Shown here: positions 1 to 64,000 of the stretch, piece by piece | Layout of the letters: the number at the start of each line of letters is the position of its first letter | Position numbering within the stretch: position 1 is the stretch's first letter | NCBI RefSeq assembly: GCF_900129615.1 | Contig: NZ_FQWI01000001.1 | Location: forward strand, 248,001-312,000 | Direction of reading: 5' to 3' | Length of the DNA stretch: 64,000 nt | Source: Pectobacterium carotovorum | Lineage (GTDB): Bacteria > Pseudomonadota > Gammaproteobacteria > Enterobacterales > Enterobacteriaceae | Notes under the pieces: generated by a model | The model's input: only the letters and a program-made list of their open reading frames with translations | The model's database searches: none | What the model was told of the DNA's origin: nothing | Position numbers and translations under genes: made by a program

Positions 1-650
1 TGACCGAGTTTCATCACGCAGATACGGTCACCCATGGTCATTGCTTCAGTCTGATCGTGGGTAACATATACGCTTGTCGCCGCTTTACCGCTTTTCTTCA
101 ACTGCTTATGCAGGTCGGAAATACGGATACGCATGGAAGCACGCAGTTTGGCATCCAGGTTTGACAACGGTTCGTCAAACAGGAACACATCTGGTTTTTT
201 AACGATGGCGCGGCCTACGGCCACACGCTGAGCCTGACCACCAGACAGCTGGCGCGGCAGACGATCCATCAGTTCTTCCAGCTCCAGAATTTTGGCCGCT
301 TCTGCTACCTGCGCTTCGATTTGCTCTTTAGGAATTTTGCTCAGTTTCAGACCAAACGCCAGGTTCTCTTTTACCGTCATGTGAGGGTAGAGGGCATAGT
401 TCTGGAACACCATCGCAATCCCACGCTCTTTTGGCGCCAGATTGTTAACAACGCGATCACCGATGCGAACTTCACCGCCGCTAATGGTTTCCAGACCTGC
501 CAGCATGCGCAGCGTGGTGGATTTCGCACAGCCAGACGGGCCGACGATAACCATGAATTCGCCGTCTTTAATCGTCAGGTCGATGCCATGAACGGCTTTG
601 AAACCGTTGGAGTATACTTTTTCCAGTTTATTGAAAATAACTTCAGCCAT
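1..650 (-). CDS. togA: TogA, oligogalacturonide ABC transporter ATP-binding subunit (3' end cut by window)
   Basis: ATPase of the TogMNAB importer, which brings oligogalacturonides from the periplasm to the cytoplasm. The visible ~216 residues start [17 protein letters not shown] and show a P-loop GPSGCAKST (~res 37-45), an ABC signature LSGGQAQR, Walker [14 protein letters not shown] and the switch region VTHDQTEA, typical of MalK/UgpC-type sugar ATPases. Two positions differ from the usual text: Ala replaces the last Gly of GxGKST, and AQR replaces RQR after LSGGQ. It lies 13 bp downstream of togN in the same operon. The C-terminal regulatory (TOBE) part lies off the left edge. Assignment rests on the motifs plus the pelW-togMN context. 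Confidence 0.93.
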
Positions 651-663
651 GATAAATCCTCTA

Positions 664-1569
664 TTAACCTTTAATTCCGCTGCTGGTCACGCCTTGTACG
701 AAGTAGCGCTGTGCCAGGAAGAAAACAATGATGGATGGCAGAATGGAGATGCTGGACATGGCCAGGATTTCATTCCACGGAGCGCCTTCAGTAACGTCGA
801 TAGACATTTTCAGCGCCAGCGCAATCGGATATTTATCCACGCTATAAACATAAATCAGCGGACCGATGAAGTCGTTCATTGACCACATGAACTGGAACAG
901 CGCAACAGAGATGATGGCTGGTTTCAAAATCGGCACGACCACATACCACAGTACCTGGAAGGAATTACAGCCATCGATCTGGGCGGCTTCTTCCATATCA
1001 CGTGGTACACCACGCAGGAACTGGATCAGCATGAACACAAAGAACCCTTGTGTTGCAAACGCGACCGGCAAGTACAGTGGCAGATAGCTGTTCAGCATGC
1101 CCATTTCACGAAACATGAGGTACTGCGGAATCAGCAACACGGTGCTTGGCAGCAGCATGGTGGCAATCAGCGTAGCAAACCAGAAGTTCTTCCACGGAAT
1201 GTCAAAGCGAGCGAAGCCATAAGCCACAATCACCGAGGAGATGACGGTCAGAACCACTTTCGGAATCACATACTGGAAAGTGTTAATCATGTAGTGACCG
1301 AAATTGTATTCCGTACCGGTTTTCCAACCGTTAACGAAACCGTCCCAGGTGGCGTGAGCAGGCCACAGACCCAACGTAGTGAAAATCTCGTGGTTAGGTT
1401 TGAACGATGCTGAGAACATCCACGCCAGTGGATAAAGCATCAGTAAACCAACGAACAGCAGTATCACGTAACGGATAGCGGCACTGAGTTTTTCTTTACG
1501 CAGCGTGCGGCGTACTTCTGCAGCAGCAACTTCTTGTGCTGTAGTCAGGTTTGAATGCATGTCAGCCAT
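664..1569 (-). CDS. togN: TogN, oligogalacturonide ABC transporter permease
   Basis: Inner-membrane permease of the TogMNAB importer (MalG-type, binding-protein-dependent). About six hydrophobic segments are visible, beginning near residue 37, and the ABC-coupling EAA loop reads [21 protein letters not shown] (the usual EAA---G form). I chose the ATG at 1569 (MADMHSNL), which has AGGAGG just upstream; an upstream in-frame start would run deep into togM. The start overlaps the togM stop by 8 bp, implying translational coupling. Length is 301 aa, normal for the family. Confidence 0.93.
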
Positions 1570-2452
1570 TTTTTCCTCCTTTATCAGCGGAGTAGAACAC
1601 CCAGTATTTCGACGACTTAAAGGAGATAGACGCAAATACCGCAACAACCAGGAACAGAACCCATGCTAAGGCAGCACCATAACCCATATCGAAATACTTG
1701 AACGCCGTATCATAGATATAGAGCGAGAACAGGTAGGTGTAGTGCGTTGGACCGCCGCCAGTAATGACGTAAGGTGCCGTAAACTCCTGGAATGCCTGAG
1801 TGGTCTGCATGATAAAGTTAAAGAAAATAACTGGCGTAATCAGCGGTACCGTTACTTTCAGGAACATTTGCCATTTGGATGCACCGTCGATCATTGCCGC
1901 TTCATACTGAGATTGCGGAACGTTCTGCAATGCAGCCAGGAAGATAACCATCGCGGAACCGAACTGCCATACGCGCAACAGTGTTACCGACATCAGTGCC
2001 AGCGACGGCTCGCCCAGCCAGTTGATGGCGTCAAAGCCAAACACGCCGAGGAAGCTGTTTAACAAGCCATCGATAGCGAACAGTGCACGCCACAGAACGG
2101 CAATTGCCACGCTACTGCCCAGAATAGAAGGCACATAGTAAGCAGTACGGAAGAAACCGATACCACGTAATTTGAAATTAAGTACAAACGCAATTAACAA
2201 TGCGAAGATTAATTTCAATGGAATGGTCAGAAATACATAGGCAAAGGTGACGCCCATGGATTTCCAAAAGAGATCATCTTCCAGGAACATACGGTGATAG
2301 TTTTCTAGCCCCGTAAATTCAGGCGGATTGATCAAATCATACTCAGTAAAACTGAGGATAAATGACGAAACAAAGGGGAAAGCGGTAAAAACTATCAGCC
2401 CTATAATATAGGGGGAGATATAGGCTAACCCCAGCATTCTGTTTTCATTCAT
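1562..2452 (-). CDS. togM: TogM, oligogalacturonide ABC transporter permease
   Basis: Partner permease of TogN (MalF-type, 296 aa). It opens MNENRMLGLAYISPYIIGL with a first membrane segment at about residues 10-30 and further hydrophobic stretches. The coupling loop contains EAAMIDGASKWQMF before the last membrane spans. It is 47 bp downstream of pelW with no terminator between, so pelW-togMNAB probably forms one transcript, as described for Dickeya. Function in oligogalacturonide uptake is inferred from that conserved arrangement. Confidence 0.93.
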   Translation of the reverse strand: MNENRMLGLAYISPYIIGLIVFTAFPFVSSFILSFTEYDLINPPEFTGLENYHRMFLEDDLFWKSMGVTFAYVFLTIPLKLIFALLIAFVLNFKLRGIGFFRTAYYVPSILGSSVAIAVLWRALFAIDGLLNSFLGVFGFDAINWLGEPSLALMSVTLLRVWQFGSAMVIFLAALQNVPQSQYEAAMIDGASKWQMFLKVTVPLITPVIFFNFIMQTTQAFQEFTAPYVITGGGPTHYTYLFSLYIYDTAFKYFDMGYGAALAWVLFLVVAVFASISFKSSKYWVFYSADKGGKNG

Positions 2453-2499
2453 AATGCTTACCTATTGATTAATTGTGAACCATTAAAAAAAACATAAAA

Positions 2500-4131
2500 T
2501 TAAGCTGTTAATAACTCTGGATAAATTAATTCCACGTCATAAACAATTCTATTTTCCCCATTAACGTGAAAATCCCCGTGAACATATCCACCTTGTGTCA
2601 GATACTGCGGGATGTCGTTTAATTTGTTGCGACAAGCGGCAACGAAAGTCAGTAAAGCCAGCGGATAGGTATCATCCAGACGAACATAACGATGCTGTGC
2701 GGAGCGAACGAACAAACCACGATGGAAATGTTGTTCAAACAGAACGCCAGCCAACTGCGCGGCGTAATGTGCCCAGGATTCTGATTGTTTGTGATCGGCC
2801 AGTTCGATAACGGTCAATAAAAGTACCGGGCTGGCGATGTGCTGAATCTCTTCTTTGTTCAGCCGCGTCAGCATGGTGTTAACCAGTGCATACAGGTCCT
2901 CATCGCCGCTCAGACGATAAGCACGAACCAGCGGTAATAAATAATCACCTTCTAATGCAAACGGTTTTAATTCCGTACCCGCTTTACCATAATAGCCATC
3001 GCGTTTAAAACGGTAGCCCGTCATGTCCTGGCCGTTGTTCCACATCGGGCGCAGTGTATTGCTGGTGACATCGTAGGCGTACTGATAGTAATTTTTTAAC
3101 CCTGAAATAACCCAATCCAGCATTTCTGCATCAGGCTGCGTGCGGAGAATATCCAACATTGCCAGTGGGTTATCAATCAGCAGTGGGCGCATATCACGGA
3201 ACAGCACATTGGCTTCACGCGCGATTTCACCGAACTCTGGGCCAAACTGGCGTTGAGCACGATCGCCAAACCAGGATTGCGTCTGGTTATCGTCTTCCGG
3301 CACCGGCTGACGCTGCTGTGGTGAACTGAACTGATACACCGGCATACCGGTTTCTGGGTTGCGAGCCAAAACGTATTGGCGATAAAGATGCTTACCCCAG
3401 GCCGCGGCGTGACTATCGCCCGTATATTCTGCGTATTTGAACGCGGCATAAATCAGGTCTGTGCCTGCATTAACAAAAGTCAGCCCCTTCGTTAATGGCA
3501 AAACAGGCCACTGTGCCGGATCGACGACATCATGGCGGGCATGCAGGAAAACATTCGGATCGCGTTTTTTGCTGTAATCACCATGACGACCCAGATCCAG
3601 TGACTCCCAGTCTTCAACGTGTGCGTTCCAGAAACCCTGAAAGAAATTCAGCGTCTTTTCCGCATTAACACGGTGCAACAACGCGTAATAGGGTAGGTGG
3701 TGCTTTAATTCATGCACCTGAGCTTTGGATTCTGGCCCTTCGCCTGCCAGCGTATCCAAGTTAATAAAGCGGTGACCGCCCCAGAAGAACAGGCCGCTAT
3801 TGTCATCAACGAAATGATCCAGGAAATATTCGCTTTGTGCGATAGCGTGTTGCTGGTAACTCTCATTACCCGTAACGACGCTCATGGCGCATAGCGTTCT
3901 TAGCCAATTTTGCTGGCTGGCAAAATTAGAAATAGGTGCGCTATGTCCATCTGGGAATTGCCACATCGCAGGTGCATAATTTTCCACATCAAAACCGTCA
4001 GCCAATAATAACGTCGGCTGACTTTGGCTGCGGCCTTTATCCTGAACGCAGGCAATGTGGCTATCGAGTGCTGCAACCCATTCGTCGAGCTGCGACTTCC
4101 TGCTGGTGTATAAGTTTTCAAAAATACTCAT
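2500..4131 (-). CDS. pelW: PelW, cytoplasmic exo-pectate lyase (polysaccharide lyase family 2)
   Basis: Intracellular lyase that cuts imported oligogalacturonides to unsaturated digalacturonate by beta-elimination; family PL2. The protein is 543 aa from the ATG at 4131 (MSIFENLYTSRKSQLDEW). No signal peptide is visible, consistent with a cytoplasmic enzyme. It is followed by togMNA on the same strand, coupling uptake with degradation. A KdgR-type box lies 40-60 bp upstream of the start, so induction by pectin breakdown products is expected. An in-frame extension to 4182 exists but would run through the KdgR box, so the downstream ATG was chosen. Confidence 0.92.
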   Translation of the reverse strand: MSIFENLYTSRKSQLDEWVAALDSHIACVQDKGRSQSQPTLLLADGFDVENYAPAMWQFPDGHSAPISNFASQQNWLRTLCAMSVVTGNESYQQHAIAQSEYFLDHFVDDNSGLFFWGGHRFINLDTLAGEGPESKAQVHELKHHLPYYALLHRVNAEKTLNFFQGFWNAHVEDWESLDLGRHGDYSKKRDPNVFLHARHDVVDPAQWPVLPLTKGLTFVNAGTDLIYAAFKYAEYTGDSHAAAWGKHLYRQYVLARNPETGMPVYQFSSPQQRQPVPEDDNQTQSWFGDRAQRQFGPEFGEIAREANVLFRDMRPLLIDNPLAMLDILRTQPDAEMLDWVISGLKNYYQYAYDVTSNTLRPMWNNGQDMTGYRFKRDGYYGKAGTELKPFALEGDYLLPLVRAYRLSGDEDLYALVNTMLTRLNKEEIQHIASPVLLLTVIELADHKQSESWAHYAAQLAGVLFEQHFHRGLFVRSAQHRYVRLDDTYPLALLTFVAACRNKLNDIPQYLTQGGYVHGDFHVNGENRIVYDVELIYPELLTA

Positions 4132-4171
4132 GGAGTACCTTCTTATGGAACCGTGTGAACAGTTCCTTATA

Positions 4172-4192
4172 AATAGAAACACTGTTTTGATT
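4172..4192. promoter_or_regulatory. KdgR operator upstream of pelW
   Basis: The stretch reads AATAGAAACACTGTTTTGAT, close to the KdgR consensus palindrome (AATGAAACANTGTTTCATT). It lies just upstream of the pelW start, where KdgR would repress the pelW-tog operon in the absence of 2-keto-3-deoxygluconate. Confidence 0.82.
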
Positions 4193-4240
4193 GATTATAT
4201 TGCGCTATTAACCTTGTCGTCATGCACGCAATATCGAAAG

Positions 4241-4256
4241 TGTGATCAAAGTCGGA
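4241..4256. promoter_or_regulatory. Possible CRP site upstream of pelW
   Basis: TGTGA-N6-TCGGA matches one CRP half-site fully and three of five bases of the other. It lies about 50 bp upstream of the KdgR box, a plausible activator position. Pectin genes of this group are known to be CRP-activated, but this site is only inferred. Confidence 0.4.
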
Positions 4257-4339
4257 ACGTTGTTTTGATTTTTTTTTAAGAAAGGATTTTGGCAGGAGAA
4301 AGAATCATGAAAAGCGAAATAACAACTTGAAAAACAAAT

Positions 4340-4367
4340 AAAAAGCACAACCGGAATTGTGCTTTTT
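4340..4367 (-). terminator. Intrinsic terminator after kduD
   Basis: AAAAAGCACAA, a 6-base loop, then TTGTGCTTTTT: a symmetric stem flanked by A and T runs. It lies 39 bp past the kduD stop and separates kduD from the pelW promoter. Confidence 0.8.
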
Positions 4368-4405
4368 ATCGTAGGTTGGCGAAATGCTGCTAAGAAAAAC
4401 TGCGC

Positions 4406-5167
4406 TTAGCGAGCCAGCCAGCCACCATCAACGGCAATCGTGTAACCATTGATGTAGTCAGATGCGCTGGATGCCAGGAAGACGGACGGGCCCATCAGAT
4501 CCTGTGGCAAACCCCAACGGCCAGCTGGGATACGATCCAGAATTTCTTTGCTGCGTTCTTCATCGGCGCGCAGTTGCTGGGTATTGTTGGTAGCCATATA
4601 TCCCGGTGCAATTGCGTTGACGTTGATACCGTGTTTTGCCCACTCGTTCGCCATCAGACGGGTTACGCCCATAACAGCGCTTTTTGATGCGGTATAAGAA
4701 GGTACGCGGATACCACCCTGGAAGGACAGCATAGAAGCGATATTGATGATCTTACCGCCTTTACCTTGCTTGATGAACTGGCGAGCAACGGTCTGAGACA
4801 TAAAGAAAACGCTCTTAATGTTCAGGTTCATTACGTCGTCCCAGTTTTTCTCACTGAAATCGATCGCATCTTCACGACGGATGATACCGGCGTTGTTAAC
4901 CAGAATGTCAACGTGGCCAAATTCAGCAACGGCTTTCTCTACCAGCTCTGCATGACCAGAGACATTGCTCATGTCGGCAGTCAGGCTCAGGAAACGACGT
5001 CCCAGTGCGGTGACTTTTTCGATAGTGTCTTTCGGTTCAACGATGTTGACGCCGACGATATCACAACCTGCTTGTGCCAGACCGATAGCCATGCCTTGAC
5101 CCAAACCCGTATCACAACCCGTGATCAGAGCAACTTTACCTTGCAAATCAAAAGAATTTAAAATCAT
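4406..5167 (-). CDS. kduD: KduD, 2-dehydro-3-deoxy-D-gluconate 5-dehydrogenase
   Basis: Short-chain dehydrogenase (253 aa) that reduces 2,5-diketo-3-deoxygluconate to 2-keto-3-deoxygluconate with NAD(P)H in pectin and uronate breakdown. Visible SDR features are the cofactor motif TGCDTGLGQG (~res 17-26), NNAGI (~res 91), a catalytic Ser region (IASMLSFQGG), YTASK (~res 158) and the C-terminal VDGGWLAR. E. coli has kduI upstream of kduD in one operon; here only a damaged kduI tail is left upstream (5251-5453), so kduD now stands alone and its promoter must lie at or beyond that remnant. Confidence 0.95.
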   Translation of the reverse strand: MILNSFDLQGKVALITGCDTGLGQGMAIGLAQAGCDIVGVNIVEPKDTIEKVTALGRRFLSLTADMSNVSGHAELVEKAVAEFGHVDILVNNAGIIRREDAIDFSEKNWDDVMNLNIKSVFFMSQTVARQFIKQGKGGKIINIASMLSFQGGIRVPSYTASKSAVMGVTRLMANEWAKHGINVNAIAPGYMATNNTQQLRADEERSKEILDRIPAGRWGLPQDLMGPSVFLASSASDYINGYTIAVDGGWLAR

Positions 5168-5250
5168 ATCTGTAATCTCTCTATAAGCGACAAAATACTT
5201 AGTCGTTAGCTGTTACTGTAGGGAACACCGGTAATTCCGGTTGAAAGCGA

Positions 5251-5453
5251 TTAACGTAACTCGCTAACCTTGACGTGATCCATGTCACCGAAAACGTGAT
5301 TCTCGCCAACCATGCCCCAGATAAAGGTGTAGCGTCTGGTGCCAACACCGGAATGCATCGACCAGATCGGTGTAATCACCGTCCGCTCGTTTTTTATGCG
5401 CTATGACGGGCTTCCTGCTGCTAACCCACCATGTGGAAAACTGCCGTTTCATT
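5251..5453 (-). pseudogene. kduI: Decayed 3' remnant of kduI (5-keto-4-deoxyuronate isomerase)
   Basis: Minus-strand translation ending at the TAA 5251-5253 gives [18 protein letters not shown], then [19 protein letters not shown]. This matches the C-terminus of KduI (E. coli: [20 protein letters not shown]..). Upstream, [10 protein letters not shown] still matches, but the frame then shifts: VFHMVG, a TAG stop, then QQEARH continue the similarity in another frame. Farther upstream I see no convincing KduI sequence, so most of the gene is missing. It sits 84 bp upstream of kduD, the expected kduI position. An intact copy may exist elsewhere in the genome. Confidence 0.85.
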
Positions 5454-5590
5454 ACTTACTGTTTCTGGTGAAAGCGCCGGGCGAAACAGATGATGTCGCG
5501 TGGCAGTGACAACGTCACCTGTTCCTCAACCTGCCCGGTTCTTTCTTGTTATGCGGGATGATAGTTTGGATGGGATGTGAATTCAATAAA

Positions 5591-5609
5591 AATGAAATAA
5601 TGTTTTATT
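5591..5609. promoter_or_regulatory. KdgR operator between the kduI remnant and kdgF
   Basis: AATGAAATAATGTTTTATT matches the KdgR palindrome at nearly every conserved position. It is 159 bp upstream of the kdgF start and could control kdgF on the plus strand and, on the other side, the transcript that once carried kduI-kduD. Confidence 0.8.
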
Positions 5610-5767
5610 TATTTCTTGAGGGCCGTCATGGTTTTGCTTATTTTATGTTTCTTCTGGTACTGATGTGGCTAAAATGTCGCAATCCATAATCATACCCTCG
5701 TTGTCGTGCACGGTTTGTTGACGCAATCGAAGGTATGGGCAATAAAAGCGTTAGAGGAGAGATGACG

Positions 5768-6100
5768 ATGAGAAGATACTTTATTGATGATGAAACGCCG
5801 TGGGAAGAGTTGGGCGGTGGCATTAAACGTAAAATCATGACCTGGAGCGATGAGCTGATGATGGTTTACGTGCACTTTGATAAAGGTGCGATTGGTACGC
5901 CGCACTTCCATGAGATTCACGATCAGATTGCTTATGTTGCCGCTGGCAGCTTTGAAGTCGTGATCGAAGGTGAGAAACGTATCCTGAAAACGGGTGATGC
6001 TTATCTGGCAGTGAAAAACGAGATGCACGGTGTGGTCTCGCTGGAAGACGGCAGCGTCCTGATCGATGCTTTCTCGCCTAAGCGAGCGGATTTCCTGTAA
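5768..6100 (+). CDS. kdgF: KdgF, cupin enzyme linearising unsaturated galacturonate
   Basis: Small cupin (110 aa) that promotes conversion of 4,5-unsaturated galacturonate to 5-keto-4-deoxyuronate in pectin breakdown. Metal-binding residues known for KdgF are present: H46 and H48 in PHFHEIHDQ, Q53, and H87 in NEMHGV. I chose the ATG at 5768 because AGGAG ends 8 bases before it; an ATG at 5762 is too close to that site. A KdgR box lies upstream. Its product is the substrate of KduI, whose local gene is broken. Confidence 0.93.
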   Translation: MRRYFIDDETPWEELGGGIKRKIMTWSDELMMVYVHFDKGAIGTPHFHEIHDQIAYVAAGSFEVVIEGEKRILKTGDAYLAVKNEMHGVVSLEDGSVLIDAFSPKRADFL

Positions 6101-6106
6101 TGCTTC

Positions 6107-6140
6107 AAAGCGTGGTCAGCCAGTAGACTGGCCACGCTTT
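6107..6140. terminator. Bidirectional terminator between kdgF and hxpB
   Basis: A 13-bp stem AAAGCGTGGTCAG / CTGGCCACGCTTT (one G-T pair) with an 8-base loop, starting 6 bp past the kdgF stop. A/T runs flank both sides, so it may also serve the convergent hxpB. Confidence 0.8.
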
Positions 6141-6201
6141 CGTCATATCCCACGATGTCTGCTTTTCTCTTCTTTTACTTCTACTTCTTTATTCCTAATT
6201 C

Positions 6202-6867
6202 CTAGACTACATGTTCGGCGGTCAGATGATTAAGGGAATCCAGCTTATAGTCTGCCAGCGCCCAGCGAGCGTCATCGCGAAAGTCAGCCTGTGGAATAAC
6301 GATTGAACGCATGCGTGCCGCTTTGGTTGCGATCATGCCGTTCACCGAATCTTCCAGCGTCACACAGTGTGTCGGAGGAATGCCGAGTCCGTTTGCGGCA
6401 TTCAAATAGACCTCTGGATGAGGCTTGCTATACGGCAGTGTCTCGGCTGACATTAGGACATCAAAGTAGTGTTCCAGATTAAACATGCGCAGCACCTGCT
6501 GCTGCATGCGGAGCGGCGAAGCGGAAGCCAGCCCAATTTTGAGATTCTGTTCACGACACAGTTGCAGCGCATGTTCGACGCCGGGTAAGAGGGGGCGCTG
6601 TTCGGCAACGAGTTCAATCGCGCGATCGATAATACGGCGGACGACCTCGTCCCGGGTGGGTGTCCCCCAGGGAGAACGCTGATACCAGAGTTCGACCACC
6701 ATATCGATGCGTAAACCCAAAGTATCTTTCATGGATTCTCGTAGTGAAATGTCTACGCCAAGCGAGGCGATAACCTCGAGTTCGGCCTTGTCCCACAGCG
6801 GTTCTGAATCAATCAGCAGCCCATCCATATCGAAAATCGCCGCTCGTATAGAAGAATCAAAGGACAT
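6202..6867 (-). CDS. hxpB: HxpB (YniC), HAD-family hexitol/2-deoxyglucose-6-phosphate phosphatase
   Basis: Cytoplasmic HAD phosphatase, 221 aa, acting on sugar and hexitol phosphates. Motif I FDMDGLLIDSEP (~res 12-23) carries the nucleophile and acid/base Asp; motif II is the Ser in LASASP; the Lys region is SKPHPEVY; motif III is TLEDSVNGM. A helical cap lies between motifs I and II. It is divergent from yniB, as in E. coli (yniC-yniB-yniA). Confidence 0.92.
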   Translation of the reverse strand: MSFDSSIRAAIFDMDGLLIDSEPLWDKAELEVIASLGVDISLRESMKDTLGLRIDMVVELWYQRSPWGTPTRDEVVRRIIDRAIELVAEQRPLLPGVEHALQLCREQNLKIGLASASPLRMQQQVLRMFNLEHYFDVLMSAETLPYSKPHPEVYLNAANGLGIPPTHCVTLEDSVNGMIATKAARMRSIVIPQADFRDDARWALADYKLDSLNHLTAEHVV

Positions 6868-7053
6868 ACCACTGGCTCCGTCAGCAAAGGAAAAGAAAAT
6901 TTACTGATAAACTATACCCTAATAAGTCGAGTTGCAGGGTACGACTCTGGCTATGCGGGAGATAAAGTGTTGACTGCGCGTAAAGTTACAGTAGGCTACC
7001 CGTCGTACTAAAACGATATATTACCGATGTTGCGTCGCTAAGAAGGGGTTCTC

Positions 7054-7602
7054 ATGACGTATCAACAGGCTGGCCGAATTGCCGTCGTTAAACGCATTGC
7101 CGGATGGATCCTTTTTATTCCCGCGCTGCTTTCAACCTTCGTCTCGCTGGCTAATTATCTCTACGCTTATACCCAGAAAAAACAGGGCATTGATGCTGTT
7201 CTTCTGGATTTTGTGCACCTGATGGTCGACATGGTGCGCTTTAATACGCCTTTCCTGAATATTTTTTGGTACAACTCGCCGGTACCGGATTTTACGCGTT
7301 TTTTCAGTGGGGCGACGCTGATGTTTTGGCTGATCTACATCCTGATTTTTATTGGTCTGGCTTTACAGGTTTCGGGTGCCCGGATGTCTCGTCAGGCGAA
7401 GGCTATTAAGGAAGGCGTTGAAGATCAACTGATTCTGGAAAAGATGAAAGGTGATGGTGGGAACACGCGTGAGACGCTGGAATCACGTGTTATTGTTCCT
7501 GGACACACGATTTTTGTGCAATTCTTTCCGCTTTATATCCTGCCGGTGATTATCGCGGGTATTGGCTATCTGGTGTTACGTTTATTAGGGCTGCCAGTCT
7601 GA
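7054..7602 (+). CDS. yniB: YniB family inner-membrane protein
   Basis: A 182-aa membrane protein starting MTYQQAGRIAVVKRIAGW, closely like E. coli YniB. Hydrophobic segments lie near residues 14-34, 85-105 and 155-180. GARMSRQAKAIKEGVEDQL is a conserved cytoplasmic-looking stretch. No enzymatic motif is visible and the function is unknown. AAGGGG lies 9 bp before the ATG. Confidence 0.88.
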   Translation: MTYQQAGRIAVVKRIAGWILFIPALLSTFVSLANYLYAYTQKKQGIDAVLLDFVHLMVDMVRFNTPFLNIFWYNSPVPDFTRFFSGATLMFWLIYILIFIGLALQVSGARMSRQAKAIKEGVEDQLILEKMKGDGGNTRETLESRVIVPGHTIFVQFFPLYILPVIIAGIGYLVLRLLGLPV

Positions 7603-7608
7603 TTAACG

Positions 7609-7633
7609 GTCTGGCGCAGCCGTTGCGCCAGAC
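7609..7633. terminator. Hairpin between yniB and yniA
   Basis: GTCTGGCGCA and TGCGCCAGAC form a 10-bp stem with a 5-base loop just after the yniB stop. The T-rich tail is delayed (TATTCTTTTC), so termination is likely but not certain. Confidence 0.6.
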
Positions 7634-7688
7634 GCGGTATTCTTTTCACCTTAGATCAAGCATCTTATATCAGCGCAACCATTTCGCC

Positions 7689-8549
7689 TTAGATTAAAAG
7701 CTGCCTCTCAATGAGCTGTTGTGCTTCAACAATATGTTTGCCGCCGAAAAGATTGGCGCGGTTAAGCAGATAATAAATCTGGTAAATGGGCTGGCGATCG
7801 ATAAAGCCTTTATCCAACGGCCACACGCTCTGGTAACCATCATAAATCTGTGGCGGCAGGGCCGGGTAGCGTGGCAGCATCGCTAAGTCACATTCTCTGT
7901 CTCCCCAATAGCAGGCTGGATCGAACAGATAAGCGCCATCCTGACTATTTGCACAGTTATCTGGCCATAAGTCACCGTGCAAGAGCGACGGCTGGGGCTG
8001 ATGTCCTGCCAGACGTTCCTCAACGCGGGCGATTAGCGTTTCAATATGACCAAAATGCATCCCTTTTTCTGCCGCCAGCTGTAACTGCCAGCCAATACGC
8101 TGTTCGGCAAAAAAGGTCGCCCAGCGCCGCTGCCAACTGTTTGGCTGAGGCGTTGTTGAGAGGTCGTTATCGAAATCCAGTCCAAATTGTGGCTGATCGC
8201 TCCATTGATGCAGGCGTGCTAACTGTTCACCCAGGCACCAGGCGCTGTGCGCATCCAACGGTTTGACGGGCAGATATTGCAGAAGCAAGAAGCTGTGATC
8301 GCGTGAACTACCGACACCATAGACGGCGGGTACACGCACCGTATTGCTGCGGCTCAGCAAGTGAAGTTGATCGGCTTCAGCAGTGAATTTGGCCAGCATT
8401 TCACGACTATCGCATTTTACGAAAACGTCATGCTCGCCGTAGCGGACATACCAGGCTGGATGTATTTCACCGCCGGATAATTCGTGATGCTCCTGAATAT
8501 CCGCAGTACCGTGATGCTCTTCCAAAAGTCGGCTGATAGCTTGCCACAT
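7689..8549 (-). CDS. yniA: YniA, fructosamine-kinase-like protein
   Basis: Member of the fructosamine/ketosamine-3-kinase family (286 aa). Phosphotransferase-fold motifs are visible: LLHGDLWPDNC (catalytic loop, ~res 188-198) and LFDPACYWGDRECDLAM (metal site and following helix). The family phosphorylates glycated amines, aiding removal of sugar adducts; the exact substrate here is not shown. It is convergent with yniB, as in E. coli. Confidence 0.9.
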   Translation of the reverse strand: MWQAISRLLEEHHGTADIQEHHELSGGEIHPAWYVRYGEHDVFVKCDSREMLAKFTAEADQLHLLSRSNTVRVPAVYGVGSSRDHSFLLLQYLPVKPLDAHSAWCLGEQLARLHQWSDQPQFGLDFDNDLSTTPQPNSWQRRWATFFAEQRIGWQLQLAAEKGMHFGHIETLIARVEERLAGHQPQPSLLHGDLWPDNCANSQDGAYLFDPACYWGDRECDLAMLPRYPALPPQIYDGYQSVWPLDKGFIDRQPIYQIYYLLNRANLFGGKHIVEAQQLIERQLLI

Positions 8550-8760
8550 AAGGTCATCCTCCCGTTGATGTTGCCCGATACGATGCTGTTCACTGGGGTG
8601 ATTCGTTTACGGTAACCCATTGAGCACAATAAAAATGGAATCTATCGCACAGTGATAACCGATAGGCCGAGATAACGAGAAACAAGTATAGTCGGAATTA
8701 AAAATAGCGGAGTTAGGACGACGCTCAATCCGGTAGATAAGGCAATGAAATAGCGCATTA

Positions 8761-8796
8761 ATGACGTAACCGACGGCTGCTTTCCGGTTACGTCAT
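8761..8796. terminator. Strong hairpin after sitD
   Basis: A perfect 12-bp stem ATGACGTAACCG / CGGTTACGTCAT with a 12-base loop lies 25 bp downstream of sitD in the 271-bp gap before yniA. There is no T run on the minus strand, so it could be an mRNA-stabilising hairpin rather than a classic terminator. Nothing else is evident in this gap. Confidence 0.5.
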
Positions 8797-8820
8797 GCTA
8801 AAAGGCTGAGGGCGAAAGGA

Positions 8821-9678
8821 TTACAACGCGTCGGTGATGGCCTGAGATGCCGCCTGACGACGTTGCTTAAGCTGGTGGTAAGTCAGCGCCAGCGTGAAGA
8901 ACAGTGCCTGAACGATCACAATGCAAGGGCCGGTTGCGCCATCAATATAGAAACTGATCAGGGTGCCGGCAATACAGGAAATGACGGAAACCAGCGTGGC
9001 AACAAGCACCATGCGCTCGAAACGTTTACAGACCATGAAGGCAATAATGCCCGGTGCAATCAGCATCGCGATCACCAGAATAACGCCGACGGCCTGTAAG
9101 GATGCGACAATCGTCATCGCCAGCAGGCTCAGCAATCCGTAGTGCAGCAGCTTAACGGGCAGGCCGATAACGCGGGCATGATTGGGATCGAAGCAGTACA
9201 GCATGAAATCTCGGCGCTTTAACAAGATGATGGCCAGCGTCACCCCTGCAATCAGTAAGATTTGCGTCAGCTCTTGCTGAGTGATGCCCAGCACGTTACC
9301 AAACAGAATATGGTTCAGGTGCTGATCGGTATCGATACGCGCAAACATGACGAGCCCCAGCGCAAACATGCCGGAAAAGATGATCCCCATGACCGTGTCT
9401 TCTTTAACCCGGCTGTGTTCTTTTACGTATCCCGTCGCTACCGCACAAAAAATACCGGAAACGAAAGCCCCGATGACTAACGGAATCCCCAGTAAAAACG
9501 CGACAACGATACCGGGCAGAACGGCATGGGAAATGGCATCACCCATTAGCGACCAGCCTTTCAGCACCAGATAACACGACAGCACTGCACAGACCGTACC
9601 GGTGACGACGGCAGCGAGTAACGCACGCTGCATGAACGGGTAGGACAGGGGATCGATGAGCCAGCTAATGAGCGTCAT
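8821..9678 (-). CDS. sitD: SitD, Mn/Fe ABC transporter permease
   Basis: Inner-membrane permease (285 aa, ABC-3 family) of the SitABCD/YfeABCD metal importer. About eight hydrophobic segments are visible, and the N-terminal half carries GWSLMGDAISHAVLPG, the conserved ABC-3 motif. It overlaps sitC by 4 bp (ATGA), so it is translationally coupled. It is paralogous to SitC next door. Confidence 0.92.
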   Translation of the reverse strand: MTLISWLIDPLSYPFMQRALLAAVVTGTVCAVLSCYLVLKGWSLMGDAISHAVLPGIVVAFLLGIPLVIGAFVSGIFCAVATGYVKEHSRVKEDTVMGIIFSGMFALGLVMFARIDTDQHLNHILFGNVLGITQQELTQILLIAGVTLAIILLKRRDFMLYCFDPNHARVIGLPVKLLHYGLLSLLAMTIVASLQAVGVILVIAMLIAPGIIAFMVCKRFERMVLVATLVSVISCIAGTLISFYIDGATGPCIVIVQALFFTLALTYHQLKQRRQAASQAITDAL

Positions 9679-10538
9679 AATGCATCTCCTGATTGATCGC
9701 GTAACCGCAGGCGGCGCGATGCCAATAACCCATGCTTGGGTGCAAAGACAAACGCCAACAGGAAGACGACGGTTTGCAACGTGACAATCACGCCGCCGGT
9801 TGCACCATCAAGGAAGAAGCTCAGGTAAGCCCCGACCGCGCTGGTGATCGCGCCCAGTGCAATAGAAATCACAACCAGACGACCAAAGCGATCGGTGAGC
9901 AGGTAAGCCGTGGCACCCGGCGTAATCACCATCGCGATCACCAAAATCGCACCGACGGTTTGCAACGCCGCGACCGTACAGGCACTCAGTAGCGTAAAGA
10001 ACAGAATTTTCAGCTTCAGTGGAGAAAGGCCAATCGAACGGGCATGGTTCTCATCAAAGAACACGGCCAGCAGATCTTTCCACAGCAGGCAGAGAATCAC
10101 GAACGTTACGCCGATGATGATTTCAACTTGCAGAATATCTTCATCGGCAATGCCCAAAATATTGCCAAAAATGATGGATTGCACGTTAACCGATGTCGGG
10201 TTGAGCGAAATAATCAGCAGGCCGACAGCGAAAAACGTTGAGAAAATAAAGCCGATAATTGCATCTTCACGCAATCGGGTAATGTGACGGATGAGCGTCA
10301 TTGCCAGCGCGGCAAGCATGCCGGTAAAAAATGCACCCGCCGCGTAGGGCAGGCCCAGCGCATAGGCTCCTGCGACGCCGGGGACGACGGAGTGGGAAAG
10401 TGCATCGCCCATCAGCGACCAGCCTTTCAGCATCAGGTACGCCGAAAGAAAAGCACACACGCCGCCGACAATCGCGCTGACCCAGATCGCCTTGACCATG
10501 TAGTTATAGCTGAATGGCTGTAACAGGATATCGATCAT
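9675..10538 (-). CDS. sitC: SitC, Mn/Fe ABC transporter permease
   Basis: Second ABC-3 family permease (287 aa) of the metal importer. It has the family motif GWSLMGDALSHSVVPG near residue 40 and multiple membrane spans, and it pairs with SitD to form the channel. Its start overlaps the sitB stop by one base (TGATG type) and its end overlaps sitD. Confidence 0.92.
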   Translation of the reverse strand: MIDILLQPFSYNYMVKAIWVSAIVGGVCAFLSAYLMLKGWSLMGDALSHSVVPGVAGAYALGLPYAAGAFFTGMLAALAMTLIRHITRLREDAIIGFIFSTFFAVGLLIISLNPTSVNVQSIIFGNILGIADEDILQVEIIIGVTFVILCLLWKDLLAVFFDENHARSIGLSPLKLKILFFTLLSACTVAALQTVGAILVIAMVITPGATAYLLTDRFGRLVVISIALGAITSAVGAYLSFFLDGATGGVIVTLQTVVFLLAFVFAPKHGLLASRRLRLRDQSGDAL

Positions 10539-11428
10539 CAGGGCTTTTTCTCCTCCGGTATAGCGCGTGATGCAGGAGGATCGCTCTTGGTCGACCCATA
10601 GAACACAGCCGGACGCTCATCGTCTGTTAACACCGTCACCGATCGGACATCGTCATCATCGTGAAGATGAGAGCCTCCGAGGTTGATGTGTCGCAGAACA
10701 CCGCCGAACGTTTTCTCCAAATTGCTTTGGGTAAAGGTGCTGTGCGTCGGTCCTGCGGCTAAAACGGTGCGATTGACTAAAATAACGTTGTCGCAAAACT
10801 CAGGAACGCTGCCTAGGTTATGAGTCGCTACCAGAATCAAATGCCCTTCATCGCGCAAGGTGCGAAGCAGGTCGATAATGGCATTCTCCGTTTTAACGTC
10901 TACGCCGGTGAAAGGCTCATCCAGCAGCAACACGCTGCCTTGTTGAGCCAGCGCCCGCGCCAGAAAGACACGCTTTTTCTGTCCACCGGACAGTTCACCG
11001 ATCTGGCGATGTTGCAGCGTCGATAGCCCGACGCGTTCCAGCGACTCCGCTACAATAGCGCGGTCCTGTTTACTGGGAATACGCAGGAAATTCATCCTCC
11101 CGTAGCGTCCCATCATGACCACGTCGGAAACCAGAACGGGGAAATTCCAGTCCACGTCTTCTGTTTGTGGAACATAAGCAACCAGATTCTGTTTCAGTGC
11201 CTGGTAGATCGGTTGCTGGTTGAGCAGTACCTGCCCTGAGGTTGGCTTGACCAACCCCATGATGCTTTTGAACAACGTCGATTTTCCACTGCCGTTTACG
11301 CCAACCAAGGCGCAAATCGTACCGCCAGTCAGGGAAAAAGAGGCATGGCGAATAGCCTGATGCCCGTTGCTGTAAGTAACCGAAACATCATTGACTTCTA
11401 ATGACTGTGCGGCTCGATCACTACTCAT
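10538..11428 (-). CDS. sitB: SitB, Mn/Fe ABC transporter ATP-binding protein
   Basis: ATPase (296 aa) energising SitCD. Walker [10 protein letters not shown] (~res 43-51), signature LSGGQKKR, Walker [13 protein letters not shown] and switch His in ATHNLGS are all intact. A C-terminal extension with two adjacent His-Asp stretches (SHLHDDDDV) follows the ATPase domain and may sense metal; that is speculation. It overlaps sitA by 4 bp. Confidence 0.93.
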
Positions 11429-12339
11429 TGATTAAATCCTTTAGCGATGGTTTCCACCGTCACTTTTAACAGGTCGATATAGGTCGGCACGGGGCCTTTT
11501 TCTGTAGACAGCGAATCAACATACAGCACGCCGCCATATTTCGCCCCCGTTTCTTTACTAACCTGTTTTGCCGGCTTATCGGAAACGGTGCTTTCGCTGA
11601 ATACGACAGGGATCGCCTTCTCACGCACGGTATCAATAACTCGACGCACTTGCTGCGGTGAACCTTGCTCGTCGGCATTGATTGGCCAGAGGTAGACTTC
11701 ATTGAACTGATAATCCTTTGCCAGATAGCTGAACGCCCCTTCACTGGTGACTAACCAGCGTTGCTGTTCTGGGATACGGGCAAGACGTTCACGCAGCGGC
11801 GCGTCGAGAGCCTTAATTTTTTCCGCATAAGCTTTGGCGTTACGATTATACGTTTCTGCATTCGCGGGATCGGCTTGCACCAGACCTTTACGGATATTTT
11901 CAATATAGATTAATGCATTGGAAGGCGACATCCAGGCATGCGGATTTGGGTTGCCATTATAGGCACCTTCGCGGATAGGAAGCGGCGTGATGCCTTCCGT
12001 CACCACAACGGCTGGCACATTTTTCACGTTCTCGAAAAAGCGCGTAAACCAACGTTCGAGATTCATGCCGTTCCACAGCACCAGCTGTGCAGACTGTGTT
12101 TTAACAATATCGCGTGGTGTCGGCTGATAATCATGAATCTCCGCACCGGGTTTGGTGATGGACTCAACCGTTGCTGCATCGCCTGCAATATTCTGTGCGA
12201 TATCCTGAATGATGGTAAAGGTCGTGATGACTTTAAGCTTTTCAGCCGCCTGAGCGGAGGTGCTGGCTAAAAGCAGTAAAGCGCATGGCAGTGCCATACG
12301 GCGGAACAGAGCAGGTAAATGAGCGTGAAAGCCAATCAT
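11425..12339 (-). CDS. sitA: SitA, periplasmic Mn/Fe-binding protein
   Basis: Cluster A-I metal-binding protein (304 aa) delivering Mn2+/Fe2+ to SitCD. A signal peptide is visible ([15 protein letters not shown], cleavage probably before AEKLKV). Metal ligands of the family are present: His in EIHDYQPTP, His in NPHAWMSP, Glu in VTSEGAFSY and Asp in YVDSLS. AAGGA lies 7 bp before the ATG. First gene of sitABCD; a Fur-like box lies 35-53 bp upstream. I see no MntR-type box. Confidence 0.93.
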
Positions 12340-12373
12340 GCGGATATCCTTACAAACCGTGAAAGTGTTACTT

Positions 12374-12392
12374 GAGAATAATTATCAATATC
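12374..12392. promoter_or_regulatory. Fur box upstream of sitA
   Basis: GAGAATAATTATCAATATC matches 15 of 19 bases of the Fur consensus GATAATGATAATCATTATC and lies just upstream of sitA, predicting iron repression of sitABCD. Confidence 0.75.
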
Positions 12393-12748
12393 ATTTAAGT
12401 CAAGAGGCAGAGAAGGGCGGGGAGCGAATATTGGAAGGTGTCTCATGACACAAGAAATCACTGTTCGCAGGCACGTAGCACGCGCTTGCGCGGGTAAGGA
12501 ACGCATCATGCTCCTTTGATAACAGAAATGTTGCTTTAATTTAATGAATCGTACTTAAGGTTACAACGAAAGTCTAACGGTAACGGTAGTGAACTGTCGC
12601 GCAACTATACATAGCTATACACATGGTGAAATTTACGCCAAAAGAAGAGAGAAATCTGATGCAGCCTTAAGAAAATACCGACGACTGCCGATAAACCATA
12701 AAGAATGTGAGAGATGCCTCTATTGGATACAAAAGGACTGTAAGTGAT

Positions 12749-12844
12749 ATGAGCACAAAATCAGAACGACGTTGGAAGTTGGCAAGTTTAGTTTTATTGA
12801 CTTTTTTGGTGGCATTATTAGCGCTGCTGGTTCAAAGCAGTTAA
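12749..12844 (+). CDS. Possible 31-aa single-span membrane peptide
   Basis: Reads MSTKSERRWK followed by about 19 hydrophobic residues (LASLVLLTFLVALLALLV) and QSS: a charged N-terminus, one membrane helix and a short tail, the usual shape of enterobacterial small membrane proteins. The ribosome site is weak (AAGGA 11 bp before ATG). A strong terminator follows 109 bp later. I do not recognise the family. The rest of the gap from sitA to this ORF (12393-12748) shows nothing else convincing. Confidence 0.45.
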   Translation: MSTKSERRWKLASLVLLTFLVALLALLVQSS

Positions 12845-12952
12845 TTCCTAACGCGACGAAATGTTAGGTTATAAATAATTTCCATTATGTAATGTATTAA
12901 TGCAACAGATACAGATAGCATAAAAATGACAATCGATTTTAAGCATTGATAT

Positions 12953-12982
12953 AAGCGCGCCTGCAGTCGGGCGCGCTTTTTG
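12953..12982 (+). terminator. Intrinsic terminator downstream of the 31-aa ORF
   Basis: AAGCGCGCC, an 8-base loop, GGCGCGCTT and then a T5 run. This ends a plus-strand transcript that begins upstream, most simply the 31-aa ORF. Confidence 0.8.
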
Positions 12983-13061
12983 TTAATGGTCAATATGCTT
13001 TCATAACAGAACGCCAATTATAGCTTTTTGTTATGATTGCCGATGCTGCTGTGCCAGAAAT

Positions 13062-13085
13062 GCGACGGTTGTCGCGTATTTTTTT
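13062..13085 (+). terminator. Second small terminator-like hairpin upstream of yobF-cspC
   Basis: GCGAC, GGTT loop, GTCGC (extendable by two weak pairs), then GTA and seven T. It sits 80 bp after the previous terminator, so a short transcript may lie between the two. Confidence 0.5.
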
Positions 13086-13226
13086 GCATAATAGAATCTG
13101 ACGTGTGCTTATTGTGTCGTACCAGAAACCGCCTGTGAATATAGGTGTCAGCGAGCATTATCGTGTATTAATGAATCAAGGATGACGCGAATTTGTGCGG
13201 CATGTCCACGACTGATAAAAAAGCCC

Positions 13227-13254
13227 TTGCCATCGTTTACATAGTGTGTAATAA
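13227..13254 (+). promoter_or_regulatory. Candidate sigma-70 promoter for yobF-cspC
   Basis: TTGCCA, a 16-bp spacer, then TAATAA. The predicted start near 13261 gives a leader of about 27 bases before yobF. Confidence 0.5.
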
Positions 13255-13287
13255 CGCTTCTGGGTAAAACGAGGTACAGTTCTGTAT

Positions 13288-13404
13288 ATGAATGGCATTT
13301 TCAGTAAAGAAGACTTAAATACAACCTTTAGTGTTGCATGCTGCTTCTCTGCCGATCCTTATCTTAGTGCCTCAAGCAGTAACGACTTTGGTTTGTCTGT
13401 ATAA
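13288..13404 (+). CDS. yobF: YobF, small protein co-transcribed with cspC
   Basis: A 38-aa [23 protein letters not shown]..., resembling E. coli YobF (MCGIFSKEVL...FSAEPYIGAS) in both its start and the [10 protein letters not shown] segment, and in its place directly upstream of cspC. E. coli YobF is somewhat longer (47 aa). Function is poorly known; the E. coli protein is stress-linked. The ribosome site (GAGG) is rather far upstream. Confidence 0.75.
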
Positions 13405-13445
13405 CGCCTTTTTGGCGGTTTAAACAATTAAAGGAAATATTTGAA

Positions 13446-13655
13446 ATGGCAAAGATTAAAGGTCAGGTTAAGTGGTTCAACGAGTCTAAAGGCTTTGGTT
13501 TCATCACTCCTGCTGACGGCAGCAAAGATGTATTCGTACACTTCTCTGCAATTCAAGGCAACGGCTTCAAAACTCTGGCTGAAGGCCAGAACGTAGAATT
13601 CGAAATTCAGGATGGCCAGAAAGGTCCTTCTGCAGTAAACGTCACTGCGCTGTAA
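13446..13655 (+). CDS. cspC: CspC, constitutive cold-shock-family RNA-binding protein
   Basis: 69-aa CSD protein with both RNA-binding motifs: RNP1 KGFGFITP (~res 15-22) and RNP2 DVFVHFSAI (~res 28-36). The sequence is closest to E. coli CspC rather than CspE (starts [24 protein letters not shown]). CspC affects transcript stability and antitermination of stress genes. AAGGAAAT precedes the ATG. It follows yobF by 41 bp. Confidence 0.95.
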
Positions 13656-13672
13656 TTTTACAGCTCTGTTGC

Positions 13673-13698
13673 AAAACCCGCCATGGTGCGGGTTTTTT
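13673..13698 (+). terminator. Terminator after cspC
   Basis: AAAACCCGC...GCGGGTTTTTT hairpin with T tail, 17 bp past the cspC stop. Confidence 0.85.
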
Positions 13699-13762
13699 GT
13701 TGTCTGCGTTTTATCTGGACCTGTGATGCAATGAAGACGTTGTTAATGAGGAAAATGTGCCG

Positions 13763-14593
13763 ATGAGTTATCAGTGTCCGCTATGCCAGTTACCTCTGGA
13801 GCGACACCCGCGGCAATGGACGTGTGGTAAACATAGCTTTGACTGTGCGAAAGAAGGGTACGTCAACCTGTTGCCGGTACAGTTTAAACGTTCAAAACAG
13901 CCTGGCGATAGCGCTGAAATGATGCAGGCGCGGCGCAGCTTTCTGGAAGCGGGTCACTATCAACCGCTACGCGACGCCGTTGCGCAGCATGTTGATCGTA
14001 TTGTGACGGATGACGCTGCGGCGCTGCTGGATATCGGCTGTGGCGAAGGGTATTACACTGCCGAGCTGGCTCAGCGTCTCACATCGCGCAGAACGATGAC
14101 GATATACGGTCTGGATGTCTCCAAAGCGGCGATTCAGCGCGCGGCAAAACGGTATGATAACGTTGAGTTTTGCGTCGCCTCCAGCCAGCGGTTGCCTTTT
14201 CAGGACCAATCCCTTGATGCTGTGGTAAAAATTTATGCGCCGTGTAATGACGCGGAATTGCAGCGCACCGTTAAGGTTGGCGGTTGGGTGGTGACGGTAT
14301 CGCCGGGGCCACGACACCTTTATAAACTGAAAGCGGAAGTCTACGATGAGGTGTTATTACACCCGAGCAAAGATGAAGTGCTCGCAGGCTTTCAGCTTAT
14401 GGATCAGCAAACGCTCGCGTATCCGATGCAGTTATCTGGGAATGAAGCTGCGGCGCTATTGCAAATGACGCCCTTTGCCTGGCGAGCAACGCCAGACGTT
14501 AGCGAGCGACTGCAGGCGGCCACCGCGTTTAGTTGTGAAACGGACTTTATTATCCGCTTGCATCAGCGCATTGATGGCGGTGCGGTAGCGTAA
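13763..14593 (+). CDS. rlmA: RlmA, 23S rRNA (guanine-N1)-methyltransferase (G745)
   Basis: SAM-dependent methyltransferase of 276 aa modifying 23S rRNA G745. The N-terminal zinc finger is intact (CPLC ... C..H with [13 protein letters not shown]), followed by the SAM motif [11 protein letters not shown] (~res 88-98) and IYAPC. I chose ATG 13763 (MSYQCPLC) to match E. coli; a GTG at 13757 has a better-spaced ribosome site and could add two residues. Confidence 0.92.
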
Positions 14594-14603
14594 TCGAGAA
14601 GAA

Positions 14604-14638
14604 TAAAAAACGGGCAGCGCGATAATCGGGCTGCCCGT
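14604..14638 (-). terminator. Terminator after mntP
   Basis: ACGGGCAGC / GCTGCCCGT stem with an 11-base loop; read on the minus strand it is followed by a T6 run. It lies between the convergent rlmA and mntP. Confidence 0.75.
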
Positions 14639-14657
14639 TGATGTAAGTCGTGTTTTA

Positions 14658-15230
14658 TCAGGCGGCGTAGCCGAGGTGTTCGTACAGGATATTGCAGCCA
14701 ATACCAATCAGAACCAACCCGCCCATCACTTCTGCTTTTTTGCCGAGAATCGGACCGATATAGCGGCCAATCATCATTCCGAGCGTCACCATAATCATGG
14801 TGGCACAGCCTATTACCATCGCGGTATGGAAAATATTGACCTGAAGGAAGGCCAGACCAACGCCGATTGCCATGGCATCCAGGCTGGTGGCGACGGCGGT
14901 ACAGATTAACAGCGCCAGACTATGATTTTTGACTTTTTCGCAGCGGCAGTCTGAAGAACCTTTGAGGCCTTCAACGATCATGCGACCACCCAGAATCAAT
15001 AACAGCGTAAAGGCAACCCAGTGATCCCATTCGAGAATATATTGACTGGCAAAAAAACCGAGTGCCCAGCCGATGAGCGGGGTAATAGCTTCGATAACAC
15101 CAAAGATGAGGCCAGTGCGAATGGCATCGCGGAAACGGGGATTATGCAGTACGGCACCTTTACCGATTGACGCGGCGAAGGCATCCATTGACATACCAAA
15201 TGCTAGGATAAGTGTTGCTGACATATTCAT
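14658..15230 (-). CDS. mntP: MntP, manganese efflux pump
   Basis: Inner-membrane Mn2+ exporter (190 aa, six membrane segments). The two family repeats are visible as [14 protein letters not shown] (~res 12-25) and [15 protein letters not shown] (~res 113-127), with the acidic residues needed for transport. The loop between the halves is short and holds SSDCRCEK, more Cys-rich than in E. coli. The leader contains a yybP-ykoY Mn2+ riboswitch, as in E. coli. Confidence 0.95.
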
Positions 15231-15299
15231 TGTAAATAGCCTCGGCTGGACGATTAACCATATACACGCAGATCATCCCCAACCCGAATGACGATCTTA

Positions 15300-15448
15300 C
15301 GTGTCTATGGTCTCGCCTGCCAATCACGCTTGGCCGCCCGCACCACGTCTATGCTCCGATGATAGGAGATAAAACGAGTATGTTGATACGAGCATTTCTG
15401 ATGAATTATTGTGAATGTTAATTAATCAGAAATCGGCTACTCCCCAAT
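15300..15448 (-). ncRNA. yybP-ykoY manganese riboswitch in the mntP leader
   Basis: On the minus strand the leader reads TTGGGGAGTAGCCGATTTC near 15430-15447 and GGCGAGACCATAGACACG near 15300-15317. GGGGAGTAGC and GGCGAGACC are the two conserved blocks of the Mn2+-sensing yybP-ykoY class. It ends about 70 bases before the mntP start, the same arrangement as E. coli mntP. The rest of the gap to yobD (15449-15654) is AT-rich and would hold the mntP promoter. Confidence 0.9.
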
Positions 15449-15654
15449 GACGGCGCAACCTTACCATATTATTTATGGTGCAAACAACACTAAAAGTTTT
15501 ACGTGTTAATAATGCAATTGATAATTATTTTCATTTGATTGCCGAAATAAAACAATCGTACAAAATAACGCCAAGGTTAATGGGGTTAAAATACCATCTA
15601 AAGAGAAGGTGTATAGCCGTGGTTATTTGAAATAATTAGTCAGATAAATTTACC

Positions 15655-16113
15655 TTATTGATTCTCAATCATAAATTTATATATTTTTTCTAAATCATCC
15701 AGCTGTGTAACCTGTATCAATAAACGGCGTTTCTCTAATTCGATGACTAATACACCATCCTCAGATAAGTTCATATTTTTAATTCTGGTATAAGGAATGA
15801 ATATATTCGCATAAAAGAAACCGGTTGATTTAAAAACCAGTTTGGGACGACGAATATAAGCCAGATAGCACGCCATGAAGGCCAGCGAAATCAAAAGATA
15901 GGTGGTGATAATGGCACCGTTATTGATCACATTTTGATAAATAAGAATCCCCACTAAGCCGATGAAAATCAGCGTATCGAGCCGGTTAATCCGCTTCAGC
16001 GGGACGAGGAGCTGTGTTTTCCCTTTGAGTTTGTCCATGATGAACTCATCATAGATGGCATAAACCAATGCTAACGCAATCAACACAACCAGCGTGATAT
16101 CTGTCATTGTCAT
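15655..16113 (-). CDS. yobD: YobD, UPF0266 (DUF986) membrane protein
   Basis: 152-aa inner-membrane protein with hydrophobic segments near residues 5-22, 45-62 and 68-86, then a soluble tail containing [20 protein letters not shown], which is highly conserved with E. coli YobD. Function unknown. It lies between mntP and manZ as in E. coli, separated from manZ by a terminator. Confidence 0.9.
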
Positions 16114-16134
16114 CCGTATTACCTTTGTCCGTCA

Positions 16135-16169
16135 TAAAAAATGGCCGGGCGTATTGGCACCCGGCCATT
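16135..16169 (-). terminator. Terminator after manXYZ
   Basis: Perfect 10-bp stem AATGGCCGGG / CCCGGCCATT with a 10-base loop, followed on the minus strand by T6. It lies 6 bp past the manZ stop. Confidence 0.85.
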
Positions 16170-16174
16170 GAACA

Positions 16175-17017
16175 TTACACGCCGAGCAGGCCGATCCAGT
16201 ATCCAAAGATACCAATGGCGAAGAAGCCCATAATCAGCCACAACGCGTTTACCTTGCGCCGTAACAGCCACATACAGCCGAACGTCAGCAGTAGGGGAAC
16301 AAGTCCTGGCATGAGCTGGTCAAGGATGGATTGCACGGTGGTTACTGTGGTTTCCCCGTTCTGGTTTGTTACCGTCGACACCACCATCGGTATGTTGACG
16401 TGAGTCCATTTATTGACCAATGCCCCCATGACGAATAAGCCGAGGATAGAAGCCGCTTCGGTCATTTTTTGCAGGAAACCGCCGCCCATATCGCTGACGA
16501 TATCGATCCCCTTGCGGTAGCCGTAGGCGACGCCATAGTAACGCACCAGCAGGCGAACCAGGTTAAACAAGACGAAGAAGAGAACCGGCCCCAGCAGGCT
16601 GCCGCTCATGGCAATCCCTGCGCCTAGCGCAGCGAATACCGGGCGGGCGGTACCCCAGAATATCGGGTCGCCGACGCCAGCGAGTGGCCCCATCAGCCCG
16701 ACTTTCAGACCGTTTATTGCCGCGTCATCTATAGGAGCACCGTTCGCACGTTGCTCTTCCATCGCCATCGTTACGCCGAGTATCGGAGCGGCAACAAAAG
16801 GCTGCGTATTAAAGAACTCCAGATGGCGCTTGATTGCTTGTTTACGCTCTTCTGAATTTTCAGGATAAAGACGGCGAATCACTGGCACCATGGAAAAACA
16901 GAAGCCGAGCGCCTGCATACGTTCAAAGTTCCAGGAGCCTTGAAACAGGTTGGAACGGATAAACACCGCGCGGATGTCGCTGTCAGTGAGTTTTTTAACA
17001 TTCGTATTTTCGACCAT
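16175..17017 (-). CDS. manZ: ManZ, mannose-family PTS IID
   Basis: Inner-membrane IID subunit (280 aa) of the mannose/glucose/glucosamine PTS. It carries LFQGSWNFERMQALGFCFS (~res 21-40) and GLMGPLAGVGDPIFWG (~res 99-114), the family signatures, and is nearly colinear with E. coli ManZ. I chose ATG 17017 (MVENTN), which has AGGAGTGAG upstream. It is 14 bp downstream of manY. Confidence 0.95.
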   Translation of the reverse strand: MVENTNVKKLTDSDIRAVFIRSNLFQGSWNFERMQALGFCFSMVPVIRRLYPENSEERKQAIKRHLEFFNTQPFVAAPILGVTMAMEEQRANGAPIDDAAINGLKVGLMGPLAGVGDPIFWGTARPVFAALGAGIAMSGSLLGPVLFFVLFNLVRLLVRYYGVAYGYRKGIDIVSDMGGGFLQKMTEAASILGLFVMGALVNKWTHVNIPMVVSTVTNQNGETTVTTVQSILDQLMPGLVPLLLTFGCMWLLRRKVNALWLIMGFFAIGIFGYWIGLLGV

Positions 17018-17031
17018 TTTTCTCACTCCTG

Positions 17032-17829
17032 TTAATCCAGTTCGTTATCAAGGCTGTTATTGCCTGATGAAACAGGCTGGCCTTGAACCTTGTTATATTT
17101 CGGGCTGAGCTGGATATACAGCACCGCCATCACAATACCAATTACGCCCAGTGCCACCAGGTTAAACTCGGTGAACGCAGCGGTAACGAAGCCAAGATAG
17201 AAGAACGGCATCAGATAGCCCGCGCGCATCATGTTGATGACCATCGCGTAACCCACTACGACAATCATGCCCCCGGCGATATTCAGGCCGTTGGTCACCA
17301 CTTCCGGGATGGAGTTCAGCAGCGCGTGAACAGCGTCGGTACCAACGGAAACGGCAACGATTACCGCAGGAATCGCGATACGCATTGCCTGTAGCAGTAG
17401 GGCAGAAACGTGAATCCAACTGATAGCCGTTAGATTACCGCGCTCTGCTGCGCTGTCTGCCGCATGCTGGAACGCAACGGTGATGGTACGAACAATGATG
17501 GTTAAGACTTGCCCAGCGGCAGCGAGCGGAATTGCCAGAGCAATCCCTGCGCCGATCCCCTGACCGCCGGCGATAACCAGAATGGTTGAGATAATGGACG
17601 CCAGCGCCGCATCCGGTGCTACGGCCGCACCGATGTTCATCCAGCCTAATGCGATCATTTCCAGCGTACCGCCGATAATGATCCCGGTTTTTAAATCACC
17701 TAATACAGCACCAATCAGCGTACAGGCGACGAGTGGACGGTGGAACTGGAATTCATCAAGAATCGAACCCATCCCCGAAACACACGCGACGAGAAATATC
17801 AGCACAATTTGAAGTGTGGTAATCTCCAT
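17032..17829 (-). CDS. manY: ManY, mannose-family PTS IIC
   Basis: Sugar-conducting IIC subunit (265 aa), starting MEITTLQIVLIFLVAC, almost identical in layout to E. coli ManY, with LGWMNIGAAVAPDAALASI and the typical C-terminal NNSLDNELD. GGAGAAG precedes the ATG at 17829. A 155-bp gap separates it from manX; no terminator is obvious there. Confidence 0.95.
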   Translation of the reverse strand: MEITTLQIVLIFLVACVSGMGSILDEFQFHRPLVACTLIGAVLGDLKTGIIIGGTLEMIALGWMNIGAAVAPDAALASIISTILVIAGGQGIGAGIALAIPLAAAGQVLTIIVRTITVAFQHAADSAAERGNLTAISWIHVSALLLQAMRIAIPAVIVAVSVGTDAVHALLNSIPEVVTNGLNIAGGMIVVVGYAMVINMMRAGYLMPFFYLGFVTAAFTEFNLVALGVIGIVMAVLYIQLSPKYNKVQGQPVSSGNNSLDNELD

Positions 17830-17984
17830 CGTACTTCTCCTATAAAATGTGTCTGAGTAAAAATAAATCGCCATCCCGTTGATTTTCTATTTGAACATAA
17901 ATACCTATCTTGAAAATCGCCAGGTCTATAAAGCTATTATTGATGGTGACATTAGCGTTAATACCCTTCGTAGCACGATAGGTA

Positions 17985-18947
17985 TCAACGCGGCATTTTG
18001 TTAATCAAGTCCATCATTTTAATCCGGGAATCGGTTGATACTTTCCGAACCTCCAATTCAATACCGCGTTTATCTAGTTCACGGAACGCCGCAATATCCT
18101 TCTCATCGATAGAGACAGCATTATTGACCTGCGTTTTCCCCTGCTTGAATGCCATCCCGCCAATATTGACCGAGGTGATGTTTACGCCATTTTCGATCAG
18201 CGTTAATACATCCGTCGGATTGGTGAACAGCAGCATCACGCGGTCGGCGGCATATTTCGGGTTGTCATAAACACGAACGGCTTTTGCCACATCCACTACG
18301 TGCGCGGTAACGCCCGGCGGCGCAACCTGAGTCAGCAACGTTTTACGCACGTGATCGGCGGCGACTTCATCGCTGACAACAATAATGCGCGAAACATTGG
18401 TTTCTTTCGTCCAGCGGGTGGCGACCTGACCATGAATCAAGCGGTCGTCGATACGAGCCAGCCCAATCTTCATGTGTTCGCCGGGTCCTGCCGGTGTGGG
18501 GACTGCTTTTAGGGGCGGTGGAGGAGAAGGGGGGGCTACTTTGGCTTTTTCCTGATGCTTTAGCGCTTTTACGCCATCTCTGCCGGCTTCCAATGCAATA
18601 GAAACCAGATCGGAAAAGGACGGATTATCATCCCGAGCCATAAAGGTTTCCGCTAGCATGGGAATATTCACGCCGGCGATAACATCATGGTTTTCTTTGT
18701 CGGTGACGAGGCGGCTGGCTGCGTTGAATGGGCTGCCGCCCCAGGTATCAACGAGAAACAGCACGCCTTGTGATGTGTCTAACTGCGTGAGTTTTTCCTG
18801 ATATTTTTCTATCAATGTTTCGGCGTTTTCTCCAGGAACGAAATCAATCCAGGCGACATTACTTTGCTCGCCAAGAATCATTTCTGCTGTCTTTAACAGC
18901 GGTCCCGCAGTGGCGCCGTGAGTGCATAACATGATTGCAATACTCAC
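17985..18947 (-). CDS. manX: ManX, mannose-family PTS IIAB
   Basis: Cytoplasmic IIAB protein (320 aa). The IIA domain has its phosphorylated His at H10 (MLCTHG) and DTWGGSPFNAA. A Pro/Ala-rich linker spans about residues 133-157 (VAPPSPPPPLKAVP). The IIB domain has its His at H172 in RLIHGQVATRW. First gene of manXYZ. In E. coli the operon is under Mlc/NagC and CRP, and is silenced by SgrS RNA; two inverted repeats upstream here could be operators. Confidence 0.95.
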   Translation of the reverse strand: MSIAIMLCTHGATAGPLLKTAEMILGEQSNVAWIDFVPGENAETLIEKYQEKLTQLDTSQGVLFLVDTWGGSPFNAASRLVTDKENHDVIAGVNIPMLAETFMARDDNPSFSDLVSIALEAGRDGVKALKHQEKAKVAPPSPPPPLKAVPTPAGPGEHMKIGLARIDDRLIHGQVATRWTKETNVSRIIVVSDEVAADHVRKTLLTQVAPPGVTAHVVDVAKAVRVYDNPKYAADRVMLLFTNPTDVLTLIENGVNITSVNIGGMAFKQGKTQVNNAVSIDEKDIAAFRELDKRGIELEVRKVSTDSRIKMMDLINKMPR

Positions 18948-19000
18948 TTGCTACCTCCTCACGTTCACGATCAAAAAAGAGTCAATGTGTCAGGAAACCG

Positions 19001-19031
19001 GGTTAGCGTTTCGATAGTGAAAACGTTAACC
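19001..19031. repeat. Inverted repeat in the manX leader
   Basis: GGTTAGCGTTT, 9-base spacer, AAACGTTAACC: 11-bp arms with one mismatch, 54 bp upstream of the manX start. It could be an operator or a leader hairpin. Confidence 0.5.
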
Positions 19032-19131
19032 GTTGCGGTATTAGTATGGCTGCAAGAAAAAATTTTACCGTGGATTCATGACATTCACTGTGTTCCTCCA
19101 GGTTGTCAGGCTAGAAATCGTGACTGACAGA

Positions 19132-19157
19132 TTTATTTTACTTATCGAAAAAATAAA
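19132..19157. promoter_or_regulatory. Mlc/NagC-like palindrome upstream of manX
   Basis: TTTATTTT, 10-base spacer containing CG, AAAATAAA: perfect 8-bp arms resembling Mlc/NagC operators, about 185 bp upstream of manX in the 392-bp gap toward yoaE. Position and shape fit, but the core is not an exact consensus. Confidence 0.45.
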
Positions 19158-19339
19158 TAGTGTGATGATGCTCTAATGCTGACCAGTTAAACCAAGGGCT
19201 AAAAGGGCGTGGAACGGGAAAATTTGGGCGCGTTATCAATACGAAACCGGCCGAAGAAATTCTTTGTGAAAATTGGTAACAACCTGTTAGAGTAAACGTC
19301 CCTTAAATTGCTTAGGAGCACCGGGCATCAGCCCTTCCC

Positions 19340-19516
19340 ATGGACTGTCACCGACAAAACGTTCTCTGTTTCCCCGCTAATGCTGGCGGTTTTCTGTACT
19401 CAGCTGGTCACTCAGACCACATTCAGAATCTCTCTGATTCACACCAACTCTTTTTATTACCATTCAATGCGGCTCATGCATTGATGTCATCTGCTCGTTC
19501 ATTTTCTGGAGTCTGA
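19340..19516 (+). CDS. Possible 58-aa upstream ORF translationally linked to yoaE (YoaL-like position)
   Basis: An open frame of 58 codons begins [20 protein letters not shown] and ends in a TGA one base before the yoaE ATG (TGACATG). The spacing suggests translational coupling. E. coli has an annotated small protein, yoaL, immediately upstream of yoaE; I recall the position but cannot confirm sequence similarity. No good ribosome site precedes its ATG (AGGAG is 21 bp away), so initiation may depend on RNA structure. It has no clear membrane helix. Confidence 0.5.
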
Positions 19517-19517
19517 C

Positions 19518-21074
19518 ATGGAATTTTTGCTAGATCCTTCAATCTGGGCAGGCTTATTGACGCTGGTGGTACTTGAAATTGTTCTGGGTATCGACAATTT
19601 GGTGTTTATCGCCATTTTGGCGGATAAATTACCCCCCAAGCAGCGAGATAAAGCCCGCATTATCGGTTTAAGCCTGGCGCTGTTAATGCGTCTGGGGCTG
19701 TTGTCTTTGATTTCCTGGATGGTCACACTGACGCGTCCACTGTTTAGCCTTGGCGATTTCAGCTTCTCGGGTCGTGACCTGATTTTGCTGTTCGGCGGCG
19801 TGTTCCTCTTGTTCAAAGCCACGATGGAGCTACATGAACGGCTAGAGAATAAAACGCACGATGGCAACGGTAATCGCGCCCACGCCAGTTTCTGGGCCGT
19901 GGTGGCGCAGATCGTCGTGCTGGACGCCGTGTTCTCGCTGGATGCCGTGATTACTGCGGTGGGCATGGTCGATCACTTAGGCGTCATGATGACGGCGGTG
20001 ATCATTGCAATGGGTGTCATGCTGATTGCTTCTAAGCCGTTGACCCGATTCGTCAACGAACATCCAACGGTGGTGGTCCTGTGTCTCAGCTTCTTGCTGA
20101 TGATTGGTTTGAGCCTGATGGCGGAAGGTCTTGGCTTCCATATTCCGAAAGGTTATCTGTACGCGGCGATTGGCTTCTCTATCCTGATTGAAATGTTTAA
20201 TCAGATTGCCCGTCATAACTTTATGAAGCATCAGTCGCACCGTCCTTTGCGTGAACGTACCGCAGAGGCCATTCTGCGCCTGATGGGCTCACGGAAAAAC
20301 ACGGACGACGTGGATGCGGATGAACCGCAAAAGAAACTCACAACCGAGGAATTCGCCGAAGAAGAGCGCAATATGATCAGCGGTGTGCTGACGTTAGCCT
20401 CGCGTTCGCTGCGCAGCGTGATGACGCCGCGTACTGAAATTTCCTGGGTGGATAGCGCAAGTTCTGTCGAACAGATCCGTATGCAGTTGCTGGACACGCC
20501 TCACAGCCTGTTCCCAATCTGTCGCGGCTCGCTAGATGAACTGATCGGTGTTGTCCGTGCGAAGGATCTGCTGGTGGCGCTGGAAACGCAGACCGATGTG
20601 GAAAGCTTTGCGGCGGCTAACCCACCGATCGTCGTGCCGGAAACGCTGGATGTGATTAACCTGCTGCCCGTTCTGCGTCGTGCGAAAGGTAGCCTGGTCA
20701 TCATCGCCAACGAATTTGGTGTGGTGCAAGGATTGGTCACGCCGCTGGACGTGCTGGAAGCGATCGCGGGTGAATTCCCGGATGAAGACGAAACGCTGGA
20801 TATCATTCCAGACGGCGAAGGCTGGCTGGTGAAAGGCGGAACGGATCTACACGCTCTGCAACAGGTAGTGGATAGCAGCGATCTGGTTGATCCGAAGGAG
20901 GAGTATGCTTCACTGGCCGGAATGCTGCTGGCAAACAGTGATGAGTTCCTGAAAGTCGGTGACACCATTGAATTGCACCGTCTGCGTTTCCATATCCTCG
21001 AAGTGTCCGAATACCGTATCGAGCTGGTACGAGTGGAACGCATTGTGGATGAGGAAGACGCAGAAGAAGCGTAA
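19518..21074 (+). CDS. yoaE: YoaE, TerC-family membrane protein with CBS and transporter-associated domains
   Basis: 518-aa protein. Residues 1-~240 form a TerC-like membrane domain ([30 protein letters not shown], with acidic residues in membrane helices). Then come two CBS domains (about 305-430; [11 protein letters not shown] begins the first) and a C-terminal CorC/HlyC-like domain. The TerC family is implicated in metal (Mn2+) export during protein secretion; the exact role of YoaE is uncertain. It is divergent from manX, as in E. coli. Confidence 0.93.
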
Positions 21075-21103
21075 TGAGATCTGCGTAAGTCGATTGCAAA
21101 ATG

Positions 21104-21131
21104 AAGCCCCGCCAATTTGGCGGGGCTTTTT
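21104..21131 (+). terminator. Terminator after yoaE
   Basis: AAGCCCCGCC...GGCGGGGCTTTTT hairpin with T tail, 30 bp past the yoaE stop. Confidence 0.9.
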
Positions 21132-21199
21132 CATAGATGGAAATAAAAGCAGAAGCGGGGGTGATGACTCATCACTCTGCTTTCTAATTACAGAGTGTG

Positions 21200-22564
21200 T
21201 TAATCACACTGCACTTTAATCGCCAGCCCGCCCCGTGAGGTTTCGCGGTATTTGGCGTTCATGTCTTTACCCGTCTCGTACATGGTTTCAATCACCTTAT
21301 CCAGCGAGACGCGTGCTTCGCTGGTGCGGCGGGTTGCCATGCGAGCGGCGTTAATCGCCTTAACGGAAGCAATTGCGTTACGCTCGATGCACGGGACCTG
21401 TACTTGGCCCGCAACTGGATCGCAGGTTAAGCCCAGATTATGTTCCATACCGATCTCGGCGGCGACGCAAACCTGTTCAGGGCTCGCGCCCATCAGCTCT
21501 GCCAATCCAGCGGCGGCCATGGAGCAGGCGACGCCCACTTCACCCTGACAGCCTACTTCAGCACCGGAGATGGAGGCGTTCATTTTGTACAGAATGCCAA
21601 CCGCGCCCGCCGCGAGGAAATAACGAATATAAATGGTCGGGCTAACCGGCTCGATGAAGTGGTCGTAATAGGCTAGGACAGCGGGGACGATGCCGCATGC
21701 GCCGTTCGTTGGCGCGGTAACCACACGGCCACCTGCGGCGTTTTCTTCATTCACCGCCAGCGCGAACATATTGACCCAGTCCACTACGTTCATCGGGTCG
21801 TTGGACAGTTTATCGGAAGACACTAGCATACGGCGCAGCGCAGAGGCACGACGTGGTACGCGCAGTGGGCCTGGCAATACACCTTCGGTGTTCATGCCGC
21901 GATCGATACAGGCACGCATCGTCTGCCAGATATCGGCAAAGTAGGCGTCAATTTCCTGACGGCTGTGCAGCGCCAGCTCGTTACGCATCACCATCCCAGA
22001 AAGTGACAGGCCACTTTGTTTGCAGTGATCCAGCATCTCTTTGGCGGAATTGAACGTATAGGGAACGGATACATCCGTGGCGCTGTCTTTGCCAAAATTC
22101 TCTGCATCGACGATGAAACCGCCACCGATGGAGTAATAGGTTTTGCTATAAATTTCTTTATTGTTGGCAAAAGCGGTGATGGTCATGCCGTTTTCGTGCA
22201 GCGGCAGATTTTCACTGCGGAAAACCATACCGCCTTCGCGTGGGAAATCCACTTCATGCTGCCCGTTAGCCAGCAGCAGGCGTTCGCGTTGCTCAACATC
22301 GCGGATGAAGCCGGGAATGGCATCAATATCCACGGTATCCGGCATGTTGCCTGCCAGACCCATAATAATGGCGATATCTGTATGGTGGCCTTTACCCGTC
22401 AGCGACAGCGAGCCATACACATCGACGGCAATATGCGTGGTCGCGGTCAGTCGATCCAGGTTGATCAATTCATCGACAAATTGCTTACCGGCTTTCATCG
22501 GTCCAACCGTATGAGAGCTAGAGGGGCCAATACCGATCTTAAACATGTCGAAAACGCTTATCAC
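21200..22564 (-). CDS. sdaA: SdaA, L-serine dehydratase
   Basis: Iron-sulfur L-serine deaminase (454 aa) making pyruvate and ammonia. N-terminal GIGPSSSHTVGPM and C-terminal Cys residues in GVACSMAA and TCDPVAGQVQVPC, which ligate the [4Fe-4S] cluster, are present. The start is GTG at 22564, supported by AAGGAG 7 bp upstream. Full length for the single-chain SdaA type. Confidence 0.95.
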   Translation of the reverse strand: MISVFDMFKIGIGPSSSHTVGPMKAGKQFVDELINLDRLTATTHIAVDVYGSLSLTGKGHHTDIAIIMGLAGNMPDTVDIDAIPGFIRDVEQRERLLLANGQHEVDFPREGGMVFRSENLPLHENGMTITAFANNKEIYSKTYYSIGGGFIVDAENFGKDSATDVSVPYTFNSAKEMLDHCKQSGLSLSGMVMRNELALHSRQEIDAYFADIWQTMRACIDRGMNTEGVLPGPLRVPRRASALRRMLVSSDKLSNDPMNVVDWVNMFALAVNEENAAGGRVVTAPTNGACGIVPAVLAYYDHFIEPVSPTIYIRYFLAAGAVGILYKMNASISGAEVGCQGEVGVACSMAAAGLAELMGASPEQVCVAAEIGMEHNLGLTCDPVAGQVQVPCIERNAIASVKAINAARMATRRTSEARVSLDKVIETMYETGKDMNAKYRETSRGGLAIKVQCD

Positions 22565-22959
22565 GCGAAACTCCTTAAAGACTCAAGGTCGTATCCACTC
22601 TTTATTATCTGGTCGCCAGCATCTGGTTCCTTCATCACAATCAGATAATTATGCTGCGAATTATCTGATGATTTCGGTTCCAGCGAGACATGACCTGAAT
22701 TTTAGTGGATATATACCCAAAGATTAGAATAAAACTCGTTAAATCGCGCTATTGTAGTGTGGAATATGTCGTGTGGCTTTCTTTTTCGCATGAAATAAAC
22801 TTATGTCATCGCATAATTTAACTTATCCTAAATACGACCTAAGTCATTGTAAATGCTATGCCTGGATGCTTTTTGATCGCAAAGGCCGCTTTTAGAATAG
22901 GGATATTTAGTGAAGGAAAAGAAGTGGTGGGCTAAACGCCGCTGAACGCGGCATTGAGC
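22565..22959. other. Upstream region of sdaA with a large palindrome
   Basis: 395 bp without a gene. The main structure is a perfect inverted repeat at 22640-22669 (listed separately). AT-rich stretches near 22705-22760 could hold an sdaA promoter, but none is clear-cut. Nothing else is evident. Confidence 0.5.
22640..22669. repeat. Perfect 11-bp inverted repeat in the sdaA leader
   Basis: ATCAGATAATT, 8-base spacer ATGCTGCG, AATTATCTGAT; 75 bp upstream of the sdaA start. No T run follows, so it is more likely an operator or leader hairpin than a terminator. Confidence 0.7.
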
Positions 22960-23553
22960 TTAGGGCCTGTCGGAAATCTGTAAGGCGAGCTGGTGGATGA
23001 TGGCGGCGGTTAGCCCCCAGACAAACTGCTGCTGGTACCAGGAAAGATAAACGCGATGGCGCTGCTGCTTGCGCTCGATATCCAGCGGGTAATAGCGCGT
23101 TAGCGCGAAGGCCTCATCCAGCGGCATTTCAAACAGTTCGGCGACTTCATCTTCATTGGGATGGAAGCGAGTCTGTGGGGCGATCAGCCCGACGACGGGT
23201 GTGACCTGAAAACCGCTGACGCTATCCAGAGGCGGTAATACGCCCAGTACCTGTACGTTTTCCGGTGGGATAGCCACTTCTTCCTGAGCTTCACGCAGCG
23301 CCGTTTCAATAATTGAACGATCTTCTTTATCCGCCGCCCCGCCGGGGAACGCCACTTGCCCGGCATGCTTACGCAGATCGGCAGAGCGTCGGGTCAATAG
23401 CAGCGTGGGCGTAGGGTGACAAATAATCGGCACCAAAACCGCGGCCTGACGCTGCTGGTGCACGGGTCGCAGCGATGGCGGAAGCTGTAACTGAAAGCGC
23501 GTAATAAAGTCATTCAACGCAAAAGCCGTTGGCGGCAAAGCGATCTCACTCAT
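22960..23553 (-). CDS. nudL: NudL, Nudix CoA pyrophosphatase family
   Basis: 197-aa Nudix hydrolase. The Nudix box is visible as [20 protein letters not shown] then EEV (about res 71-94), and a preceding FP.G motif matches the CoA pyrophosphatase group. It overlaps pabB by 4 bp, as in E. coli, so the two are co-translated. Confidence 0.9.
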
Positions 23554-24992
23554 TGACTCAGTACCTGAATTGTCTGGGAACCATCCAGCAGGGGAAGTAT
23601 ACGGCCTACTTTATCAAACGTTTCCTGATATTCAGCCTGTTCCTGACTGTCGGCGACGATGCCGCCGCCCGCCCAGCAGTAGATTCTGCCGCGTTCGGTT
23701 AGTAACGTCCTGATGGTGATATTGGTGTCCATAGTGCCACACAGGCTGATATAGCCGACGCTGCCGCAGTAGGCATTGCGGCGCTGAGGCTCCAGCTCTT
23801 CAATAATCTGCATGGCGCGGATTTTGGGCGCGCCGGTAATCGAGCCGCCGGGGAAACAGGCGCGTAGCAGCGTGGTTGCAGGGCAATCTTCCGGTAGCTG
23901 TGCTTCAATCGTGCTGACCAGATGGTGCACTGCGGGGAAAGGCTCGACGACGAACAGCTCCGGCACGCGGACGCTGCCCGGCACCGCGACACGACCGATA
24001 TCGTTACGCAGGAGATCGACAATCATCAGGTTTTCTGAGCGATCTTTCTCCGAATTAGCGAGCCGCACTGCCTGTTGTTTATCGGCATCCGGCTCTGCGA
24101 GGCGCGGCAGTGTGCCTTTAATCGGACGCGTTTGAATGCGGTGATTTTCCAGCCAGAGAAAACGCTCCGGCGATACGCTGATGACGGCATTTTCTGGCAA
24201 GCGCAGGAAAGCGGAAAAGGGCGCTTTATTGCCTGCTGACAGTCGTAAAAACGCCTGCCATTCATCACCGTCGTAAGCCGCGGAAAAGCGCTGCGCTAGA
24301 TTGATCTGATAGCAATCGCCGGCCAGAAGATAGTCCTGTATTTTGCGGAATTTATCACCGTACTCTGCGCGTGACATATTCGGCTGCCAGGCGCTGGTGA
24401 GGCTGAAATCGGCTTTCGGGGTATCAATGGGCGGGGTCGCTAACCAGTCGAGTCGTACCTGAAGAGAATGATGTACGATCAGCGTTAACGTTTGTCGATG
24501 GTGGTCGGCAATCAGCGCCCAGTCGTATAGACCTATCGCCATATCCGGCAAATCAATATCTTGCCCAGCTTTTGCGGGCAGCGTTTCAATCTGACGCCCC
24601 AGATCATAGCCGAACAGGCCAAGTGCGCCCCCCTGAAAAGGGAAATCAGGATGTGTTTCCGCGGGCAACGCGAGTGAATCAAGCTGTTCTTGCAATAAGG
24701 TAAACGGATCTCCTTCTACGGTATTCGTGACGCCGTCACGTGTAATTTCCGTCTTGTCTCCGCGCGTGCAAAGCGTAACTCGCGGGTCAGCGACCATAAT
24801 ATCGAAGCGGTTGTGCGGATGATCGGCAAACCCGGAATGCAGCAACATCGCCCACGGCTGTTGGGAAAAAGGCGCAAAGCGTTCGAGCAGCACCGTCGGG
24901 TAGTAAGGCAGCGCGTGATAGATAACGGCGGAGCCCGTTGCGGTGGTTGAATCGCTTGCGTTAGGTACGTGAGTCGTATTGGCGGCAGTCAT
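23550..24992 (-). CDS. pabB: PabB, aminodeoxychorismate synthase component I
   Basis: Makes 4-amino-4-deoxychorismate from chorismate (with PabA) for folate synthesis. Chorismate-binding motifs are intact: [42 protein letters not shown] and [11 protein letters not shown]. The N-terminus is uncertain: ATG 24992 ([11 protein letters not shown]) adds ~20 residues beyond the E. coli start, and in-frame GTG/TTG codons up to 25064 give even longer forms. No start has a convincing ribosome site. Confidence 0.92.
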
Positions 24993-25135
24993 GTTTTTCG
25001 TGTTGTGTTCACTGTGTGGTTGTGTCGATAGCGTGTCGATTTTACTGACCACAGCGTACCACAAAGCGGAAATGCTGGTGTATGCCGAAGCGGGCGTGCG
25101 ATGATACAGGCGAATTTATCAACCAGGAAACTATC

Positions 25136-25384
25136 ATGATTGCAGGTATGCCCGCGCTGACGCACAAACAGCAACAAGATGCCGTAGAGCGTATTCAGGA
25201 ACTAATGTCTGAGGGCATGAGCAGCGGCCAGGCGATAGCACAGGTTGCAGCGGAGATCCGTCAGAATCATCAAGGTGGCAACGTCGCAGTGATGTTTGAC
25301 GAAGATGATGACGCGTTTAATGACAGTAATGACAGCGACGAAGAACACCATTTCGATGATGGTGAAGAGGAAGAAGAGCAATAA
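25136..25384 (+). CDS. yoaH: YoaH, UPF0181 protein with acidic tail
   Basis: 82 aa. The first ~50 residues ([20 protein letters not shown]..., [16 protein letters not shown]) match E. coli YoaH (59 aa). The remainder is a very acidic tail, about 20 Asp/Glu in the last 29 residues, much longer than in E. coli. Function unknown. AGGAAA precedes the ATG. It is divergent from pabB. Confidence 0.88.
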
Positions 25385-25421
25385 CCACATTTCTTCCTCT
25401 TCAGATTATATAAGACGATAG

Positions 25422-25766
25422 CTATACCGCCGCGATCGCTTTGATTTCGACTTTGAATTGCGGATGCATCAATTTAGCCTGCACGGTGCAGCGTACAGGC
25501 GCGCTACCCGCCACGACCCAGGCATCCCACGCGGCGTTCATCGCAGCAAAATCATCCGCATCGGCGAGAAAAATCGTCACGTCTAACAGCTTGCTCTTAT
25601 CCGTTCCCGCCTGTTGTAGGATCGCATCTAACGCGCCCAGCGCGTTTTCCGTTTGCGCCTGTGCGTCGTCATCCAGATTTTCCGGTACGCTGGTGTAATA
25701 GATCGTGTTGTTGTGGATGACGGCGTCTGACCAACGTGCTTCAGGATTAATTCGTGTGATCGCCAT
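25422..25766 (-). CDS. yoaB: YoaB, RidA-family protein
   Basis: 114-aa member of the RidA/YjgF-YER057c family. It keeps the C-terminal VRCTVQAKLMHP with the Arg important for imine/enamine deamination in RidA proteins, and NNTIYYTSVPENL near the N-terminus. I chose ATG 25766 (MAITRINPEARWSD) by comparison with E. coli; an ATG six residues upstream is possible. Convergent with yoaH. Confidence 0.9.
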   Translation of the reverse strand: MAITRINPEARWSDAVIHNNTIYYTSVPENLDDDAQAQTENALGALDAILQQAGTDKSKLLDVTIFLADADDFAAMNAAWDAWVVAGSAPVRCTVQAKLMHPQFKVEIKAIAAV

Positions 25767-25975
25767 GAGGTGGGGGTTCTCCATGTGGGGATAATTAAAA
25801 TAGTGACATCAATCAATACCAGCCGCCAAGCCTAACACAGCATGTTCCGGCACGCTTTCCTGATTTAGGGTGGTAGCGTCGGGTGACTCTTGGCATAATC
25901 AGCGCGATATTTTGCCACGGCCTGAAACGGTCAGGGGCTTACGGATACAGCATTCCCTTGAAAAAGAGAGCAGGC

Positions 25976-27895
25976 GTGACGAACGATCGTGTAATTGATG
26001 ATTTTGCTAATGACGGCGCGCTGGCGAAAGCGATCACGGGCTTCAAGCCTCGTGAGCCACAGCGACAGATGGCGCAGGCCGTCATGCGGGCTATCGACGA
26101 TAAAACGGCGCTGGTGGTGGAAGCGGGGACCGGAACCGGTAAAACCTATGCCTACCTTGCGCCCGCCTTGCGTTCAGATAAAAAAGTCATCATTTCGACC
26201 GGTTCGAAAGCGCTACAGGATCAGCTCTATAGCCGCGATTTACCGACGATCGCGCAGGCGCTGAAGTACAAAGGCAAATTAGCGCTGCTGAAAGGTCGCT
26301 CGAACTACCTCTGTCTGGAACGACTTGAACAGCAATCGCTGGGCGGCGGTGATTTACCCGGCGAAACGCTGAGCGAACTGGTCCGGCTGCGCGGCTGGTC
26401 GTCGGAAACGACGGAAGGCGATGTCACGACCTGTTCAGGCGTGGCAGAAGACAGCGCGATCTGGCCGTTAGTGACCAGCACCAACGATAACTGTCTGGGC
26501 AGCGACTGCCCGCACTATAAAGAATGCTTCGTGGTGAAAGCACGGCGTAAAGCGATGGATGCCGACATCGTGGTGGTCAACCATCATCTCTATCTGGCCG
26601 ATATGGTCGTGAAGGAGAGCGGTTTTGCGGAGCTGATCCCAGAAAGTGACGTCGTCATTTTCGATGAAGCCCATCAGATTCCCGATATCGCCAGCCAATA
26701 TTTCGGCCAGCAGCTTTCCAGCCGCCAACTGCTTGATCTGGCGAAAGACATCATCATTGCTTACCGCACCGAAGTGCGCGATGCCTCTCAACTGCAAAAA
26801 AGTGCCGATCGCCTGACGCAAAGTACGCAGGATTTTCGGCTGGCGCTGGGCGATCCAGGGTTTCGCGGTAATCTGCGCGATGTGCTCGAACAGCCTTCGC
26901 TTCAGCGTGCGCTGGTGTTGCTGGATGATGCGCTGGAGCTGTGTTACGACGTCGCGAAACTGTCGCTCGGGCGTTCAGCGCTGCTGGATGCTGCCTTTGA
27001 GCGCGCCACGCTTTATCGCAACCGCCTGAAACGGTTGAAAGACGTGCAGCTACCGGGTTACAGCTACTGGTACGAATGTAATTCACGCCATTTCGTGTTG
27101 GCGCTGACGCCGTTGTCCGTCTCCGATCGCTTTCGTGAATTAATAAAAGAGAAACCTGCTGCTTGGGTGTTTACCTCCGCGACCCTGTCGGTTAACGACC
27201 AACTCTTCCACTTCACCGATAGGCTGGGGCTGGATAACGCGAACACGCTCCTATTACCCAGCCCGTTTGATTATGCCAATCAGGCGCTGCTCTGCGTTCC
27301 CCGTAATTTGCCGGAAACCAATCGCCCCGGTGCGGCAAAAAGGCTGGCGACGATGCTGCGGCCGTTGATTGAAGCGAATCAGGGGCGCTGCTTTATGCTG
27401 TGTACCTCGCATCAGATGATGCGCGATTTGGCGGCCGAGTTCCGCGCCACGCTGACGCTGCCGGTGCTGTTGCAGGGAGAAACCGGCAAGGCGCAACTGC
27501 TGTCGCAGTTTGTGTCGGCGGGTAATGCCTTGCTGGTGGCGACCAGCAGCTTCTGGGAAGGTGTAGATGTGCGCGGCGATACGCTCTCCTGCGTCATTAT
27601 CGATAAACTGCCGTTTACTTCGCCGGACGATCCGCTGCTGAAGGCGCGTATTGAAGACTGCCGCCTGCGCGGCGGCGAGCCTTTCGACGATGTGCAGGTT
27701 CCCGATGCGGTGATTACCCTGAAGCAAGGCGTGGGTCGCCTCATCCGTGATGTTGAGGATCGCGGTGTGATTGTGATTTGCGATAATCGACTAGTGATGC
27801 GCCCGTACGGTGCCGTGTTCCTTAACAGCCTGCCGCCGACGCCGCGTACCCGCGATATTGGGCAGGCGATTAATTTCCTGACGCGTAACACATAA
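25976..27895 (+). CDS. yoaA: YoaA, XPD/DinG-type iron-sulfur DNA helicase
   Basis: ATP-dependent 5'-3' helicase of the XPD family (639 aa), known in E. coli to bind HolC and to help replication past chain terminators. Walker A VEAGTGTGKT (~res 45-54), DEAH box FDEAH, the four-Cys region (YLCLE..., TTCSG, NCLGSDC, KECF) and motif VI QGVGRLIRD are present. I chose GTG 25976 (VTNDRVIDDF), which follows a purine-rich AAAAAGAGAG; longer in-frame starts have no counterpart in E. coli. Confidence 0.92.
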   Translation: MTNDRVIDDFANDGALAKAITGFKPREPQRQMAQAVMRAIDDKTALVVEAGTGTGKTYAYLAPALRSDKKVIISTGSKALQDQLYSRDLPTIAQALKYKGKLALLKGRSNYLCLERLEQQSLGGGDLPGETLSELVRLRGWSSETTEGDVTTCSGVAEDSAIWPLVTSTNDNCLGSDCPHYKECFVVKARRKAMDADIVVVNHHLYLADMVVKESGFAELIPESDVVIFDEAHQIPDIASQYFGQQLSSRQLLDLAKDIIIAYRTEVRDASQLQKSADRLTQSTQDFRLALGDPGFRGNLRDVLEQPSLQRALVLLDDALELCYDVAKLSLGRSALLDAAFERATLYRNRLKRLKDVQLPGYSYWYECNSRHFVLALTPLSVSDRFRELIKEKPAAWVFTSATLSVNDQLFHFTDRLGLDNANTLLLPSPFDYANQALLCVPRNLPETNRPGAAKRLATMLRPLIEANQGRCFMLCTSHQMMRDLAAEFRATLTLPVLLQGETGKAQLLSQFVSAGNALLVATSSFWEGVDVRGDTLSCVIIDKLPFTSPDDPLLKARIEDCRLRGGEPFDDVQVPDAVITLKQGVGRLIRDVEDRGVIVICDNRLVMRPYGAVFLNSLPPTPRTRDIGQAINFLTRNT

Positions 27896-28010
27896 TTCCC
27901 AACTGGCGATTGCCGCATGGCCTGACCGATGGTGGCAAGGGCTGCGGCACGACAGGGGCTTATGCTATGATACGGGTTGTTAAGATTTATTTATCCTGCC
28001 TGAGGTTGGC

Positions 28011-28712
28011 ATGTCTACGCGAATTCTAGCGCTTGATACCGCAACGGAAGCCTGTTCCGTCGCACTCTGGAATGAAGGTGAAATTCACTCTCTGTTCGAA
28101 ATTTGTCCCCGTGAACACACACAACGTATTCTGCCGATGGTTCAGCAGGTGCTGGCCGACAGCGGCCTGACGCTCAAGGATCTTGATGCGCTGGCCTTTG
28201 GTCAGGGGCCGGGAAGTTTTACCGGCGTGCGGATTGGTATCGGCATTGCCCAAGGGCTGGCGCTGGGAGCGGATTTACCGATGCTCGGCGTATCGTCACT
28301 GGCGACGATGGCGCAGGGCGCTTTCCGTCTCACGGAGGCAACGCAGGTGCTGGCGGCCATTGATGCGCGGATGGGAGAAGTGTACTGGGGCTGCTATCAG
28401 CGTGATGCTGACGGTAGCTGGCAGGGCGAGTCCGAGGAAGCTGTATTGAAACCTGAACAGGTGCAGGCGTTAACTGCCGCGCTGTCAGGCGAATGGGCCA
28501 CGGTAGGCACCGGATGGGAAGCCTATCCTGAACTGGTCAGTCATTCTTCGTTGGTGTTAGCGAAGGGCGACGTGCTGTTGCCGCAGGCGCAGGACATGTT
28601 GCCTCTGGCCTGTCAGCTATGGCAGGCAGGAAAAGCGGTCAGCGTTGAGAATGCGCAACCGCGCTACCTGCGCAATGAAGTGACCTGGAAAAAGTTGCCC
28701 GGACGCGACTAG
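28011..28712 (+). CDS. tsaB: TsaB, tRNA t6A-synthesis protein
   Basis: 233-aa ASKHA-fold protein that pairs with TsaD and TsaE to make threonylcarbamoyladenosine at tRNA position 37. N-terminal [16 protein letters not shown] and [19 protein letters not shown] are the family signatures; no full ATPase site is expected. Same neighbour order as E. coli (yoaA-tsaB-yeaY-fadD). Confidence 0.95.
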
Positions 28713-28811
28713 TCAGAATAGGCATTCTGCGCGAACTATACCTGTCATAAACAGCAACTTATTCGATGCTGAGCAGTCTAACTACCAGATATCTGAAGAA
28801 GGGGTTGTGCC

Positions 28812-29441
28812 ATGTTTGTACAGATAGAAAGCGTACAGATGAAGCGTGTGCATCTGAATCAGAAAAAAGCACGTCTCGGTATGGTGGTTGCGACAGTGCT
28901 GCTGCTTTCAGGCTGCGTCACGGTGCCGGATGCCATTAAAGGCACCTCACCAACGCCGCAGGACGATTTGGTGCGTGTGATGAATGCGCCGCAGATTTAT
29001 GTCGGTCAGGAATCACGCTTCGGTGGGCGAGTGGTCAGCATCCGCAATGAAGCGAATAAAACGCGTCTGGAAATTGCCAGTATGCCGCTGGATAGCGGCG
29101 CGAAACCGCGGTTGGATATGCCGTCAGAAGGGCGCTTTATTGCCTATGTAAATCGCTTTCTTGAACCTGTCGATTTTAAAGACCAACTGGTCACCGTTGT
29201 CGGGCCGATTGTCGGCACCGAACAGGGCGCTATTGGTGATAAACCCTATCGCTACGTCGTGATCGATGCGCAGGGCTACAAGCGTTGGAATGTTGTGCAG
29301 CGTCTGATAACACCACCCGGCGGCTATGGCTATGGCCCGTGGGGATGGCGAGCGGGTTACGGCTATGGTTGGGGGCCTGGATGGGGATTTGACGGCGGTT
29401 GGCCTGGTCCGGCACGGATTGAGAATGTCGTGACAGAATAA
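28812..29441 (+). CDS. yeaY: YeaY, Slp-family outer-membrane lipoprotein
   Basis: 209-aa lipoprotein. The signal sequence ends in a lipobox LLSGC (Cys ~37), followed by [21 protein letters not shown], shared with E. coli YeaY and Slp. The C-terminus is Gly/Tyr/Trp-rich ([10 protein letters not shown]). GAAGGGG lies before ATG 28812; an internal ATG at 28839 would give a shorter, more usual signal peptide. Function unclear. Confidence 0.9.
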
Positions 29442-29465
29442 GAATGTACCCAGTAGGCTATTGAG

Positions 29466-29497
29466 ATCAGGCGACGCAGGTTGCCTGATTTTTTTTG
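29466..29497 (+). terminator. Terminator after yeaY
   Basis: ATCAGGC, 10-base loop, GCCTGAT and then T8. Confidence 0.88.
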
Positions 29498-29550
29498 AAT
29501 AAAGAATAAATTAGTGATCGATCTCGCAACCTTAACATTGTTTGTTAGCT

Positions 29551-29567
29551 AACTGGTAGGCTGAGTT
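29551..29567. promoter_or_regulatory. Candidate FadR operator upstream of fadD
   Basis: AACTGGTAGGCTGAGTT keeps the left half AACTGGT and the right-end AGTT of the FadR palindrome (AACTGGTCNGACCAGTT). It is 42 bp upstream of the fadD ATG; E. coli fadD is FadR-repressed. Confidence 0.6.
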
Positions 29568-29608
29568 AAAATAATGTTAATAACAATAAGCCTCTGAGGG
29601 CGACGACG

Positions 29609-31327
29609 ATGCCACTAAAAAAATATCTCGGGAGTGACGTCTTGGAAAAAATTTGGTTATCACGCTATCCGGCGGATGTGCCGGCGGAAATCGATCCAGA
29701 TCGCTATTCGTCGTTGATTGAAATGTTCGAAAGTAGCGTGAAGCGTTATGCCGACCGACCTGCATTCGTCAACATGGGTGAAGTGATGACGTTTCGTAAG
29801 TTGGAAGAGCGGAGTCGGGCGTTTGCGGCCTATTTGCAAAACCAGCTTAAATTGCAAAAGGGCGATCGTGTCGCGTTGATGATGCCCAACCTGCTGCAAT
29901 ATCCCGTTGCGCTGTTTGGCGTGTTGCGCGCGGGTCTGGTGGTGGTTAACGTTAACCCACTGTATACGCCGCGTGAGCTGGAACATCAGCTAAAAGACAG
30001 CGGTGCCAGCACGATTGTTATCGTGTCGAACTTCGCGCATACGCTGGAAAAAGTCGTCCATAACACGGCGGTGAAGCACGTAATCCTGACCCGTATGGGA
30101 GATCAGCTCTCCACGGCGAAAGGGACGCTGGTCAACTTCGTGGTGAAGTACATTAAGCGACTGGTGCCTAAATACCATCTGCCGGATGCGATATCGTTCC
30201 GTCGTGTTTTGCAGGAAGGACGGCGTCAGCAGTATATTCGCCCCGATATTATCAATACCGATCTGGCATTTCTGCAATACACCGGCGGCACCACAGGCGT
30301 CGCTAAAGGTGCCATGCTTACGCACCGCAATATGCTGGCGAATCTCGAACAGTGTAAAGGGGCATACGGCGCTATTCTGCAGGAAGGCAATGAGCTGGTG
30401 ATCACGGCGTTGCCGCTCTATCATATTTTCGCGCTCACGGTGAACGGCCTTCTGTTCCTTGAATTGGGCGGGAAGAACCTGTTGATCACTAATCCCCGTG
30501 ATATCCCGGCGGTCGTGAAAGAAATGAAGCAATACCCGTTCACGGCTATCACCGGCGTCAATACCTTATTTAATGCGCTGCTCAACAACAAAGAGTTCCA
30601 CGAACTGGATTTCTCAACGTTGCGTTTATCGGTAGGCGGTGGCGCGTCGGTTCAGCAAGCGGTGGCAGAACGTTGGGAAAAACTAACGGGTAAGCATCTG
30701 CTTGAGGGATATGGACTAACGGAAAGTTCACCTCTGGTGGCCGTAAACCCCTACGATCTCAAACATTACAGCGGCAGTATTGGGCTACCGGTGTCATCAA
30801 CGGACGTCAAAATCATTGACGATGACGGCAACGACGCCGGGCCGGGGGAATCCGGCGAGCTGTGGGTACGCGGGCCGCAGGTGATGTTAGGGTACTGGCA
30901 GCAGCCTGCTGCGACGGATGAGGTGTTAAAAGACGGCTGGCTGGCAACGGGTGACATTGTCACGTCTGATGATGAAGGATTCCTGCGGGTCATCGACCGT
31001 AAGAAAGACATGATTCTGGTTTCCGGCTTTAACGTCTACCCGACGGAAATTGAAGATGTGATCAGCCGTCATCCCAAAGTCTCCGAATCGGCAGTGATTG
31101 GGGTGGACAATGAGGTCTCCGGCGAAGCAGTAAAAGCCTTTGTGGTCAGGCGTGACAACTCGTTAACGAAAGAGGAACTCATTACGCACTGCCGCCGTAA
31201 TCTTACGGGTTACAAAGTGCCGAAAGAGATCGAATTCTGCGACGATTTGCCGAAATCTAACGTTGGGAAAATCCTGCGCCGCGAATTACGTGGCGAGAAG
31301 AAACCGAAGAAAGACGTTGCAGCTTGA
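29609..31327 (+). CDS. fadD: FadD, long-chain acyl-CoA synthetase
   Basis: Activates imported fatty acids to acyl-CoA. The ATP/AMP signature [11 protein letters not shown] (~res 224), [12 protein letters not shown] (linker motif) and the FACS region around [22 protein letters not shown] are intact. Start is ambiguous: ATG 29609 ([12 protein letters not shown]) has GAGGG upstream, but TTG 29642, preceded by GGGAG at 7 bp, lines up exactly with the E. coli start (MKKVWLNRYP). Length 572 or 561 aa. Confidence 0.94.
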
Positions 31328-31382
31328 CGATTTTCCACGAAAAACGACTGCCAGAGAGAGGCAGGACGCGATATGATGTTTT

Positions 31383-31410
31383 CACGCCGGTTTATCCGGC
31401 GTTCTTTTTT
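31383..31410 (+). terminator. Terminator after fadD
   Basis: ACGCCGG, TTTAT loop, CCGGCGT and then TCTTTTTT. Nothing else convincing lies in the fadD-rnd gap. Confidence 0.85.
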
Positions 31411-31538
31411 ATGGCGAATTTATACTCGTCATCCTATGGGCCGTCGCTTGCGACGTTAAAAATGTCCGCCGGGAATTTTTTACGGCGATACGGATTTGAC
31501 CCAGAACCGTAAAGTAAAACAACCAAGAGAATGACGTT

Positions 31539-32663
31539 TTGAATTATCAGTTGATCACTTCCGACATCGGGTTACAACAGGTTTGCTCCCAGGCGCGACG
31601 CTTTCCGCAGGTGGCATTGGACACGGAGTTCGTCAGAACCCGAACGTATTACCCGCAATTAGGGTTGATTCAATTGTATGACGGCGAACAGCTTTCACTT
31701 ATCGATCCGTTAACGATTACCGACTGGGCACCCTTTCAGGCGTTACTGCGTGACGAACAGGTTACTAAATTCCTGCATGCGGGCAGCGAAGATCTGGAAG
31801 TGTTTCTCAATGCGTTTGGAACACTGCCGACGCCTTTCATCGATACACAGATTCTGGCCGCATTTTTAGGCAAGCCGCTTTCTTATGGATTTGCTGCGCT
31901 GGTGGCCGACTACATGGGCGTGACGCTGGATAAAAGCGAGTCGAGAACGGACTGGCTTGCTCGTCCGCTGAGCGAGAAACAGTGTGATTATGCTGCTGCC
32001 GATGTGTTCTATCTGCTGCCGATGGCCATTCAACTGGTGGCCGATACGGAAGCCGCAGGGTGGATGAATGCCGCGCTGGATGAGTGTCTCCTGTTGTGTC
32101 AGCGTAAACAGGATATTTTGGCACCGGCGCTGGCCTATCGCGAATTTGGCAACGCCTGGCAGCTGCGTGGCCGAAATCTGGCTTGCCTTCAGCGCCTGGC
32201 TGAGTGGCGTTTGCGTAAAGCGCGTGAGCGAGACAGTGCGGTGAATTTTGTCGTACGTGAAGAGAACCTCTTGCAGGTGGCGCGTTGTCTGCCGACGTCG
32301 CTGGGTGAACTGAGCTCGCTGGGGCTGAGCGGCCCGGAAATCCGCTACCACGGCAAAACGCTGTTGGACTGTGTTACACAGACGGACGGTATTGCTGATG
32401 CGGATTGCCCACCTCCGGTGATGAATTTAATCGACTATCCCGGCTATAAAAAGGCGTTTAAAGATATCAAAGCGCTAGTGCAGCGCGTGAGCGAACAGAG
32501 TGGATTATCCGCTGAGCTTTTGGCTTCACGTCGCCAAATTAATCGTCTGCTGAACTGGCACTGGAAATTAAGCGGGCAAGATGCGGGGATGCCGGAAATG
32601 TTGTCTGGCTGGCGCGGCCAGTTATATGGTGATGAACTGCGTGAAATTGTGCAGGGCTATTAA
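31539..32663 (+). CDS. rnd: RNase D
   Basis: 3'-5' exoribonuclease (374 aa) acting in tRNA 3' maturation. DEDD-family motifs are LDTEFVRTRTYYP (~res 27), HAGSEDLEVF (~res 78) and the third exonuclease motif region near CDYAAADVFYLLP (~res 148); HRDC domains follow. The start is TTG at 31539 (MNYQLIT); E. coli rnd also uses a UUG start, which supports this choice over internal codons. Confidence 0.94.
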   Translation: MNYQLITSDIGLQQVCSQARRFPQVALDTEFVRTRTYYPQLGLIQLYDGEQLSLIDPLTITDWAPFQALLRDEQVTKFLHAGSEDLEVFLNAFGTLPTPFIDTQILAAFLGKPLSYGFAALVADYMGVTLDKSESRTDWLARPLSEKQCDYAAADVFYLLPMAIQLVADTEAAGWMNAALDECLLLCQRKQDILAPALAYREFGNAWQLRGRNLACLQRLAEWRLRKARERDSAVNFVVREENLLQVARCLPTSLGELSSLGLSGPEIRYHGKTLLDCVTQTDGIADADCPPPVMNLIDYPGYKKAFKDIKALVQRVSEQSGLSAELLASRRQINRLLNWHWKLSGQDAGMPEMLSGWRGQLYGDELREIVQGY

Positions 32664-32840
32664 TCACCGGTAAACACGTCTTATCAATACGCCTTATTTG
32701 CTGTGATGATGTAATCATAAAAAAGCAGCAAATAGGGTGATAAGAATGCGGTGAAAAAATAAAACAAGAAATAAAAGACTGGCTAAATATACAGTCTATT
32801 GTGAAATGAAACGCACTTAATTTGATGTATGACGGGAATA

Positions 32841-32870
32841 GATATCCCCTACGTAAAAGCAGGGGATATC
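32841..32870. terminator. Hairpin downstream of minE
   Basis: Perfect 10-bp stem GATATCCCCT / AGGGGATATC with a 10-base loop, 12 bp past the minE stop. It lacks a T tail, so its terminator role is tentative. The remainder of the 219-bp gap from rnd shows nothing else. Confidence 0.45.
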
Positions 32871-32882
32871 ACAGCAGAAAAA

Positions 32883-33152
32883 TCATTTAGGCGTTTCTTC
32901 CGCTTCCGGTAATGTAACGTTCAACTCAAGCACGGAAATATCATCTCCTTTTTGCTCAAGCTGAACTGTCACCATCTCAGGATCAATCTGTACATATCTA
33001 CAGATAACCTCAAGAATGTCTCGCTTTAATTGCGGCAGATAATGGGGCTCGCTATCTCCCCGGCGTCGCTCCGCGACAATAATTTGCAGCCGTTCCTTGG
33101 CAATATTGGCTGTCGTTTTTTTGCGGGACAGAAAGAAGTCCAGTAAAGCCAT
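32883..33152 (-). CDS. minE: MinE, cell-division topological specificity factor
   Basis: 89-aa protein that drives MinCD oscillation and keeps mid-cell free of inhibitor. N-terminal amphipathic [22 protein letters not shown] (membrane- and MinD-binding) is followed by [19 protein letters not shown]. Full length. It is 3 bp from minD. Confidence 0.97.
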
Positions 33153-33155
33153 AAT

Positions 33156-33968
33156 TTATCCCCCAAAAAGTCGTTTAAGAAAACCCTTCTTCTCTTCTTC
33201 AACAAAACGGAAAGGACGCTCTTCACCAAGCAGACGTTCAACGGTATCCGCGTAGGCTTTGCCTGCATCGGCTTCCGCATCCAGAATGACGGGTTCACCC
33301 TGGTTAGAGGCGCGGAGTACGGATTGGTCTTCCGGGATCACGCCAACCAGTGGAATCCGCAGAATCTCAAGAACGTCTTCCATACTCAGCATGTCGCCAC
33401 GGCTCACCCGGCCTGGGTTGTAGCGCGTCAACAGCAGATGCTCTTTAATCGGATCTTCAGAACGTTCTGCGCGACGTGATTTCGAAGACAGAATGCCCAG
33501 AATACGGTCAGAGTCGCGAACGGAAGAGACTTCTGGGTTGGTGGTGATAATCGCTTCGTCGGCAAAATAGAGCGCCATCAATGCACCGGTTTCAATCCCA
33601 GCGGGTGAATCACACACGATAAAATCAAATTCCATGTCGCCCAGATCGTTGAGCACTTTCTCTACGCCTTCATGCGTTAATGCATCTTTATCACGCGTTT
33701 GTGATGCGGGCAGAATGTAGAGATTATCCGTTCTCTTATCTTTGATCAGCGCTTGATTCAGCGTGGCATCACCCTGAATAACGTTGACGAAGTCATACAC
33801 CACGCGACGCTCACATCCCATGATCAGGTCGAGGTTACGCAGACCAATGTCAAAATCGATGACAACCGTCTTTTTTCCTTTCTGGGCTAAACCGGTAGCA
33901 ATGGCCGCGCTTGATGTGGTCTTGCCAACGCCCCCTTTACCCGATGTAACAACAATGATGCGTGCCAT
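33156..33968 (-). CDS. minD: MinD, septum-site-determining ATPase
   Basis: 270-aa ParA/MinD-type ATPase that recruits MinC and MinE to the membrane. Deviant Walker A GKGGVGKTTSSAAI (~res 10-23), switch I/II regions and the C-terminal membrane-targeting helix GFLKRLFGG are intact. Confidence 0.97.
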   Translation of the reverse strand: MARIIVVTSGKGGVGKTTSSAAIATGLAQKGKKTVVIDFDIGLRNLDLIMGCERRVVYDFVNVIQGDATLNQALIKDKRTDNLYILPASQTRDKDALTHEGVEKVLNDLGDMEFDFIVCDSPAGIETGALMALYFADEAIITTNPEVSSVRDSDRILGILSSKSRRAERSEDPIKEHLLLTRYNPGRVSRGDMLSMEDVLEILRIPLVGVIPEDQSVLRASNQGEPVILDAEADAGKAYADTVERLLGEERPFRFVEEEKKGFLKRLFGG

Positions 33969-33988
33969 AAATGTTTCCTTGGGAGATT

Positions 33989-34675
33989 CTAGTCTAGAGG
34001 TTTTATCGTTAAAACATTGTCCAGCTGGTTCAGGTTGATCCGTGCTGGCTGCCCAAAATACGCTTCAGGAATCTGATCGCTCAGCCAGTAACGGCCAGCA
34101 ATCGAAACCAATTCTGCGGCCAGATGCGTACAGAATATCTGGCTCTGAACATCGCCAGAAACGCCTGCGAGGGCTCGGCCGCGCATCATGCCGTAAATAT
34201 GAATATTGCCATCGGCAATCACCTCAGCACCCGCGCTCACGCTGCTCGTGACGATTAAGTCACAGTTCCGGGCGTAAATCTGTTGGCCGGAGCGAACGGG
34301 GGTGTTGATGACTTTCGTTTTCACCGCAGCAGGAACGGCGGCGACGGGTTCGACGACCCGCCGTTGTGCTTTACCTTCGCTCAGAAGGGGAAGCCCCGCC
34401 TGCGCAATGATTTTCTTTAATGCGTCGTCGGTGCATCCGCTGACGCCAACGACATGCAGGCCGGTTGACGAAATGGCCTGCTGTAATTTTATCCAGTCGG
34501 TTTCCGCTGTTAATGCAGCAACATTAATGACAACGGGGGCATTTTTCAGGAAAGCAGGCGCTTGCTCTATTTTTTCCTGTAGTGCCTGGTAAATTACCTC
34601 GGGTTGGGAATCATGCAAATGAACAACCGATAAGGTAAAGCTGCTGCCTTTTAGCTCTATTGGCGTTTGTGACAT
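33989..34675 (-). CDS. minC: MinC, septum-site-determining FtsZ inhibitor
   Basis: 228-aa protein blocking FtsZ ring assembly away from mid-cell. The N-terminal FtsZ-binding domain (~1-105) is joined by a linker ([15 protein letters not shown]) to the C-terminal beta-helix ([30 protein letters not shown]) that binds MinD. First gene of minCDE. Confidence 0.96.
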
Positions 34676-34811
34676 CTATCCTGACTCAGTTTCAGCATCT
34701 TTTAATCCCTAGAGTAACATTTAAGGCATGATATTCCAGAGCGCTGTAAGCATGTTATAGTCACAATTATATACAGGCAAGATGGCATTCCCATCAAATA
34801 GAGTAAAAAAA

Positions 34812-35069
34812 ATGTTTTGTGTGATCTATCGAAGTGCTAAACGCGATCAGACCTATCTTTATGTTGAAAAAAAAGACGATTTCTCACGCGTGCCGGAAGA
34901 ATTAATGAAAAGTTTCGGCACGCCGCAGTTAGCCATGGTTTTACCGCTGGATGGGCGTAAAAAACTGGCGAATGCCGATATAGAAAAAGTGAAACTTGCG
35001 TTACAGGATCAGGGCTTTTATCTGCAAGTTCCTCCGCCGGTCGAAAGCTTATTAAACACGCCTGTATAA
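34812..35069 (+). CDS. ycgL: YcgL-domain protein
   Basis: 85-aa protein, [20 protein letters not shown]..., [15 protein letters not shown], matching the YcgL family (function unknown). I chose ATG 34812; the in-frame ATG at 34782 would add 10 residues, comparable to an N-terminal extension in E. coli. It is divergent from minC, as in E. coli. Confidence 0.88.
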
Positions 35070-35334
35070 GTGTAAAAAAATAATACCAAGGCGTACTTTC
35101 AGATAAAGCCGCAAACATAATTTGGCGTGGAATATCTCAGCCGTTCGCATGATATTCCGCGCGATAAATATTCACTTTTTGAGTTTTTCCCCGCCACAAT
35201 TTAATTGTTTCCCTTTTTGATGGGATAGGACTTCGTTTCTCGTTCATAGGATCCCCAGCCTTGCTCACCTGAAATCTGTTGGGGTAACCCCCGTTGCGAT
35301 GATATAACGATGGTTTTGCACCATCGTGTTCTTA
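35070..35334. other. Non-coding stretch before ERIC copy 1
   Basis: 265 bp without a supported ORF. A perfect 8-bp hairpin (ACGATGGT / ACCATCGT, 35307-35327) and a GGGGTAACCCCC palindrome near 35281 stand out. It could be a structured leader of ycgM or an RNA gene; neither is shown. Confidence 0.4.
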
Positions 35335-35464
<130 letters not shown>

Positions 35465-35536
35465 CTGTTTTCCTTTTGGGCGAGTTGTACGCCATGAAGG
35501 CAGCGATAATCCAACAGACAGGGCAGGAGAATACCC

Positions 35537-36193
35537 ATGTATCAACACAGAGACTGGCAGGGCGCGCTGCTTGATTTCCCGGTAAATAAAGTCGTTTGCG
35601 TAGGAAGTAACTACTCAGAACACATCAAAGAAATGGGAAATGCGACCCCGAGCGAGCCCGTTTTATTCATCAAGCCTGAAACCGCACTGTGTGACTTACG
35701 CCAGCCCGTTGCCATTCCCAAAAATCTGGGCTCGGTTCACCACGAAGTCGAGCTGGCTGTGCTGATCGGTACGCCGCTCAAGCAGGCGAATGAGGAGCGC
35801 GTCGCCCGGGCGATTGCGGGTTATGGTGTGGCGCTGGATCTGACGCTGCGTGATTTGCAGTCCGACTTCAAAAAAGCGGGTCAGCCGTGGGAGAAAGCAA
35901 AAGCGTTCGACGGTTCTTGCCCGATCTCCGGTTTTATTCCGGTTGCCGAGTTTGGCGATCCGCAGCAAACCGATCTGGGTGTAAAAGTGAATGATGAAGT
36001 GCGCCAGCAGGGCAACACGCGTGATATGATTACGCCGATTCTGCCGCTGATTGCTTACATGAGCCGTTTCTTTACGCTGCGCGCGGGCGATATTATTTTA
36101 ACGGGTACGCCAAAAGGGGTCGGTCCGATCCTGTCTGGCGATATGCTGACGATTACGGTCAATGACCGGACGTTAAGCACGCGTATTATCTAA
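35537..36193 (+). CDS. ycgM: YcgM, fumarylacetoacetate hydrolase-family protein
   Basis: 218-aa FAH-fold protein with family motifs [35 protein letters not shown] (metal-binding Glu residues), [14 protein letters not shown] and [11 protein letters not shown]. Members act as acylpyruvate hydrolases or oxaloacetate decarboxylases; the substrate here is unproven. GGGCAGGAG precedes the ATG. Confidence 0.9.
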
Positions 36194-36312
36194 CGCTCCC
36201 CTTGCTGCCCGTGTTGAAGACGGGCAGCCACATTTCCCCGCCGCGCCTGCCAGAATCACGCATCTTTATTTACAACGCTATCGATTTAACAACTAAGGTA
36301 ACTGGAAGAGAC

Positions 36313-36759
36313 ATGACTGAACGCCCTTTTTGGCAGCAAAAAACGTTGTCTGAGATGTCTGACGATGAATGGGAGTCGCTGTGCGATGGCTGCGGTCAGT
36401 GCTGTTTGCATAAACTGATTGATGAGGATACGGAGGAGATCTACTTTACCAACGTCGCCTGTAATCAACTGAATATTAAAAGCTGCCAGTGCCGTAACTA
36501 TGAGAAACGCTTCGAGTACGAGCCGGACTGCATCAAGCTGACGCGTGAAAATCTGCTGACGTTTAACTGGCTACCCGCGACCTGCGCTTATCGCCTGATT
36601 CATGAACGTGAAGATTTACCGCAGTGGCACCCGCTGGTCTGCGGTACTAAAACGGCAATGCACCGTGAGCGCATCTCCGTGCGTCATATCGCCGTACGCG
36701 AGAATGAGGTGGTGGACTGGCAGGACCATATTTTAAACAAACCTGAATGGGCACGATAG
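36313..36759 (+). CDS. ycgN: YcgN, UPF0260 cysteine-cluster protein
   Basis: 148 aa. [11 protein letters not shown] (~res 25-35), [17 protein letters not shown] and a CIKLTRENL segment match the YkgJ/YcgN family of metal-binding Cys-rich proteins of unknown function. I chose ATG 36313 ([12 protein letters not shown]) with GGAAGAG before it. Follows ycgM, as in E. coli. Confidence 0.9.
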
Positions 36760-36845
36760 TGTTTGATTACTCACTAATAGAATAAAAAAGATGCGAATTC
36801 TTTATCATTTGATAAACTTGTGACAGGTTTAAAAGGAGTTGAAAA

Positions 36846-37049
36846 ATGAGCAATGTATATCGCATGCCAACTCTCAGCCCTGAAGAAATTCGCAATATTT
36901 CCAGATCCGCTGTTGCGGATGTGGCAGCACAACGAATAACTTCATCAGCTAATTCTGTTGTAAAAAGTGGTTCAACAGGTGCTGTATTATCTCAGGCTCA
37001 GGGACGTGAAATATTCAAGGATGCCTTTAACAAGGTACGAAAAGGGTAA
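36846..37049 (+). CDS. Small hypothetical protein, 67 aa
   Basis: MSNVYRMPTLSPEEIRNISR..., a soluble-looking, helix-prone protein with no membrane segment or known motif, ending in a basic NKVRKG. AAAGGAG TTGAAAA precedes the ATG, a very good ribosome site, so it is probably real. It sits in an accessory patch after ycgN, upstream of a broken membrane-protein gene; a terminator lies between. I do not recognise the family. Confidence 0.7.
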   Translation: MSNVYRMPTLSPEEIRNISRSAVADVAAQRITSSANSVVKSGSTGAVLSQAQGREIFKDAFNKVRKG

Positions 37050-37071
37050 CTTCGTCATTTCACATGGACTT

Positions 37072-37094
37072 CGCCCCTTGTTGGGGCGTTTTTG
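37072..37094 (+). terminator. Terminator between the 67-aa gene and the broken gene
   Basis: CGCCCC, 5-base loop, GGGGCG and then T5. It lies directly before the ribosome site of the next ORF. Confidence 0.8.
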
Positions 37095-37109
37095 TTTTCA
37101 GGAAGAGAA

Positions 37110-37712
37110 ATGTCTCAGCAACCAAAGAGATGGGTGTTTTCAGAACTTGTAAAAGACCCCAATGATCCAGAACAGCTTATTGCCTATGCCATGTATAAAG
37201 GTGATAAAGATGAACTTGCGGTTAAATCTCGGCAGGAGCGTGGGCTCAGTGAAGCTCAGATAGAAAAAGAGCTGCAACAGTTTCATGACCACATTGTTAT
37301 ATCCCCCCGGTCGTTTGCAGTCTTACCGTGACAAAGCTCAGGCTATGGTTGATGAGCTGACAACGAGAGTAAGTAATCGAGTCGATCTTTCTTATGCCGA
37401 TCGTATTAAAAAACTTGAACAGGACATTTGGTTAAAATGGGGTGAGCGCGCTTCAGATTATAGCGATCATCTACAAAAGCCAGGCTTCGGAAAAAAGTGG
37501 GCCGCTGGCTGGTTTCTGGCGTTCCAGGTCTTCTGGCAACCGTGGTGACGACGGTCATAATTGTTGGCGGCTTTGCGCTACTTAGCGATGAACCTACTGC
37601 AGTAGCACGAAAAGGAATTGATAAAGCGCTCGATACAATGTTGCCCCGGCATGGTGTTGATCTTCCTTTAGGCGATGAACCGTCAACCAATAAGTCTGAA
37701 TCCAAATTGTAA
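37110..37712 (+). pseudogene. Broken gene for a C-terminally membrane-anchored protein (two homopolymer frameshifts)
   Basis: Three overlapping frames join into one ~200-aa protein. Frame 1 starts MSQQPKRWVFSELVKDPNDP (good site GGAAGAG) and runs to DHIVIS. At C6 (37303-37308) one extra C shifts the frame, and reading continues LQSYRDKAQAMVDEL... to PGFGKK. At A6 (37491-37496) one missing A shifts it back, giving GRWLVSGVPGLLATVVTTVI (membrane segment) and a soluble tail GVDLPLGDEPSTNKSESKL. Removing one C and adding one A would restore a single ORF. Function unknown; either a true pseudogene or sequencing errors. Confidence 0.75.
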
Positions 37713-37882
37713 AATAATGACTCTCGTCACACAGTTTGACTGAAATACTTATTTATTGTTTTTTCTAAGCATTTTTTCTCATCGTGTGTAGAAATGTATT
37801 AGGAAGCAATAAGTTTTACTGGTTTCTGATGAGCCGCAGAAGGAATAGCAAGTGTTTCCGCTATGTAATCGCCAGCGTGTTG

Positions 37883-37888
37883 TATAAT
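37883..37888 (+). promoter_or_regulatory. Possible -10 element for the 65-aa gene
   Basis: A consensus TATAAT lies 34 bp upstream of the next start; no strong -35 is seen at the right distance. Confidence 0.35.
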
Positions 37889-37922
37889 TTTAGAGCCACG
37901 TAACCAGCAGGAGGGAGAGCAT

Positions 37923-38120
37923 GTGATTAACTTTGAGAAAATTATTCTTGAGTACAGCGAGCAGTACACCGACTTTGCTGCCTCCACCATTGCTTTTATG
38001 GAAAGTCAGGAAAAAAAGATCGACGCAGATGAAATATCACGAAGAATCCCGCAGGAAAAAAGGCCTTTTTTTAACGAACGATTAGGCCATTATCGCGATA
38101 TCTACAGACCACAGCAGTGA
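37923..38120 (+). CDS. Small hypothetical protein, 65 aa
   Basis: Starts at GTG (MINFEKIILEYSEQYTDFAA), preceded by AGGAGGGAGAG, a strong ribosome site. Acidic N-terminal half with likely helices, basic C-terminus (RPFFNERLGHYRDIYRPQQ); no membrane segment. It is followed by a terminator shared with the convergent dsbB. The family is not recognised. Confidence 0.65.
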   Translation: MINFEKIILEYSEQYTDFAASTIAFMESQEKKIDADEISRRIPQEKRPFFNERLGHYRDIYRPQQ

Positions 38121-38160
38121 TGGTCAGCACAAGCCTGTGAGGCGTAGAAACAGTTACCAG

Positions 38161-38185
38161 AAGCCCGACATATTGTCGGGCTTTT
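38161..38185. terminator. Terminator between the 65-aa gene and dsbB
   Basis: AAGCCCGACA / TGTCGGGCTT 10-bp stem with a tiny loop and T4 tail on the plus strand. Confidence 0.8.
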
Positions 38186-38195
38186 CGGATAATAA

Positions 38196-38726
38196 TTAAC
38201 GGCTGAAGAGGTCGCGACGCTTAGGACGGAAAGGCTGAGCGATCAATACCAGCACAGCAATCAACAGATAAGCGGCAAAGATGCCAAGTAACCATTGCGG
38301 CATTTCCAGCGAAAGGAATTCCCACTGACGCACTGAGCAATCACCTGTCGCATTGAAAATGGCCGGAAGCCATTTGTCCAAAGGCAACCATGACGGGAAG
38401 CTGACAAAGAAATCACAGGTGGTAAACGGCGACGGATTTAACAAAATATCCGTGTGTTTCCAGGCCAGTCGGAACCCTTCATAAGAACTGTATATCCATA
38501 GCGCGATGGCTGGGTAACGCAACGCCGTTGATGGCGCGATGGCACCAACAATACCTGCCGCGAACACGCCCCACAGCGCACAGCGCTGGTAGATACACAG
38601 CACGCATGGTTTTAATAACATCACATGCTGAAAATAGAGCGCGGTCAATTCCAACGCTAAAGCAGTAAACGCCAGCAGTAGCCACGCACCACGCCCGCGT
38701 GAGCAACGATTAAGAAATCGCAACAT
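38196..38726 (-). CDS. dsbB: DsbB, disulfide bond formation protein B
   Basis: Inner-membrane quinone-linked oxidase (176 aa) that reoxidises DsbA. Four membrane helices; both redox pairs are present: C41-C44 ([11 protein letters not shown]) and C103-C129. The order dsbB-nhaB-fadR matches E. coli. Confidence 0.96.
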
Positions 38727-38920
38727 AAAAATATTCCATGCTAAACATGATTAAAGCAGCAGTGTAAACCGTTCTGGCTTCACTGCCATCATTTCACTGC
38801 GCAAAACGTAACGATATGTTTATTTGATGCTTTTCTGTCATTCTGCGGCGGCGAAAAGGGTGTTGATAACATCATCAAGGCCGAAATTGTCGCTGCCGCG
38901 ATTACTATACACGATCGTGA

Positions 38921-40501
38921 TTATGAGTGACTGCCCGATATGGTCAAGTCTGGCAAAGAAATCCATTGTTTATTCATCAAAAAATCGGTGAATGGTACCA
39001 GCGTGAACTCAACGCAAAGTAGCCCCACCAACGTCATCACAATGGTGTAAGGCAGCGCCATCACCACCATGCGTCCGTAAGACAGGCGGATAAGCGGTGC
39101 CAGAGAGGACGTCAGCAGGAACAGAAACGCCGCTTGCCCATTCGGTGTGGCGACGGAAGGGAGGTTGGTGCCGGTATTGATCGCGACAGCGAGCAGTTCG
39201 AACTGGGGTAGCGAGATCTGACCGTTTTCAAAGGCGTTGCGCGCTTCGTTAATATAAACTGAGCCAACGAAGACGTTATCGGATATCGATGAGAGCAGGC
39301 CGTTGAACAGATAAAATTGCGTCAGCTGCGCGCTCTCAGAAGATTGCAAGACGTAATGGATAATCGGTGAGAACAGCTGCTGATCGATAATGACGGCGAC
39401 GATAGCAAAGAAGACCGTCAGCAACGCGGTAAACGGCATGGCATCCTGAAACGCTTTACCAATCGCATGTTCTTCCGTCACGCCGCAGAACGTCGTAACC
39501 ATAATAATGACGGAAAGGCCAATCAACCCGACCTCAGCCAGATGAAACGCCAGTGCGACGATGAGCCAGACGCCAATCACCGCCTGTATGATTAAACGCG
39601 CTTTATCCTGCTGTGTGCGCTTTTCTGTCATGTCCCGATCGTAATCCTCAAGCACGCGACGCACATTGTCTGGCAGGTTTACGCCGTAGCCGAAGAGTTT
39701 AAAACGCTCGACCAGCCCGCAGGTCAGGATACCGCAAATAAACACCGGGACGGTCACGGGTGACATGCGCAGGAAGAAACTGACGAAATCCCAGCCTGCG
39801 CTTTTCGCGATAATCAGGTTCTGAGGTTCGCCAACCATCGTCATTACGCCGCCCAGTGCCGTACCGACGCCAGCGTGCATGAGCAGGCTGCGTAAGAATG
39901 CCCGGAACTGCTCCAGCGTACGATGATGCTCCTCGCTGCTTAGTGCGCTGTCATCGCTGATATCGGTTTCGTCTTCACCCTGTTGGGAAGCGAAGCGGTG
40001 GTAAATACCATAAAACCCGATAGCGACGCTGATAACAACGGCAATCACGGTCAGCGCATCAAGGAATGCGGAAAGAAAGGCGGCGGCGATACAGAAAGCA
40101 AGTGAAAGCAGCGTTTTGGAATGAATGCGCAGCAGCAGTTTGGTAAACACAAAGAGCAGCAGCTGCTTCATGAAGTAGATGCCTGCCACCATAAACACCA
40201 GCAGCATGAGGACTTCAATATTCCCGGTGACTTCATGCCACACTTGCTGCGGGCTGGTCATACCGATGAGGATGGCCTGTAGTGCCAGCAGGCCGCCAGG
40301 TTGTAATGGGTAACACTTCAGTGCCATACCTAGCGTAAAAATAAACTCCACGACGAGTAACCAACCGGCCCAAAACGGGCTGACAAAATAGAACAGCAGC
40401 GGATTAATCAGCAAGAAGCAAAAAATAGTCAATTTGTACCAGTCTGGCGCGTATCCGAGGAAATTTTTTAATAGCGCACGGTGGAGGGGCATGCCGCTCA
40501 T
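38921..40501 (-). CDS. nhaB: NhaB, Na+/H+ antiporter
   Basis: Polytopic inner-membrane antiporter (526 aa) for sodium tolerance. Conserved [20 protein letters not shown] and [14 protein letters not shown] stretches match E. coli NhaB, as does [20 protein letters not shown] chose ATG 40501 ([16 protein letters not shown]); ATG 40492 is also possible. Divergent from fadR. Confidence 0.94.
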
Positions 40502-40731
40502 AATGGAAGAGGAATCCTTATTCGTTAGAATAGTTTGATGGTTTTTATCATATCGTAAAAACTTTACAAACGGGCAGAAGTCTACCGTTCTACGCCGCAA
40601 GAGGGCGGTTTGCAGTCACAATTTTTCATTGAAATGGTTCGGTGCCCGAGTGCGGCGCTATATCATGATTCTTTCGTCTGGTATTATGACTTGGCTTTTT
40701 TCGGCAATCACCGCTACGGATTATCAAACAC

Positions 40732-41451
40732 ATGGTTATAAAGGCGCAAAGTCCGGCTGGATTCGCGGAAGAATACATTATCGAAAGTATATGGAATAAC
40801 CGCTTTCCTCCTGGCTCTATTTTGCCCGCGGAAAGAGAGCTTTCCGAACTGATTGGCGTGACACGTACTACCCTGCGTGAAGTACTTCAGCGCCTGGCTC
40901 GCGATGGCTGGCTGACGATACAGCACGGGAAACCCACAAAAATTAACAATTTTTGGGAAACCTCGGGGCTCAATATTCTGGAAACGCTGGCGCGACTCGA
41001 TCACGATAGCGTGCCGCAACTGATCGATAACCTGCTGGCCGTGCGTACCAACATCGCCGCTATTTTTATTCGGACGGCGTTACGCCATAACCCGGAAAAA
41101 GTGCGTGATGTATTAACTCAGGCAAGCGCGGTAGACGATAGCGCAGAAGCTTTTGCGCAGCTTGACTACAACGTGTTCCGTGGTTTGGCCTTTGCCTCTG
41201 GCAATCCGATTTATGGTCTGATCCTGAACGGTCTGAAAGGGCTATATATCCGCGTAGGGCGCTACTATTTTTCCAATCCGGAAGCCCGCAAGCTGGCGGT
41301 GAATTTTTACGGTCGGTTGGAAGCGTTGCGCAGCGAAGAGCTCTACGATCAGGTGATGGATGTCGTCAGACATTACGGTAAAGAAAGTGGAGCGATCTGG
41401 CACAGTATGCAGAGCGCGATCCCGCGGGATATCGCGGAAGTACGCCGCTAA
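40732..41451 (+). CDS. fadR: FadR, fatty-acid metabolism regulator
   Basis: 239-aa GntR-family regulator that represses fad genes and activates fabA/fabB; acyl-CoA releases DNA. N-terminal winged helix: [37 protein letters not shown] (~res 26-63). C-terminal acyl-CoA-binding domain ([15 protein letters not shown]). A FadR-like box lies upstream of fadD, also in this window. Confidence 0.96.
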
Positions 41452-41476
41452 GGCTCATACCGCAGTTTCATTGTGA

Positions 41477-41510
41477 AAAGGGGATTCAGGTTGTTGCCTG
41501 AATCCCCTTT
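41477..41510. terminator. Bidirectional terminator between fadR and ycgB
   Basis: Perfect 14-bp stem AAAGGGGATTCAGG / CCTGAATCCCCTTT with a 6-base loop between two convergent genes. Confidence 0.85.
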
Positions 41511-41548
41511 GTCTTTGGTCGTGTCGCTGACCTGCGAACCGAGTTCCG

Positions 41549-43090
41549 TTATGTGGATGCCGTCCCGTTACGCGGCGGGCAGCGTTCAATCAACTCGATG
41601 CTGCCATCCGTGTTAGCCTGTTCCAGATAGACGTCAAATCCCCACAGGCGGTGGACGTGCTTCAACACTTCCTGGCTACTTTTATCCAGCGGTGCGCGAT
41701 TATGCGGAACATAGCGCAGCGTCAGCGCCCGATTACCGCGCAAATCCACATTCCAGACCTGAATGTTCGGTTCCAGATGGCTCAGGTTGTACTGCGCGGA
41801 GAGCTCCTGCCGGATCAAACGATAGCCTTCTTCGTCGTGAATCGCGGCAATTTCCAGATAGTTATTGCGGTCGTCGTCCAGCACCGTAAATAGCCGGAAA
41901 TCACGCATCAGCTTCGGCGACAGGAATTGGCTGATGAAACTCTCGTCCTTGAAGTTCTGCATCGCAAAATGCAGCGTATCGAGCCAGTCTTTACCCGCGA
42001 TATCGGGGAACCAGTAGCGGTCTTCGTCGGTCGGTGACTGACAAATACGCTTGATGTCCTGAAACATCGCGAAGCCCAGCGCATACGGATTAATTCCGTT
42101 GTAGTAAGGGCTATTGTACGGCGGCTGATAGATCACATTGGTATGACTATGCAGGAACTCCAGCATGAAGCGTTCAGTGACCCGGCCTTCATCATAGAGA
42201 TGGTTCAGAATGGTGTAGTGCCAGAACGTGGCCCAGCCTTCATTCATCACCTGAGTCTGCTTCTGCGGATAGAAATACTGGCTGACTTTCCGCACGATAC
42301 GCAGAACCTCACGCTGCCAGGGTTCCAGCAGCGGCGCATTTTTCTCCATAAAATAGAGCAGGTTTTCCTGTGGCTCTTGAGGAAAACGTCTGGCTTGTTC
42401 TGGTGCGGCACCCTGTTCGCGCCGCGGTAATGTTTTCCAGAGATCGTTAACCTGGCTTTGCAGGTAGGCCTCACGACTTTTCTGGCGGGACTTTTCCTCT
42501 TCGAGCGAAATCTTCTGCGGACGCTTATAGCGGTCAACGCCGTAATTCATCAGCGCATGGCAGGAATCTAACAGGCGCTCCACCTCGTCCACACCATAAC
42601 GCTCTTCGCATTGCGCGATATACTGCCGGGCAAACAGCAGGTAATCGACGATGGAGCTGGCATCGGTCCAACTGCGGAACAGGTAGTTACCTTTGAAGAA
42701 TGAGTTGTGCCCGTAGCAGGCATGCGCCATCACCAGCGCCTGCATCGGCAGCGTGTTTTCTTCCATCAAATACGCGATACAGGGATCGGAGTTAATGACG
42801 ATTTCGTACGCCAGCCCCTGCTGCCCGTGTTTGTAGCGCTGTTCGGTTTCGATAAATTTCTTCCCGAACGACCAGTGGGCATAGTTGATCGGCATGCCTA
42901 TACTGGAATAGGCATCCATCATTTGTTCTGAAGTGATGACTTCAATCTGATGAGGATAGGTCGCCAGACGATACGACTTGGCCACCCGATCAATCTCATC
43001 AAGGTAAACCTGCAATAACTCAAACGTCCAGTCCGGTCCATCACTCAGGCGAAGTGTTTTTTTTACCTGATTATCCGTCGATATAGCCAT
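41549..43090 (-). CDS. ycgB: YcgB, SpoVR-family protein
   Basis: 513-aa cytoplasmic protein of the SpoVR/YcgB family, starting MAISTDNQVKKTL with GGGGG upstream. Family stretches include YPHQIEVITSEQMMDAYSSI, MAHACYGHNSFFKGNY and MNEGWATFWHY. The family is linked to stationary-phase and nitrogen-stress responses and to the YeaG/YeaH kinase pair, both of which are encoded 9-12 kb away here. Biochemical activity unknown. Confidence 0.93.
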   Translation of the reverse strand: MAISTDNQVKKTLRLSDGPDWTFELLQVYLDEIDRVAKSYRLATYPHQIEVITSEQMMDAYSSIGMPINYAHWSFGKKFIETEQRYKHGQQGLAYEIVINSDPCIAYLMEENTLPMQALVMAHACYGHNSFFKGNYLFRSWTDASSIVDYLLFARQYIAQCEERYGVDEVERLLDSCHALMNYGVDRYKRPQKISLEEEKSRQKSREAYLQSQVNDLWKTLPRREQGAAPEQARRFPQEPQENLLYFMEKNAPLLEPWQREVLRIVRKVSQYFYPQKQTQVMNEGWATFWHYTILNHLYDEGRVTERFMLEFLHSHTNVIYQPPYNSPYYNGINPYALGFAMFQDIKRICQSPTDEDRYWFPDIAGKDWLDTLHFAMQNFKDESFISQFLSPKLMRDFRLFTVLDDDRNNYLEIAAIHDEEGYRLIRQELSAQYNLSHLEPNIQVWNVDLRGNRALTLRYVPHNRAPLDKSSQEVLKHVHRLWGFDVYLEQANTDGSIELIERCPPRNGTAST

Positions 43091-43285
43091 CAGCGCGCCC
43101 CCTAACATAACAAGTCTGTACGTGAGATCTCGTTTACTGCCTTCCCGCTGGCTCCTGTCAAAAAATCATCGTTGTTCATTTAGTTATAGCTGAGCTTTGG
43201 CAACGCGGCAATTGACGAATTGAGCGTGTTTGATGGGAAAAGGTCGCTGAGGTGATAAAAAAGAAACCGGTATTACGCTGTCTAT

Positions 43286-43313
43286 TGATAGGGAAATGCT
43301 GATAGGGAAATGC
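43286..43313. repeat. Tandem 14-bp repeat upstream of ycgB
   Basis: Two perfect adjacent copies of TGATAGGGAAATGC, between the aldolase terminator hairpin and ycgB. Confidence 0.85.
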
Positions 43314-43331
43314 GCTCCCCGAAGAGAGCGC
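43312..43331 (-). terminator. Terminator hairpin of the PTS operon
   Basis: On the minus strand GCGCTCTC, TTCG loop, GGGAGCGC: a C(UUCG)G-capped stem 15 bp past the aldolase stop. The T-tail is short (ATTTCCC). Confidence 0.55.
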
Positions 43332-43346
43332 GAAAGACCGTTTGGG

Positions 43347-44246
43347 CTAGCGGTGTTGATACCGTTTTAACAGCGCCTGAATATCGTTGAGGCGGGAAAC
43401 GGCAATCGTAGACAGCTTCTCTTTAGAAACGTTGCGATCGAGCGAGATGCAATCCTTCCACAGAGAACGACCGGCAATCACGCCAGAGGCACCATTTTTC
43501 AACGCACTTTCTACCTGAGGGAGAAAGGTAGCGTGATCGACACCCGCAGACAGAACGGCCCAGGGAATGTCACCGCACAGTGTGGTGACGCGTGCGCAGG
43601 CTTCATCAGACCCAGGATAAGGAATCTTCAAGACTTTTGCACCTTGCTCGATACAAGCCTGGCAGCCTGCCGGAATAAGTTCGGGCAAGAGGCGGGTATA
43701 GGCTTCGCGAGATTCATTTTCCAGAGGGTAGGTCAGAAACTCAACGACGAGCAGTAAATCTTCCTGCGCAAAGTCCTGAATCACGGTACGGAGTGTGGCA
43801 AGGTTACGGGTATTGGCGTCGGGTATATCCGGGCGAAGGTAGATCATGATTTTTCCGCCAGTGGCACCCCATTCGCGGACTTTACGTGCCGTTACGCCTT
43901 CAACCATCGTGGAGATCCGGTAGCCTTCTGGCGTCGTTTCCCACCCTGACGCATCAAGCCCGATGAGCAGGCCGGTATCGCGGGGCAGAATGTCTTCATC
44001 TATAAGACCCGGTATGGCGCAGATCGGATCAACCAGTACACAGCCCGCCTCAGCCGCCAGATAGCGGGTGATGTCGTATTTTGTATTTCCTAATATTTCA
44101 TTGGTAATCGCGGCCTGTGCTTCTGATGTCGGTGCTAATAATGTTCGCATGCCGCCACGTTGATCGCAGGCAATAACCATCATTGCCCCCGTCGCGTTAC
44201 AAATTAATTGGTATCCCCGGTGCTCAGCGGTTGTCATGGTGTTCAT
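43347..44246 (-). CDS. LacD/YihT-like class I aldolase
   Basis: 299-aa aldolase of the tagatose-1,6-bisphosphate / sulfofructose-phosphate aldolase (LacD, YihT) family. The Schiff-base Lys is probably K207 in AKVLKIPYPG; PWAVLSAGVDHATF and GASGVIAGRSLWKD match the phosphate-binding end of the barrel, and MVIACDQRGGMRTLL matches the N-terminal motif. Start ATG 44246 has GAGGG 8 bp upstream. Last gene of the seven-gene PTS operon; it would cleave a ketose (bis)phosphate to two trioses. The substrate is inferred, not known. Confidence 0.8.
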   Translation of the reverse strand: MNTMTTAEHRGYQLICNATGAMMVIACDQRGGMRTLLAPTSEAQAAITNEILGNTKYDITRYLAAEAGCVLVDPICAIPGLIDEDILPRDTGLLIGLDASGWETTPEGYRISTMVEGVTARKVREWGATGGKIMIYLRPDIPDANTRNLATLRTVIQDFAQEDLLLVVEFLTYPLENESREAYTRLLPELIPAGCQACIEQGAKVLKIPYPGSDEACARVTTLCGDIPWAVLSAGVDHATFLPQVESALKNGASGVIAGRSLWKDCISLDRNVSKEKLSTIAVSRLNDIQALLKRYQHR

Positions 44247-44282
44247 GATAATTACCCTCATAAAAGTAATGTAAATAAGCGA

Positions 44283-44816
44283 TTAATCCAGGTGTGTTTT
44301 TATCCATTGAATTAATTCCTGATAATTAATTTCCTTATCCTGATCAACCGTGTAACATTTCCCCATACCCATCGGCTGTGCCTGATGCGCGAGTGAAATT
44401 AATTCCGGCAGATACTCACTGCCGGGATGGCCTTTTATCCTTTCATTAATTCTGGTCTGATACCGCTCAGCTACCCGGTCAGGTGAAATGGCATTCCATA
44501 TTTCAAGCGTATGCTGGATATCACACGAAATCAGATAGTCCTGTAATAGCGATTTTTCGCGAAAACCGAACCAGGCATCAAGAATGAAAATACTATTTTC
44601 AGGAGCCTGTCTAACGATATTAAACATGGCCTGATAGGCGGCGACCCCCAGTTTTCTGTTTAACGTTCTGTCAATCGTGTCGCAGAACTGCATCATGAAC
44701 GGCTCTTTTATTTCATCGAGGCTTAACCGTGGGAGACTCAATTCATCCGCAATGATACGTGCTACCGTGCTTTTCCCTGATGCAGGGATACCATTTACTA
44801 AAATAAGTTTTTTCAT
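44283..44816 (-). CDS. P-loop kinase-like protein in the PTS operon
   Basis: 177 aa with Walker A GIPASGKST (~res 9-17), an Asp-containing FILDAWFGF strand and a likely lid (RVAERYQTRINERIKGHPGSEY). The shape is that of small-molecule kinases (AAA_33/zeta-like P-loop group). It overlaps the IIA gene by 4 bp (ATGA), so it is part of the operon. Its substrate is unknown: it may phosphorylate a sugar or intermediate, or have a regulatory role. Confidence 0.7.
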   Translation of the reverse strand: MKKLILVNGIPASGKSTVARIIADELSLPRLSLDEIKEPFMMQFCDTIDRTLNRKLGVAAYQAMFNIVRQAPENSIFILDAWFGFREKSLLQDYLISCDIQHTLEIWNAISPDRVAERYQTRINERIKGHPGSEYLPELISLAHQAQPMGMGKCYTVDQDKEINYQELIQWIKTHLD

Positions 44817-45250
44817 AATACCCCGACAATATCATCTGACGTAGTAGCGCATCGAATACGAGAGAGCATGTCGTCCTTTTCTAATAGATTGACGATTGAG
44901 GCGATACCTTCCGTAATATGCGCATCACTGTTAACCCCACCAAACATAATTAAGATATCCACCGGTTCACTTCCATTAATAGAGAGCGGCGTCTGTAACG
45001 TCAGTAAACTAAAACAATTCTCTCGAACGCCACATTCAGGGCGCGCATGGGGAATAGCGATGCCTTCATCAAATACATAATAAGGGCCGTATTCCTTCGT
45101 GTTTTCTATCACCGCGATGGGATACGCCTTCGTAATACATCCCGCGCTGATTAATGGTTGAGCGGCACAATAAATAGCGTCTTCCCATGTCTTACATATC
45201 ACGCCGAGTTGAATGCAATTGTGCTGCAAAAGGAAATTTTTTATGCTCAT
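44813..45250 (-). CDS. Ula-type PTS IIA
   Basis: 145-aa cytoplasmic IIA of the mannitol/fructose fold, closest in pattern to ascorbate UlaC. The phosphorylated His is probably H68 in GIAIPHARPECGV; GPYYVFDEG precedes it and DILIMFGGVNSDAH follows, as in UlaC (GPYFVL...PHGRPEEGV). GAGG TTTT precedes the ATG. Donates phosphate to the IIB of the same operon. Confidence 0.85.
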   Translation of the reverse strand: MSIKNFLLQHNCIQLGVICKTWEDAIYCAAQPLISAGCITKAYPIAVIENTKEYGPYYVFDEGIAIPHARPECGVRENCFSLLTLQTPLSINGSEPVDILIMFGGVNSDAHITEGIASIVNLLEKDDMLSRIRCATTSDDIVGVL

Positions 45251-45256
45251 AAAACC

Positions 45257-45535
45257 TCATATATTTTTCCGAATGGTGTTTCTGAGTTCATCTATCTGAA
45301 TAAAAATACGATCAACGCGCTCCCGATAGTCAGGATGAGAAGAAAATAGTTGAATGGCCTGATTGTATTTAATCATTAGCCTTTTTTGCGTTTCACTATG
45401 ACCCGGATCTTGTGCTAACCGAGATTCAAGCTCCGCTAATTCTTCCTCAATTTCCCTGACGCGATTGTCATCCTTATTATCGCGATTGTCGGAAGAGGGA
45501 CCAGGGGATAAAAAGCGTTTGAGTAGAGAAAACAT
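45257..45535 (-). CDS. Small coiled-coil protein inside the PTS operon
   Basis: 92 aa: MFSLLKRFLSPGPSSDNRD, then a charged linker and a strong coiled-coil stretch (VREIEEELAELESRLAQD, later RVDRIFIQIDELRNTIRK). No membrane helix. AAGGAG TCACT before the ATG is a strong ribosome site. It lies between IIC and IIA, an unusual place for a non-PTS protein. No family recognised; an adaptor or regulator is possible. Confidence 0.7.
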   Translation of the reverse strand: MFSLLKRFLSPGPSSDNRDNKDDNRVREIEEELAELESRLAQDPGHSETQKRLMIKYNQAIQLFSSHPDYRERVDRIFIQIDELRNTIRKNI

Positions 45536-45579
45536 AGTGACTCCTTAAGCTATTTGCATAATGACGACAGGCCAGCACG

Positions 45580-46917
45580 CTATTGCGATAGTTTACGGTT
45601 CGCAATAAAAGCAATGAATGCAACGAACGCGACAAAGGCGGCGACAAATAACCAATCTTGCTGGAAGGCGTGTCCTAAGATCAGACCAGTACTGATGACA
45701 TCGGAATCGCTGAAGGTGACGCCAGTAAAGCCGAAAACTTCCAGTAATGGCACCAGAATGGCGGGCAATAGCGTAATGAAAAGGCCATGAACGACACCGC
45801 CGATGACAGCACCACGTCGTCCTCCCAGCGCGTTACCGAAAATACCGGCTGTTCCGCCCGCAAAGAAGTTGGTCAATAAACCCGGCAAAATCATTGCCAG
45901 CCCAAACATCGGGAAGATCAGCATCCCCAGAATGGAACCGACGGTGGTCGCGAGGAACCCGACAATCACGGCGTTCGGCGCATAAGGGAAGAGCACCGGG
46001 CAATCCAATGCAGGTTTGGCGTTAGGCACCAGACGCATGGCGATACCTCGAAAGGCGGGAACCAGCTCATTAAGCAGCAGGCGTACACCGCTGTAGAGAA
46101 CGAAAACGCCTGCGACAAACTGCATGGACTGCATGAAGGAATACATCAGATAATTGACGCCGTTGGCGTACTGCGCGATGTAGGCCGGTCCTGCCGCCAC
46201 GGCGGGGATGAGATACATCGGCACCATGACGACGGCCATCGACAGGTAGGTATCCTGCAAGAATTTGAAGTTATCAGGCAGCGTTAAATCTTCCGTGGAT
46301 TTGGAGTTTTTACCGACGACCCGAGCGACGGCGGCCTGCACCAGATACCCGATGGTACAAAAATGTCCCAGCGCAACATCATCGGAATTCGTGATTTTAC
46401 GTACAATTGGCTGCGCCAGCGCTGGCATCAGTACCGCCATAATGCCGCCAAATATGCCTCCGGTTAGGATCAGAGTCGCACCGGTCAAACCTGATTTATA
46501 GCCGATCACGGTACCGATTGTTGCCATCCACAGCAGAGCCTGTCCCGTCAGGAAGATATATTTAAAGGGGGTGATTCGCGCGATAAGGATGTTAACGGCA
46601 AAGATCACCATGAGCGTCAACGCGACTTCTGATCCGAGCTCGCGGTTTGCCAACCCGGCGATGGCGGCGACATCAGTGATGTAGCCTTTCATGCCAAAGC
46701 CTTGGGTAAAGATGCTGTTCAAATACGTCAGGGTATCAACGATGATGTTAATCCCCGCCATCATGATGAGGAAACCCAGCAGTGTCTTGAATGTCCCCTC
46801 GGCAGTTTTTCCTACCGATTTCTTCTGTAAAATCAACCCGATCATGGCGATCAGCGCGATTAATATGGATGCCTGGCCTAATAAATCTTTCACAATGAAA
46901 TTGATAACGGTGTTCAT
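45580..46917 (-). CDS. Ula/SgaT-type PTS IIC permease
   Basis: 445-aa permease with about ten or more membrane segments. It resembles ascorbate UlaA rather than galactitol GatC: LGFLIMMAGINIIVDTL near the N-terminus, VLYSGVRLLLNELVPAFRGI, the FPYAPNAVIVGFLATTVGSI motif and GTAGIFGNALGGRRGA. It would carry the sugar acid or related substrate and pass it to IIB. Substrate unknown; ascorbate itself is possible but the neighbouring enzymes are not UlaDEF. Confidence 0.85.
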   Translation of the reverse strand: MNTVINFIVKDLLGQASILIALIAMIGLILQKKSVGKTAEGTFKTLLGFLIMMAGINIIVDTLTYLNSIFTQGFGMKGYITDVAAIAGLANRELGSEVALTLMVIFAVNILIARITPFKYIFLTGQALLWMATIGTVIGYKSGLTGATLILTGGIFGGIMAVLMPALAQPIVRKITNSDDVALGHFCTIGYLVQAAVARVVGKNSKSTEDLTLPDNFKFLQDTYLSMAVVMVPMYLIPAVAAGPAYIAQYANGVNYLMYSFMQSMQFVAGVFVLYSGVRLLLNELVPAFRGIAMRLVPNAKPALDCPVLFPYAPNAVIVGFLATTVGSILGMLIFPMFGLAMILPGLLTNFFAGGTAGIFGNALGGRRGAVIGGVVHGLFITLLPAILVPLLEVFGFTGVTFSDSDVISTGLILGHAFQQDWLFVAAFVAFVAFIAFIANRKLSQ

Positions 46918-46930
46918 TTTTCACCTCATG

Positions 46931-47224
46931 CTATTGATGAGCCTGGATATACGCTAAAATTTTTTCTTCTATTTCATCTTTGTCGGTCAATTTATTAAGA
47001 ATGATGATTCTTTTTTTCTCATCTTCACTGGCATCGCTATTCAGAATGTCAGCAAATATTTTCTGGGTTAGAATGACGTCATAATTGAAGGCAGAAGCTT
47101 CTGAAATCGTGGTGTGATTTATTTCTGCATCAATCCCTAGTTTTTTTAGTACGGATTTCGCACTCATTTCGATAGCGAAACTGGAACCTAATCCACAGCC
47201 GCAAACGCAAAGTACTTTCAACAT
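46931..47224 (-). CDS. Ula-type PTS IIB
   Basis: 97-aa IIB with the phospho-cysteine motif VCGCGLGSS (C8), like UlaB (VCGNGQGSS). I chose ATG 47224 (MLKVLCVC) because GAGG lies 8 bp upstream; an ATG two codons earlier is too close to that site, and longer forms run into the PFK gene. It lies between the PFK and IIC genes. Confidence 0.85.
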   Translation of the reverse strand: MLKVLCVCGCGLGSSFAIEMSAKSVLKKLGIDAEINHTTISEASAFNYDVILTQKIFADILNSDASEDEKKRIIILNKLTDKDEIEEKILAYIQAHQ

Positions 47225-47234
47225 AATCATGGCC

Positions 47235-48215
47235 TCATATAAGGTGATGAGATTTCGCGAGCTTATAAAAGTGACTGTCGACATCAACCAAACGTCGTTC
47301 GGAATCCTCCAGGTCGATAGGAATAGCTTTGTTGTTATTATTGATAATGATGATTTTATTGGTGAGTCCGGTATTAATGCACCGAACCACTTCTTCTGCT
47401 AACAGGGTGCCCTGAATAATTTCTTCCCCGGTGGGCGCGCCATTTCGTAAACCATATCCCAAAATAGTTTTTCGGATACGGATGCCAATCTTATGCTCTA
47501 GTTTCTTGATAATGGTGTCGATAGCGCCCTGAAAGCCAGGAGTATATTCATGGGTATAACCTTCAGAGCATAAAATGATTACACTGTTTTGTTCCGCGAT
47601 TTTCTCCCGAATACGTTGCGATAATTGATCAATATCCCACGGTGATTCTGGAATGAGTGCGATATCTGCGTTGCTCTTTAATGCCGCCTGCAAGGTTAAT
47701 TCGCCACAATAACCGCCGAGTAATTCAATCATGAATACCCGTCCTTGTAGTCCACGGCCTGTATTTCGCAATTTCTCTACTTCACTCATTACCTGCTCGC
47801 AGGCGGTAGAAAAACCGATCGTATAGCTGTTCCCTGAAATATCATTATCAATCGTCATGCCTACGCCATAGCAATGAATACCATAGTGACTGAGTTTTTT
47901 TAGAAATTGGAATGAACCATCTCCTCCCGCCATAATGAGTGCGTCGAGTTTTTGTTTTTGAATGTTTTTGACGATGTGCTCATAGTCTGTTTTTCTACAT
48001 TTTCCGGTTTTTCTCCCTGAAGTGATCAAGGGCATTGCTGAGAGAGAATAATCTACCAAATCGCGGCGAGTGAGCACTTTACAGCAGTTATCGATAAGGC
48101 CATTAATTCCACCATCGAAAATGACGATGTCGGAGGCAGTCATTCTATTCACCTGAAAGATGAAGTTATTTATTCCGCTAACGTCGCCGCCGCTAATGAC
48201 TAATCCAATTTTCAT
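47235..48215 (-). CDS. Divergent 6-phosphofructokinase-family kinase
   Basis: 326-aa PFK-A-fold protein, first gene of the PTS operon. Shared with E. coli PfkA: GGDGS (97-101; the Gly suggests ATP, not PPi), TIDND (121-125, catalytic Asp), R159, YCGELTL and R248. Different: the MGR loop is LGG (166-168), so the Met and Arg that contact the sugar phosphate are missing, and His249 of PfkA is Tyr254. The start GGDVSGINN also departs from GGDAPGMNA. It probably acts on a different sugar phosphate. ATG 48215 has GAGGG upstream. Confidence 0.8.
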   Translation of the reverse strand: MKIGLVISGGDVSGINNFIFQVNRMTASDIVIFDGGINGLIDNCCKVLTRRDLVDYSLSAMPLITSGRKTGKCRKTDYEHIVKNIQKQKLDALIMAGGDGSFQFLKKLSHYGIHCYGVGMTIDNDISGNSYTIGFSTACEQVMSEVEKLRNTGRGLQGRVFMIELLGGYCGELTLQAALKSNADIALIPESPWDIDQLSQRIREKIAEQNSVIILCSEGYTHEYTPGFQGAIDTIIKKLEHKIGIRIRKTILGYGLRNGAPTGEEIIQGTLLAEEVVRCINTGLTNKIIIINNNNKAIPIDLEDSERRLVDVDSHFYKLAKSHHLI

Positions 48216-48353
48216 CGTCGCCCTCTGGATATATGAATAACCACCGTGTGAACACAATGTTATTAAACTGATAGGGCGCTTTTTTGATGAATGTCGCAAA
48301 TTTGTATTTAATTACGGGGCTGAATGTCTTGACAGTGATGTTATTAATTCAAT

Positions 48354-48375
48354 TATTGTGATTATTATCACGATT
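48354..48375. promoter_or_regulatory. CRP site upstream of the PTS operon
   Basis: TGTGA-TTATTA-TCACG matches 9 of 10 CRP core bases (core 48357-48372). It lies about 140 bp upstream of the PFK gene, in the 484-bp gap to dadA. Confidence 0.75.
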
Positions 48376-48393
48376 TAAAAATAAGAAAATTAA

Positions 48394-48413
48394 CTAACTT
48401 GTTAATTAGTTAG
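48394..48413. promoter_or_regulatory. AT-rich palindrome beside the CRP site
   Basis: CTAACT, 8-base spacer, AGTTAG: a 6-bp-arm inverted repeat 20 bp from the CRP site, a possible operator for an unlinked regulator of the PTS operon. The rest of the gap to dadA shows nothing clear. Confidence 0.4.
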
Positions 48414-48699
48414 GGATTTAACATTTTCATCTTTTTTATTCTTCTTTAGCTTCCCAGCTAAAAAGCGAATACGCATTTTGTGAATGATTTCACAGTTATT
48501 TCGTTACGATCTCAGTGGAGAATCAACGGTTCGAAGAGATAACAATAGATAAATGTTATCGTCGAGGCGGGTGACAATTCCTTCCCAAATGCTAGAGTAG
48601 TCTTCAGTTTTACCTTTTAACTAGTGTTTTATTCCATTAAATAAGCATTTTTCCAGTAGATTAGACGGTCTTTAACGGAGAGAAAGGGAGAGCGGTAGC

Positions 48700-49953
48700 A
48701 TGCGGGTTGTGATTCTGGGAAGTGGCGTCGTTGGCGTAAGTACCGCCTGGTATCTTGCGCAGGCAGGGCATGATGTTACCGTTATTGACAGGCAACCGGA
48801 GCCCGCGTTGGAAACCAGCGCCGGAAATGCCGGACAAATTTCTCCTGGCTATGCCGCACCTTGGGCTGCGCCGGGAATACCGCTGAAAGCGATAAAGTGG
48901 ATGTTTCAGCGCCATGCACCGCTGGCCATCCGGCCGGACTTTACGGCTGCACAGCTTTGCTGGATGTGGCAAATGTTGATCAACTGCGATGCGCGCCACT
49001 ATAAAACCAATAAAGCGCGGATGGTGCGTCTAGCGGAATACAGCCGCGACTGTTTGCAAGCGCTGCGGCAGGATACCGGTATCCAGTACGAAGGTCGGCA
49101 AGGCGGAACGCTGCAACTGTTCCGCACTGAGCAGCAGTATGAAAACGCGACACGGGATATCGCTGTGCTGGAAGAGGCTGGCGTACCGTATCAACTGCTG
49201 ACTCGTCATGAGCTAGCCTCGGTTGAACCTGCGCTGGCGAACGTGGCGGATAAACTGACTGGCGGGCTACGTTTACCGCATGACGAGACAGGCGACTGCC
49301 AGCTGTTTACTCGCCAACTGGCGGCGATGTCCGCCGAGGCCGGCGTCACCTTTAAACTGGGGCGTAACGTTCGTCAGCTGCGGGTTGAAGGGCAGAGTGT
49401 CACGGGCGTGCAGTGCGACGACGAAATCATCGTGGCAGATGCCTATGTGATGGCCTGCGGCTCTTATTCAACGGGACTCCTGCGTCAGTGGTTCGATATT
49501 CCGGTTTATCCGCTGAAGGGCTATTCACTGACGATCCCGCTAGCTGATGACGCCTCGGCACCGGTTTCTACCGTACTGGATGAAACCTATAAAATAGCGA
49601 TTACCCGTTTTGATCGTCGTATCCGCGTTGGTGGAATGGCAGAGGTCGTGGGCTTCAACACTGAACTGAATCCCAAGCGCCGTGAAACGCTGGAAATGGT
49701 GGTGCGCGATCTCTATCCTCATTGCGGCCCGATTGAGCAAGCAACATTCTGGACGGGGCTGCGTCCGATGACGCCGGACGGCACGCCGCTGGTAGGGCGC
49801 TCACCGCTGAAAAATCTGTATCTGAATACGGGACACGGCACGTTGGGCTGGACGATGGCCTGTGGATCGGGGAAGCTACTGGCGGATATTCTGTCGGACA
49901 AATCACCGGAGATTGAGTCCGATGATTTGTCCGTGGAAAGGTATGTTCGTTAG
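48700..49953 (+). CDS. dadA: DadA, D-amino acid dehydrogenase small subunit
   Basis: 417-aa FAD-dependent dehydrogenase that oxidises D-alanine and other D-amino acids at the inner membrane. N-terminal [18 protein letters not shown] dinucleotide motif, [19 protein letters not shown] and C-terminal [14 protein letters not shown] and [16 protein letters not shown] are intact. Unlike in E. coli, no dadX racemase follows; an exporter gene converges from the other side 22 bp away. Confidence 0.95.
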
Positions 49954-49975
49954 TTTTGAACTACTTATTTTTGAA

Positions 49976-51175
49976 CTACGTACGGGGCAGCGATGTAATG
50001 CTGCTCTTATGGTGCCGCGTAAGCAGGCGGGCGCGTATCGCCAGCAAGGCGGCACAGAGCATCACCAGCGCCAGTGATATTTTTGACGGCAGAGGGAGCG
50101 CCATAGCAATCAGCCCCAGCGCTGCACCGCCCGCCATTTGCACAAATCCTACCATCGCCGACGCAATTCCCGCCTCATTGGAATAAGGCTCCAGCGCATA
50201 GCTGGTGGACGGCCCGATCAAAAATGCCAGACCGGCACAGGCCAGCGCGACGGGCAGCATGTAGGTTGGCCAGGTGTTTTGCATCGCTTCGGGTAAAAGA
50301 ACGACGCCGCTAAGCAGCGAAAGAAAACCCGCCCCCATCAGCAGGCTACCGATAGCCAGACAGCGCGGCCGGCCGACTTTACGGATAATACGATTCGCAA
50401 AGAAGCTGACCAGCATGATCCAAAAACCGTTTACGCCAAAGGCAACGGAAAACTCAAGCGGCGTGAGCTGGGCCTCATTCATCAACACCACAGGAGAGAA
50501 GGTGACATAGGTTAACGCCATCCCCATCGCGCCCGCGTTGACTGAGGCGAATCCCAGAAAGTGGCGATCGGATAACAGACGTGCGTATTGGCGCAGCGGC
50601 AAACCGTGTACGGGCAACGTTGAATCCGGTCGCGTTTCGGGAAGAAAGCGGATGACGAGTGCCAGAACCAAAATGCTGTAGCCCGCGAGGAACCAGAAGG
50701 GGGCACGCCAGCCTAAGGCTTCGGCCAAAAGCCCACCGAATAGCGGCGCCAGCGCTGGCACAATGTTCAACGTGCCGTTAAGAAAGCCATAGGTTCTGGC
50801 GGCATCGTCGCCGTTCAGTTTGTCACGCACGCTGCTGAAAATGGCGACGGCGGTACAACAGACGGCCAGGCCCTGAAAAAGGCGTGAGAGGATGAACAGT
50901 GTGGCGTTGGTCGCCAGCGCAGCCATGACCGCGCCGATGAGATAGATAATCACACCAGCCAGCGCCATTGGACGTCGACCGTACTTATCGACCAGCGGTC
51001 CCGCCAGAAGTTGGCCTAATCCCATGATCAGAATAAACAGTGCGACGGTGGACTGAATCAGCGATTCTGGGCTGTTCAGCGCCACGGCGATGGCGGGAAT
51101 AAGCGGTAAATAGATGTCAATGCCCAGCGGGCCGAGTAGAACCAGAGCCAGTAAAATCAGAACAAATCGTTGCAT
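49976..51175 (-). CDS. MFS drug-efflux transporter, Bcr/CflA family
   Basis: 399-aa major-facilitator protein with about twelve membrane segments. It has LGPLGIDIYLPLIPAIA in TM1, GPLVDKYGRRP (loop 2-3 signature) and ALAPLFGGLLAEALGWR (TM5 motif C region), typical of 12-TM drug/H+ antiporters of the Bcr/CflA type. The drug range is not deducible. Convergent with dadA. Confidence 0.85.
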   Translation of the reverse strand: MQRFVLILLALVLLGPLGIDIYLPLIPAIAVALNSPESLIQSTVALFILIMGLGQLLAGPLVDKYGRRPMALAGVIIYLIGAVMAALATNATLFILSRLFQGLAVCCTAVAIFSSVRDKLNGDDAARTYGFLNGTLNIVPALAPLFGGLLAEALGWRAPFWFLAGYSILVLALVIRFLPETRPDSTLPVHGLPLRQYARLLSDRHFLGFASVNAGAMGMALTYVTFSPVVLMNEAQLTPLEFSVAFGVNGFWIMLVSFFANRIIRKVGRPRCLAIGSLLMGAGFLSLLSGVVLLPEAMQNTWPTYMLPVALACAGLAFLIGPSTSYALEPYSNEAGIASAMVGFVQMAGGAALGLIAMALPLPSKISLALVMLCAALLAIRARLLTRHHKSSITSLPRT

Positions 51176-51313
51176 AACAAAACAGAAATCTACGTTTTAT
51201 GGGTTCGACAGGGTAATGCGCACCGTGGCGGAAGGAAAGTGTTATCTTTGTGACAACGTCACGATAATGTGAGGGGTATGGCGTAGCAAGGCAGCATGAA
51301 GGCGGTAATCAAC

Positions 51314-51349
51314 AGGGCGGAGCGTCGTCAGCCAGAAATTCTCCGCCCT
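51314..51349 (-). terminator. Hairpin downstream of the hemerythrin gene
   Basis: AGGGCGGAG / CTCCGCCCT 9-bp stem with an 18-base loop, 24 bp past the stop. No good T tail on the minus strand, so weak. Confidence 0.4.
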
Positions 51350-51372
51350 TTAGTCAATTGTGCTTAATCCAC

Positions 51373-51783
51373 TCAGGCCGTTTCAATGCGGGGATAAAAA
51401 TCATGATTCTCCCGCTGCATGCGTTCATAGACCTTACGCAGCACGTTATTGGCATCAGCCCGAAAATCCCTGTCGTGACCAACCAGCTGTGAAGCCGTAT
51501 TCCAGCGGCGGGAAAATGCATCGTAATCTGCGGCAATGGTTTGCATTTCATTCTGGTAATGCTGGCTCATCTTCGTTAACTGCTCGTCACCGCTGCGCTG
51601 AAGTGAAGGGTAAAGCACGCGATCTTCTGCGGAAAGGTGCAGCTTGATGATTGAGCTCATGGCGACGATGGCGCGAGCGATATCCGCAGCATTTTCTGTC
51701 ACGCCGGCCTTAGACAGCCGGCGCAGGGTATCAATGCTTTCAAGGATGTCGTTGTGCTGGTGTTTGAATTTATCAATGTTCAT
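51373..51783 (-). CDS. Hemerythrin HHE-domain protein, likely nitrosative-stress linked
   Basis: 136-aa four-helix protein starting MNIDKFKHQHNDILESID. Candidate di-iron ligands are H8/H10 in KHQHND with a following Glu, H in IKLHLSAEDRVLYP, H in SQHYQNEM and H in ENHDFYPRIE. HHE proteins bind O2 or NO or repair iron-sulfur centres (e.g. YtfE). It is shorter than and distinct from YtfE. A near-consensus NsrR box lies 37 bp upstream, suggesting NO-induced expression. The chosen ATG (51783) follows AGAGAAT. Confidence 0.82.
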   Translation of the reverse strand: MNIDKFKHQHNDILESIDTLRRLSKAGVTENAADIARAIVAMSSIIKLHLSAEDRVLYPSLQRSGDEQLTKMSQHYQNEMQTIAADYDAFSRRWNTASQLVGHDRDFRADANNVLRKVYERMQRENHDFYPRIETA

Positions 51784-51819
51784 AAGCGATTCTCTGTGCA
51801 GGTATAATGCCATTTATAA

Positions 51820-51842
51820 TACATGTATTTTAAATGCATGTT
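51820..51842. promoter_or_regulatory. NsrR-type operator upstream of the hemerythrin gene
   Basis: Read on the minus strand, ACATGCATTTAAAATACATG matches the NsrR consensus (AGATGCATTTAAAATACATC) at all but the end positions, 20 of 23 overall. It overlaps the expected promoter, 37 bp before the start codon. Confidence 0.72.
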
Positions 51843-51921
51843 TATAGAAAAATGCCCAGAGAGAGAAAATCAGCCAGCTAACTATTAATCATTAACAGAT
51901 AACTGGCCGACTGAGAGGGAG

Positions 51922-53196
51922 TTAATGTCCTACCGTTTGTTTACGGAAGAGTTCACGGAAGACAGGGTAAATATCATCCTGATCGCGGATATGCTGCATA
52001 GCGAAATTATCGAACGTATCGCGCAGCGTTTCATATTCGCGCCAGAGTGTCTGGTGTGAACGCCGGGTGATTTCAATGTAGCTATAGTAACGGACCATCG
52101 GCAGAAGCTGATTCGCCAGAATCTGGTGACACAGCGGGGAGTCATCAGCCCAGTTATCACCATCCGAGGCCTGTGCCGCGTAGATATTCCACTGCGACGG
52201 ATCGTAACGCTCGCGAACCACTTCCTCCATCAGCTTTAATGCACTGGAGACAATGGTGCCGCCGGTTTCCTGAGAGTAGAAGAACTCCTGTTCATCGACC
52301 TCTTTCGCCTGCGTATGGTGGCGAATGTAGACGACGTCGACGTTTTTATAATTTCTGCTGAGGAACAGATACAGCAGAATATAAAAGCGCTTCGCCATGT
52401 CTTTCGTCGCCTGATCCATCGAGCCGGACACATCCATCAAACAGAACATCACGGCCTGGCTCGACGGCTCGGCCCGGCGCTCGTAGTTCCTGTAGCGCAG
52501 GTCAAACGTATCGATAAAAGGCACGCGGGCGATTTTCTGGCGCAGTTCGGTAATTTCCTGCCGCAGCCGTTCCTCTTCCAGCAATTGTGCAGGTTCGGTA
52601 TGCGCCAGCTGCTCCAGTGACTCTTCCAGCTCATGCAGCGTGCGCCGTTTACCCGCTGTCATCGCCATACGGCGTGCCAGCGAGTTTTGCAGCGAGCGCA
52701 CCACGCTGATATTGGCAGGAACACCGTTAGCGGTGTACCCGGCGCGGTGCGTTTTGTACTCGGTCATCTGCCGATGCTGGGTCTTCTTCAGATTTGGCAG
52801 CGCCAGATCTTCAAACAGCAGGTCCAGATATTCGTCTTTGGAGATTTGAAAGACAAATTCATCCTCGCCTTCGCCATCTTTACTGGCATCCCCCTGACCG
52901 GAACCACCGCCGCCACCTCCTTGTGGCCGCTCGATTTTGTCGTTCTGTACAAAGTGATCGTTGCCCGGGTGGACGCGGTGGCGGCGTCCTCCACGGCCCT
53001 GATGGAACATCGGTTCGTTGATGTCTGCATTGGGGATCGAGACGGACTCCCCGCTTTCGATGTCGGTCACCGAACGCTTATTAATGGCCTCGGAAATCGA
53101 CTGTTTTATTTGCGACTTATAGCGGCGCAGAAAGCGTTGGCGGTTCACCGTGCTTTTGTTTTTGCCGTTCAGTCGTCGGTCAATAAAATAGGCCAT
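51922..53196 (-). CDS. yeaH: YeaH, DUF444 von Willebrand A-like protein
   Basis: 424-aa UPF0229 protein. After a charged N-terminus and a Gly-rich stretch ([13 protein letters not shown]), the C-terminal half holds a VWA-like metal site [17 protein letters not shown] (DxSxS). E. coli yeaGH is induced in stationary phase and nitrogen starvation. ATG 53196 ([11 protein letters not shown]) follows GGGGG. It is 36 bp downstream of yeaG. Confidence 0.93.
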
Positions 53197-53232
53197 GTTT
53201 CCCCCAAACGCTGTTGCCAGCATCGTGCGTCA

Positions 53233-55167
53233 TTATGATGACTTCCTCACCCGCAGATACCATTCGCACAGCAAACGCACCTGTTTCCGGGTGTAGCCTT
53301 TCTCCATCATGCGATCGACGAAATCATCATGTTTTTTCTGTTCATCCGTTGAGGTTTTGGTATTAAACGAAATCACAGGCAGCAGCTCTTCCGTATTGGA
53401 GAACATCTTCTTCTCAATGACCGTGCGCAGCTTCTCGTAACTGGTCCAGTTTGGATTCCGGCCGCTGTTGCTGGCACGGGCGCGCAGGACAAAGTTGACG
53501 ATCTCGTTACGGAAGTCTTTAGGGTTGCTGATGCCCGCAGGCTTCTCGATTTTTTCCAGCTCGGCGTTTAACGATTCGCGGTCAAACAGCTGGCCAGTAT
53601 CTGGATCACGGTACTCCTGATCCTGAATCCAGAAATCCGCATAGGTAACATAACGGTCAAAAATGTTCTGGCCGTATTCGGAATAGGATTCGAGATAGGC
53701 GGTCTGGATCTCTTTACCGATAAATTCAGCGTACTTCGGTGTGAGATAGCCTTTCAGGTGCTCCAGATACTTCTCTGCAAGCTCCTGCGGGAACTGCTCG
53801 CGCTCGATCTGCTGCTCCAGCACGTAGAACAGGTGTACTGGGTTGGCCGCGACTTCGCTGTGATCGAAGTTAAAGACGCGCGACAGAATCTTGAACGCAA
53901 AGCGGGTCGACAGGCCGTTCATTCCCTCATCGACGCCTGCATAGTCGCGATACTCCTGATAGGACTTCGCCTTCGGATCGGTATCTTTCAGGCTTTCCCC
54001 GTCGTACACCCGCATCTTGGAGTAGATGCTGGAGTTTTCCGGATCTTTCAGGCGTGACAGAATGGAGAAACGGGCCAGCGTTTCCAGCGTGCCGGGCGCA
54101 CAAGGGGCATGCGTCAGCTCGCTGTGATCCAGCAATTTGTCGTAGATTTTGACCTCTTCGGATACGCGCAGGCAGTACGGCACCTTCACGATATACACGC
54201 GGTCAAGAAACGCTTCATTGTTCTTGTTGTTACGGAATTGCACCCACTCAGATTCATTGGAGTGCGCCAGAATAATCCCGTTGAACGGCAGGGCGGCAAT
54301 GCCTTCCGTCCCGTTATAGTTGCCTTCCTGTGTTGCGGTCAGCAGTGGATGGAGCACCTTGATTGGCGCTTTGAACATTTCGACGAACTCCATAATGCCC
54401 TGGTTCGCGCGGCACAGTGCACCGGAGTAGCCGTAGGCATCGGGATCGTTCTGGGCAAAATGTTCCAGCTTGCGGATATCGACTTTACCGACCAGTGCTG
54501 AAATATCCTGATTATTCTCATCACCGGGCTCGGTCTTCGCGATCCCAATTTGCGCCAGAATTGATGGCCACACTTTGACAACTCTGAACTTGGTAATGTC
54601 GCCGCCAAATTCCTGAAGGCGCTTGGCTGCCCACGGTGACATGATGGTGCCGAGGTAGCGCCGTGGGATGGCATACTCTTTCTCAAGTATCGCGGCATCT
54701 TCCTGCGGGTTGAACAGGCAGAGCGGGTGGTCATTCACCGGGCTGCGTTCGCCGTTGGCGCTGAGGATGTAAATCGGTACGCGCTGCATTAGCGCTTTCA
54801 GGCGTTCGGCCAGAGAGGATTTCCCGCCGCCGACCGGCCCCAACAGATACAGAATCTGTTTCTTCTCTTCTAATCCCTGCGCGGCATGTTTCAGGTAAGA
54901 GACAATCTGTTCGATGGCCTCTTCCATACCGTAAAATTCTTCAAAAGCAGGGTAGCGAGCAATCACCCGGTTTGAGAATAGGCGCGACATTCGTGATTCT
55001 TGGGCGGTATCCACCATTACAGGCTCACCGATAGCCGTTAACAATCGTTCAGCCGCGTTCGCATAAGCGTTGCGATCCTGCTGACAGATAGTAAGGAATT
55101 CCTGCAGAGTGAACTCTTCATCCTTGGCAGCGTCGTAGCGCTGGCGGTAGTGATCAAATATGTTCAT
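53233..55167 (-). CDS. yeaG: YeaG, PrkA-family serine protein kinase
   Basis: 644-aa cytoplasmic kinase. The N-terminal AAA-like domain has Walker A LLGPVGGGKSSLAERL (~res 108-123); the C-terminal PrkA domain follows. GFEEK..LYLLGPVGGGKSS and LAHSNESEWVQFRNN are family hallmarks. Operon with yeaH, divergent from mipA across a 455-bp gap, as in E. coli. Confidence 0.95.
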   Translation of the reverse strand: MNIFDHYRQRYDAAKDEEFTLQEFLTICQQDRNAYANAAERLLTAIGEPVMVDTAQESRMSRLFSNRVIARYPAFEEFYGMEEAIEQIVSYLKHAAQGLEEKKQILYLLGPVGGGKSSLAERLKALMQRVPIYILSANGERSPVNDHPLCLFNPQEDAAILEKEYAIPRRYLGTIMSPWAAKRLQEFGGDITKFRVVKVWPSILAQIGIAKTEPGDENNQDISALVGKVDIRKLEHFAQNDPDAYGYSGALCRANQGIMEFVEMFKAPIKVLHPLLTATQEGNYNGTEGIAALPFNGIILAHSNESEWVQFRNNKNNEAFLDRVYIVKVPYCLRVSEEVKIYDKLLDHSELTHAPCAPGTLETLARFSILSRLKDPENSSIYSKMRVYDGESLKDTDPKAKSYQEYRDYAGVDEGMNGLSTRFAFKILSRVFNFDHSEVAANPVHLFYVLEQQIEREQFPQELAEKYLEHLKGYLTPKYAEFIGKEIQTAYLESYSEYGQNIFDRYVTYADFWIQDQEYRDPDTGQLFDRESLNAELEKIEKPAGISNPKDFRNEIVNFVLRARASNSGRNPNWTSYEKLRTVIEKKMFSNTEELLPVISFNTKTSTDEQKKHDDFVDRMMEKGYTRKQVRLLCEWYLRVRKSS

Positions 55168-55622
55168 AGCGATGCCCGTCCTTCGTCGATTAGCACAGAT
55201 TAAGAGAGCGTGTGGAATATATGCCTATTAATGTATTGCCCTCCGAAAGAAGAAATCTCCTGAGTCCAGCAACCCTTATGCCAACTTGTAGCGTCAGGGC
55301 GTCGTGATTTTATTCATTCCTGCTGGTCAGGAAGACGTCACCTTCTGTATTAAAGCGTAGTTTGCATCCGTAAAATTTCCTCTAGTCCACGGACGTATTT
55401 TTAAGATATTTCAAGGACTCACTTTCAGGAAAATCCGTGTAACATTATACAGAATGGGCGTTCCGCCTTAAGGACACGGCCTATTACCGACGTTAGCGCA
55501 CGTAAAACCTATCGAATATATAGGTTATTCGTTAATGTTATTTTTATATAACCTGAACGCGAACGTGTGTAATTGGCTTATCATGTTTCATGATATTTAT
55601 CTGTAATAGGAAATAGAAAACT
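55168..55622. other. Divergent control region of yeaG and mipA
   Basis: 455 bp with no supported ORF. The mipA-proximal part (55506-55555) holds a set of inverted half-sites listed separately; the yeaG-proximal part shows no clear promoter or RNA. No RNA gene recognised. Confidence 0.5.
55506..55555. promoter_or_regulatory. Repeated AACCTAT/ATAGGTT half-sites upstream of mipA
   Basis: AACCTAT, 7 bases, ATAGGTTAT, 20 bases, ATAACCT: one perfect palindrome plus a third half-site within 50 bp, 70-120 bp before mipA. It looks like an operator for an unidentified regulator. Confidence 0.5.
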
Positions 55623-56372
55623 GTGAAAAAACCTCAACTATGTATGCTGGCCGCACTGGTTTCTGGTGCTGTGCTCCTGCCTTCAGCCTATGCCGCAGAC
55701 GTCTCGCTGGGCCTTGGCGCTGCGGGTTCAACGTCTGTGTACCGTGGTGTTGATAATGACGTTTATCCGCTTCCTGTACTGAATTATGAAAGTGAAAGTT
55801 TTTATTTCCGCGGGCTGGGTGGTGGATACTACCTGTGGAATGACGGCGCAAATCGTTTCTCTTTAACGGCGTACTACCTGCCTTTAGGGTTTAAGCCGGG
55901 AGATAGCGACGATCTGCGTATGAAGCAGTTGGACAAACGCCGCGGCACGCTGATGGCGGGTGCGGCTTATCGTCATACTGCCGACTGGGGTGAAATTCGT
56001 ACCGTGCTGGCAGGGGATACGCTGGATTACAGCAACGGCTTTGCGTGGGATACCGCTTACCTTTACCGCTTCTCAATGGGCGATCTGAGCATCACCCCGG
56101 GTATCGGCGCCACTTGGTTCAGTGAAAACATGAACCAGTATTACTACGGCGTTAGCGCACAAGAATCTGCTCGTTCCGGCTTTAACCAATATAGCCCTGG
56201 CGATGGCTGGGCTCCGTATCTTGAACTGAGTGCGGGCTATCAGATTAACCAAAGCTGGAGCGCCTGGGCCGTGGGTCGTTACACGCGTCTGTCTGACGAA
56301 ATGAAAGACAGCCCGATTGTTGATAGTAACCACAGCATCTTAATGAGCGCGGGCGTCAGCTATCGCTTCTGA
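55623..56372 (+). CDS. mipA: MipA/OmpV-family outer-membrane protein
   Basis: 249-aa beta-barrel with a signal peptide (MKKPQLCMLAALVSGAVLLP, cleavage after AYA). NYESESFYFRGLGGGYYLWN, TPGIGATWFSENMNQYYYGV and the terminal aromatic VSYRF are typical. In E. coli MipA scaffolds MltA and PBP1B in peptidoglycan growth. The start is GTG 55623 with AGGAAATAGAAA upstream. Confidence 0.92.
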   Translation: MKKPQLCMLAALVSGAVLLPSAYAADVSLGLGAAGSTSVYRGVDNDVYPLPVLNYESESFYFRGLGGGYYLWNDGANRFSLTAYYLPLGFKPGDSDDLRMKQLDKRRGTLMAGAAYRHTADWGEIRTVLAGDTLDYSNGFAWDTAYLYRFSMGDLSITPGIGATWFSENMNQYYYGVSAQESARSGFNQYSPGDGWAPYLELSAGYQINQSWSAWAVGRYTRLSDEMKDSPIVDSNHSILMSAGVSYRF

Positions 56373-56429
56373 TGTTTTTCATGAGCGCTTTTAATGCTCT
56401 TCGTAAGCATGGTGCATCTGCCGTACAAT

Positions 56430-56451
56430 AATGGGGTGATATCACCCCATT
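56430..56451 (+). terminator. Palindromic hairpin after mipA
   Basis: AATGGGGTGA / TCACCCCATT, 10-bp arms around a 2-base centre, 58 bp past mipA; only TTTG follows, so termination is moderate. Confidence 0.55.
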
Positions 56452-56530
56452 TGCACATTTATGGTGCGCCGAATGCCATGTTAGGTTTGACGATAAACTG
56501 GTTACGTTGACGGTATAACAAGGAGGACTC

Positions 56531-57382
56531 GTGGCAAAAGCGATTCGTTTTCCAGATAACACTCGCGTACCGGCGATCGGTCAGGGAACGTGGTACATGG
56601 GCGAAGATGCCCGAATGAAAATGCAGGAAGTGACGGCGCTGCAAGCAGGTATCGACCTTGGGTTAACGTTGATTGATACCGCCGAAATGTATGCGGAAGG
56701 CAGGGCGGAGGACGTAGTCGGCGACGCAATCCGCGGCCGTCGTGACAGCGTTTATCTGGTATCGAAAGTGTACCCGCACAATGCGGGAGGCGAAAAAGCG
56801 ATACAGGCATGTGAACGCAGCCTGAAGCGGCTGAAAACCGAGCGCATTGATCTGTATCTGCTGCACTGGCGTGGCGGCATCCCGTTAGTGGATACGATTG
56901 CCGCAATGGAACGGCTACAGCAGGCGGGCAAAATCGGCCAGTGGGGCGTGTCCAATCTCGACCTTGAGGATATGCAGGAGCTGTGGTCGCTAAATGGCGG
57001 ACAGCACTGCATGACCAATCAGGTGCTTTACCATTTGGCCTCGCGCGGTATTGAATTTGATTTGTTGCCGTGGTGTCAGCAACAACAGCTTCCCGTGATG
57101 GCATATTGCCCGCTGGCGCAGGCAGGGCGCTTGCGTGAGGGATTATTCTCGCATCCGGTGGTGAACCGCATTGCGCGTGAACATAACATCACGCCTGCTC
57201 AACTTCTACTGGCGTGGGTGATTCGCCAGCCGGGCGTGCTCGCGATTCCAAAAGCCAGTTCTGTGAAGCATGTGCAGGAAAATGCGAAAGCGCTGGACGT
57301 GGTGTTGTCTGAGGACGATCTCGGGCAGTTGGATCAGGCTTTTCCACCGCCGACGCGCAAACAGCATTTGGATGTGGTGTAG
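56531..57382 (+). CDS. yeaE: YeaE, aldo-keto reductase
   Basis: 283-aa NADPH-dependent aldo-keto reductase. Catalytic tetrad residues are in LIDTAEMYAEG (Asp, Tyr), LVSKVYP (Lys) and LLHWRGGIP (His); the cofactor region is IPKASSVKHVQENAKAL. E. coli YeaE reduces methylglyoxal. GTG start with AGGAGG 5 bp upstream. Confidence 0.93.
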   Translation: MAKAIRFPDNTRVPAIGQGTWYMGEDARMKMQEVTALQAGIDLGLTLIDTAEMYAEGRAEDVVGDAIRGRRDSVYLVSKVYPHNAGGEKAIQACERSLKRLKTERIDLYLLHWRGGIPLVDTIAAMERLQQAGKIGQWGVSNLDLEDMQELWSLNGGQHCMTNQVLYHLASRGIEFDLLPWCQQQQLPVMAYCPLAQAGRLREGLFSHPVVNRIAREHNITPAQLLLAWVIRQPGVLAIPKASSVKHVQENAKALDVVLSEDDLGQLDQAFPPPTRKQHLDVV

Positions 57383-57407
57383 CAGAAGATAAAGGATTTG
57401 CAGAAGA

Positions 57408-57433
57408 GGTGTATGGCGGTTTCGCTATACACC
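57408..57433. terminator. Hairpin between convergent yeaE and yeaD
   Basis: GGTGTATGGCG / CGCTATACACC with a 4-base loop (one G-T pair). No strong T tail. Confidence 0.45.
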
Positions 57434-57457
57434 CATATAGCTACGTTATAGCCGTGG

Positions 57458-58327
57458 TTATTTCTTGATGCGGATAACCGCTGCCAAACGAGCCGGAGCC
57501 TTGGCGGATGCGACAAACGGTTGATTAATCCGTGCGGTTTCCACACACACGAACGTCTTATATCCCTCATCGGTCATATCGCTAATCGTACGAGACAGCT
57601 CTGCACCGGGGTTCCATGACACCACATCGCTATGGTGCGTATGGTGTACTTCGATAGCGCGTTTCAGTACCGCATCATGTACCACGCTGGTGTCTTGCGG
57701 TTGGGTATAAATACGGTCTGTACGGTCGGTAAAGACTAAATCGCCTTGCTGCGTTGCCAGCTTGCCCTGATCCACTTTATCGATGAATGATTCACCCAGA
57801 CCGGCAATGCGAATATCGCTGATGTCGCCGATGTTGAAATAGGTGTGCAGCGCGCTGGTGATGCTGTAATCGCCATGCGCTTCCAGCTCAATGCCGCACT
57901 CTTTACCCAGTTTAAAGCGAGCGATGAGTGTGAATTCATGCGGCCAGCTCTTACGCGTTTCTTCATTGTCTCGCAGCGTGAATGTGAGCTGCACACCGTG
58001 CTCATCTTCGCTGTGAGCGGTAAATTCCCACGGCAGCAGACGGGCAAAACCGTGGTTAGGATCGGCGAAAGGGCCAAACCAAGGGAAACAAATCGGTACA
58101 CCGCCGCGAATCGCAACGTGATGAGTAAAAGGCGTATTGTCGCTCAACCAGAGCACGGGCTCTTCGTTTGTCGGCTGCCAACTGAGTAGGTGCGCCCCTT
58201 GCAATGCGACCGCTGCGCGCACTTCTGGATGATCAACGACGATGATAGGTAGTTGGTCCAGCTGACGCTCGCTGAGGGTTGCGCTAATTTGCTTAGTGGC
58301 GGGGAGTGAGAAAATTGTGTTATGCAT
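57458..58327 (-). CDS. yeaD: YeaD, D-hexose-6-phosphate mutarotase
   Basis: 289-aa galactose-mutarotase-like enzyme. Interconverts alpha and beta anomers of glucose-6-phosphate. VAIRGGVPICFPWFGP (substrate site), HGFARLLPWEF (catalytic His) and the C-terminal Glu region VCVETARINQP are conserved. Downstream of gapA in the same direction, as in E. coli, but separated by a terminator. ATG 58327 (MHNTIFSLPAT) follows AAAGGCAC. Confidence 0.93.
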   Translation of the reverse strand: MHNTIFSLPATKQISATLSERQLDQLPIIVVDHPEVRAAVALQGAHLLSWQPTNEEPVLWLSDNTPFTHHVAIRGGVPICFPWFGPFADPNHGFARLLPWEFTAHSEDEHGVQLTFTLRDNEETRKSWPHEFTLIARFKLGKECGIELEAHGDYSITSALHTYFNIGDISDIRIAGLGESFIDKVDQGKLATQQGDLVFTDRTDRIYTQPQDTSVVHDAVLKRAIEVHHTHHSDVVSWNPGAELSRTISDMTDEGYKTFVCVETARINQPFVASAKAPARLAAVIRIKK

Positions 58328-58383
58328 GATAGTGCCTTTTTTTGATTGTTTTTCGTGGTAAAAAGAAATCTGCAATTAACAAT

Positions 58384-58414
58384 AAAAAAGGGCGACATTA
58401 CGTCGCCCTTTTTT
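58384..58414. terminator. Terminator between gapA and yeaD
   Basis: AAAAAAGGGCGAC, 5-base loop, GTCGCCCTTTTTT: a strong A/T-flanked hairpin active in either direction. Confidence 0.88.
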
Positions 58415-58434
58415 CACAGAATCATCGCTGACGC

Positions 58435-59442
<1,008 letters not shown>

Positions 59443-59640
59443 CTATTGGTTTGTGAATAAAAGGTTGGTTGTAAAATTACAAAAACCTTGCTGAGCGTCA
59501 AGCGGAATCGTGTCAATAGTTGCTGTAAGTCAAACCTATGACCAAACTTTGTGCGAAAACCGCTCGACCCTGTAACTAAGTAACATCTAAGACTGATATG
59601 AGGGCGGAATGCATCATATAAAGCCTGTGTTGTCTCAATA

Positions 59641-59656
59641 TGTGATGTGCATCACA
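59641..59656. promoter_or_regulatory. Perfect CRP site between gapA and msrB
   Basis: TGTGATGTGCATCACA has both CRP half-sites intact (TGTGA-N6-TCACA). It lies 210 bp upstream of gapA and 119 bp upstream of msrB; E. coli gapA has CRP-dependent promoter activity. Confidence 0.8.
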
Positions 59657-59703
59657 ATTAAATATTCATGCTAATAACATTCCTAATATTAGGCCAGAAC
59701 GGC

Positions 59704-59732
59704 CTGTTAGGTTGTTAATTTTTTGTTATAAT
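59704..59732 (+). promoter_or_regulatory. Candidate msrB promoter
   Basis: CTGTTA, 17-bp spacer, consensus TATAAT. An inverted repeat (CTAA..TAGGCC / GGCCT.TTAG) overlaps its upstream edge. Confidence 0.5.
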
Positions 59733-59774
59733 CAATGATTAATTGAATTGATAACACCCGCTGTGAGACTTCCA

Positions 59775-60194
59775 ATGACTAACGACTCTGCTTCGCGTAC
59801 CCCGTCCGACAACACTGAATTGACAGAGATGCAGCGCTATGTCACCCAGCAACGCGGTACGGAGCCTGCGTTCTCAGGCAAATTGTTGCATAACAAGCGC
59901 ACTGGCGCTTATCACTGCCTGTGCTGTCAGGCTCCGCTGTTTTATTCCGACAGCAAATATGACTCTGGCTGTGGCTGGCCGAGCTTCGATCAGCCTGTTT
60001 CCTCAGAAGCGATTCGCTATCTGGAAGATGATTCACACAATATGCGCCGCATCGAGATCCGCTGCGGGCAGTGTGATGCGCATCTGGGGCACGTTTTCCC
60101 TGATGGCCCGAAAACCACGGGAGAACGCTACTGCGTGAATTCGGCTTCACTGAGTTTCATCGACGACGTTGATGGCGAACGCGTTGACGGGTAA
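59775..60194 (+). CDS. msrB: MsrB, methionine-(R)-sulfoxide reductase
   Basis: 139-aa repair enzyme for oxidised methionine in proteins. Zinc ligands C48, C51 (CLCC), C97, C100 (CGQC); catalytic C120 in [12 protein letters not shown] 59775 (MTNDSAS) chosen; GTGAGA lies upstream. Divergent from gapA. Confidence 0.96.
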
Positions 60195-60325
60195 TCTGTT
60201 TGCTATAGGTGCGACGGCGATAAGCTAGATGATATCTTGCTTTAAACGATTCAGCTACTAAAAACGCTGTTAGCACAAGAACTCAGTAAGAATAAACCTG
60301 ATCTTTCTCGGAGCAGAAACCGGAT

Positions 60326-60604
60326 ATGGAACTCAATGATCTGATCGACGCCATGACGCCAGAAATTTACCAACGGTTAGTCACGGCGGTGGAGTTAGGC
60401 AAATGGCCAGACGGTGTCGCGTTGACGGCTGAACAGAAAGAAAACTGCCTGCAAATGGTAATGATGTGGCAGGCTCGCCATAATGAGCAGGCTGAGCACA
60501 TGACGATTGGCACTGATGGCGAAATCGTGATGAAGAGCAAGCAGGAGCTGAAGCGCGAGTTTAACATCGCTGACGCCATTATTACGCTGAAACCCAACGC
60601 GTAA
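60326..60604 (+). CDS. yeaC: YeaC, DUF1315 protein
   Basis: 92-aa protein, MELNDLIDAMTPEIYQRL, VELGKWPDGVALTAEQ, like E. coli YeaC. Function unknown. Same orientation and position after msrB as in E. coli. Confidence 0.9.
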   Translation: MELNDLIDAMTPEIYQRLVTAVELGKWPDGVALTAEQKENCLQMVMMWQARHNEQAEHMTIGTDGEIVMKSKQELKREFNIADAIITLKPNA

Positions 60605-60614
60605 TGTGTGAGCA

Positions 60615-60640
60615 GGCAGCCTCATTGGCTGCCGCTATTT
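60615..60640 (+). terminator. Terminator between yeaC and pncA
   Basis: GGCAGCC, 5-base loop, GGCTGCC followed by a TATTTT stretch. Confidence 0.65.
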
Positions 60641-60656
60641 TCAGTTGTCAGTCGCG

Positions 60657-61304
60657 CTAACGGGCAGAAGACAACGTAGCAAGAAACTGTGTCATATCCG
60701 TCAGTATCGCGCCACGTTGCGCCATTTCCCGTAACGCAGATTCGCTGTCATCAGGCGAAAGATTCACGCCACGACAGCCCTCCACCAGGACTTCGGTGTG
60801 GTAGCCCAGCGCAATGGCATCCAATACGCTGAACTTGACGCAATAATCTGTTGCCAGCCCCAGAATCGTCAAATGGGTGATGTGATTAGCGTGTAGCCAC
60901 GCATCCAATTCGGTTTTAATCCGATGCCCATTATCGAAAAAAGCGCTATAGCTATCGATCTCCGGCTGCGTCCCTTTTTGTACGATCCACTGAATGGCCG
61001 ACTGATTAAGCGCTGGATGAAAATCAGCCCCGGTGGTTCCCTGCACACAGTGAACCGGCCACCAGATCTGCGGCCATCCGTTTAATTCACCGAGTTCTCC
61101 AACCTTGGTATTCGCATTAACCGCAAAGCTGCCGTGATTAGCCGGATGCCAATCCTGACTGGCAATCACCGTAACGCCAGCGTCCAGACAAGCCTCAATA
61201 GCACGATTGGCAACATCAATGACGCAGTCGCCTTCGTTAACAGCCAATGCGCCGCCGGGGCAAAAATCATTTTGCAAATCAACTAATAGCAATGCTTTTT
61301 TCAT
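60657..61304 (-). CDS. pncA: PncA, nicotinamidase
   Basis: 215-aa hydrolase converting nicotinamide to nicotinate in NAD salvage. Catalytic Asp in LLVDLQNDFCPGG (~D10), metal-site residues around SQDWHPANHGSFA, and nucleophile Cys in ATDYCVKFSVLDA. 19 bp downstream of ansA, same operon as in E. coli. Confidence 0.94.
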   Translation of the reverse strand: MKKALLLVDLQNDFCPGGALAVNEGDCVIDVANRAIEACLDAGVTVIASQDWHPANHGSFAVNANTKVGELGELNGWPQIWWPVHCVQGTTGADFHPALNQSAIQWIVQKGTQPEIDSYSAFFDNGHRIKTELDAWLHANHITHLTILGLATDYCVKFSVLDAIALGYHTEVLVEGCRGVNLSPDDSESALREMAQRGAILTDMTQFLATLSSAR

Positions 61305-61323
61305 TATCTACTCCGTGATTAAC

Positions 61324-62343
61324 TCAATCTTTATCGCTTAATTCCCCATGCAGGTTCTGCTGCATCAACTGGCGGATTTCATCGGCACTTAAGTCTTGCT
61401 GGCTCAATAAGTAATGCAGCTTGGTCAAGGCGGCTTCGACTGTCATATCAAAGCCACTGATGACGCCCGCATGCGCCAGCGCATTGCCCGTCGCATAGCC
61501 GCCCATGTTCACGCGTCCGGAAATGCACTGCGTCAGGTTGACGACCACAATGCCGCGAGCGGAGGCTTCACGTAGCTCGTGCAGCAGCCCGGGGCTTTGC
61601 GGCGCGTTGCCAACGCCGTAGGAGCGCAGGATGAGCGCTTTTACTGGCTGGCGGAGGAAATTGCTGATGACATCGGCAGAAATGCCAGGATAAATCGTAA
61701 TCACCCCGATAGGCTGTGGCGTAATGTGATGCACTTTGAGCGGCGGACAGTTGCTACATTCCACAGTCGGTGCCAGCCGACGAATATGGATACCGGCTTC
61801 CAGCAGCGGCGGATAGTTGGGGGAGGCGAAGGCATCAAAGCCGTCCGCGTGGGCTTTGGTGGTGCGGTTACCGCGCAGCAGTTTGTTATTGAAGAAGAGG
61901 GCGACTTCATTAATCGGATGATTAGCGGCAACGTATAGCGCGTTCAGCAGGTTGGTTTGGCCGTCCGAGCGCAATTCCGCCAACGGAATTTGTGACCCTG
62001 TCACGATAACCGGCTTGGCAAGATTTTCCAGCATAAATGAGAGCGCAGATGCGGTGAACGCCATCGTGTCAGTACCATGCAGAATCACGAAACCGTCATA
62101 ATCATCGTAGTGGTTTTGAATATCGTCCGCGATGGATTGCCAATCCGCTGGCGTCATGTCAGACGAATCGATTAGCGGGTCATATTCATGAATCGTGAAC
62201 GATGGCATTTCTTCGCGGTGGAATTCCGGCATTTTTGCCAACTGCTGCTGTAAATGGCCGGATACTGGTACATAGCCATTAGCAGAGCGCTGCATACCGA
62301 TGGTGCCGCCCGTATAGGCGACATAAATGGATTTCTTTCGCAT
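61324..62343 (-). CDS. ansA: AnsA, cytoplasmic L-asparaginase I
   Basis: 339-aa enzyme hydrolysing asparagine. Active-site T14 (YTGGTIGM) and the second Thr-Asp pair in HGTDTMAFTASA are intact. No signal peptide. Upstream gene of ansA-pncA; an ERIC element lies between it and sppA. Confidence 0.95.
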   Translation of the reverse strand: MRKKSIYVAYTGGTIGMQRSANGYVPVSGHLQQQLAKMPEFHREEMPSFTIHEYDPLIDSSDMTPADWQSIADDIQNHYDDYDGFVILHGTDTMAFTASALSFMLENLAKPVIVTGSQIPLAELRSDGQTNLLNALYVAANHPINEVALFFNNKLLRGNRTTKAHADGFDAFASPNYPPLLEAGIHIRRLAPTVECSNCPPLKVHHITPQPIGVITIYPGISADVISNFLRQPVKALILRSYGVGNAPQSPGLLHELREASARGIVVVNLTQCISGRVNMGGYATGNALAHAGVISGFDMTVEAALTKLHYLLSQQDLSADEIRQLMQQNLHGELSDKD

Positions 62344-62428
62344 GGTGGTGTGAGTCAGGATTAAACCGAGAATTATAGAGGGAAAAACAGCCCGGTAATA
62401 CTATCATAAGCAATGACTATTACCGGGC

Positions 62429-62557
62429 TATACCCGTCATACTTCAAGCTGCTTGTGCGTTGGCTTCCCTTACTCACCCCAGTCACTTACTGGTGTAAGC
62501 TCCTGAGGGTTCGTTCGGTTGCCGCCTTCACGCAACTCGAATTATTTAGGGTACATA
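62429..62557. repeat. ERIC (IRU) element, copy 2
   Basis: About 129 bp: starts TATACCCGTCATACTTCAAG, with CAGTCACTTACTGGTGTAAG in the centre, and ends CAACTCGAATTATTTAGGG. It is in the opposite orientation to copy 1 and lies between the sppA stop and the ansA start. Confidence 0.93.
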
Positions 62558-62576
62558 TGGGCGGCTACTGTAAACG

Positions 62577-64000
62577 CTACCGGACTTCTCCGCAGGTGAG
62601 GCAAAATGCGTAACGGTTCTGCGGGTCGTTCAGGTTATTCATGATGGACGGCTGTGACTGCATGGCTTCCGCTAGTTGTGCGACCGGTGCTGGCAGCATA
62701 GACTGGACGGCAACGGGCAGCAGGGCATAAACGGAAGCGTTCACCTGATTCAGCATCGTGTCGAGCAAACCTGGCTGTTCGGCATACCAGTTCAACTGAT
62801 ACTGTCCCAGTTTTGCCAGCTCGGCTGCTTTCTTCACGGCGTCATCAAAATCACCGATCTGATCGACTAACCCGTTTTCTTTCGCGTCGCTACCGACCCA
62901 GACGTGACCTTGTGCGATCTGATCGATCTGCTCTGGCGTTTTCTTACGTGCCTGCGCCACGATATCGATGAAGTTCTTATAACCGCGTTCGATACTCAGC
63001 TGCATCATCTGCGAGAATTCAGGCGGCAGCGATTTCGTAATTGACAGATCGGCGAGCGGAGAAGTGGCAACGCCATCCGTGTGGACGCCAAGGCTTTCCA
63101 GCGAATCCTCGAACGTGGTAATCACGCCAAAAATACCGATAGAACCAGTCAGAGTACTGGCGCTGGAGATGATTGCGTTCGCTGGTGTTGAGATCCAGTA
63201 GCCGCCCGATGCTGCCATACCGCCCATAGATACCACGATCGGTTTACCTGCCAAACGGAGTGCCATCAGTTCTGAGCGAATCAGCTCTGACGCAGTGACG
63301 CTACCGCCGGGGCTATTGACGCGCAGTACCAGCGCTTTGACTTTAGGATCGAGGCGCGCGGCGCGAATTTGTGCTGCCGTGGTATCGCCGCCGACCATTC
63401 CCGGCGTTTCCGGACCGTCAATGATTGCCCCATTAGCAAACACCACCGCGATCTGGCTGTTGTTTTGCACTGGCGGTTTGATGGCGTAGTCGTAAATGCT
63501 GATGAAATTAAAGTTGTTCTTCTGGCTATTCCAGCCGAACGCTTTAACCAGCGATTGCTCGGTCACGGAACGTGATGCCACTTCATCGACCAGCTTGTTA
63601 TCCAGCGCATAGCGTGCTGTATCGCCCTGAACGGCCTGCAAGCCTGCAATGATGCTGGTTGCGCCCGGGAAGAGCTGCTGAGGTGTAATCTGGCGGTTAG
63701 CAGAAACGGTATTTAAATACTGCTGCCACAGGGCGTTGATCCAACGGCCATCGGCATCGCGCGCAGCAGGTGACATATCGTCACGCAGATACGGCTCAAC
63801 GGCTGACTTATAGGTTCCCACACGGAAGATATTGGTGGTCACTTTCAGCTTGTCCAGCATGGACTTGAAGTAGAGATTGTTGGTCGCGAAACCGTGTAGA
63901 TCAACACTGCCTTGTGGCGTCAATGACACCGTATTGGCAAAACTGGCCAAATAGTATTGAGACTGGTTGTAGCTGTCGCCGACCGCATAAATAGGCTTGC
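62577..64000 (-). CDS. sppA: SppA, protease IV / signal peptide peptidase (N-terminus off window)
   Basis: Inner-membrane serine protease degrading cleaved signal peptides. About 474 C-terminal residues are in the window. General-base Lys in RVGTYKSAVEP and nucleophile Ser in MGGMAASGGYW mark the Ser/Lys dyad; VNSPGGSVTASE and LTGSIGIFGVI are typical of the repeated ClpP-like fold. The frame continues open through base 64000 (KPIYAVGDSYNQSQY), so the ATG at 63950 is not the true start. Confidence 0.96.
   Translation of the reverse strand, partial: KPIYAVGDSYNQSQYYLASFANTVSLTPQGSVDLHGFATNNLYFKSMLDKLKVTTNIFRVGTYKSAVEPYLRDDMSPAARDADGRWINALWQQYLNTVSANRQITPQQLFPGATSIIAGLQAVQGDTARYALDNKLVDEVASRSVTEQSLVKAFGWNSQKNNFNFISIYDYAIKPPVQNNSQIAVVFANGAIIDGPETPGMVGGDTTAAQIRAARLDPKVKALVLRVNSPGGSVTASELIRSELMALRLAGKPIVVSMGGMAASGGYWISTPANAIISSASTLTGSIGIFGVITTFEDSLESLGVHTDGVATSPLADLSITKSLPPEFSQMMQLSIERGYKNFIDIVAQARKKTPEQIDQIAQGHVWVGSDAKENGLVDQIGDFDDAVKKAAELAKLGQYQLNWYAEQPGLLDTMLNQVNASVYALLPVAVQSMLPAPVAQLAEAMQSQPSIMNNLNDPQNRYAFCLTCGEVR

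Follow-up and report, generated by a model that had tools for sequence, protein, structure and literature searches.

Organization of a seven-gene PTS operon

The window analysed here is a stretch of 64,000 nucleotides from Pectobacterium carotovorum, in which seven contiguous genes occupy positions 43347..48215, all on the minus strand. In transcription order, they encode a PfkA-type PFK-like kinase (326 aa; 47235..48215; Pfam PF00365, 3e-62), a PTS IIB protein (97 aa; 46931..47224; PF02302, 7.2e-12) with the phospho-Cys motif CGCGLGSS from residue 8, a PTS IIC permease of the Ula (ascorbate) family (445 aa; 45580..46917; PF03611, 3.3e-121), a small protein (92 aa; 45257..45535) with a weak DUF4404 match below the cut-off (0.006), a PTS IIA protein (145 aa; 44813..45250; PF00359, 1.3e-26) with His68 in PHARP, an AAA_33 P-loop small-molecule kinase (177 aa; 44283..44816), and a class I DeoC/LacD-family aldolase (299 aa; 43347..44246; PF01791, 1.2e-14) with Lys207 as the proposed Schiff-base residue. 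The start codon of IIB is ATG 47224; for the aldolase, ATG 44246 (299 aa) was favoured over 44261 (304 aa) on the basis of an upstream GAGGG and the alignment of relatives. An earlier note had described seven same-strand genes separated by -4 to 44 bp; their place, the families named by Pfam and NCBIfam profile matches, and the computed gaps (10, 13, 44, 6, -4 and 36 bp) all agree with that description. The small protein had been described as "coiled-coil" in the first reading.

The identical gene order was met again in other genera, all seven families occurred together in 15 further loci besides the window, and a close aldolase match was present in 16 of 24 sampled congeners. The gene set is therefore beyond chance. 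The seven-gene arrangement is real, and the genes presumably form an operon. As a guide to the insertion site, the eight congeners without a close aldolase match were compared: ycgB lay within 1.5 kb of dadA in five and not in the other three, in two of which the ORFs flanking dadA were inspected. A megablast-mode search of 5,426 E. coli genomes gave no match to the 4,004 bases 43347-47350, a query without most of PFK. G+C content was considered as a sign of transfer and proved weak, the value of IIC (0.518) being as high as that of the aldolase (0.532).

IIC scored 824 bits against NCBIfam PRK12997.1-3 (cut-off, 657) and matched the UlaA structure 4rp8 (E 1.3e-42). Together with PF03611 and the separate IIB and IIA matches, this places the transporter in the ascorbate (Ula/L-Asc) PTS family, as had been claimed, and the reported lack of UlaD-, UlaE- and UlaF-type enzymes was likewise confirmed by a profile search of the seven operon proteins.

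Leader region and putative CRP control

A perfect CRP-type site (TGTGA-N6-TCACA) lies at 48479..48494 (unstranded), 264-279 bp ahead of the PFK start, and a second CRP-like site with one mismatch lies at 48357..48372 (unstranded), 142-157 bp ahead of it. The perfect site was found in all 16 leaders of the window-type gene order (layout A; 15 loci and the window), against a mean of 0.005 of 16 in mononucleotide shuffles, and the second site, with one mismatch or less, in 14 of the 16. In loci with a class II aldolase (layout B), just 9 of 23 leaders carried a perfect site. On the best reading of these leaders, the operon is putatively CRP-controlled. The palindrome TTGTGTTCACA, 35-42 bp ahead of the PFK start, was rejected as an operator because no more than five of the 16 layout A leaders carry it, namely those of the window, L086, L087, L090 and L091. 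Scans for sigma-70-type and terminator-like sequences gave no excess over shuffles. No linked regulator naming an inducer was found in layout A, which counts against the explanation preferred below.

Distribution of the P-loop kinase and gene layouts

The P-loop kinase was found in 51 of 295 sampled genomes of the family (33 of 154 genera). In 48 of these 51 genomes the match locus was examined, three being left out, and an aldolase adjoined the P-loop kinase in every one (48/48), accompanied by PTS genes in 47; locus L063 is cut by a contig end that hides IIA, IIB, IIC and any PFK. The 48 loci comprised 14 of layout A (window type, class I aldolase), 21 of layout B, in which a class II aldolase gene is sited between IIC and the small-protein gene, and 13 of layout C, mostly without PFK. 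To call the layouts, genes were labelled by BLAST comparison with references from the window, Klebsiella, Sodalis and Rhizobium at bit-score cut-offs of our choosing, the class II aldolase serving as marker of layout B and SorC as marker of layout C. The small-protein gene was present in 15/15 layout A and 23/23 layout B loci; a TPR protein of Enterococcus gilvus considered as its relative showed no clear relation (BLASTP E 0.041). In layout C, IIC keeps 69-73% identity, and IIA and IIB drop to 31-45%.

PFK accompanied the P-loop kinase in all 38 layout A and B loci, although it is split in two in L017 and L065. It was present in a single locus among the 13 of layout C (one of the 13 ends at a contig edge), in none of 7 layout D loci (alphaproteobacterial; see below) and in none of the best 80 of 235 binding-protein loci. 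The survey shows the P-loop kinase as the constant partner of the aldolase and PFK as the variable kinase. The earlier note had cast PFK as the key kinase: a kinase acting on a sugar phosphate is supported, whereas PFK varies and the P-loop kinase is constant (48/48). Because both kinases occur together in 38/38 layout A and B loci, simple redundancy is no explanation, and this counts against our preferred explanation.

Fold matches of the P-loop kinase were 2rhm (a putative kinase), adenylate kinases, gluconokinases, APS kinase and 6-phosphofructo-2-kinase, so varied a set that the fold leaves the substrate unnamed. A P-loop protein of Enterococcus gilvus was rejected as close kin, since the relation is no more than distant (hhalign probability 87.6, E 3.5e-6).

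PFK-like kinase and aldolase

When aligned with PfkA, the PFK retained GGDGS and TIDND, with the substitutions H249->Y and R171->G. Of four residues that contact the 6-phosphate in E. coli PfkA, three are kept in the window PFK. The alignment was restricted to pieces of at least 280 aa (14 of 15 layout A, 22 of 23 layout B and one layout C), and the rows read were the window, L013, L085, L092, L067 and housekeeping PfkA. We propose that PFK is a ketose-omega-phosphate 1-kinase. The previous suggestion that PFK and the aldolase work on a sugar phosphate is supported.

The aldolase belongs to the DeoC/LacD superfamily (PF01791, 54.9 bits; cut-off, 23.8). It fell under the cut-off of PRK12858 (150.5 against 184 bits) and far under that of the LacD tagatose-bisphosphate aldolase equivalog TIGR01232 (48.8 against 432.2 bits). 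It could be aligned with YihT (1to3/7ag7) and LacD entries, and its lysine aligned with the YihT lysine that is presumably the Schiff-base residue. The best curated matches of the layout B class II aldolase were generic ketose- or fructose-bisphosphate aldolases and not GatY/KbaY, which ruled it out as a GatY-type marker and was counted against our preferred explanation. Two unrelated aldolase classes in otherwise similar operons point to a ketose bisphosphate yielding DHAP.

Layout A aldolases formed a single clade inside the alphaproteobacterial aldolases (supports 99/91 and 100/95), and a second aldolase tree grouped them with A. vitis (100/98). In the kinase tree, the P-loop kinases of layouts A and B fell outside the C+D group (100/99). 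The trees sampled layout D, with 30 rows for the first aldolase tree, 24 for that with A. vitis and 17 for the kinase tree. The placement of the aldolase with alphaproteobacteria and of the kinase outside C+D suggests an aldolase swap, which should preserve the substrate; the swapped aldolase would be a natural experiment in which the substrate is read from gene replacement.

Alphaproteobacterial relatives with an ABC transporter

In alphaproteobacteria (layout D), the same aldolase (64-74% identical, 7 loci) was encoded with SorC, a ROK::P-loop fusion and a ribose-type ABC transporter. Across the layouts, the P-loop kinase is thus the constant companion of aldolases from two unrelated classes and of both PTS and ABC transport, which makes it a candidate for a new ketose-phosphate kinase. 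The aldolase and the fusion were both present in 70 of 80 binding-protein loci (best 80 of 235 relatives). The binding protein of A. vitis (L175) was 98-99% identical to PDB 5DKV, Avis_5339 (Avi_5339); a low-confidence structure model of the binding protein (pLDDT 65.1) was used only as a route to PDB titles, and a literature search for the code 5DKV gave no match. Among the same best 80 of 235, with one member per cluster tested, tagatose-kinase-like genes occurred in 16 loci and GatZ-like genes in 15; both stood together with the aldolase and the ROK::P-loop fusion in 11. Three loci (L151, L152 and L170) held a GatZ-like gene with neither aldolase nor fusion; this favours tagatose as the sugar that the 5DKV-type transporter carries.

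In PMC5507952 (2017), mannoheptulose binding by Avi_5339 is quoted as an unpublished observation, and an ABC-type locus of Rhodobacteriaceae bin08 is proposed to degrade mannoheptulose by a hypothetical pathway in which the heptulose is cleaved to DHAP and erythrose-4-phosphate. Against R. tumorigenes L015, whose genes are not those of bin08, the window aldolase was 72% and the P-loop kinase 40% identical.

Proposed pathway and alternatives

What the sequence establishes is the gene content with its families, the motifs for phosphorylation and catalysis, the conserved linkage, the replacement of the aldolase class and the CRP-type sites. From sequence comparison, we consider it probable (about 0.55) that the PTS operon serves uptake and breakdown of a ketose via a ketose 1,omega-bisphosphate, the sugar being mannoheptulose or tagatose. 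The substrate, the order of phosphorylation, the division of labour between the kinases and the role of the small protein are what we infer. IIA, IIB and IIC would import a ketose of tagatose-like stereochemistry, which would arrive phosphorylated at its far end (C7 or C6). C1 would be phosphorylated by the P-loop kinase, with PFK as helper or duplicate, and cleavage of the C3-C4 bond of the 1,omega-bisphosphate by the aldolase would give DHAP with erythrose-4-phosphate (heptulose) or with glyceraldehyde-3-phosphate (tagatose). The window holds no ABC transporter, and the substrate is carried over through homology of the aldolase and P-loop kinase. Both this and the unpublished status of the mannoheptulose binding, quoted in a single paper, count against the explanation.

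As substrate, D-mannoheptulose is tentatively put slightly ahead of D-tagatose. A narrower version, which we regard as possible and somewhat doubtful, is a PTS dedicated to a plant seven-carbon sugar (mannoheptulose or a near relative) degraded to DHAP and erythrose-4-phosphate, in which the P-loop kinase would be a ketose-7-phosphate 1-kinase and PFK would handle a six-carbon relative. If the sugar is a heptulose, the operon would link plant seven-carbon sugars with plant-associated enterobacteria and rhizobia. A testable substrate is now given for a hitherto unassigned PTS travelling with this P-loop kinase. The chemistry of the first reading is broadly right: a second phosphorylation followed by aldol cleavage fits the layout B class II aldolase and the pathway in PMC5507952. 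Neither the formation of two trioses nor the identity of the sugar is proven, the cleavage given in that paper yielding erythrose-4-phosphate beside DHAP.

The same pathway dedicated to D-tagatose is a serious contender, if a tentative one; PFK or the P-loop kinase would convert tagatose-6-phosphate, formed by the PTS, into tagatose-1,6-bisphosphate, which would be cleaved to DHAP and glyceraldehyde-3-phosphate. The aldolase resembles tagatose-bisphosphate aldolases, the ligand of 5DKV is probably tagatose, and tagatose-kinase-like and GatZ-like genes adjoin the 5DKV-type transporter. However, in the 11 of 80 loci with all four genes a second tagatose route would be redundant. E. coli PfkA is said in PMC10101011 to turn tagatose-6-phosphate into tagatose-1,6-bisphosphate. 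The mannoheptulose binding reported in PMC5507952 counts against tagatose.

An unlikely alternative is that the aldolase cleaves a ketose 1-phosphate and the P-loop kinase takes the free aldehyde product, with PFK as a parallel bisphosphate branch. This would account for a P-loop kinase beside the aldolase even where PFK is missing, but with PFK present an aldehyde kinase would be superfluous, yet both kinases occur in every layout A and B locus; moreover, C6 is the position that Ula-family EII are known to phosphorylate and at which ROK kinases mostly act. Very improbable is transport of a sugar acid, ascorbate-like or other, by the EII, with the enzymes acting on its product: all three EII components match models of the ascorbate PTS, but none of the seven proteins matches UlaD/E/F, IIC departs from UlaA at several aligned positions that we take to be ascorbate contacts, and the core enzymes accompany a ribose-type ABC transporter in alphaproteobacteria.

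Comparison with known systems

The Ula ascorbate system has the EII family in common with the operon and differs in its catabolic enzymes UlaD, UlaE and UlaF, none of which was matched among the seven proteins. The lactose/galactose tagatose-6-phosphate route uses LacC, a PfkB-type kinase, and LacD; a LacD-like class I aldolase acting on a ketose 1,6-bisphosphate is likewise proposed here, whereas the operon kinase is of the PF00365 (PfkA) type, and no lac-type EII or isomerase was matched among its seven proteins. The tagatose PTS of Klebsiella oxytoca and Bacillus licheniformis has a fru-type EII and a PfkB-type kinase acting on tagatose-1-phosphate, and is not known to include a P-loop kinase. 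PTS uptake, a kinase and a bisphosphate aldolase are common to this system, which is named in PMC10101011, and to the operon. YihT of sulfoglycolysis belongs to the same aldolase family, with the lysine and an AGR..W motif aligning, whereas no isomerase or reductase was found among the seven proteins; the window aldolase was 25% identical to those of L088 and L089, presumed yih clusters judged by gene lengths only.

The earlier statement that no pathway with this set had been described holds for the PTS version, which a literature search did not find in print, but not for the aldolase and P-loop kinase core, for which PMC5507952 gives a hypothetical pathway. No experimental study of these genes came to light either. 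As described there, the bin08 route relies on an ABC transporter and a ROK kinase, in place of which the window operon has a Ula-family PTS, PFK and the small protein. The two share a COG3684 tagatose-bisphosphate-type aldolase encoded together with a P-loop kinase (there COG0529), and two successive phosphorylations followed by cleavage are hypothesized for both.

Organization of the operon

The seven same-strand genes of named families described in the earlier note were confirmed by coordinates and Pfam matches, and the NCBIfam assignments of their products were consistent with the Pfam families. All seven lie on the minus strand of the window, between dadA (48700-49953, plus strand) and a ycgB/SpoVR-like gene (41549-43108, minus strand), with fadR beyond; these three neighbours are presumptively named, from their sequences. 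In transcription order, the operon encodes PFK (48215-47235; PF00365), IIB (47224-46931; PF02302; motif CGCGLGSS), IIC (46917-45580; PF03611), a small protein (45535-45257) with a weak DUF4404 match that an earlier sequence-only reading had taken as a coiled coil, IIA (45250-44813; PF00359; motif PHARP), a P-loop kinase (44816-44283; PF13671) and an aldolase (44246-43347; PF01791), a lysine of which aligns with a YihT lysine. The intergenic gaps were 10, 13, 44, 6, -4 and 36 bp, in agreement with the range of -4 to 44 bp reported before. The genome also contained five pectate-lyase-family matches, which suggest a soft-rot bacterium of plants, possibly Pectobacterium. Two congeners without the operon carry other DNA beside dadA (L197:2752-4251 and L194:1-1500, coordinates within the fetched loci), with ORFs in L197 that by eye look integrase-like and primase-like; this site is read as a variable spot.

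A conserved kinase-aldolase core

The aldolase had a close match in 16 of the 24 congeners sampled. Of 295 genomes sampled within the family, 51 had the P-loop kinase, representing 33 of 154 genera. A phylum-wide set of 398 genomes gave 11 with the kinase; some of these were also in the family set, and three lay outside the order. Among the 48 of 51 family kinase loci that were read, 14 had gene layout A (the window's type), 21 layout B and 13 layout C. In the plasmid collection, kinase matches of at least 39% identity occurred in 26 records, 25 of which also carried the aldolase at 60-80% identity; the 26th, from Klebsiella, had a class II aldolase instead. The part that stays constant is therefore the kinase paired with an aldolase, and PFK and transport are variable.

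Layout totals were counted from the family-hit loci together with other loci fetched. Layout A (15 loci besides the window) has the order PFK-IIB-IIC-small protein-IIA-kinase-class I aldolase, followed by a HAD phosphatase in nine of the 15. One layout A operon is preceded on the same strand by genes for a xylose/ChvE-like ABC transporter and for an SDR (L056:1644-5590), which possibly feed it. Layout B (23 loci) has a class II aldolase gene after IIC and before the small-protein gene; a class I aldolase was not found in any of these 23 loci. Layout C (13 loci, one ending at a contig edge) runs class I aldolase-kinase-IIA-IIB-IIC, from which a SorC regulator gene diverges. The only PFK-like gene found in this layout (1 of 13; L067:10988-11983) reads GGGGS for GGDGS, so that the protein may be altered or inactive. 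Layout D (seven alphaproteobacterial loci) combines SorC, a class I aldolase and a ROK::P-loop kinase fusion, with a ribose-type ABC transporter near six of the seven.

In Agrobacterium rubi (L014:8221-15493), the genes flanking SorC and aldolase encode PdxJ-like, SDR and CofD/YvcK-like proteins together with a HAD phosphatase that shares 46% identity with the layout A one; the pathway there may be extended or different. In Klebsiella CP125156.1 (5.37 Mb, labelled plasmid), PFK is split across two reading frames (L017:7653-8704), either by decay or by sequencing error. In a Gram-positive form on Enterococcus gilvus plasmid pCR1A (L190:6520-12228), a PTS regulator gene is followed in order by genes for IIB, IIC (at 63% identity), a TPR protein, a class II aldolase and a distantly related P-loop protein; no PFK was seen in this form.

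Predicted regulation

A perfect CRP-type site was present upstream of PFK in all 16 layout A leaders (mean in mononucleotide shuffles, 0.005 of 16), and 14 of the 16 had a second site, mismatched at no more than one position, that was closer to PFK by 122-136 bp. Because only four of the 15 layout A loci outside the window share its dadA-like neighbour, the predicted sites go with the operon. They support a catabolic operon under glucose control. Perfect sites were also present in 9 of 23 layout B leaders, and three layout B loci had a DeoR-type gene just upstream (family tested for one).

A proposed exchange of the aldolase

Layouts A and B keep the same gene order except for the class of aldolase, and the class II gene of layout B occupies the position of the window's 44-bp IIC-to-small-protein gap. 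Two midpoint-rooted aldolase trees were built, the first with two far outgroup rows and the second with fewer rows (support as paired values). Layout A aldolases formed one clade among layout D rows (100/100 and 100/99, respectively), grouping in the first tree with A. rubi L014, L181 and L184 (99/91) and with R. tumorigenes L015 (100/95), and in the second with nine rows, A. vitis L175 among them (100/98). Layout C aldolases were a separate clade in the second tree (100/98), next to L018, L142 and L162 of Rhizobium (97/93), and were not one group in the first, which had more rows. Layout D aldolases came out as a single clade in 0% of the 200 bootstrap trees of either run. In the kinase tree, C joined D (100/99), A and B fell outside, and B was not one clade. 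These patterns are most simply explained if a PTS operon of enterobacteria that carried a class II aldolase gained its class I enzyme from a layout D system of rhizobia. An exchange of this kind would be expected only where the two enzymes share one ketose bisphosphate as substrate.

Candidate substrates

The earlier note proposed PTS uptake, 1-phosphorylation and cleavage to trioses; this chemistry is likely right in outline, and the choice of substrate is an educated guess. In R. tumorigenes, the layout D binding protein matched PDB entry 5DKV, the A. vitis binding protein Avis_5339, at 546 bits (next entry, 132). The A. vitis CG78 binding protein is 98-99% identical to 5DKV, and its gene adjoins SorC, aldolase and the fusion. 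The 5DKV ligand is reportedly tagatose. The transporter itself may carry tagatose, because in three binding-protein loci (L151, L152 and L170) it is accompanied by a GatZ-like gene, with neither aldolase nor fusion found there.

Among the best 80 of 235 relatives of the layout D binding protein, 70 loci had aldolase plus fusion, 16 had PfkB-type cluster genes (tested member: best match TagKinase, 265 bits, under the cut-off of 420) and 15 had GatZ/AgaZ-type cluster genes (tested member: 584, above the cut-off of 568.8). Both of the latter types occurred in 12 of the 80, 11 of which also had aldolase plus fusion. If the TagKinase-like and GatZ-like genes serve tagatose, then the fusion and aldolase may serve the heptulose; loci L151, L152 and L170 speak against this. 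In Rhizobium setariae (L123:2030-16165), ROK::P-loop and aldolase genes are followed by GatZ-like and PfkB-like genes, and an RPE-like epimerase gene is close by (family tested on the cluster member from L168), an arrangement that we read as a putative rare-ketose island.

Mannoheptulose is only slightly ahead of tagatose as the candidate substrate. New here are the constancy of the P-loop kinase with interchangeable aldolases and transporters, the conservation of the predicted CRP-type sites, and the tie to a published hypothetical ABC-type mannoheptulose pathway, whose authors state, from unpublished data, that Avi_5339 binds mannoheptulose (PMC5507952).
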